Virus record (IMG/VR): IMGVR_UViG_3300020462_000036
Span: 1 to 27,182 of that record
Strand: one strand, 5' to 3'
Length of the DNA stretch: 27,182 nucleotides
Origin: a virus
A program made the translations under genes and the position numbers. Below the pieces are notes generated by a model. That model worked only from the letters and a program-made list of their open reading frames with translations. It was not told where the DNA came from and made no database searches. The stretch's first letter is position 1, and each line of letters starts with the position of its first letter. Below, one piece after another: positions 1 to 27,182 of the stretch.

Positions 1-2550
1 CGTGAGTGCTACAACGGCTTTCCTGATGCCACCTACGGGCTAACAAAAAGACCTGGCTTCAAACATATTGCAAATCTGGGGACAGGAACTACATACGATA
101 ATGCTAAGTGGTTCTATATCAACAGAGATAATGACGAAGAATATGTTGGCTGCATTAAAGGAAATAGTATCTACATATGGAATGCTCTGACAGGTGTTGT
201 GTGTACAGTTACATACGGGACAAATGCACAGAACTATTTAACTGGAACTAGAAACGACTATAAATTACTGACAGTACAAGACACAACGATTGTCGTAAAT
301 AGTGCAACAACAGTAACAGAACAAACAGCTTCATCATTCATAAGTTCTAGTCAAGGCACAGTAGTTTTATCCTCTTCTTCTCCTAATAATGAATACAACA
401 TTATACTGCAGGATAGGACTATTACTGTCACAGCTCACTCTACTGATTTTACATTTGACGATGTACTAGAAGATAAGTCTGGACATAATTTAAAAGATGC
501 TATTACTAATGAAATTAATAGTCAAGCAAGTGCAGGTAACAGTAATTTTACTGGTACATGGACAGTAACTAGAAGTGGAGATTCAAGTCTAGACATTACC
601 CGTGAAGTAGGAGGAACACGTACAGCATTTAGTTTGTCAGCTAGAGGTGGTGGTAATAATAGTGACCTAAGTAGTTTTCAAGATGAAGTAGATAACATTA
701 GCCAGTTGCCACAAAAGTCATTTCATGGTCATGTTGTCAAGATTGTAAACAACGAAAATGTTTTAGACGATTACTACGCAAAGTTTCATGCAAATAATGG
801 AACACAAGGTAATGGTTACTGGGAAGAAACCAGATCTCCTCAGGCTTCAGCTGGATTAAATAAATCCACAATGCCGCATGAACTAATTAATACATCGACA
901 AATACCTTCATCTTTCAGCAAATCACTTATAGCGATAGGTTAGTAGGGGATAACGAAACGAACTCTCATCCAAGTTTTGTAGGATCACAAATTACAAGTG
1001 CATTCTTTAGTAATAACAGGCTTGGATTCTTGTCTCAAGACAACGTGTCTATGAGTCGCTCAGGAGATCAGTTTAATTTTTACTTTAAAACAGCACAGAC
1101 AATTATTGATTCAGATCCAATTGACATTAGCTGTTCATCTATTGTACCTACAAAGTTAAACGCAGTACTGCCAACGGCACAAGGTGTTCTTCTATTCTCA
1201 TCTAGACAACAGTTCATCATGTTTTCTGAGAGTGGTGTACTAACACCAAATAATGCAAGTATTCGTGCTATCTCAAACTATGAGGTAGACGAAGCTGTTA
1301 GTCCAGTAGATGTCGGAACACAGATTAATTTCACTACTAAAACACCAGGATATACACGTGTATTCAGTATGGTGACACGTGGTCAAGAAGAGAACCCACA
1401 GGTGATTGATCTATCACGTGTAGTAAAGGAATGGATTTCACCAACGATTGATCAGCTTATATCTAGTCCACAGAATTCGATGATTGCCTTAGCGGATCAA
1501 ACATCTAATGAGGTATATGTATTTCGTTACTACAGTGATGGAAAAGAAAACCTAATGCAGGCATGGGTTAAGTGGTATATGACTGGCACAACTCAATTTA
1601 TTGCTATTGATTCTGATGAAATGTATGCAGTAACAAAGCAAGGCAATCAGGTTGTCTTGTCAAAGGCAGCATTAAGCCAGAGTCCAGAACAAGCAATTAT
1701 TGTCAACAACCAAGGCGTTAAGGTAAACCCATCCATTGATTTATATGCAACTGCATCTAGCGTTGTATATGACTCAGCAAATGAATTATCAAAATGCTAC
1801 CTGCCATACAACGATGTATCTAATCTAACACCAGTATTGATCATTAAGGGCAATACAAGTACAGGTTCATTTGTTGAATCAGGTTTTACAATTACACCAG
1901 AACGTGGTAGTGATGGGACTGGACCATACTTTATTGTACCTAAAAAAGATCTAACTAGTTTAGCCAGTGACGTGATTGTGGGATTTAAGTATGACTTTGA
2001 TGTACACCTACCTACTACATTCTATAGACCAGAAAATAAATCAACAGATTTCACAGCTTCACTAACTATAGCTCGTATGAATTTCTCTGTTGGGTTATCA
2101 GGAGCTATGAATTTTAAAGTCAAGCAAAAAGGTAGGGAACCATATCGAGTTGAATTTACTGGAGATGGTACTACAACAAGCTTTAACTTTAACAAAAGAG
2201 ATCTTGATTATCAGGACAGATCAGATGTCAAAGTATCAGTAGATGGCATTGCTACCACAGCTTTTAGTTTTACAAACGATACAACCATTGTTTTCAATAG
2301 TGCACCTGCAAATAATGCGAAGGTGTCATTTGTTATTGACGAATGGTTTAGTACTACTGCTGTAGTTGAAGCTAATGAGTATTTAGCCAATGATGTCCCA
2401 CTAGATAACGAGACAATATTTACGATACCTATTCATCAACGAACTGAGAATTTTAAATTGAGGATGTTTAACAACACACCGTTCCCCGTTGCTTTAAACG
2501 CAATGATGTGGGAAGGAAACTATACGCCACGTTTTTATAGGAGGGTCTGA
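1..2550 (+). CDS. 12: Tail tubular protein B (T7 gp12-like nozzle), 5' partial
   Basis: The frame is open from base 1, so the gene starts outside the window; the GTG at 199 is internal. The first codons read NGFPDATYGLTKRPGF, matching the start of T7 gp12, whose N-terminal part has a 'GLQKRPP' motif. Further gp12 hallmarks are the block with GYWEETRSP, the MPHELI segment, HPSFVGSQITSAFFSNNRLG and a C-terminal MMWEGNYTPRFYRR (T7 ends WEGNYLRRSSGI). The protein forms the hexameric tail nozzle that binds the adaptor gp11 and carries the fibres. About 849 residues are visible against 794 in T7. The excess includes a segment at about 2149-2346 that resembles the fibre N-terminal domain. The gp14-like gene follows 2 bases after the stop. 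Family assignment is secure; symbol by T7 analogy. Confidence 0.93.
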   Translation, partial: RECYNGFPDATYGLTKRPGFKHIANLGTGTTYDNAKWFYINRDNDEEYVGCIKGNSIYIWNALTGVVCTVTYGTNAQNYLTGTRNDYKLLTVQDTTIVVNSATTVTEQTASSFISSSQGTVVLSSSSPNNEYNIILQDRTITVTAHSTDFTFDDVLEDKSGHNLKDAITNEINSQASAGNSNFTGTWTVTRSGDSSLDITREVGGTRTAFSLSARGGGNNSDLSSFQDEVDNISQLPQKSFHGHVVKIVNNENVLDDYYAKFHANNGTQGNGYWEETRSPQASAGLNKSTMPHELINTSTNTFIFQQITYSDRLVGDNETNSHPSFVGSQITSAFFSNNRLGFLSQDNVSMSRSGDQFNFYFKTAQTIIDSDPIDISCSSIVPTKLNAVLPTAQGVLLFSSRQQFIMFSESGVLTPNNASIRAISNYEVDEAVSPVDVGTQINFTTKTPGYTRVFSMVTRGQEENPQVIDLSRVVKEWISPTIDQLISSPQNSMIALADQTSNEVYVFRYYSDGKENLMQAWVKWYMTGTTQFIAIDSDEMYAVTKQGNQVVLSKAALSQSPEQAIIVNNQGVKVNPSIDLYATASSVVYDSANELSKCYLPYNDVSNLTPVLIIKGNTSTGSFVESGFTITPERGSDGTGPYFIVPKKDLTSLASDVIVGFKYDFDVHLPTTFYRPENKSTDFTASLTIARMNFSVGLSGAMNFKVKQKGREPYRVEFTGDGTTTSFNFNKRDLDYQDRSDVKVSVDGIATTAFSFTNDTTIVFNSAPANNAKVSFVIDEWFSTTAVVEANEYLANDVPLDNETIFTIPIHQRTENFKLRMFNNTPFPVALNAMMWEGNYTPRFYRRV

Positions 2551-2552
2551 GC

Positions 2553-3959
2553 ATGATAGGAGATGCAATCAGTGGAACATTAGGTGGGGCTGGAGCTGGA
2601 GCTGGTATTGCTACTGCAGTTTCAACTGGTGCTAGTGCTGGTCCTATCGGCGCAGCGATTGGTGCAGGTGTAGGACTTGTTAGTGGATTATTAGGCGGCA
2701 GCAGTAAAAAGAAAGCAGCAAGTAAACAAAAAGCTGCCCAAAAGAAAGCCGTAAGAAAAACCCACAAATACAATAAAAAAGTTTGGAAGTACAACAACGC
2801 AGAAGCTGAAAGAAAATATGATCATCAAGTCGAGTCGTTAAATATACGACAAGACAATGATACAGAGCGGAGAGAATACACAGACAAGATAAATAATAAT
2901 AACTATAATCACGCGATGGCGATTCGTGATTATGAATTTAGTCAAGCTACTCGGGCATACGAAGCATCCGTAGCTGCTGCTGATGAACAAATCTCATTCA
3001 ATCAAATAGCAAGTAACTTTGCTGTAAAGCAGCAGGATCGTTACGCAGAAGAAATGATCCGTGGAATGATGTTTGATGAAAAACAAACATTAGCTAATTA
3101 TGCACTGCAATCTGCAGGATTTGAAAATCAAAGAAACCAGATAATTAATAAAAAAAGATCATCAAAAGCTGATGCAACATTTAAAACACAAGCTGAAAGG
3201 ATCAAAGGTCTGAAAGCAAGTGGTGAAGCAGCAGCAAGGGGACCTGGCAGATCAAATGCAAAAGCAGTACAGGCAGCAATGGCTGAGGCAGGAGCTAACC
3301 AAGCTGCTATCGCAGAAGAACTGATGTTTGGTTTAACTGATTTAAATATTTCGTTAGATGCAGTTAGAATTAAAACTGAAGGAATGTCTAATCAACTTAT
3401 TATAGATCAAGCAAAATTAGCAGCATCAGTGTCTAATTTAAATGCAAATGATAAGTTGGCACGGGAACAAATTGCATTCAATTTAAAAGATGCTAATCGC
3501 AGGGCAAGGGCAGCTATCCCTATGAGACCTGAAATGACGCCGCCTATGCCAAAACCAATAGCACTACCTAAACCTGAATATCAGGACATCTATAAGCCTA
3601 AGAAACCACCTAAGCCTAAGAAAGGAGCATCAGCTGTACTTAGCACACAACCATCGATGATGGGAGACGTTGGCACTGCAGCCATGGGAATGGTTCAAAG
3701 CTTCCAGAAAGCAGGAATCTTTAGTGGTGGTGGTTATAGCGCAACTCCTGCAACAAGTAGTCCAAGTATGTTTAATGCTGGAGGATATTTAAGTAGCACC
3801 ACATCTAGTTTAGCGTCGCTTAATTTGTCAAACGTAGGAGCATCTACAGGACTAGGAAGTAGTTTCAGTGCTGGTAGTTTTGGAGGTATGAATAAACTTG
3901 GGTTATCTGGACCAGTAGGAGACTTTAATTTAAACCCCTCTCTATCTGCAATTTCATAA
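2553..3959 (+). CDS. 14: Internal core / ejection protein (T7 gp14-like position)
   Basis: This 468-residue protein sits directly after the nozzle gene, the T7 position of internal virion protein gp14. Residues 1-50 are a Gly/Ala-rich hydrophobic stretch (GGAGAGAGIATAV, GAAIGAGVGLVSGLLGG) followed by a very basic segment (KKKAASKQKAAQKKAVRK). Residues 65-330 are rich in Gln, Glu, Lys and Ala and probably helical or coiled coil. The tail is Pro/Lys-rich, then Gly/Ser-rich. T7 gp14 has 196 residues, so this is much longer, as cyanophage versions tend to be. In T7 the protein is ejected and inserts in the outer membrane. A GGAGGG Shine-Dalgarno just upstream of ATG 2553 supports this start. Assignment rests on position and composition more than on sequence identity. 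Confidence 0.8.
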   Translation: MIGDAISGTLGGAGAGAGIATAVSTGASAGPIGAAIGAGVGLVSGLLGGSSKKKAASKQKAAQKKAVRKTHKYNKKVWKYNNAEAERKYDHQVESLNIRQDNDTERREYTDKINNNNYNHAMAIRDYEFSQATRAYEASVAAADEQISFNQIASNFAVKQQDRYAEEMIRGMMFDEKQTLANYALQSAGFENQRNQIINKKRSSKADATFKTQAERIKGLKASGEAAARGPGRSNAKAVQAAMAEAGANQAAIAEELMFGLTDLNISLDAVRIKTEGMSNQLIIDQAKLAASVSNLNANDKLAREQIAFNLKDANRRARAAIPMRPEMTPPMPKPIALPKPEYQDIYKPKKPPKPKKGASAVLSTQPSMMGDVGTAAMGMVQSFQKAGIFSGGGYSATPATSSPSMFNAGGYLSSTTSSLASLNLSNVGASTGLGSSFSAGSFGGMNKLGLSGPVGDFNLNPSLSAIS

Positions 3960-3969
3960 CACATAACTA

Positions 3970-6687
3970 ATGTCTGAATACAAAACATTTGCTAAACCTG
4001 GCGACTTTAATGCCAGGTTATCTAAAGCAACTAATAATGCTGCCAAAATCCAACAGGAAGCAGCAAGACAAATCAAGGGGATGAATGCTGCACGTTCCCT
4101 TGAAAAGGAACAAGAACAGATCTACCTACGTGCAATGCAATTCGCACACAGTAGCGAAAAAGAAAGTAGGGAGACCAATTTCAAGCTTGAGACTGAAAAT
4201 CGCAGGATGCTTGCTGAAGCACAGCAAAAAGATATTAAGACCGATATTGAGATAGCAGAAGCTGAAAGGGATAGGCAACCTGAACAAACACTAATGCAAG
4301 AACTGGCACCGTTGGTTCCAAAGTTTGCTGAGGGGATTGCTCAGTTTGCTGAACAGCGAATTAAAAACGATAGAGATGCTGCAACTGTTGCTGCTTATCA
4401 GCACGGCTTCACAATAGATACTCTTGAGAATATCCTCAAGCTAAATGATCAGCTAACACTATCCCAATTCCAGGCAACTGAATACATCCAGGGTTTATCT
4501 GGTCAGGGTTGGTCGGAAGAGAACATCAATGCATTGTATGAAAAGCAGTACCTAACTAGAGGGTCTAAGGCTTGGGTAGATAACAAAGCACTGGCACTAA
4601 ATAGCATTGGTAATTACGAGACCGGATTGGCTACACACATTGCCAACCTTGGTGAATTAACTCCAACTGAACAGATCCTTGAAGTACGTAACTACACACA
4701 GGATTGGCTAACTAAAGTCAATATCAATGGTCGTCCGTTAAGTGCTGAAGTAATGAGTACTGTCATTAACCCAAAAGTACGCGCTGCAGAAAGACGAGCA
4801 CTTGAACCCATTCAAAAGCAGCAGAATACAGATCGTAAAGATCAGCTAACAGTTGATCAAAATAGGGTTTACTCAGTAGCATTTCAGGAGGAAGGTCCTG
4901 CAGGTCTTCAACGTTTAAACTCTATTAATCCATCGAAAGATAAAAGAGATGGAACAATTGATTTTTTAATTAATGGACATAAAAGTGGTGTTCTAAAAAT
5001 CGATCAGTTAGACGACTTCTATGATTCAACGTTTCTTATTGCAGCCACAGGCAAGAATCAAACATTAGCTGAACATTTTCCTGGTGACGAAAAGGTTGCT
5101 GCACTCAACACATACATAAAAAATGTAGAGAGGCAAAATGAAATAGATTTTAAAGAAGAAGAAGCAGAAACTATGCGGGGGGCTCGTTCACTTATAACTG
5201 ACGAGATTAATAAAATCCTTGCTAGTGGAGAAACAATAACACCAGAAGATATTGAAAGATTGAGAAAAGATGGTGTACGTATGGCAGGAGTTAAATTCCA
5301 GTCTGACGAACTTGATTACGCTGCTGAGTATTATACAAAAAATGCTCAGATGGAACCAATCGCATTAGAAATAGGAGAGAAACTTGTAGACAATGGTGCG
5401 ACATTAGATGAGCTAATTGAAAAGGGTTTTAGCCAATCGCTTTTAAATACGGAAACTGATAATGGGCAAAGCCTGCTACAAAGAGCAAGAGTAAATGAAA
5501 AAGCTAGGACTAGTAAATATTTCAAAAAGGGAAATGATGCAATATCGTCATACATCAAAGAGCATCCTACTATTGAGAAAAATGCTTTTGTTGAAAAAAA
5601 AGGATTAAGCTTTGAAATAGAATACCAACAAAAGGAATATCGTGAAAAGTACTTTGAGTTATTAAAAAAGAATGGTGGTGTTGAAGAAGAAGCAGACACC
5701 ATGGCCCAAGCTGATATTAAAAATAAAATTAATATATATCTCAATAATATAAAAAAACAAAACAAGGGACTTACAAGAGAAGAAGATTCTATTCTAAGAA
5801 CTTTAAAATACACTGACAAATTTAAATTAAGGCAACTAAAGTATTTAGATTACCGTGAAGATAATGTAAGCCTTGGAATTGTTGCACAACAACTAGGAAA
5901 AAAATTATTTATGGATTCGGTCGAAGCATTACAATCACCTATAAAAGAAGTACCAACAGAATTTGCAACTGTAGCGCATATCTACAACAAAACACCATTT
6001 GAATTTGCAACGTTTATTGCACCAGCATTTGGAGAAGACGCTGCTGAGTTTATTAATGCTACAACCTTAAACACGTATCAAGAGACATTTAAACCAGAAC
6101 GTATGCCTTTATTGAGGAATACATATGGGACAGCAATGCGACCATATAGGGCAACATCTAGTGCTTTACCAGCAGCGCGAAGGGGTAGTTTTGCAATCCC
6201 TACACCAGCAGGTCAACAAACACCTGCCTGGTCAGCAACTGGTGCTGTAATTAAATTTGCAGAAGGAACGCTTCGCCTAGGCAGGATGTACGACGTGAAG
6301 TTTGGCGGGACTACTTTTAATGACTATTCAAGACATCCTGATGAAGTTATGTCATCGAGTGGTTTGAATTCTGCTGCAGCTGGTGCGTATCAATTCATGC
6401 CAGCTACATGGAAAGGTGTTTCTGAAAAACTAGGTCTACAAGATTTTGGACCAGAAGCGCAAGAAATGGCAGGTCGTGAATTACTCATAGGTAGAGGTGT
6501 AGATCCAGACAGAGTGTACACAAGTTTTGAAGATTTTAATAACAACCTATTGCTTTTAATAGCACCTGAATTTGCATCAATACCAAAGGCTGATGGCAAG
6601 TCGTACTACCAAGGGCAAACGGCAAAGAGTGCTTTAAGGCTGTGGGAAATCTATCAACAAGGACTTAAACAGTTTGGAGTGAACTAA
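3970..6687 (+). CDS. 15: Internal core protein (gp15-like) with C-terminal lambda-R-like muramidase domain
   Basis: The gene encodes 905 residues and lies where T7 has gp15 (747 residues), a core and ejection protein. Residues 1-740 are charged, Gln/Glu/Lys-rich and largely helical in appearance. Residues about 760-905 look like a peptidoglycan-cleaving domain of the phage lambda R (GH104) type: KFAEGTLR with a candidate catalytic Glu765, then FGGTTFNDYSRHP, then SAAAGAYQFMPATW, then LGLQDFGPEAQ. Lambda R shows the same order (SEGT, GGELFTDYSDHP, GAGRYQLLSRWW, LGLKDFSPKSQ). In the virion this would open the cell wall for DNA entry. The gp16-like gene starts at the base after the stop codon. 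The part around 5100-5900 is very AT-rich (11 G/C in the 60 bases 5701-5760). Confidence 0.85.
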   Translation: MSEYKTFAKPGDFNARLSKATNNAAKIQQEAARQIKGMNAARSLEKEQEQIYLRAMQFAHSSEKESRETNFKLETENRRMLAEAQQKDIKTDIEIAEAERDRQPEQTLMQELAPLVPKFAEGIAQFAEQRIKNDRDAATVAAYQHGFTIDTLENILKLNDQLTLSQFQATEYIQGLSGQGWSEENINALYEKQYLTRGSKAWVDNKALALNSIGNYETGLATHIANLGELTPTEQILEVRNYTQDWLTKVNINGRPLSAEVMSTVINPKVRAAERRALEPIQKQQNTDRKDQLTVDQNRVYSVAFQEEGPAGLQRLNSINPSKDKRDGTIDFLINGHKSGVLKIDQLDDFYDSTFLIAATGKNQTLAEHFPGDEKVAALNTYIKNVERQNEIDFKEEEAETMRGARSLITDEINKILASGETITPEDIERLRKDGVRMAGVKFQSDELDYAAEYYTKNAQMEPIALEIGEKLVDNGATLDELIEKGFSQSLLNTETDNGQSLLQRARVNEKARTSKYFKKGNDAISSYIKEHPTIEKNAFVEKKGLSFEIEYQQKEYREKYFELLKKNGGVEEEADTMAQADIKNKINIYLNNIKKQNKGLTREEDSILRTLKYTDKFKLRQLKYLDYREDNVSLGIVAQQLGKKLFMDSVEALQSPIKEVPTEFATVAHIYNKTPFEFATFIAPAFGEDAAEFINATTLNTYQETFKPERMPLLRNTYGTAMRPYRATSSALPAARRGSFAIPTPAGQQTPAWSATGAVIKFAEGTLRLGRMYDVKFGGTTFNDYSRHPDEVMSSSGLNSAAAGAYQFMPATWKGVSEKLGLQDFGPEAQEMAGRELLIGRGVDPDRVYTSFEDFNNNLLLLIAPEFASIPKADGKSYYQGQTAKSALRLWEIYQQGLKQFGVN

Positions 6688-9600
6688 GTGAATGACTATG
6701 ACGAACAGTTGAGTGAAGGTACGCCTTCACATCTAAGTGAAGAAGAACAACTTCAAATACAAGCAGATCGTGAATTTTATGACCAGCTTGGGACATCAAC
6801 TGAACCTGAAGAGGTAACACAACCAGAAGCTGAAGCTACGGCTCCAGTACAAGAAGAGCAAGCTCAGCCTGTACAACAAGAAGTTCAACCAACAGAAGAA
6901 CCACAACAGGCTGAAGCATTGCTAGACAATATGACTGGCAATGAAGTTCTTGATGAAAATCTACCTGAAGTAACTAAAGCCGGTTTGGCAATGGGTGCCG
7001 GAATTGCAGACTTTGCAGTTGATGCTTTTAACCTAGTTACCAGGCAAGAAGCAAGGAAAGTACCAGAGTTTGAAAATGAAGTAGCACAGAGCATGCGGGA
7101 GATGTCTTCTATTGTCCTGCCTACACTTGCACTGACTGGTTCAGGCTCAGCAGCTCTAGCGAGTAGAACTAAGAATATAAAGTTCTTAGCTGATCCATTT
7201 GTTAAATGGTTAGGTACTACAACATTTGGTGCTGGTGTAGGAGCTGCTGTGGACTACACAGTGGAGATTAACCAGACAGATGATAATGCCACTGGAATGC
7301 TTAAGAAGACGTTCCCAAGAACATGGGGATGGATACCTGACAACATCGCTACGATGGACACTGATAGTCCAGAAGTAAAGCGAATAAAGAATGTTGTGGA
7401 AGGTGTCTATCTAGGTGGTAGTAGTGACATGCTTGTAGGAGCACTGAAGTTTATAAAAAACCTAAGGGGTGCACATAGAGCAGCAAGTCACATTCCTGAA
7501 AATGAAAAAGCAGTCAAGTGGTTTTCTGAAAACGTAGAGATTAAAAACACACCTGAAGAAGTAGTAGAAGCATCTGCTGCGAAGAGATCTGCTGAACTAG
7601 ATGAAGTTGGTGGCTACAACTTGGAGAAGTCAGTCAATATTGATGATCCAGTTTTTGGATACCACGATATGTACGACTATACCGAACAAGGTATTAGGTC
7701 AGTAGATGATCTAGGAATTGTCGGTGCTTCTATTGATGTTGTACGTATCGATAAAAATTACGATAGTGTCTATGGTCGTGTCGGAAGTGTTGTATCAGAA
7801 GGTGCTATTAAGTTTGGTCTAGAAAGCAGTGCTAAACAACAGTTAATTATCACAGGACTAGCTGAAGGTCTGAAGGATGCTGGTGAGTATGGTTACAAAA
7901 CAGCTACAGGTAAATACATTAGCCATGCCGAGATAATGGAAACCGGTGCAAAGTTAGCTAATGACTTTTACCAAATGGACCTACAAGAGCTGCAGAGGAC
8001 CATCTATCCAGGCTCTGTATATCAAGGCAGAAACGTAGATACAAAGACACCAGAGCTGACTAGCGAAGCTTATGCAGGAGTCATGGGAGCTATTAAGAGC
8101 TACATGGATGACTTTATCAATATGGATCTGGCCAAGGCACAGGCATACGTAGGCACGTCTCTAGCTGGTCAAGTATCTGATATGGCGCAAGGTATGCGTC
8201 TTACTGAAGGAACCGCTGCTATTGACCGAGCACAGGAACAGATCTTAGATCGTGTTGAGTTTTTAATGGCTCAAAAAGGTATGACATCTTATGCAAGAGG
8301 TAAGGCATTAAACCAGCTAAATCTTTGGAATAGGATGACTGCAAAAGGATCTAAGGCATATGATCTTGCAGAGACTAAACGTCTTGAGAATTTAATCAAA
8401 GATGAAAAGAATGGTACTCTCAAAGCAATGGAGAGGATCAAGCAAGAGTCAAAGGAAACCATCGATAACCTAAGAGAAATTAGTAAAGAGCAGCCTGAGA
8501 TGCTTGCTCCAATAATGATGGGTTATGAGATGACTGACGGAAACATCAAAACCATTCATGCATTAAATGAGTATGTCAAGGAGTCCACAGGTGTATTGAG
8601 GAAAGCTTTTTACGATGGCAATCCTGAGATTCCTTCTGTGATCCTTAAAGGTTTTTATGCAAACCTATACAACTCAACACTAAGTGCAATTGCAACACCA
8701 ATTAAAGCTGGTATTTCAGCAACACACTTATTAGTCGAACGCCCTGTAAAGATTCTAGGTGGTGGGTTAACTGGTGGTGACATGGAGACGGTGCGTCGTG
8801 GGATGTATCAATACAAAAACATGAAAGCAGCAGTTGATAAGTCAACTGAATACATGAATCAAGTGTTTCAAAGGTCTGCTCTTGACCCTAATGTTGTACA
8901 AACCCGTGATGATCTTGGACTCAAGAACAAAGCACAGATGGACTTGCTGAATGCCTTTGCAGATGCGAAAGCGAAGCAAGGTGAATATGGTCCTCAAGCA
9001 TTGATGCAACAGGTTAGTGATATGAACGATTTAGCTAATCATCCTTGGCTTAGGTTCGGCACACGATCCATGCAGGCAACTGATGGCTTTACGAAGTCAA
9101 TGATTGCAGTAGCTGAAGCAAGAGCTAATGCATATGACATCGTGACCAATGGTGGCAAACTACCTTTAGATGAAGCAAAGGCAGATGAACTTGCTAATGA
9201 GTTCTATCAAAAGATGTTTAATGAAAAAGGCATCTTGAATAATAAAGCAGTAGACAATATTGCTGGAGAAATCTCGATGAACTTGGATAACAAGGGAACG
9301 AGAATGATGTCAGATGTCATTAACAGACTACCTCTTTTGAAGCCATTTATGTTGTTTACTAAAACACCACTAAATGAACTAGCACTATCCCTGAGCTACC
9401 GTCCAAGTAACCCAGTAAAGGTATTTCTTGAAGACTCTGCAGCATTTAAAGCACCATTTGAAGAAGTAAGTGGTGCTGAAGTAGAACAACTTTTGGCGGC
9501 TAGAGGCATTGAAGTTGGACCACATAATGCAAGAGCTAAATACAATGAGATTAGAGCTGACCTTAAAGGTAGGAGAGCATTAGGAAACATTGCTGTTACC

Positions 9601-10626
9601 GGTGCAGTCGGATTATTTATGGATGATCGCATCACTGGCAATGGTCTTTACAACAGACAGAAGCAAAAAACACGTGATAAGACACAACGTCCACGTCGTT
9701 CTATCCGAGGATTAGACGATAATTGGTATAGCTATGAAGGACTTGGTCCTCTAACTAATTGGTTAGCACTGACTACAGATATAATGGACAACATGGATAC
9801 ATTGTCTGCTCATGAACAAGGCACCTTCTTAAAAAAGATGACATTTGTAGTAGCTGCATCGGTCACAGACAAGACTATGTTGGCAGGTATCCAACCATTG
9901 CTAGATGTAGTACGTGGTGATGTTGGTGCAATTAATAGATGGAGTTCTAGTTTTTTAAGTGCAGCGACGCTTAAAGGTTCTAGTCAAATGGCAGAGATTG
10001 GACGATTCTTTGATCCAGGTCGCAAGCAAGTTGAAAACGAATTTACTGCGATGGTGCAGAACCGGTTACCACTATTAAAGAGTGCATTACCTAAGGAATA
10101 CGACTGGATTGATGGTGGTGAAGTAGGAGTACCAGACAGTTTCATGGCACGAGTTTGGAATACATACACGCCTTGGAAGATCACTGGTGAAATCAGCCCT
10201 GAAAAAGAATACCTACACGAAGTCGAGTTTGATGCAACACCATCCCTACGAACAGATGGCAAGGGTAATCCACTGACAGCAGCAATGCAATCAGAGATTC
10301 TTAATTACATGGGTGAAAAGGAACTATTTAAGAAAGGTATCCAACGTGTGATGCAGAGGTATCCAGCTAAAAAGTTCCGAGAGCTGTACAGAAGAGCAGA
10401 GAAAGAAGGGTTAAATCCTGATGTAGGTGAGTTTGCCAGTGTACATAGAGAACTAAAAAGAGAACTACGTAAGGCAATGCGTAAGGCAATGGATTCCTCT
10501 GCAAGCCTGACAGATATGCAACGTAAAGGCAAAGTGCAAGAGACTATTGGAAATTACCTGCAGTCAGGTGATATAGAAAGTGCAAAAGAACATATGGATT
10601 TTATGGAAGAAAACTTTTCTTACTAA
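6688..10626 (+). CDS. 16: Large internal core / DNA ejection protein (T7 gp16-like)
   Basis: Its 1312 residues match T7 gp16 (1318) in length and place. Translation starts with GTG at 6688, immediately after the previous stop. Residues 1-85 are acidic and Gln/Pro-rich (EEPQQAEA, PVQEEQAQPVQQ), and no lytic transglycosylase motif is visible at the N-terminus, unlike T7 gp16. Residues 95-260 contain Gly/Ala-rich, weakly hydrophobic helices; the rest is long and mixed-charge. A basic region lies near residues 990-1015 (RQKQKTRDKTQRPRRS). In T7, gp16 forms with gp15 the periplasmic tube that draws DNA into the cell. The missing lytic domain is probably supplied by the C-terminus of the preceding gp15-like protein. 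Confidence 0.85.
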   Translation: MNDYDEQLSEGTPSHLSEEEQLQIQADREFYDQLGTSTEPEEVTQPEAEATAPVQEEQAQPVQQEVQPTEEPQQAEALLDNMTGNEVLDENLPEVTKAGLAMGAGIADFAVDAFNLVTRQEARKVPEFENEVAQSMREMSSIVLPTLALTGSGSAALASRTKNIKFLADPFVKWLGTTTFGAGVGAAVDYTVEINQTDDNATGMLKKTFPRTWGWIPDNIATMDTDSPEVKRIKNVVEGVYLGGSSDMLVGALKFIKNLRGAHRAASHIPENEKAVKWFSENVEIKNTPEEVVEASAAKRSAELDEVGGYNLEKSVNIDDPVFGYHDMYDYTEQGIRSVDDLGIVGASIDVVRIDKNYDSVYGRVGSVVSEGAIKFGLESSAKQQLIITGLAEGLKDAGEYGYKTATGKYISHAEIMETGAKLANDFYQMDLQELQRTIYPGSVYQGRNVDTKTPELTSEAYAGVMGAIKSYMDDFINMDLAKAQAYVGTSLAGQVSDMAQGMRLTEGTAAIDRAQEQILDRVEFLMAQKGMTSYARGKALNQLNLWNRMTAKGSKAYDLAETKRLENLIKDEKNGTLKAMERIKQESKETIDNLREISKEQPEMLAPIMMGYEMTDGNIKTIHALNEYVKESTGVLRKAFYDGNPEIPSVILKGFYANLYNSTLSAIATPIKAGISATHLLVERPVKILGGGLTGGDMETVRRGMYQYKNMKAAVDKSTEYMNQVFQRSALDPNVVQTRDDLGLKNKAQMDLLNAFADAKAKQGEYGPQALMQQVSDMNDLANHPWLRFGTRSMQATDGFTKSMIAVAEARANAYDIVTNGGKLPLDEAKADELANEFYQKMFNEKGILNNKAVDNIAGEISMNLDNKGTRMMSDVINRLPLLKPFMLFTKTPLNELALSLSYRPSNPVKVFLEDSAAFKAPFEEVSGAEVEQLLAARGIEVGPHNARAKYNEIRADLKGRRALGNIAVTGAVGLFMDDRITGNGLYNRQKQKTRDKTQRPRRSIRGLDDNWYSYEGLGPLTNWLALTTDIMDNMDTLSAHEQGTFLKKMTFVVAASVTDKTMLAGIQPLLDVVRGDVGAINRWSSSFLSAATLKGSSQMAEIGRFFDPGRKQVENEFTAMVQNRLPLLKSALPKEYDWIDGGEVGVPDSFMARVWNTYTPWKITGEISPEKEYLHEVEFDATPSLRTDGKGNPLTAAMQSEILNYMGEKELFKKGIQRVMQRYPAKKFRELYRRAEKEGLNPDVGEFASVHRELKRELRKAMRKAMDSSASLTDMQRKGKVQETIGNYLQSGDIESAKEHMDFMEENFSY

Positions 10627-10632
10627 TGCGTA

Positions 10633-13113
10633 ATGGCAACAACACAAAACACATACACAGGGAATGGTTCTACAACGAACTATTCATTTACATTTGAATA
10701 TTTAAAACAGGCTGATGTCAAGGTAACACTTAATACAGCCGCTACAACTGCATATACATTTGCTAACGCTACGACGCTGGCATTTACAACGGCACCAGCT
10801 ACTGGTGTGGCTATTCGTATTTTCCGTGACACACCTAGCGATACGCTTAGTTCTACTTTCTTCCCTGGCTCCGCCATTAAAGCTGAGGATTTAAACGAAA
10901 ACTTTACTCAAAACTTATACGTTACACAGGAGTCTGATGCTGAAGCTGCTTTAGCTACCGCTACAGCTAACGGTGCTGTAACCACGGCTAACTCTGCTGT
11001 AACGACTGCTAATGGAGCAGTGACTACAGCTAACTCAGCAAACACTAAATCAGATGCTGCTGTAGCAACGTCTAACACAGCTGAAACTAATTCTAATACT
11101 GCTGTAGCTACTGCTAACACTGCTAACACAAACTCTACTAATGCTGTTAGTACAGCTAATACAGCATCGACTAACGCTACTACTGCAGTTAACACAGCAA
11201 ACACAGCTACAACTACAGCGAACGGAGCAGTTACGACTGCTAACAGTGCTGCTACAGATGCTGCGTCTGCTATTACGACTGCTAATAGTGCAACAACTAC
11301 AGCTAATACGGCACTAGCTAATGCTGCTACTGCTACAACAACTGCTAACGGTGCTGTTACTACAGCTAATTCAACAATTGCAACTGCAGCTAATGCTGTA
11401 ACGACTGCCAATGGTGCAGTAACAACAGCTAATACTGCTGATACAAACGCTACGGCTGCAGTTAACACAGCTAATGCAGCAGCAGCTACTGTGGCAGCAA
11501 CTGCGTTTTATGCGCCTATTGCAGCACTTGCAAATCTTCCTGGTAGCCCTTCTAATGAAGATAGGGTTGAGGTTGTTAATTCAACGGGAGTTGAGAGTAA
11601 TAGTTCTGTTTCTGGTGTGCCAGCAGGTTTTGTTGGTTCAACTGATCTAACAGTCCGACTACAGTACAACTCATCTACATCTAAGTGGGTATGGCAACAG
11701 TATTTTGCTGCTGATCCTGAGAATAGGTATTTAACTGAATCTCTTCCTGTCGTAAAAGGTGATAGCACGAATGGTTCAGGTCAGATTACTCTTAATTGTG
11801 ACAACAATTCCCATGGTGTAACGATCAAAGGACCACAACATAGTGCAGGTGCTACTTATACTTTAAAGCTACCTGATACAGTTGGCGCTGCAAATAATCT
11901 ATTGCAGGTTGATGGCGCAGGAAATTTGTCGTGGAAAGGTTCTGATTACTTGTCAAGCGGTAATAGTATTATCAATACTGGTAATACTGGTATCACTCTT
12001 TCAGCCGTTAACAGTGGGACTGTTCTAAACCTTACTGGTACAGGTGCGTCAATAACTACTCCATTAACACTGTCTGGTAATCCTACTGCTGCTAATCACG
12101 CTGCAAATAAAGCATATGTGGATAGCTCTGCTACAATTATTACGCAGAATGACTTTGCTTATGCGCCGTCAAGTAATACTGCAACACTTCCAACTTATTT
12201 AAATGCAGTTGCAGTTTCTGGAACCCTATCATCTGGAGAATACTATCCTACTGATGCTGCCGGAACCTCATATGCAGTTTTACACTTTAGTCCTAACGAT
12301 ACACAAGTTAAAGATGCTTTAAATACGTTATCAGTTGGCGATAATGTAACTTTAGCTTATACCACTACTTATGGTAATGATCCCTCCTATCATACATCTT
12401 TAAACACAACAATAACTCAACTACCTACAGCAAATTCCTCATCGTACAACAACCTAGAGGTTAAATTTGGAACCGTCTGGTCTATAAGTAAGCCAACAAG
12501 TAACGCTGTAGTTATTTCTTCGGCTCAAATGAGTAATGGTACTGAGGTTCTTACAAACAACCAGGTACTTAAATATAAAACTGCAACGTCCAAGTGGACT
12601 CCAGAAGATTCAGGTTCCATTATTACGCAGACTGACTTTGCTTATGCACCATCAAGTAATTCATTAACGTTTGATGATGGTTTAACCAGCACTCCCGGTC
12701 CTAATGATTCAGAATTTAGCTTTTTTACGGACGCAAACACCGGAAACTTTTCATTTAAGCCAACAAACGCTTCCATTAAATCAAACATGGAAGCCCTGCA
12801 AGTTGGAGATAGTGTTACGCTTGATTGGACACATTCTAATGGTACAACTGCATCCCAAACCACAACTGTTAATACTATAACAGCGCAACCAATACCTTCT
12901 GGTAGTTATGGAACAGTAGTGTTTGCAAATGCTGGTCTATACCATTCAAGTAGTGCAGCTTCAGTAACACTAACTTGTTCTCGCTTCTCTAACGGTGTAG
13001 AACCTCTTGCTAACAATCAAGTCCTTAGATATAAAACTGCAACACAAAAATGGACTGTGGACAATATTCCTGCAGCTGGAGTAAGCCTAGGTCTAGCTAT
13101 TGCACTTGGATAA
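10633..13113 (+). CDS. 17: Tail fibre protein (T7 gp17-like N-terminus)
   Basis: The 826-residue protein begins TYTGNGSTTNYSFTFEYL and continues through FRDTPSDTLSSTFFPGSAIKAEDLNENF, the T7 gp17 N-terminal anchor domain (PF03906 type) that attaches the trimeric fibre to the tail. Residues 111-292 are 26 uninterrupted seven-residue repeats based on TANGAVT, presumably the shaft. Residues 293-500 contain a cyanophage-fibre-like region (APIAALANLP, WKGSDYL, NHAANKAYVDS). The C-terminal half holds two related units starting at residues 502 and 663, each opening IITQ(N/T)DFAYAPSSN and closing with VL(K/R)YKTAT(S/Q)KWT, likely the receptor-binding tip. The gene starts 6 bases after the gp16-like stop. 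Only the N-terminal domain is assigned by homology; the tip function is inferred. Confidence 0.92.
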   Translation: MATTQNTYTGNGSTTNYSFTFEYLKQADVKVTLNTAATTAYTFANATTLAFTTAPATGVAIRIFRDTPSDTLSSTFFPGSAIKAEDLNENFTQNLYVTQESDAEAALATATANGAVTTANSAVTTANGAVTTANSANTKSDAAVATSNTAETNSNTAVATANTANTNSTNAVSTANTASTNATTAVNTANTATTTANGAVTTANSAATDAASAITTANSATTTANTALANAATATTTANGAVTTANSTIATAANAVTTANGAVTTANTADTNATAAVNTANAAAATVAATAFYAPIAALANLPGSPSNEDRVEVVNSTGVESNSSVSGVPAGFVGSTDLTVRLQYNSSTSKWVWQQYFAADPENRYLTESLPVVKGDSTNGSGQITLNCDNNSHGVTIKGPQHSAGATYTLKLPDTVGAANNLLQVDGAGNLSWKGSDYLSSGNSIINTGNTGITLSAVNSGTVLNLTGTGASITTPLTLSGNPTAANHAANKAYVDSSATIITQNDFAYAPSSNTATLPTYLNAVAVSGTLSSGEYYPTDAAGTSYAVLHFSPNDTQVKDALNTLSVGDNVTLAYTTTYGNDPSYHTSLNTTITQLPTANSSSYNNLEVKFGTVWSISKPTSNAVVISSAQMSNGTEVLTNNQVLKYKTATSKWTPEDSGSIITQTDFAYAPSSNSLTFDDGLTSTPGPNDSEFSFFTDANTGNFSFKPTNASIKSNMEALQVGDSVTLDWTHSNGTTASQTTTVNTITAQPIPSGSYGTVVFANAGLYHSSSAASVTLTCSRFSNGVEPLANNQVLRYKTATQKWTVDNIPAAGVSLGLAIALG
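10963..11508 (+). repeat. 26 tandem 21-bp (heptad) repeats inside the tail fibre gene
   Basis: Counting from residue 111 of the fibre, 26 consecutive heptads follow without a single insertion or deletion. Examples are TANGAVT (five exact copies), TANSAVT, TANTATT, NSNTAVA and TANSTIA. Position 5 is Ala in all but two heptads, and position 2 is usually Ala. This is what a trimeric alanine-rich coiled coil would show. At DNA level the unit is 21 bp with many silent differences, so the array is old or under selection against identical repeats. Confidence 0.9.
12136..13080 (+). repeat. Tandem duplication of a ~160-residue tip domain in the tail fibre
   Basis: Two copies begin at 12136 and 12619, 483 bases apart. 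Their first 42 bases are nearly identical (shared ATTATTACGCAGA, then TGACTTTGCTTATGC), while the interiors have diverged strongly and differ in length. Both end with a Leu-(Lys/Arg)-Tyr-Lys-Thr-Ala-Thr block followed by Lys-Trp-Thr. The pattern is a conserved edge with a variable centre, typical of a duplicated receptor-binding domain under diversification. Confidence 0.8.
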
Positions 13114-13146
13114 CATTGTTAAAAAAATTATTTACTAAACAAACTA

Positions 13147-13485
13147 ATGGCTGAAACTTTTAACAACGCATCCGTCAAACTAACGACGACAAATGCGACA
13201 GATTTATATCAAGCGCCAACTGGTGCGGCAACAGACCGATCGATTGTTCTGAGTTGCTTGGTTGCCAACGTTGATGGCAGTGCTAGTGCTGTAATCACAA
13301 TTGCGTTGACAGACGGCAGTGATAATGTGTTGAGCACTTTGGCTAGCACAATTGCTGTTCCTCCTGATGCGTCTATCGAGATTATTGCGAACAAAGTAGT
13401 TATGAAGCAATCGCAAAAGTTGCGGGCGACGGCTGGCGCTGCAAACGACCTTGAAGTAACGGTCAGTTCATTGGAGATTACATAA
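13147..13485 (+). CDS. Small putative virion protein
   Basis: A 112-residue protein, MAETFNNASVKLTTTNATDL onward, with alternating hydrophobic and polar residues that suggest an all-beta fold. Proteins of this kind (opening with a Thr/Asn-rich strand, then AP(T/A)G, then VLSCLVANVDGSASAVITI) occur in marine cyanophages near tail fibre genes and are usually listed as structural. It sits 33 bases after the fibre gene and shares one base with the next gene (TAATG). A role as fibre accessory or head decoration is inferred from place only; there is no catalytic motif. Confidence 0.65.
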   Translation: MAETFNNASVKLTTTNATDLYQAPTGAATDRSIVLSCLVANVDGSASAVITIALTDGSDNVLSTLASTIAVPPDASIEIIANKVVMKQSQKLRATAGAANDLEVTVSSLEIT

Positions 13486-14315
13486 TGAACGAAGGTGGAA
13501 TTATTGGGAAACAAAATATTACAACGGCTATTTCTGCTTCAGGGATGTGGTCGGGTAATCAGGTTTTTTTGCGTAATACTGTTAGTGGTGAATGGCCCAG
13601 TTTTAATGCGCCTGATACTCTCACTTACAACGTCATAGGCGGCGGCGGTGGCGGTGGTACAGGCGATTACCAGTCTGGAGGTGCAGGTTCTGTTTTGGTG
13701 CAAGGAAATTATGTGCCAATAGCAGGTGTAGTTTATACCGTGACAGTTGGAGCGGGAGGTGGGGGAGGCTCACCTGCAGCAAATGGTGGGACAAGCTCTT
13801 TAATAGGAACAGGCGTTAGCGCGAGTAGTACCGGCGGCGATGGTTCTTCTGGTACTAATCAAGATTCAGGGGGCGACAATGCCACTTATACCGGTGGTGC
13901 TGGTGGTGCTTTTGCAGCTGGCGGCGGTGCAGGAGCTGGTGGCAATGGTGGAGCCTGTACTTCCTTTAACGGAGGCGACGGTGGCCCTGGCGTTACATTT
14001 ATACACCCCACAGGCTTAACTGTAGGTGGGGGCGGAGGCGGCGGCGGATATATGACTGGTGGTGATGCAGGCGCTGGTGGTGGCAATGGCAGCCAACAGA
14101 GTGGTGACAGTGCTCCTGTGAACAGAGGTGGTGGTGGCGGCGGTGGTGGCGGTCAAGGCGGTAACAGTGGCGGTAATGGTGGCTCTGGCCGCGTTGTTCT
14201 CCGTTATGCCGATACATATCTGCCTGCCACGGCAACAACTGGAAACCCTACAGTTACAGTTGCAAATGGATACAGATACTATGATTTTACTAGCTCTGGG
14301 AGTATCACCTTCTAA
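13485..14315 (+). CDS. Glycine-rich putative tail adhesin
   Basis: This 276-residue protein has a short N-terminal part with Trp (SGMWSGNQVFLRN) and then long runs of glycine (for example GGGGGGG at about residues 52-58 and several later), with Ser, Ala and Asn between them. Such glycine-rich domains, ending in a strand like SGRVVLRYAD, are found in phage receptor-binding proteins; the gp38 adhesins of T4-type phages bind receptors through packed polyglycine helices. Here it follows the fibre gene and ends FTSSGSITF. Start ATG 13485 overlaps the upstream stop by one base. I infer an adhesin or fibre-tip role; the exact family is not certain. Confidence 0.65.
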   Translation: MNEGGIIGKQNITTAISASGMWSGNQVFLRNTVSGEWPSFNAPDTLTYNVIGGGGGGGTGDYQSGGAGSVLVQGNYVPIAGVVYTVTVGAGGGGGSPAANGGTSSLIGTGVSASSTGGDGSSGTNQDSGGDNATYTGGAGGAFAAGGGAGAGGNGGACTSFNGGDGGPGVTFIHPTGLTVGGGGGGGGYMTGGDAGAGGGNGSQQSGDSAPVNRGGGGGGGGGQGGNSGGNGGSGRVVLRYADTYLPATATTGNPTVTVANGYRYYDFTSSGSITF

Positions 14316-14686
14316 TGGCACATTTTGCATTAATTAAAAATAATATTGTTCAGCAGGTTGTCATCATTGATAATGACAAATTGATAAACACCGAGGGCAA
14401 CGAGCAAGAGGCTTTAGGTGTTACATGCTGCCACTCGTTGTTTGGTACAGATAGTACCTGGATACAAACTTCTTACAACGACAACATACGGAAAAACTTT
14501 GCAGGTATTGGCTACACATACGACTTAACGCGTGATGCGTTTATCGCACCAAAACCTCATGCAAGCTGGGTGTTGAACGAAAGCACTTGCCGTTGGGAAG
14601 CGCCTACGCCATACCCAGATGATGGCAATGCCTACACGTGGAACGAGTCAACAACATCGTGGGTCAAGGTTGAAGCACCTGAATAA
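14315..14686 (+). CDS. Cyanophage conserved protein (MAHFAxIxxNIVQQV family)
   Basis: The 123-residue product begins MAHFALIKNNIVQQVVIIDN and later has GTDSTWIQTSYN, NFAGIGYTYD, PHASWVLNESTCRWEAPTPYPDD and a Trp-rich end. I recognise this as a small conserved protein found in many marine cyanophages next to tail or structural genes; the wording WVQTSYN, GIGYTYD and PSWVLN recurs there. Function is unknown; two Trp-containing repeats (SWVLNESTCRWEAP and AYTWNESTTSWVK) suggest a small binding module. Start ATG 14315 overlaps the upstream TAA by one base. Confidence 0.75.
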   Translation: MAHFALIKNNIVQQVVIIDNDKLINTEGNEQEALGVTCCHSLFGTDSTWIQTSYNDNIRKNFAGIGYTYDLTRDAFIAPKPHASWVLNESTCRWEAPTPYPDDGNAYTWNESTTSWVKVEAPE

Positions 14687-14723
14687 AGCTATCAGGGCTT
14701 AATTAAATTTTTTTTAAATTATT

Positions 14724-14885
14724 ATGATTACACTTATCCGTCCAATTCTGTTCTCTTTTATCCAATCTCCAAAGGTCAAACGCTTGATTGTTGACCTGCT
14801 GCGGAAAATGGCTACAACAACAGACAATACAGTTGATGATACCGCTGTTGATTTTATTGAACGTGGGTTGTTTGGTACACAGTAA
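14724..14885 (+). CDS. Small conserved phage protein, 53 aa
   Basis: The reading frame MITLIRPILFSFIQSPKVKR to LFGTQ is 53 residues. The N-terminal half is hydrophobic and basic (LIRPILFSF, KRLIVDLLRKMA), an amphipathic or membrane-surface helix, and the C-terminal half is acidic (TDNTVDDTAVDFIERG). I recall similar short proteins in cyanophage lysis and packaging clusters. Its stop overlaps the start of the next gene by one base (TAATG), as with its neighbours, which supports it as real. Function unknown. Confidence 0.7.
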   Translation: MITLIRPILFSFIQSPKVKRLIVDLLRKMATTTDNTVDDTAVDFIERGLFGTQ

Positions 14886-15358
14886 TGGAGTGGGTTGACC
14901 CACCCAAACTACCCTCTCTATTGCTCCCTGAAGCGTTCCAATTACCTATACCTATACTAGAGGTACCACAGGCAGATATACCGTCGTATGAGCCGCTTGT
15001 GGTGCCTCCTAACGTACTTAGACCGCCACCAGGGATAGAGGGTATTAATATAGATCCTCCACCACAAAGTACAGATAGTCAACAACAACAGCAAACAAAC
15101 AATCCAACATTAGCTAAACCAGCTATACCACCTGAAGCTCAGTTCGTAGAGATTCCGTTCACGGACATTGAAGTCCCGATGCCTACTACTACGATCATGA
15201 CTACTGCAGCAACTACAGCATTTATTTCTGTAGCTGCCACCCTTGCTGCTACATCACTATTTAAATATTTAGTGATGATTATGAAACCAATCATGAAGCA
15301 AGCATGGAACAAAATAACAAAAAAGAAGAATCAACCGGACCCAGTAAAAACTTCTTAG
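14885..15358 (+). CDS. Proline-rich single-pass membrane protein
   Basis: A 157-residue protein. Residues 1-95 are rich in Pro, Leu and Ile (PPKLPSLLLPE, VVPPNVLRPPPG, IDPPPQ) with a Gln run. Residues about 102-135 form a Thr/Ala-rich hydrophobic helix (TTAATTAFISVAATLAATSLFKYLVMIM). The end is basic (KKKNQPDPVKTS). It lies just before the holin-like gene and overlaps it by 55 bases. A proline-rich spacer and one membrane helix would fit an envelope-spanning role such as lysis, but I do not recognise the family with confidence. Confidence 0.7.
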   Translation: MEWVDPPKLPSLLLPEAFQLPIPILEVPQADIPSYEPLVVPPNVLRPPPGIEGINIDPPPQSTDSQQQQQTNNPTLAKPAIPPEAQFVEIPFTDIEVPMPTTTIMTTAATTAFISVAATLAATSLFKYLVMIMKPIMKQAWNKITKKKNQPDPVKTS

Positions 15359-15612
15359 CAAAGGTAAAAGAAAATACAGAAGATGAACTACAAATCCTTG
15401 GAACCTTTGTTCGTCTAGGCGTTGTTATTTGGAGTGGTTTTATTATTACTCTAAACTATGTTGAACTACCCATGATTAAAAAAGGTCAGAGTGGTGGTGA
15501 TATAACGTTTGTTGCTTCTGTGTTTACTGGTGCACTTGCTACTTTTGGTTTAACTACTTCCAATAATAAATCTAATAACAAATCTCCTGATCCTAAAAAG
15601 AAAGAAGAATGA
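15304..15612 (+). CDS. Holin-like small membrane protein
   Basis: The 102-residue product has two predicted membrane helices (VRLGVVIWSGFIITLNYV, about 36-53, and FVASVFTGALATFGLTT, about 70-86) between a charged N-terminus and a basic, Asn-rich tail (NNKSNNKSPDPKKKEE). Size, two helices and the charged tail are what class II holins show, and T7 keeps its holin (gp17.5) between fibre and small terminase, the same place. I also recall similar proteins in marine cyanophages with the words LGTFVRLGV and FVASVFTGALATFG. The start overlaps the previous gene by 55 bases in another frame. Holin activity is inferred. Confidence 0.7.
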   Translation: MEQNNKKEESTGPSKNFLAKVKENTEDELQILGTFVRLGVVIWSGFIITLNYVELPMIKKGQSGGDITFVASVFTGALATFGLTTSNNKSNNKSPDPKKKEE

Positions 15613-15956
15613 AACGATTACTACTTTTATTGTTTTTAGCTAGTCCAGTATCAGCTCAGGTGACCCCTAACTTCACGCAAGGTTCAATGCAGTCAACAAC
15701 AACTACCACCATTGATATTGACCGAACTATTGCGACAAATGTATATGGTGGTGCATATTCATCATGGTCTGGAACAAACGTAGTCCCAAGTGGGGACATC
15801 TCAAATGCTGCTACAACTTATTCAGTTCATACTGCAGGCGATCAATTTCAACTAGAAATTGTAACCAGAGCGGCAGGAAAGATTCAAGACAGCCTAGTAA
15901 CAGAAACAATCGAACAAGTTACTACTACTACATCCTTATCGGTCTTCTCTCAGTAA
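15609..15956 (+). CDS. Small secreted protein with signal peptide
   Basis: The 115-residue protein starts MKRLLLLLFLASPVSAQVTP, a clear Sec signal peptide with a likely cleavage after PVSA. The mature part is Thr/Ser-rich (QSTTTTTIDID, EQVTTTTSLSVFSQ) and looks beta-rich. Related cyanophage proteins end with similar Thr-rich sequence and ..SVFSQ or ..SVFTQ. It overlaps the upstream holin-like gene by 4 bases (ATGA) and is overlapped by the next gene in another frame. Export to periplasm is inferred; function unknown. Confidence 0.75.
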   Translation: MKRLLLLLFLASPVSAQVTPNFTQGSMQSTTTTTIDIDRTIATNVYGGAYSSWSGTNVVPSGDISNAATTYSVHTAGDQFQLEIVTRAAGKIQDSLVTETIEQVTTTTSLSVFSQ

Positions 15957-16408
15957 GTCCTGCTTACGCTAATGATGACCCAAAGGTACAAAATACATCA
16001 TCTCCAGTAGCAGCAGCTACAGGTAATGTGACCAATCAGGCGGTGCAGTTCCAGAACACTGGTGCACCGTCTAGGCAATACTTTGCAAGTAACAATAGTT
16101 GTAATGGAGCAACCATGCAATTCTCGCCCTTTTATATGGGCAATGATACTATTCCATTCGATAGTACAGGGTATGTACGGAGCAATAACTACGGCGTACA
16201 ACTGAACTTTTCAGTTCCCTTAGATGGTGGCATGATAGAAACCTGTAAAGGTATCGCTCGTAAACACGAACAAAAGATGCGTCTTGACTACGAATTAGTC
16301 AGAGCACTTAAATGTACAGAAATTATGAAATCAGGTTTTACCTTTAGACCTGGCAGTCGTGTCGAAATGCTTTGCCATGACATCGTACCAATCGTATCCC
16401 TTAAATAA
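15764..16408 (+). CDS. Second secreted cyanophage protein; true start unclear
   Basis: The frame from ATG 15764 is 214 codons long, but its first ~55 codons overlap the previous gene and have no protein-like character. From about 15932 the product reads ILIGLLSVSPAYANDDPK, a signal-peptide core with cleavage after AYA. It then follows a cyanophage family I recognise: GNVTNQAVQFQ, CNGATMQFSPF, SVPLDGGMIETCKG, MRLDYELVRALKC, then a Cys near the end. The frame has no ATG, GTG or TTG between 15764 and the signal-like stretch; ATC codons occur at 15932 and 15938. Either the protein starts at the far ATG, a rare ATC start is used, or translation enters by frameshift from the upstream gene. The C-terminal 150 residues are confidently coding. 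Confidence 0.7.
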   Translation: MVWNKRSPKWGHLKCCYNLFSSYCRRSISTRNCNQSGRKDSRQPSNRNNRTSYYYYILIGLLSVSPAYANDDPKVQNTSSPVAAATGNVTNQAVQFQNTGAPSRQYFASNNSCNGATMQFSPFYMGNDTIPFDSTGYVRSNNYGVQLNFSVPLDGGMIETCKGIARKHEQKMRLDYELVRALKCTEIMKSGFTFRPGSRVEMLCHDIVPIVSLK

Positions 16409-16659
16409 TGGAAGCAATAGTCGCTGCTGTCATTGCAATAGTCGCTGGCGGCGCAACTCTGAATAACAGACTACACAACAGAATAAACAATGTACATGAT
16501 CGCATTAGTGGTCTTGACAGACGTATTGACGCCATTGAACTTGGCGTGGCTCAGGACTATGTTTCTAAAGCTGATTTATCAGTCATGGTTCAACGTATGG
16601 AAGATCATATGGTGCGTATTGAAAACAAATTAGACCAAATTGTCCTTAGGAATAACTAA
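16408..16659 (+). CDS. Small membrane-anchored coiled-coil protein
   Basis: An 83-residue protein with an N-terminal hydrophobic helix (AIVAAVIAIVAGGATL) followed by a long charged helix with heptad-like spacing (INNVHDRISGLDRRIDAIEL, MVQRMEDHMVRIENKLDQIV). The form, one anchor and one coiled coil, is common for small cyanophage proteins next to the holin-like gene. It might work with the holin or as a spanin-like helper, but no lipoprotein partner is seen. The ATG overlaps the previous stop by one base. Confidence 0.7.
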   Translation: MEAIVAAVIAIVAGGATLNNRLHNRINNVHDRISGLDRRIDAIELGVAQDYVSKADLSVMVQRMEDHMVRIENKLDQIVLRNN

Positions 16660-16842
16660 ATGACGTATAAACTTGTAGACCTATACACCGAAAAGGTACT
16701 AGGTACTTACGAAACTGCAGATCAGGCAGTTAAAGCTGAATCACACCTAGTTCATGAGCCAGGTGAAACACGCTATGCAATCGAAACACCAGTAGTTAAA
16801 AAACCAAAGGCGAAGAAAGCACGTGTCAAAAAAGAAAACTGA
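16660..16842 (+). CDS. Small hypothetical protein with basic tail
   Basis: Sixty residues starting directly after the previous stop codon. It opens MTYKLVDLYTEKVLGTYET and ends in a strongly basic tail (KKPKAKKARVKKEN), suggesting nucleic-acid contact. The middle (SHLVHEPGETRYAIE) looks like a small alpha/beta unit. It belongs to the tightly coupled chain leading to the small terminase. I do not recognise a family. Confidence 0.6.
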   Translation: MTYKLVDLYTEKVLGTYETADQAVKAESHLVHEPGETRYAIETPVVKKPKAKKARVKKEN

Positions 16843-16984
16843 TAAGACTGCTCAGGCATTTGATGATGGATATTGGTATCCAAACACGATTAAAAAATTT
16901 GGTCCTGGTGAAAAAGATCCTGAAAAAGGAAGTAAACGCCGACGCAGAAATCCCTTTAGGGATGCTAAAAAAGGTATTGCCTGA
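16823..16984 (+). CDS. Small basic protein just before TerS, 53 aa, GTG start
   Basis: The frame starts with GTG at 16823, inside the last codons of the previous gene, and ends at 16984, sharing its last base with the TerS ATG (ATGA). The product opens MSKKKTDKTAQAFDDGYWYP, continues NTIKKFGPGEKDPEKGSK and has an Arg-rich patch (KRRRRNPFRD). This fills a gap of 141 bases in an otherwise gapless gene chain, which supports it. The first five residues (MSKKK) are repeated at the start of TerS. Function unknown; basic character suggests DNA binding. Confidence 0.6.
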   Translation: MSKKKTDKTAQAFDDGYWYPNTIKKFGPGEKDPEKGSKRRRRNPFRDAKKGIA

Positions 16985-17229
16985 TGTCAAAAAAGAAAGC
17001 GAATGAAGATCAGTTTAATGAACTGCACAACCTAGTAACAACAGAGTTCTTGAACCGAGTCAAATCCGGTGAAGCAAGCACTCAAGACCTAAAGGCAGCT
17101 TGTGATTGGCTGGCAAAGAATGACATTAGTGGTGTTGCTGTTGAAGGTAACCCATTGTCAAAACTAGCTGGAATCATGCCACAAGTTGATCCTGAACTTG
17201 TACAGAGCAGACTTTATGGCCGCAAGTAG
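16984..17229 (+). CDS. 18: Terminase small subunit (T7 gp18-like DNA maturase A)
   Basis: The 81-residue product matches the small terminase of T7-like marine phages: FLNRVKSGEASTQDLKAACD, then WLAKNDISGV, then a short linker and PQVDPELVQSRLYG. T7 gp18 has 89 residues. The small subunit recognises concatemer DNA and regulates the large terminase during packaging. It stands upstream of an HNH gene and the large subunit. The start is ATG 16984, overlapping the previous stop. The call relies on the SGEASTQDLKAACDWL-type block and on context. Confidence 0.8.
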   Translation: MSKKKANEDQFNELHNLVTTEFLNRVKSGEASTQDLKAACDWLAKNDISGVAVEGNPLSKLAGIMPQVDPELVQSRLYGRK

Positions 17230-17473
17230 TTCCTCATACTATAAAAATAATCCGAAAGCAAAAGCTAAACGGAATAAGCAACAAGCACGCTACAACAAGA
17301 CAACTAAAGGTTTAAAGATCCGTACTGCTGCCAACAAGTTAAACCGCAAGCTCGGTACTTATGGCAACCATGACGAACTAGATGCTTCTCATACTGGTCC
17401 TAATAAAGGCAAATTAGAAAGTCCTTCTAAGAATCGCCGTAGACCACGTATGAAATCATCTCGTTACGCATGA
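17216..17473 (+). CDS. Small very basic phage protein, 85 aa
   Basis: I chose ATG 17216 (MAASSSSYYKNNPKAKAKRN), inside the end of TerS; an upstream start at 17186 would add ten residues shadowed by TerS. The protein is very rich in Lys, Arg and Asn (KRNKQQARYNKTTKG, NKLNRKLGTYGN, KNRRRPRMKSSR) and carries an ELDASHTG motif. Short proteins with the pattern YYKxNPKAxAK, GTYGNxDxLDASH and a terminal Arg/Lys cluster are widespread in marine phages, normally unassigned. DNA binding during packaging is likely from charge and location. It ends in an ATGA overlap with the HNH gene. Confidence 0.75.
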   Translation: MAASSSSYYKNNPKAKAKRNKQQARYNKTTKGLKIRTAANKLNRKLGTYGNHDELDASHTGPNKGKLESPSKNRRRPRMKSSRYA

Positions 17474-17799
17474 CACCTTTACTTCCAACTCCTGAACATT
17501 ACCTTTACAACCTAATAACCATGACATCCTCTGAAGCCAAGCGCCTTTGGAGGCGCAGCATTAAAGAACACTTTGGCTGCACATGCGTTTATTGCGGAAA
17601 AACTTATGAACTATCTCAACTTACTCTGGACCATGTACATCCTCGCACTCTTGGTGGTGAAGATGTCAATACGAATGTCGTACCAGCCTGCACCAGATGC
17701 AATCAGGACAAGGGAAGTAAAAACTGGGTTAAGTGGATGAGGGCAACCTTTGGATATAACCCATTACGTGAACAATTAATCTCAGACTACATCAATTAA
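17470..17799 (+). CDS. HNH endonuclease between terminase subunit genes
   Basis: The 109-residue protein has a full HNH core: Cys39-x2-Cys42, LTLDHVHPRTLGGEDVNTN (with Asp54 and His55), and VPACTRCNQDKGSKNW (Cys74, Cys77, Asn78, Lys81). The four cysteines would bind structural zinc. A start at 17470 overlaps the previous stop (ATGA); ATG 17521 is an alternative giving 92 residues. HNH proteins encoded next to terminase are needed for genome cleavage and packaging in HK97-type phages, so this may be a packaging partner; a homing endonuclease is the other possibility, since it is free-standing. Confidence 0.9.
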   Translation: MTPLLPTPEHYLYNLITMTSSEAKRLWRRSIKEHFGCTCVYCGKTYELSQLTLDHVHPRTLGGEDVNTNVVPACTRCNQDKGSKNWVKWMRATFGYNPLREQLISDYIN

Positions 17800-17874
17800 A
17801 TGCATAAAAAAGGGCACGGACTAATGATCGCAAGCTACACAAAACCTAAAAAGAAAAAGAAAAAGAAAGCCTGA
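17800..17874 (+). CDS. Lys-rich micro-ORF, 24 aa
   Basis: Immediately after the HNH stop an ATG opens a 24-codon frame: MHKKGHGLMIASYTKP followed by a run of lysines and Ala. Short Lys-tailed ORFs of this kind (HGLMI then Y and a Lys run) are known to me from cyanophage genomes. It ends 18 bases before the terminator stem and is therefore the last gene of this transcription unit. Short length limits certainty. Confidence 0.5.
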   Translation: MHKKGHGLMIASYTKPKKKKKKKA

Positions 17875-17892
17875 ACAACTAATTAATTACAC

Positions 17893-17915
17893 GCCCCCGA
17901 AAGGGGGCTTTTTTT
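17893..17915 (+). terminator. Intrinsic terminator
   Basis: A perfect 6-bp GC stem (GCCCCC / GGGGGC) closed by a GAAA tetraloop is followed by seven T residues. It ends exactly one base before the ATG of the next gene. The 3' arm with the preceding loop bases (AAGGGGG) also sits about 8 bases upstream of that ATG and might serve as ribosome binding site. Confidence 0.9.
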
Positions 17916-19286
17916 ATGTCTCAACATACTATTGAAGCTCAGCATATAAAAAAACAAGCGATTGATAAAATTCTCAAACGCATGTATCAAAACATTGAAG
18001 CTGAGAAAGCAGGCAAAAAAATCAGCAGTTCTCATAAGCCTAAGATGTATCTTAGGATGGCTCGTCTTCTAGCTGGTACAGATGATTCAGTATTTATAGA
18101 TACTATTGACGATCTTCTTTCAAAAAATGCTACTGGAGATCAAATTAAAAATAAACTACGTGGCATTTCTGAAAGAGAAATTCCTAAAAGTTTAAAACGT
18201 GTAATGTCAGACAGATTGCATCATGGAATTCCATTAGAATTGATGGATGTTTTGATGAAGCAAGAACCTGATGTAATGCTTGAATTTCTCCAAGCTGCAG
18301 AAGCTGATGGCAGATATTTTGGGGATAGCAGACCTAATGTTGATAATTCATTTCAAGAACAATCTCATACAGCAGCCGCTGATAAAGCTACAGCTAAATA
18401 TGAAAACCACCCCTATGAACTTAATCTAAGGGGCGACAGACGTTTTAGCGCACATCCAGATGGTACAAACAAAGGTTTTGACAAAGCTTTAGACCAAGTA
18501 TATGGATCTGGATCAGAAATGTATGATGCTTTTAAGCCAGCAATTGCTGAAGCTGAGTACGCACTAAAACTAGGTATTAATTCTGACAAAAGTAGACGTG
18601 TTGTAGCTAATGAACTTGTAATTAAAGAAGGTATTGTCAAACCAGGAGGCGACCTTTGGGCTAAAGATACACCCGAGGTTGAAGTAATAGCTGGTAGAGC
18701 CCATCTTGCAAAACGGGAAGTAGGTCTACTGGTTGCTGCATCTCACAACCCATTTAAATTTCAAGATCAAAAAGATCTGGATGCAAATAATATCACACAA
18801 ATAATGATAGAGGATTGGGATAAAGGCCAACTTAAAAAACTTCAAAATGTCGTTGAAAACCCGTATGTTTTGCGTGCTGCAGATCCATTTAGCGCAGTAG
18901 CTACAACAGCAGTCAATGCAATAAAGAAAAACCCATTGCAAGCAGTAGCAGGTGCTGGATTAAATTTAGATCCTAATGCCGTTAAATCCTTAGTAGAAGG
19001 TAAGCCTAAAAAAGCTGTTTTACAAGCTGGAACAGGAGCGGTAGGGGGTGCTTTAGTAGCAAAGGTTATAAATGGTGCGATGAAATTAGTACCACAGATT
19101 GCACCGGCATTAAAAGTAGCAGGACCAATGGGTATGGCATACGGAGCGTACGAATTAGCAGATGCTGTAGTCGAAGGTACTACTGGTCAAAAAATACACC
19201 AACATACTGAAAACGAATTAAATAAGACACAAAAAAAGGATCCAGAATACTTCTCACAAAATATTGGCAGCTTAATGCCGTTCTAA
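17916..19286 (+). CDS. Unrecognised 456-aa protein upstream of TerL
   Basis: I do not recognise the family. Residues 1-100 are charged and helical. Residues 98-151 contain SDRLHHGIPLELM (His102, His103), Asn144 and QEQSHT (His151), then ENHP (His165) and SAHPDG (His180); the spacing HH-G-x-P ... N ... H recalls HNH-superfamily nucleases, but this is only a pattern. Residues about 310-420 are Ala/Gly/Val-rich and could insert in a membrane (LQAGTGAVGGALVAKVI, APALKVAGPMGMAYGAYELA). T7 has the spanin genes 18.5/18.7 in this position, and this is clearly not a spanin. ATG 17916 follows a terminator T-run directly; TerL begins 3 bases after its stop. It could be a virion-carried or packaging-linked protein. 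Confidence 0.75.
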   Translation: MSQHTIEAQHIKKQAIDKILKRMYQNIEAEKAGKKISSSHKPKMYLRMARLLAGTDDSVFIDTIDDLLSKNATGDQIKNKLRGISEREIPKSLKRVMSDRLHHGIPLELMDVLMKQEPDVMLEFLQAAEADGRYFGDSRPNVDNSFQEQSHTAAADKATAKYENHPYELNLRGDRRFSAHPDGTNKGFDKALDQVYGSGSEMYDAFKPAIAEAEYALKLGINSDKSRRVVANELVIKEGIVKPGGDLWAKDTPEVEVIAGRAHLAKREVGLLVAASHNPFKFQDQKDLDANNITQIMIEDWDKGQLKKLQNVVENPYVLRAADPFSAVATTAVNAIKKNPLQAVAGAGLNLDPNAVKSLVEGKPKKAVLQAGTGAVGGALVAKVINGAMKLVPQIAPALKVAGPMGMAYGAYELADAVVEGTTGQKIHQHTENELNKTQKKDPEYFSQNIGSLMPF

Positions 19287-19289
19287 TAC

Positions 19290-21020
19290 ATGACAAACGT
19301 CCTCGAGGCGTTACAAGATGACTTCAAGTTGTTTCTGCAAGCTCTGTGGGGACAACTCGATCTTCCTACGCCGACTCGCGCTCAATACGCTATCGCTGAT
19401 TACCTACAACACGGTCCTAAACGCCTACAGATTCAAGCTTTCCGAGGAATCGGTAAATCGTGGATTACTGGTGCCTTTGTGTTGTGGACACTATTTAAAG
19501 ACCCAGAAAAGAAGATCATGATTATCTCCGCCTCTAAGGAGCGTGCAGACAACATGTCAATCTTCTTACAAAAACTAATCATAGAAACACCTTGGTTAAA
19601 ACACTTACAACCCAAATCAGACGACTCAAGATGGTCTCGTATCAGCTTCGATGTCAACTGTTCTCCCCACCAAGCACCTTCCGTCAAGTCTGTCGGGATT
19701 ACTGGCCAACTGACCGGTTCTCGCGCTGACTTAATGATCCTTGATGACATTGAAGTTCCTGGTAACTCAATGACGGAAATGATGCGTGAAAAACTCCTTC
19801 AACTATGTACTGAAGCTGAATCAATCCTTACCCCTAAGGATGACTCCCGAATCATGTACTTAGGTACTCCTCAGACCGTCTTTACGGTCTATAGAAAGCT
19901 TGCAGAACGTAACTATAGACCATTCGTATGGCCAGCACGTTTCCCTCGCTCTCTGTCTAATTACGAGGGGCTTATAGCTCCTCAATTACAAGAAGATATT
20001 GATCAAGGTGCTGATAAATGGGATGTAACTGACCCGGACAGATTTAATGATGAAGACCTTATTGAACGTGAAGCAGCAATGGGCAGAAGCAACTTTATGT
20101 TGCAATTCATGCTTGACACAAGCCTCAGTGACGCTGAAAAGTTCCCACTTAAGATGGCTGACCTTATCGTCACTTCCGTTAATCCCGATACTGCTCCTGA
20201 CTCCATCGTCTGGTGCTCAGACCCAAGAAACTGCATCAAGGATCTCCCAACAGTTGGACTTCCTGGAGATTATTTCTATTCTCCAATGCAACTCCAAGGC
20301 GAATGGTTACCTTACCAAGAAACAATCTGCTCGGTTGACCCGTCGGGCCGTGGAACGGATGAAACAGCTGCAGCTTTTATCTCCCAACGGAACGGTTTCT
20401 TGTACTTGCACGAAATGCGTGCTTATAGAGACGGATACAGTGATAACACACTCTTGGATATTTTAAGAGGTTGTAAAAAGTTCAACGTAACCAAACTTGT
20501 TATCGAAACTAACTTCGGTGACGGTATCGTCGCTGAACTATTTAAAAAACACCTACTACAAACTAAACAAGGTATTGATGTTGAAGAAATTCGAGCCACC
20601 GTACGAAAAGAACAAAGAATCATTGACACCCTTGAACCCGTTCTTAATCAGCATCGTCTTGTTGTAGATCGCTCTGTCGTTGATTGGGACTACAACTCCA
20701 ACAAAGATGCAGCACCAGAATCAAGACTCCTTTACATGCTCTTCTACCAAATGTCTCGCATGTGTCGTGAAAAAGGTGCAGTTAAACACGATGACAGACT
20801 TGACTGTCTTAGTCAGGGTATCCAATATTTCACTGACGCAATGTCAATCTCTGCTCAAGAACAAGTCAATATGCGGAAACGTGATGACTGGAATGACATG
20901 CTTAGAGCATCAATAGAAGACCCTCAAGGTTCAGCTAATCACCTCGTTTTAGGCTTCGATAAAGACCAAAGACAACAAGCTAGACGTAATTCCCAAACCT
21001 CAGTCCCTAACTGGGTTTAA
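19290..21020 (+). CDS. 19: Terminase large subunit (T7 gp19-like DNA maturase B)
   Basis: The 576-residue product (T7 gp19 has 586) shows an ATPase domain with a Walker A-like RGIGKSW (52-58), IIS motor strand (78-80), Walker B LMILDDIE (148-154) and coupling motif YLGTPQT (190-196). The nuclease domain follows: VDPSGRGTDETA (Asp350), VIETNFGDG (Glu406) and KHDDRLDCL (Asp501/Asp502). It cuts the concatemer and pumps DNA into the prohead. The N-terminus reads DDFKLFLQALWGQLDLPTPT, as in cyanopodovirus homologues. It starts 3 bases after the previous stop and is the last recognisable late gene. Confidence 0.97.
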   Translation: MTNVLEALQDDFKLFLQALWGQLDLPTPTRAQYAIADYLQHGPKRLQIQAFRGIGKSWITGAFVLWTLFKDPEKKIMIISASKERADNMSIFLQKLIIETPWLKHLQPKSDDSRWSRISFDVNCSPHQAPSVKSVGITGQLTGSRADLMILDDIEVPGNSMTEMMREKLLQLCTEAESILTPKDDSRIMYLGTPQTVFTVYRKLAERNYRPFVWPARFPRSLSNYEGLIAPQLQEDIDQGADKWDVTDPDRFNDEDLIEREAAMGRSNFMLQFMLDTSLSDAEKFPLKMADLIVTSVNPDTAPDSIVWCSDPRNCIKDLPTVGLPGDYFYSPMQLQGEWLPYQETICSVDPSGRGTDETAAAFISQRNGFLYLHEMRAYRDGYSDNTLLDILRGCKKFNVTKLVIETNFGDGIVAELFKKHLLQTKQGIDVEEIRATVRKEQRIIDTLEPVLNQHRLVVDRSVVDWDYNSNKDAAPESRLLYMLFYQMSRMCREKGAVKHDDRLDCLSQGIQYFTDAMSISAQEQVNMRKRDDWNDMLRASIEDPQGSANHLVLGFDKDQRQQARRNSQTSVPNWV

Positions 21021-21025
21021 GACCG

Positions 21026-21060
21026 GTCCCACCCTTATACAGGGGAGATAGAGGGTGGAC
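21026..21060 (+). other. Hairpin 1 after TerL
   Basis: The arms 21026-21035 and 21052-21060 pair over nine base pairs (GTCC-ACCCT with AGGGTGGAC) with one bulged C and a 16-base loop. It begins five bases after the TerL stop codon and has no T-run. A GACCGGTC palindrome (21021-21028) overlaps its base. It may be an RNA-processing or stability element, or part of the genome-end region. Confidence 0.55.
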
Positions 21061-21075
21061 TATCTTCTCTGGACT

Positions 21076-21105
21076 AGAGGAAGGAGACAATCTTTCCTCT
21101 TTTCT
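21076..21105 (+). terminator. Probable late-region terminator (hairpin 2 after TerL)
   Basis: AGAGGAAGGA (21076-21085) pairs with TCTTTCCTCT (21091-21100) over ten base pairs including one G-T pair, with a GACAA loop, followed by TTTCT. This is a fair intrinsic terminator and lies 55 bases after the TerL stop, where T7-like phages end late transcription. Confidence 0.65.
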
Positions 21106-21126
21106 AATATCCGCTGAATGGATATT
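21106..21126 (+). other. Hairpin 3 after TerL
   Basis: AATATCC (21106-21112) and GGATATT (21120-21126) form a perfect 7-bp stem around the 7-base loop GCTGAAT. It begins right behind the terminator T-run. The remaining bases to 21273 hold no ORF; they are AT-rich and contain AACTAAC/GTTAGTT arms far apart and a TATAGGG near 21231-21237, whose meaning is unclear. Confidence 0.5.
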
Positions 21127-21273
21127 CCGTAAAACACCGCAACTAACACTGACACATAAACCAGTACTTGTTCTAAATAACATCTATCTCATCTTATTAC
21201 CATGAATGTAATTACTGTTTGAGATCTTTGTTATAGGGTACAGCTGCGTTAGTTAATTTATTACATACATTAT

Positions 21274-21585
21274 ATGAAAGTATTAGAGTTTGAAGGTAAT
21301 GAACAAGACTGTTCCTTTACTTATCATCGTACTCGTGAAGGTCCTAACTTCTTTGTATCTCACTATAAAGGCTCTACACAGGGTCATAATGATCCTAAAG
21401 AATGTTGGCGTACCTTAGGCGTAGCTAAGTTCACTGATTCAGGTAAAGCACTTAAACAATGGTGCCTGGATATGGACGAACAATACGGTGATACTCAGCT
21501 TGAACCGCGTGTTGATACTTCTTTTGCTTCTGAAGTCCAGAATGAAGACGCGTCTCCTACTGATAATACAAAAATGATTACTTGA
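21274..21585 (+). CDS. Hypothetical early protein, 103 aa
   Basis: The first gene after the hairpin region. The product opens MKVLEFEGNEQDCSFTYHRT and has a beta-rich middle (FFVSHYKGS, CWRTLGVAKF), a short helix (KALKQWCLDMDEQYGD) and an acidic Asp/Glu/Thr-rich tail (NEDASPTDNTK). I do not recognise it. Its size and place, at the head of a series of small genes leading to an integrase, fit an early host-takeover protein. No clear Shine-Dalgarno is seen; the leader is AT-rich. Its TGA overlaps the next ATG by one base. Confidence 0.65.
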   Translation: MKVLEFEGNEQDCSFTYHRTREGPNFFVSHYKGSTQGHNDPKECWRTLGVAKFTDSGKALKQWCLDMDEQYGDTQLEPRVDTSFASEVQNEDASPTDNTKMIT

Positions 21586-21770
21586 TGCTTACTTATATCT
21601 CTTATATTAAGGGATTCTTTTCTGTTGTGGTCTTTAATTGTATTCAACCGGTGAATTGGGAGTCTTGTGCTCCTGTTCATGTCTGGTTGCCACCGTATAT
21701 TAATGATGCATACGTATTTTTAAGTGAAAAGCCGTACCAACAAGAACTAGAATACCTCGATAAATTTTGA
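21585..21770 (+). CDS. Hypothetical early protein, 61 aa
   Basis: I use ATG 21585, which shares a base with the previous TGA (TGATG); a TTG at 21582 would add one residue. The N-terminus is hydrophobic (LTYISYIKGFFSVVVFNCI), a possible short membrane helix, followed by a Trp/Pro-rich part (PVNWESCAPVHVWLPPY) and an acidic helix (QQELEYLDKF). The pairing with the upstream gene suggests translational coupling. Function unknown. Confidence 0.55.
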   Translation: MLTYISYIKGFFSVVVFNCIQPVNWESCAPVHVWLPPYINDAYVFLSEKPYQQELEYLDKF

Positions 21771-21794
21771 CATAATTTTGTCAACCCATATACG
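21767..21794 (+). promoter_or_regulatory. Candidate sigma-70 promoter with -35 inside an inverted repeat
   Basis: A consensus TTGACA (21767-21772), overlapping the stop codon of the preceding gene, lies 16 bases before TATACG (21789-21794, four of six matches). TTGACA and TGTCAA (21779-21784) form a perfect 6-bp inverted repeat with a 6-base spacer, so a repressor could cover the -35. It would drive the leader and the small genes from 21999 onward using host RNA polymerase. Confidence 0.45.
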
Positions 21795-21874
21795 CAGGGG
21801 CAGGGACGCAATTTACCCCATAGGGGGGTGCTTATTGCCGCATTAGACTGCTAGTGGCGTGCAAAACACTGCTA

Positions 21875-21894
21875 AGTAACACGAATTCGTTACT
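21875..21894 (+). other. Alternative-fold palindrome in the 21771-21998 leader
   Basis: AGTAAC (21875-21880) pairs with GTTACT (21889-21894), while the inner ACGAATTCGT (21881-21890) is itself a perfect 10-bp palindrome, so two exclusive folds are possible. The surrounding leader also has a CCCC-ATA-GGGG hairpin near 21820-21832. No ORF of useful length is present in 21771-21998. Confidence 0.4.
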
Positions 21895-21998
21895 ATTACG
21901 TGCCGCTATCGCTCACTCAATTTTCACCAATCTGTCGCGCCAATATAATTTAATCTTCACAATCACCACGGACTGATAACATTAACTAATGACTAACT

Positions 21999-22139
21999 AT
22001 GTATGAACCAATAGCTGCAATCAAGATAATCAAATGTAAACAATGTGGAGCTGATGTTCGATGCAATGCTAACTATCCCATCACTGAATTAACATGTCAA
22101 CGATGTTATCAATCAAGCAAAGATACAGCTACTAAATAA
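21999..22139 (+). CDS. Zinc-ribbon microprotein, 46 aa
   Basis: ATG 21999 opens MYEPIAAIKIIKCKQCGADV, followed by RCN and, ten residues later, LTCQRCYQSS, ending KDTATK. The two Cys-x2-Cys pairs (Cys13/Cys16 and Cys33/Cys36) form a typical zinc ribbon, which in phages often contacts RNA polymerase or nucleic acid. No Shine-Dalgarno is evident. The frame is short but the paired cysteines are hard to get by chance. It would be the first gene behind the candidate promoter at 21767. Confidence 0.65.
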   Translation: MYEPIAAIKIIKCKQCGADVRCNANYPITELTCQRCYQSSKDTATK

Positions 22140-22192
22140 CATCACACTCATAGTGCGCTAGCTAATACATATGCTATGCTGGGTTAGTATTA

Positions 22193-22204
22193 TTCACAAG
22201 TGGA
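22193..22204. promoter_or_regulatory. Palindromic site 1 (TTCACAAGTGGA)
   Basis: Matches TCCAC-NN-GTGGA with one mismatch. It is one of six related 12-mers between here and 26102. Confidence 0.5.
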
Positions 22205-22216
22205 CAGTCAACAAAG
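22195..22216 (+). repeat. 22-bp direct repeat, copy 1
   Basis: CACAAGTGGACAGTCAACAAAG-type repeat; it differs from copy 2 at one base (A or G at the 17th position). The copies start exactly 100 bp apart. Confidence 0.85.
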
Positions 22217-22292
22217 AGGCACAGCACCGCTTGAAATCCATTGCGTTTAGTGCCATACTATGAGAGTCAAAGGAAGCGCACCTCACCTAGCT

Positions 22293-22304
22293 TCCACAAG
22301 TGGA
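22293..22304. promoter_or_regulatory. Palindromic site 2 (TCCACAAGTGGA)
   Basis: A perfect 5-bp-arm palindrome around AA, the best copy of the family, lying exactly 100 bp after site 1. Confidence 0.55.
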
Positions 22305-22316
22305 CAGTCAGCAAAG
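22295..22316 (+). repeat. 22-bp direct repeat, copy 2
   Basis: Second copy, with one base changed relative to the copy at 22195. Both copies include the right half of a TCCAC-NN-GTGGA palindrome and a GACAGTC motif. Confidence 0.85.
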
Positions 22317-22498
22317 TGTCCACTAAATCACCCAAAGCACCGCAAAAGCTGCTATGCTTACAGCATCGACAGTCAAGCACTACACACCAGCATCATTTGA
22401 CACAGCTTCAACTCTCATCACTCGACAGAAAACATCTTGTCTTAGGCAGCGTCGGCTACTACTTCTTTCTTTGTCATGACGACAGTCAAGACGACGAC

Positions 22499-22645
22499 AT
22501 GACACCAGCCGAGGCATATGAAGAGTACAGCAGCATGACAAACGAAGAGCTTATTCATGACTCTTCAGTCTTTGACATCTTTGAATCATGCGAAGACTAT
22601 TACAACTCTTATGAGTCATACATTCCTGCTGAGTATTCTCTTTAA
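22499..22645 (+). CDS. Highly acidic microprotein, 48 aa, no Lys or Arg
   Basis: I place the start at ATG 22499 (MTPAEAYEEYSSMTNEELIH), because the upstream part of the open frame does not look coding. The 48 residues contain 12 Asp/Glu, seven Tyr, one His and no Lys or Arg; Tyr34, 35, 38, 41 and 46 cluster near the C-terminus (EDYYNSYESY). Such composition is typical of DNA-mimic inhibitors, for example antirestriction or some anti-CRISPR proteins, but I know no specific family. It lies at the start of an early gene series behind a repeat-rich control region. No Shine-Dalgarno is visible. Confidence 0.6.
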   Translation: MTPAEAYEEYSSMTNEELIHDSSVFDIFESCEDYYNSYESYIPAEYSL

Positions 22646-22655
22646 GTCACAATCA

Positions 22656-22667
22656 TCCACTTATGGA
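22656..22667. promoter_or_regulatory. Palindromic site 3 (TCCACTTATGGA)
   Basis: Member of the 12-mer family, three bases upstream of a TTGACT -35-like box (22671-22676). It is preceded by CACAATCA, as is site 4. Confidence 0.55.
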
Positions 22668-22670
22668 CAA

Positions 22671-22698
22671 TTGACTATCTCCTTCTGCCATCTATATG
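22671..22698 (+). promoter_or_regulatory. Candidate sigma-70 promoter before the first KTSD gene
   Basis: TTGACT (22671-22676, five of six) is followed after 16 bases by TATATG (22693-22698, four of six). The palindromic site 3 sits directly upstream, where an activator or repressor could act. Confidence 0.4.
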
Positions 22699-22725
22699 TT
22701 GGCAGTATGAGGTAATCATTACCTC
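22685..22725 (+). other. Two hairpins in the leader of the KTSD gene
   Basis: CTGCCA/TGGCAG (22685-22705) is a perfect 6-bp stem with a 9-base loop. GAGGTAA/TTACCTC (22709-22725) is a perfect 7-bp stem with loop TCA, followed by TTTC. The second may be a weak terminator or an operator; both lie upstream of ATG 22747. Confidence 0.5.
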
Positions 22726-22746
22726 TTTCACTCTACTTATTTAATT

Positions 22747-22986
22747 ATGTTCTTCACTCCTTCAACTCGTAACGCTATTAAGTCTTCTGCTGTACAAAAT
22801 ATCGAAGTCAATCAATCAACCAATCAAGCTATTGTTACTTTCAACAGTGGTAAGCAATACCTTTACAGCGGTATTTGCGAAGATGCAATGTTCGACATCA
22901 TCTTTGGACAAGTCAAGTCATTCGGCAAGTGGGTTAACGCTTCTTGCATCAAAGACTCTGACGTTTCCGCTTTTGCTCTTGCTTGA
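22747..22986 (+). CDS. KTSD-domain-like protein 1, 79 aa
   Basis: The product follows the KTSD fold (PF13619): IKSSAVQNIEVNQSTNQAIV, then TFNSGKQYLYSGICEDAMFD, then GQVKSFGKWVNASCI. Hallmarks are a Ser-Ser start, the pattern FxxG-x-x-YxYSGI and the closing SFGKWVN. The domain is small and beta-rich, found alone in bacteria and phages and next to some tRNA or RNA enzymes; its biochemical role is not settled. It stands beside a related gene at 23029, so the pair probably arose by duplication. Leader hairpins and a candidate promoter precede it. Confidence 0.75.
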   Translation: MFFTPSTRNAIKSSAVQNIEVNQSTNQAIVTFNSGKQYLYSGICEDAMFDIIFGQVKSFGKWVNASCIKDSDVSAFALA

Positions 22987-23021
22987 GTTTCACTAACTAA
23001 CCTTTATTTATTCCACAATCA

Positions 23022-23033
23022 TCCACTTATGCA
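23022..23033. promoter_or_regulatory. Palindromic site 4 (TCCACTTATGCA), overlapping a start codon
   Basis: Shares TCCACTTATG with sites 3 and 5 and contains the ATG (23029) of the following gene. Binding here would block translation start or transcription elongation. Confidence 0.45.
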
Positions 23034-23295
23034 AAATCTTTTCTCTTTCAACGTTGTTTCCCGCAGTTCTTCTGCTGTTAATTCAATCACTACCGACTTA
23101 TTGGGTGGTGAGGTTCTTGTTGAATATAAGAATGGCGAGTGCTATTCCTATTCTAATGTTTCACGTCGTGCCATCTTGAATCTACTTCTCCAACCAAATC
23201 TTTCGCTTGGTTTCTGGGTTAATCACAATCTCCTTTTTTGTGATGCTAAGACTGCAACTTATGGCAGTTGTGAGCATCTTCAGTTTGCCTACTGA
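23029..23295 (+). CDS. KTSD-domain-like protein 2, 88 aa
   Basis: Reads SRSSSAVNSITTDLLGGEVL, then VEYKNGECYSYSNVSRRAIL, then LGFWVNHNLLFCDAKT. The arrangement, Ser-Ser-Ala, Val-x-Tyr-x-x-Gly-x-x-Tyr-x-Tyr-Ser, then GFWVN, parallels the preceding KTSD-like protein (SSAVQNIEV, FNSGKQYLYSG, FGKWVN). The two have diverged widely, and the C-terminal tail here is longer with a Cys-containing end (YGSCEHLQFAY). Start ATG 23029 lies within the palindromic motif. Function unknown. Confidence 0.7.
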   Translation: MQNLFSFNVVSRSSSAVNSITTDLLGGEVLVEYKNGECYSYSNVSRRAILNLLLQPNLSLGFWVNHNLLFCDAKTATYGSCEHLQFAY

Positions 23296-23334
23296 TTAAC
23301 ATTTATTTCCACAATCACTCTACCTTTCTTTATT

Positions 23335-23733
23335 ATGATTTCAATGCCGAATCCAGTCATCCTCAAAGAAACACCTTTGGAGGATTGGGAAGACTCACTC
23401 ACCTATCAAGATTCAGAACTATGGGAAGCAATCAACGACAGAGGTTCTGATTTTTATGATGCTACTCCAGAAGAGGCGAGAGCTTTTATGGATGAATTAG
23501 CAGAATATGGTATAACAACAGCAGAGCAATTTAATGATGCGCTGTTTTATATGACTAGTACATATCGTGCTGAAGCTGAGTTCGTTGAATACCTAGTCAC
23601 TGAATTAGATTGTCAAGAACTACCAGCATATCTTGTCATTGATTGGCAAGCAAGCTGGGACAGAAACTACCGTCACGATTTCTTTACTCTTACAAATAAA
23701 GATATCACGTTCTTCTTTCACAACAACTTCTAA
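23335..23733 (+). CDS. ArdA-like antirestriction protein (putative DNA mimic)
   Basis: A 132-residue acidic protein: about 28 Asp/Glu against seven Lys/Arg. The C-terminal third, EAEFVEYLVTELDCQELPAY followed by LVIDWQASWDRNYRHDFFTL and ending ITFFFHNNF, resembles the last domain of ArdA, which has an AEDFVED-type helix, a (I/F)DYExxxRDL segment and a final VFxNN. ArdA proteins imitate bent B-form DNA and block type I restriction enzymes. At 132 residues it is shorter than typical ArdA (about 160-170), so the first domain may be reduced. T7 keeps its own DNA mimic, Ocr, at the start of the early region, the equivalent place. ATG 23344 is an alternative start. Confidence 0.6.
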   Translation: MISMPNPVILKETPLEDWEDSLTYQDSELWEAINDRGSDFYDATPEEARAFMDELAEYGITTAEQFNDALFYMTSTYRAEAEFVEYLVTELDCQELPAYLVIDWQASWDRNYRHDFFTLTNKDITFFFHNNF

Positions 23734-23755
23734 TTAGTTTCTAATAACTATTCCA

Positions 23756-23767
23756 TCCACTTATGGA
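23756..23767. promoter_or_regulatory. Palindromic site 5 (TCCACTTATGGA), overlapping a start codon
   Basis: Identical to site 3 and extended to ATCCA-CTTA-TGGAT; it includes ATG 23763. Confidence 0.55.
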
Positions 23768-24110
23768 TGGTTTATTTTCCTTTGCCTCAAAATCTCACAC
23801 TCACCAGGGACGCAGTTCAATGCTTCAACAACCCAGCGTTATGTACACCTATTACATGCGTGACGCACAAACATTCTGGGCAAAGCATGACGACTCTATA
23901 AATGTCCATGACTTTGACGACAACCACATTTCAATTGGTGGCGTCGATGCTGACAACTTCTTCCGAGCATGTCGCAATGCTATGTGTTGCCATAACCCTT
24001 TGTTTGATGAATTGAAATCAAAGCACAATCGTGGATATGCGCAAGAAATGATTGACGCACTTCGAACATACTTAGAACCACAATCATCAGAGGTAACTGA
24101 AGATGAGTAA
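23763..24110 (+). CDS. Hypothetical early protein, 115 aa
   Basis: The frame opens MDGLFSFASKSHTHQGRSSM at 23763, inside the palindromic motif; ATG 23820 (MLQQPSVMYTYYMRDAQTFW) is a credible shorter start. The body has a Trp/Asp/His-rich part (TFWAKHDDSINVHDFDDNHI), a Cys pair (RACRNAMCCHNP) and an acidic end (SSEVTEDE). I recognise no family. The opening MDGLFSF resembles MQNLFSF of the protein at 23029, which shares the same leader motif, so the leader may have been copied together with the first codons. Confidence 0.6.
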   Translation: MDGLFSFASKSHTHQGRSSMLQQPSVMYTYYMRDAQTFWAKHDDSINVHDFDDNHISIGGVDADNFFRACRNAMCCHNPLFDELKSKHNRGYAQEMIDALRTYLEPQSSEVTEDE

Positions 24111-24225
24111 GTATCTAGTACTCCACACCAAGGACACAACGCGGCGCATCCTTAAACCAAAGGTGATGCGTAGTTTCTATCAACAACTCAGCCGCGGCCA
24201 CGTTTACATCGACTTCATCAAATGA
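24103..24225 (+). CDS. Basic microprotein, 40 aa
   Basis: ATG 24103 lies in the last codons of the previous gene; the product reads MSKYLVLHTKDTTRRILKPK and continues through an RGHVYIDFIK end. A simple beta-helix-beta pattern with many Arg and Lys. It overlaps the previous gene by 8 bases and the next by 4 (ATGA), as expected for coupled early genes. Function unknown. Confidence 0.55.
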   Translation: MSKYLVLHTKDTTRRILKPKVMRSFYQQLSRGHVYIDFIK

Positions 24226-24383
24226 CAATCACTGAACGCAATTACATGCAACAGAGACTACGTGATGAGATGTATCATCACGCCTTCCAAGCTGATTGGT
24301 GTCGTGAACAAATACTTGCTCTTACTCGTGAATACAAAGAGCAAAACCTTGACCTTTATAAAGAGATGTTTAATGCCAACTGA
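24222..24383 (+). CDS. Small helical protein, 53 aa
   Basis: Starts ATG 24222 (ATGA overlap with the previous stop). MTITERNYMQQRLRDEMYHH and then ADWCREQILALTREYKEQNL form an almost continuous charged helix, possibly coiled coil. It ends within the start of the next gene. Function unknown; the tight overlap on both sides is the main support. Confidence 0.55.
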   Translation: MTITERNYMQQRLRDEMYHHAFQADWCREQILALTREYKEQNLDLYKEMFNAN

Positions 24384-24489
24384 AACCACAATCATCCTCG
24401 CAGTTATTGGAATGTTAGGGCTATTTGCTACGGCAACAGTTTACCAGCGATCTAATCGCATCACATCACGTTACTACTCAAAAAAATGA
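24373..24489 (+). CDS. Single-pass membrane microprotein, 38 aa
   Basis: From ATG 24373 the product is MPTETTIILAVIGMLGLFAT then ATVYQRSNRITSRYYSKK: one membrane helix (about 7-23) and a basic cytoplasmic tail. An earlier in-frame start at 24262 would only add residues shadowing the previous gene. It overlaps its neighbours by 11 and 4 bases. It may act on the host membrane early in infection; no family is recognised. Confidence 0.6.
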   Translation: MPTETTIILAVIGMLGLFATATVYQRSNRITSRYYSKK

Positions 24490-24659
24490 CAACAGGAACT
24501 TATCTCGTCGCATGTCCTGCTCTTAATGAGCAAGAGATCGTGTATGGAATTGAAAATGCAAATGATGTTTGTTATGCAATGCATTACGAATCAGGACATT
24601 ATGCCTATGTCGAAGATTGGCTAGGACACACAGACATTGAGTATGGAGAACTTGACTAA
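24486..24659 (+). CDS. Acidic small protein, 57 aa, no Lys or Arg
   Basis: ATG 24486 overlaps the previous TGA (ATGA). The product, MTTGTYLVACPALNEQEIVY followed by GIENANDVCYAMHYESGHYA and ending in an Asp/Glu-rich tail (EDWLGHTDIEYGELD), contains 11 acidic residues and no Lys or Arg. The strand-loop-helix-strand look (TYLVAC, ANDVCYAMHY, HYAYVEDW) suggests a small compact alpha/beta fold. It may be a DNA-mimic or protein-binding inhibitor; no family is recognised. The next gene starts at its last base. Confidence 0.6.
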   Translation: MTTGTYLVACPALNEQEIVYGIENANDVCYAMHYESGHYAYVEDWLGHTDIEYGELD

Positions 24660-24760
24660 TGACACCAGCATTCATCACCTATCTAAAAAGCAAGCGTCGC
24701 CGCATGTCACGCCTCATCAAACAGAAAGAACATGCCCTTCAATATAAAGTTACTGACTAA
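24659..24760 (+). CDS. Basic microprotein, 33 aa
   Basis: The start ATG 24659 overlaps the previous TAA and the stop at 24760 overlaps the next ATG, each by one base. The product reads MTPAFITYLKSKRRRMSRLI then KQKEHALQYKVTD, a strongly basic amphipathic helix. Overlaps on both sides support it; function unknown. Confidence 0.5.
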   Translation: MTPAFITYLKSKRRRMSRLIKQKEHALQYKVTD

Positions 24761-24945
24761 TGATTAAAACTAAATCACTTGATGATGATTATTTCATCAA
24801 GAACGCAATGGCTTGTTTTATGCATCATTACCCAAAGCATAAGTTCGTTGCTATCTATCAAGACCTAATAAAGAAGGATTACATTGAGAAACCTGCATCA
24901 AAACCTCGTCCAGCAAGACGAAGAAAATCAAAAACAACTGTATAA
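24760..24945 (+). CDS. Small hypothetical protein with basic tail, 61 aa
   Basis: The product MIKTKSLDDDYFIKNAMACF continues through MHHYPKHKFVAIYQDLIKK and ends in a basic, Pro-containing tail (ASKPRPARRRKSKTTV). The first 45 residues look like two helices; the tail could bind nucleic acid. It overlaps the previous gene by one base and the next by 62 bases in another frame. Function unknown. Confidence 0.6.
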   Translation: MIKTKSLDDDYFIKNAMACFMHHYPKHKFVAIYQDLIKKDYIEKPASKPRPARRRKSKTTV

Positions 24946-25108
24946 ACTTCCACACTCACCGCTCCAAGAATACATTGTCACGCTATCAAATGCTGAGTCG
25001 ATTTACATCTTGGCTCGTAACTCCATGGACGCAGCATATAACGCGTTGGAACTATCAGAAGACAGACATTGCAAACTTATCGACGTACGACTTCGTGAAG
25101 AATGGTAA
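24884..25108 (+). CDS. Small early protein, 74 aa, TTG start
   Basis: TTG 24884 is preceded at good distance by AAGAAGGA (24870-24877), a sound ribosome site. The product has a Gln-rich beginning (MRNLHQNLVQQDEENQKQLY) and then a compact unit, EYIVTLSNAESIYILARNSM followed by DAAYNALELSED and an Asp/Arg-rich end. The pattern V-x-L-S-(N/D)-A ... A-(R/D)-x-x-x-x-A-A-Y-x-A-L-E-L resembles small cyanophage proteins of unknown role. It starts inside the previous gene and ends inside the next. Confidence 0.6.
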   Translation: MRNLHQNLVQQDEENQKQLYKLPHSPLQEYIVTLSNAESIYILARNSMDAAYNALELSEDRHCKLIDVRLREEW

Positions 25109-25418
25109 AAAGAAATACTTCAGGAATAACTGGAGTAAATGGAAAGCAGTTCCCGATGAGTTCTTTGAACCCATAGATTTCGATGAAATTATGGAATGGA
25201 AGGTGGCAGGTTGGGAGCTGCCCATGGACGTGGTTTGTCTAATCAGGGCAACCAATAAAGACACAAAGAAAGTCAAAGAGTTTGTCTACAAGCAACGCAA
25301 GGCAGCAGACAACCGAATCAAACAATTAACGCAAGATCAAAAACTTGAACTCTGTATCACCACTCATGAAGCACAGCACTACCTCAGCTACGAAGACGAT
25401 GACGAGGGGGACATTTAA
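25095..25418 (+). CDS. Conserved cyanophage-type hypothetical protein, 107 aa
   Basis: I start at GTG 25095 (MKNGKKKYFRNNWSKWKAVP); an open frame reaches back to TTG 24975 but that part overlaps the previous gene and looks non-coding. The core, PDEFFEPIDFDEIMEWKVAG then WELPMDVVCLIRATNKDTKK then VKEFVYKQRKAADNRI, is a form I recall from cyanopodoviruses (a KxAGWELP...VCC-IR-x-x-x-x-x-T-x-K-V-x-E-Y-V-Y signature). The tail is acidic (SYEDDDEGDI). Function unknown; the beta-hairpin 'V-CLIRA ... KEFVYKQR' suggests a small binding domain. Confidence 0.65.
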   Translation: MKNGKKKYFRNNWSKWKAVPDEFFEPIDFDEIMEWKVAGWELPMDVVCLIRATNKDTKKVKEFVYKQRKAADNRIKQLTQDQKLELCITTHEAQHYLSYEDDDEGDI

Positions 25419-25548
25419 CTTCCTTTGCGACACCTTGTTTGAAGAGATTCAAATGCATGTTTATCGAAATGAACTAATCACACTCATGCAGCAACAAATG
25501 GAAGATGATATTACCTACAACTACACGGAGCCATGTGTCAAGACCTAA
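25399..25548 (+). CDS. Small hypothetical protein, 49 aa
   Basis: ATG 25399 begins inside the acidic tail of the previous gene. The product is MTRGTFNFLCDTLFEEIQMH followed by a helix (VYRNELITLMQQQMEDD) and a Tyr/Thr-rich end. An earlier start at 25345 would only shadow the previous frame. The 20-base overlap is in keeping with this cluster. Function unknown. The 94 bases after it hold no gene and are AT-rich. Confidence 0.5.
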   Translation: MTRGTFNFLCDTLFEEIQMHVYRNELITLMQQQMEDDITYNYTEPCVKT

Positions 25549-25642
25549 TTGGTATTAATTTATTGCAATAAAAATAGTTATTTCTACTCATTACATATGT
25601 AACACCATGGACATAACCTAAGAATCATTCTCAGTGACCTAG

Positions 25643-25972
25643 TTGAAACGTGTTGTGGTCACTATGTCTGATACATGTGCAGCCCTGCTTAAAAGCTACG
25701 CAGCGCAATGGGGTATGACTCAAAGTGATGTTCTGTATGAATGTTGCCGTCATCACATTCATGCTCAAGCACGAAGTGGATGCAAAGCGACGCTAAACCT
25801 TCTTGACATTCACTGCATCAAATTAGACAAACGTGCATCTAAAGACTGCTATGGATACGCATGTCGTGTTTGTAAGCATGACAAGAAATGTCGTGTTGGC
25901 TTACATAAAGGATTATGGGAGTGCGATCAACGTTACAAACATTTATTGACTCCACACATTGAGCCTGAGTGA
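25643..25972 (+). CDS. Ribbon-helix-helix-like regulator with Cys-rich C-terminus
   Basis: TTG 25643 gives KRVVVTMSDTCAALLKSYAA then QWGMTQSDVLYECCRHHI, the beta strand, helix, turn (Trp-Gly-Met-Thr-Gln-Ser) and helix expected of a ribbon-helix-helix DNA-binding domain. ATG 25664 would lose the strand. The C-terminal half has Cys69-x4-Cys74-x2-Cys77-x5-Cys83-x10-Cys94, a likely metal site (zinc or iron-sulphur). Ten cysteines in 109 residues is unusual. It stands just before a MarR-like gene and an integrase, so a role in the lysis/lysogeny or early/late switch is plausible; it is also a candidate to bind the palindromic sites. No clear ribosome site. Confidence 0.65.
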   Translation: MKRVVVTMSDTCAALLKSYAAQWGMTQSDVLYECCRHHIHAQARSGCKATLNLLDIHCIKLDKRASKDCYGYACRVCKHDKKCRVGLHKGLWECDQRYKHLLTPHIEPE

Positions 25973-26064
25973 TCCAACAAGGCTTAGCAGCTTTAGTCTT
26001 AACAAGTCCACAACAATTACTTAATGACCATTTTGTCCGTCGGGAACTTTTATCTCGGCACTGA
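25969..26064 (+). CDS. Micro-ORF, 31 aa, GTG start
   Basis: GTG 25969 overlaps the previous TGA (GTGA), and the frame runs MIQQGLAALVLTSPQQLLND then HFVRRELLSRH. An amphipathic helix followed by a basic helix. The stop-start overlap and regular composition support it, but the length is small and no ribosome site of its own is seen. Function unknown. Confidence 0.35.
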   Translation: MIQQGLAALVLTSPQQLLNDHFVRRELLSRH

Positions 26065-26090
26065 TAAGCGACGCTTTACTAACGTATCCA

Positions 26091-26102
26091 TCCATTTGTG
26101 GA
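26091..26102. promoter_or_regulatory. Palindromic site 6 (TCCATTTGTGGA)
   Basis: One mismatch to TCCAC-NN-GTGGA; it lies 34 bases upstream of the MarR-like gene start, where an autoregulator would bind. Confidence 0.5.
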
Positions 26103-26135
26103 AAATTAGTCTAGAGTGGGGGAGTCCTGCACCAC

Positions 26136-26531
26136 TTGATTTTGGAACCGCTGCGCGGGCTAGTCACCGATGAATCAGCGTTAGCTGTATTCAAAGCAAT
26201 TGAACTCATCCGTGAACTAACACCGGACGGGAACATGCCAATGCAAGCGTTGCAATGCTTCCTTTATGTCTGCTCCCATGACAACTGCCATAAGGCAAAG
26301 ATGGAGCAAGACCTAGGACTCAGCGTTGCATCAGGCAGCCGTAACACTGATTACTTATGTAGTCAGAACAGACTCAAGAAAGCAGGACTCAACCTAATTA
26401 CAAAGGAGGTAGAGCCAGCTCAACATGGACGCAGATTAATTCTGCGACTGACGCCGTTAGGTGTTCGTATTAAAAACGACTTACTTAATGAATTAAATGG
26501 ACTTCACAATCATACCGGCGACGGTATATGA
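26136..26531 (+). CDS. MarR-like winged-helix regulator
   Basis: The 131-residue protein starts at TTG 26136, eleven bases behind a GGGGGAG ribosome site (26118-26124). It has the order of a MarR-type domain: a first helix (ALAVFKAIELIREL), NMPMQALQCFLYVCSHDNCH (helix with the typical 'MP-x-Q-A-x-x-F-L-Y-V'), a recognition part (KMEQDLGLSVASGSRNTDYL) and a wing (LITKEVEPAQHGRRLILRLTPLG). The recurring 'D-(P/A)-x-x-x-R-R-x-I-L-R-L-T-x-x-G' end is classical. It overlaps the integrase gene by 35 bases, so the two are co-expressed. Site 6 of the palindrome family lies just upstream. MarR-like proteins precede integrase or RNA polymerase genes in some cyanopodoviruses. Confidence 0.75.
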   Translation: MILEPLRGLVTDESALAVFKAIELIRELTPDGNMPMQALQCFLYVCSHDNCHKAKMEQDLGLSVASGSRNTDYLCSQNRLKKAGLNLITKEVEPAQHGRRLILRLTPLGVRIKNDLLNELNGLHNHTGDGI

Positions 26532-27182
26532 GAAACCTGAGAAAATCACCAAGTTCTCTCAAGGCTTCCACCACACGCTTCAGACATTGCCAACATGGCG
26601 AGAGTCAGATGCAGGTGGCAACGGTAACAACATCCGAAACTTCAAAAAGTTGTTGGATACAAAACAAGGTGGTTGGGGTGACCCTCCATTGTTAATGATC
26701 AACCATGATTTTGTGCATGAAACAATTGCCGAAATCAAGGAGTACACACACAACTCAAATGCCACGTTGAACCGTGCCATCTCAACAATCAAAAAGGTAA
26801 TGACCTTGTGTGCCAGGAGTGGCTACATCCAAGGCGTACCTGTCATCGAGAAACTATCTGAAACAAAACGTCGTCGTCCTGCTCGCTATTCCAAGGACCA
26901 GGTTGATCGTCTTGTTCAGATAGCCCGTGAACGTGGTGATGATGCAATGGCGGAAGCCATCCTGCTAAGCGCCTACAGCGGCCTCAGACAAGCCGAATGC
27001 CGTCGCTTGCACGTTGATGACATCGACTGGAGAAACAACGTGTTGTTGGTCGGTGGCACCGCTGACACGCGCACCAAAGGTCGCAACTACCGCGAGGTTC
27101 CAATCCATCCAAAGCTTGAGTCACTACTCAAAGCTCGGACAGGGTTAGACCGTGGCTACCACGACATCATCTTTGATGAGTT
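26497..27182 (+). CDS. int: Tyrosine recombinase / integrase, 3' partial
   Basis: ATG 26497 opens a frame of 228 codons that runs off the window. Residues 60-125 form a SAM-like core-binding domain (helix LNRAISTIKKVMTLCARSGY). The catalytic domain begins near 130: SKDQVDRLVQIARERGDD, then AILLSAYSGLRQAECRRLHV with catalytic Arg164, then TRTKGRNYREVPIHP with the beta-hairpin Lys194. The HxxR and Tyr boxes lie beyond the edge. An integrase just before the RNA polymerase gene is known in P-SSP7-like cyanophages. The region is much richer in G+C (36 of 60 bases at 26941-27000) than the late genes. It overlaps the MarR-like gene and is likely controlled with it. Confidence 0.93.
   Translation, partial: MDFTIIPATVYEKPEKITKFSQGFHHTLQTLPTWRESDAGGNGNNIRNFKKLLDTKQGGWGDPPLLMINHDFVHETIAEIKEYTHNSNATLNRAISTIKKVMTLCARSGYIQGVPVIEKLSETKRRRPARYSKDQVDRLVQIARERGDDAMAEAILLSAYSGLRQAECRRLHVDDIDWRNNVLLVGGTADTRTKGRNYREVPIHPKLESLLKARTGLDRGYHDIIFDE

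Follow-up and report, generated by a model that had tools for sequence, protein, structure and literature searches.

The DNA analysed here, a stretch of 27,182 nucleotides from a virus which we refer to as the window, contains 21 kb of late genes and an early region whose features are collected in Table 1. The protein encoded at 26136 is, judged from its AlphaFold model (pLDDT 81), a MarR-type winged helix-turn-helix protein with a helix-turn-helix, a wing and a C-terminal helix. Foldseek ranks structures of the MarR family highest (TM approximately 0.5–0.64), hmmsearch returns 2eth (E 7e-4), and the Arg of the SR(N)TD block in the recognition helix, which corresponds to the DNA-contacting R67 of the homologous pMarR, is invariant in alignments. 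Binding of DNA as a dimer has been reported for the homologue from phage P-SSP7 only (PMC9692554).

Table 1. Features of the early region and their positions in the window.
Feature	Position	Strand	Sequence or family	Remarks
Site 1, predicted operator of early promoter module M1	22193..22204	.	TTCACAAGTGGA	position conserved in 9 phages
M1 -10 box, extended -10	22254..22259	+	TGC-CATACT	aligned in 9 phages
Site 2, predicted operator of early promoter module M2	22293..22304	.	TCCACAAGTGGA	perfect
Third half-site of M2	22317..22323	.	TGTCCAC	TGTCCAC or CGTCCAC in 9/9 phages
Conserved block at M2 -35 position	22329..22337	+	CACCCAAAG	in place of TTGACA; 9-phage alignment
M2 -10 box	22353..22358	+	TGC-TATGCT-TACAGCATCGACA	22-bp block identical in most relatives
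Site 3, predicted operator between early genes	22656..22667	.	TCCACTTATGGA	kept in synteny in relatives with at most 1 mismatch
Inverted repeat directly after site 3	22709..22725	+	GAGGTAATCATTACCTC	GAGGTATTCTTACCTC in L012
First KTSC-like early gene	22747..22986	+	phrog_7365	weak KTSC match below cut-off
Site 4, degenerate predicted operator	23022..23033	.	TCCACTTATGCA	on start codon of second KTSC-like gene
Second KTSC-like early gene	23029..23295	+	phrog_7365	
Site 5, predicted operator in 18-bp inverted repeat	23753..23770	.	CCATCCACTTATGGATGG	core 23756-23767
Ribbon-helix-helix-like Cys-rich early protein	25643..25972	+		rejected binder; swaps with unrelated RHH gene among operator-bearing phages
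Small ORF overlapping marR start	26024..26173	+	MTILSxGxFYLGxDK..FxxVSIHLWxI.LEW	conserved across cyanopodoviruses
Site 6, core before marR	26091..26102	.		within I-H-L-W codons of small ORF
MarR-like regulator, proposed binder	26136..26531	+	phrog_9665	E 1e-27
Tyrosine integrase	26497..27180	+	PF00589, phrog_1	cut by window end

All six copies of a 12-bp palindrome that a sequence-only reading had listed across the early region were recovered. Those at 22293 (previously described as perfect), 22656, 23756 and 26091 match TCCAYNNRTGGA exactly and those at 22193 and 23022 carry one mismatch. The four exact copies, all confined to 22.2-26.1 kb, compare with 0.077 expected in the window, a count of four being reached in none of 300 dinucleotide shuffles, and the complete genome of a relative (G001, 45 kb) holds six, clustered within approximately 4.3 kb, against 0.117 expected per genome from dinucleotide shuffles. 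When all palindromes with 4-bp arms and a 4-bp gap were counted in these two sequences, TCCA/TGGA was the only one repeated in the early region of the window (four there, none elsewhere), and in that of G001 it far outnumbered every other (six there, four elsewhere). The palindrome set is real, strongly enriched and restricted to the early region. The earlier statement that late genes lack the site holds for exact copies, of which these 21 kb have none, but three one-mismatch copies occur there (170, 8584 and 16590), which means that loose matches have no diagnostic value. Patterns with two mismatches are no commoner in the window than chance would predict (40 against 33), which limits the significance to the near-exact core. 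This core, TCCAY-NN-RTGGA, extends in its full form to approximately YRTCCAY-NN-RTGGAYR; its two central bases vary freely, and it has the 5-2-5 layout of a MarR-type operator. A reading as DnaA boxes was discarded by eye, as TCCACTTATGGA contains neither TCCACA nor TGTGGA.

The five sites from 22193 to 23756 are syntenic in nine relatives as exact or near matches, and in approximately ten relatives a predicted operator of the TATYCACNNGTGRATA type lies some 40-60 nt upstream of the phage RNA polymerase gene. The symmetric sites number approximately six to seven, in the early region only. Conservation, the lack of which would have counted against the operator proposal, extends through a clade whose MarR proteins are at least 68% identical, whereas distant cyanopodoviruses are without the set. 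The core set is absent from P-SSP7, S-TIP37, S-CBP1, S-CBP3, P-SSP2 and L024, and a search of the same phages for a shared palindrome set of any kind found none. Five of them (all but P-SSP2) encode a MarR of 41-46% identity with a similar recognition helix and yet lack the core set, and therefore either specificity has drifted or another protein is the binder there. L122 and L135 suggest a possible TACAY variant of the operator: TACAYNNRTGTA, considered as a P-SSP7 variant, is found upstream of both, exactly in L122 and with one mismatch in L135, and P-SSP7 itself gave one-mismatch matches only.

M1 and M2 are two tandem host-type early promoters with sites 1 and 2 upstream. Site 1 is exact in G001, L113, L116, L117, L119 and L107, the forms seen in relatives being TCCATCAATGGA, TCCATCAGTGGA and TCCACCAGTGGA, and its centre is 57-58 bp from the M1 -10 box in nine phages. 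A TTGAAA lies at 22231, and the -10 box is also a match in a promoter-like scan whose matches overall are not above chance. The spacing from site 2 to the M2 -10 box is similarly fixed (56-57 bp in nine phages), and site 2 combines with the third half-site into GTGGACA-N10-TGTCCAC. The 22-bp block of M2 recurs in three other phage contigs, there 17 bp behind TTGACT. Transcription from the two promoters is predicted to begin about 7 nt after 22259 and 22358. This arrangement resembles the T7 early promoters A1-A3, likewise tandem, of host type and near the left end, which are not known to have such operators.

Some features previously noted around the remaining sites need correction. The TTGACT box adjoining site 3 is not conserved, being TTGATT in L007, TTGAAT in L119 and TTCTAT in L118, and neither is an ATG at this site, since L119 has TCCACTTGTGGA. 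Of the two sites said to contain the ATG of the gene behind them, site 4 does cover a start codon; in relatives with the second KTSC-like gene only TCCACT(T/A)ATG is kept, the right half always being broken by one base. The ATG within site 5 is unlikely to serve as a start codon, because G001 keeps the site with a different gene behind it. The inverted repeat at site 5 is followed by a T-rich run, has an RNA fold z of -3.9 and carries the arms CTGTCC/GGACAG in L116, L117 and L107; it is terminator-like too and can be a terminator. Site 6 does stand before the MarR-like gene, but it lies inside the conserved small ORF, homologues of which are recognisable in cyanopodoviruses including P-SSP7 and S-TIP37, and its value as plain proof of autoregulation is weakened by this.

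Chromosomal marR homologues of Prochlorococcus have this core upstream as well, its centre and flanks varying, in approximately 35 of 38 orthologues and in two more distant ones. It is exact upstream of host marR in L125, L126 and L139-L142 and in most of 30 further orthologues; among diverged orthologues, seven of eight have the exact core and the eighth has one mismatch. Across six host genomes the 14-bp ATCCAYNNRTGGAT has nine copies, five at the marR promoter and four within coding sequence, every non-coding exact copy thus lying at a marR promoter. The palindrome is therefore present where an operator would be expected, in the promoter DNA of marR orthologues cognate to it. Because related Prochlorococcus regulator genes carry the same palindrome upstream, it is very probably the DNA site of the phage MarR, and for the identity of the binder this sequence comparison appears decisive. 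We put at roughly 80% the probability that the palindrome is the operator of a dimer of the MarR-like protein encoded at 26136, with TGTCCACAAGTGGACA as its predicted target sequence. MarR was one of two binders originally proposed, and the host homologues argue for it.

The other was the ribbon-helix-helix protein encoded at 25643, and we can exclude this on its distribution among phages: unrelated RHH types exchange among operator-bearing phages and both occur in operator-free phages. Early RHH genes are common beside marR, and a host transcription factor unrelated to MarR would already be present at infection, but in the six host genomes the restriction of non-coding 14-bp copies to marR promoters leaves no wider regulon visible for such a factor, and we regard either binder as barely credible. 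It is also very improbable that the palindromes act as RNA hairpins, serving for processing or termination at the boundaries of early genes in the manner of T7 RNase III sites. Site 5 would suit this, as a 7-bp hairpin with a T-rich run and compensatory arm changes, and hairpins with UUCG-type loops precede the RNA polymerase gene in distant phages (judged by eye). However, sites 1 and 2 precede their promoters by a fixed distance, the two central bases are free to vary and the host marR footprint is promoter DNA. The polymerase-leader sites keep the half-site consensus rather than pairing, with C-A mismatches in four of approximately ten, and that of L007 folds no better than shuffles; RNA pairing is not kept at all sites, a clear hairpin being seen only at site 5. 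For site 6 the choice is between a marR-proximal operator and a coding coincidence of the I-H-L-W codons, which would leave marR without a proximal operator. Distant phages keep the homologous ORF as IHLG without a palindrome, and the third-base C is common in their ORF too. Coincidence has only slightly less than an even chance; against it, the core-creating Gly-to-Trp change is unusual and is found in all operator-bearing clade members and in none outside. The site is exact in all relatives with Trp; where Gly (GGT or GGC) stands instead, the palindrome is missing.

If MarR is the binder, the early transcript would yield MarR, which would bind back to the early-region operators: those upstream of both tandem promoters, those at the early gene boundaries (22656, the degenerate 23022, and 23756), that before or at marR and, in relatives extending further, that before the phage RNA polymerase gene. 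Bound MarR would adjust, and most likely lower, transcription of the early region and the RNA polymerase gene by the host polymerase, as negative feedback or as an early-to-middle switch. That MarR binds, in which direction it acts and whether it has a part in lysogeny are matters that we infer, and repression of early transcription is only slightly favoured. An operator centre near -66 fits poorly with classical repression. The same operators and MarR could instead serve activation, with the protein at approximately -66 of M1 and M2 recruiting host RNA polymerase through its alpha subunit to promoters without a good -35 box, so that early transcription would be self-amplifying. The operators do lie upstream of the core promoters, and M2 has CACCCAAAG rather than TTGACA together with an extended -10. 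We nevertheless consider activation rather unlikely: the first early transcription must precede any phage MarR, activation would be unusual from sites 3 and 5 and the polymerase-leader site, which are within the transcription unit or downstream of it, and -66 misses the classical class I positions by roughly half a helical turn. The P-SSP7 homologue has been reported as an activator contacting the alpha subunit: it pulls down RNA polymerase, meets alpha in yeast two-hybrid assays and raises reporter expression (PMC9692554).

Comparison with known systems brings out what is particular to this palindrome. Among the closest is pMarR of the Prochlorococcus phage P-SSP7 (PSSP7_011, gp0.7; 46% identity), whose gene likewise precedes int and RNA polymerase and for which DNA binding and alpha contact have been demonstrated (PMC9692554). 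In contrast to the window, P-SSP7 lacks the core set and no operator motif was reported for pMarR (PMC9692554); its reported effect is activation of host rne, and the rne promoter region, the only probed host target of a homologue, contains no such site in any of 29 Prochlorococcus genomes. The marR-int cassette is shared with the T7-like phage LUZ100, and the LUZ100 report and work cited in it hypothesise that in temperate T7-like phages MarR binds around the RNA polymerase promoter, favouring lysogeny (PMC10134795). Relative to that proposal, the operator predicted here is defined by sequence, marks gene boundaries and the two early promoters as well, and is backed by host orthologues. With MarR/SlyA operators (TTAGCAAGCTAA, quoted in PMC9692554) it shares a palindromic length of 12 bp, made up of two 5-bp arms with 2 bp between them, and, in hosts, autoregulatory placement; it differs in arm sequence and in having several sites over a phage early region. 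Sites at an early promoter and at scattered gene boundaries also recall the operators and stoperators of cluster A mycobacteriophages, but these are asymmetric, monomer-bound and genome-wide, with 26 sites in the phage studied (PMC9283540). Asymmetric sites dispersed over the genome were not what we found; those here are symmetric, few and early.

For a marine cyanobacterial virus the palindrome offers a testable switch for early genes. No operator for a cyanopodovirus marR was reported in the literature that we found, and a sequence-defined one bears on the old question of whether the integrase-marR cassette serves lysogeny. In L007 a half tRNA-Leu behind int (approximately 7844-7879, outside this window) agrees in 34 of 36 bases with tRNA-Leu-like sequence of two host genomes, so that an integrase and an attachment site matching host DNA, as a lysogeny switch would need, are both found in the sequence of this relative. 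An operator common to phage and host regulators also allows target-gene scans, reporters and tests of repression against activation at the early promoters and the RNA polymerase gene. It is improbable that the stand-alone Prochlorococcus marR genes descend from phage regulators by domestication, or gave rise to the phage's, and act directly on the early promoters of incoming phages; if so, host MarR would be a one-gene immunity against operator-bearing cyanophages or a host function turned to use by the phage.

Some further copies were set aside. Extra sites in the int and RNA polymerase genes of L010, L011, L023 and others are coding coincidences by eye, and one at the RNA polymerase-ssb junction (L007 10440, L016) belongs to a 29-nt insertion missing in G001 and others. 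The marR gene itself has been reported in many cyanopodovirus genomes.

The six palindromes that the sequence-only reading proposed as operators of a phage repressor all lie in the window at the positions it gave, and the strict core TCCAYNNRTGGA occurs four times there against 0.077 expected from shuffles. The complete relative G001 (IMGVR_UViG_3300048065_000509; 45,325 bp once a 121-bp end overlap is taken off) has six copies against 0.117 expected, and none of 300 shuffles equalled either count; a version allowing two mismatches was not enriched in the window (40 vs 33 expected). The copies in G001 all fall inside approximately 4.3 kb formed where the two ends of the contig join (44.4-45.3 kb plus 0-3.2 kb), with no strict core in the remaining 41 kb. 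When every palindrome built of 4-bp arms around a 4-bp gap was counted, TCCA/TGGA stood out in the early regions of the window and G001, and no comparable early set appeared in P-SSP7, S-TIP37, S-CBP1, S-CBP3, P-SSP2 or the phage contigs L024, L046 and L056.

Features of the window and of one related phage contig
Feature	Position	Description
Conserved element TTTTGACAnAAAT...GGACGC...CCCC	21765-21819	Many cyanopodoviruses have it where the terminal repeat begins
Nested inverted repeats AGTGGC..GCCACT and AGTAAC..GTTACT	21852-21908	In the presumed terminal repeat; kept in L007 and G001
Site 1	22193	Module 1
Site 2	22293	Module 2
Site 3	22656	True palindrome
Inverted repeat GAGGTAATCATTACCTC	22709-22725	Ahead of first KTSC-like gene; kept with changes in L012
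Site 4	23022	
Early gene	23335-23733	Weak ArdA/anti-restriction similarity (phrog_36653; PF07275 below cut-off)
Site 5	23756	18-bp inverted repeat with T-rich tail; fold z -3.9; terminator-like
RHH-like gene	25643 (start)	
Small ORF	26024-26173	Overlaps marR start, contains site 6; recognisable in P-SSP7, S-TIP37 and many other cyanopodoviruses
Site 6	26091	
marR	26136 (start)	
Insertion ACCATCCATTAATGGATGAATTATATTT	L007:10437-10463	RNA polymerase stop/ssb start junction; variant in L016

Two regulators had been offered as binders. The MarR-like protein matches phrog_9665 (transcriptional regulator), is modelled as a winged helix (pLDDT 81) and has matches to MarR-family structures in the PDB. 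This candidate gained ground from chromosomal homologs, found through one genome-contig scan and searches of Prochlorococcus and Synechococcus genomes. The exact core lies upstream of six loci of the first set (L125, identical to L133, at -155; L126, identical to L134, at -103; L139, L140 and L142 at -80; L141 at -81), and nearly all of 30 further orthologs carry it 60-80 nt before the start, exact in 27, with two apparently misplaced starts and one single mismatch making up the rest. Amongst more diverged orthologs it is exact in seven of eight and has one mismatch in the eighth. The L139-type orthologs have a common descent; the phage modules, L125 and L126 are more independent. Arms are constant in the host sites whilst centre and flanks vary, and the 14-mer ATCCAYNNRTGGAT has nine copies in six such genomes, five in marR promoters and four within genes. 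We read the host core as the phylogenetic footprint of a predicted autoregulatory operator and, given the homology of host and phage MarR (37-51% identity, with a common SRxTD recognition block), this reading would carry over to the phage. In one picocyanobacterial genus, 51 of 266 genomes have a stand-alone marR (L139-L142, L158-L195), apparently with an autoregulatory operator and with no wider regulon visible.

The distribution of the RHH gene, by comparison, is decoupled from the sites, and we rejected it as the binder: operator-bearing phages have either this RHH type or an unrelated one (L007, L013, L018, L107, L117), and each type is also present in phages that lack operators (L024; L022, L029-L032, L036).

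Gene order in the window runs from late genes through terminase to a T7-like cyanophage left end. Judged from the ends of the S-TIP37 record, the conserved element there would mark the start of the terminal repeat, and it could act in packaging or as a promoter signal. Two tandem promoter modules follow some 430-590 bp beyond it. Across nine phages (the window, L007, G001, L113, L116, L117, L118, L119 and L107) the distance from operator centre to -10 centre is 57-58 bp in module 1 and 56-57 bp in module 2, and the pair resembles an ancient tandem duplication that has retained its spacing. Module 2 has a third half-site in all nine (GTGGACA-N10-TGTCCAC), and CACCCAAAG occupies its -35 position in most. 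Its 22-bp -10 block, TGCTATGCTTACAGCATCGACA, recurs 17 bp after TTGACT in phage contigs L115 (11225), L120 (5200) and L121 (5621), which supports a host-type promoter, perhaps a strong early one common to cyanophages.

Sites 3, 4 and 5 are syntenic in relatives that extend so far. The TTGACT adjoining site 3 is not kept in relatives, and since L119 has GTG at this site, ATG is not the conserved part. At site 4, TCCACT(T/A)ATG is retained at the start codon of a KTSC-like gene but nothing else of the site is, and the ATG in site 5 is not a start in G001, where a different gene comes next. The arms of site 5 have changed in L116 and L107, yet their complementarity is preserved. Coding alone can explain site 6, whose core forms the I-H-L-W codons of a conserved peptide (FYLGxDK..SIHL(W/G), unannotated in P-SSP7). 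However, the palindrome is absent from distant phages, where the peptide reads IHLG; operator-bearing phages all have Trp, and this clade-specific Gly-to-Trp change creates the core, which suggests a real operator. Beyond the window's extent, relatives carry a TATYCACNNGTGRATA-type operator approximately 40-60 nt upstream of the RNA polymerase gene, and P-SSP7 has TATCCACTAAAGGACA at a similar position before its own. The ACCATCCATTAATGGATGAATTATATTT insertion, missing from the corresponding G001 junction, is apparently an operator-like palindrome gained recently, as 29 inserted nt, in two close relatives.

The operator set is absent from distant cyanopodoviruses, so either the operator differs there or the system is specific to the operator-bearing clade, known here solely from metagenomic contigs. 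Upstream of marR, L122 and L135, whose homologs are P-SSP7-like, have repeated TAC(A/C/T)TARGTGTA in place of the TCCAY core; these suggest a variant operator with a TACAY arm, possibly reflecting drift.

MarR would likely feed back on early transcription by the host polymerase, the RNA polymerase gene included. T7 early genes undergo shut-off, to which such feedback would be comparable in role, as it would be to the MarR control hypothesised in temperate T7-like phages (PMC10134795). MarR may instead not act by plain repression: its P-SSP7 homolog raised a reporter and contacts the alpha subunit of RNA polymerase (PMC9692554), and the placing of the operators at -66, by start sites predicted from sequence, together with a missing -35 box, has an activator-like look. 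The rne region probed in that work lacks the site in 29 Prochlorococcus genomes (MED4 not identified among them). We favour repression over activation by about two to one. Use in lysogeny is possible. We know of no lysogen of the operator-bearing clade; relatives have half a tRNA-Leu behind the tyrosine integrase gene int, with as many as 34 of 36 bases matching a tRNA-Leu-like sequence of the host.
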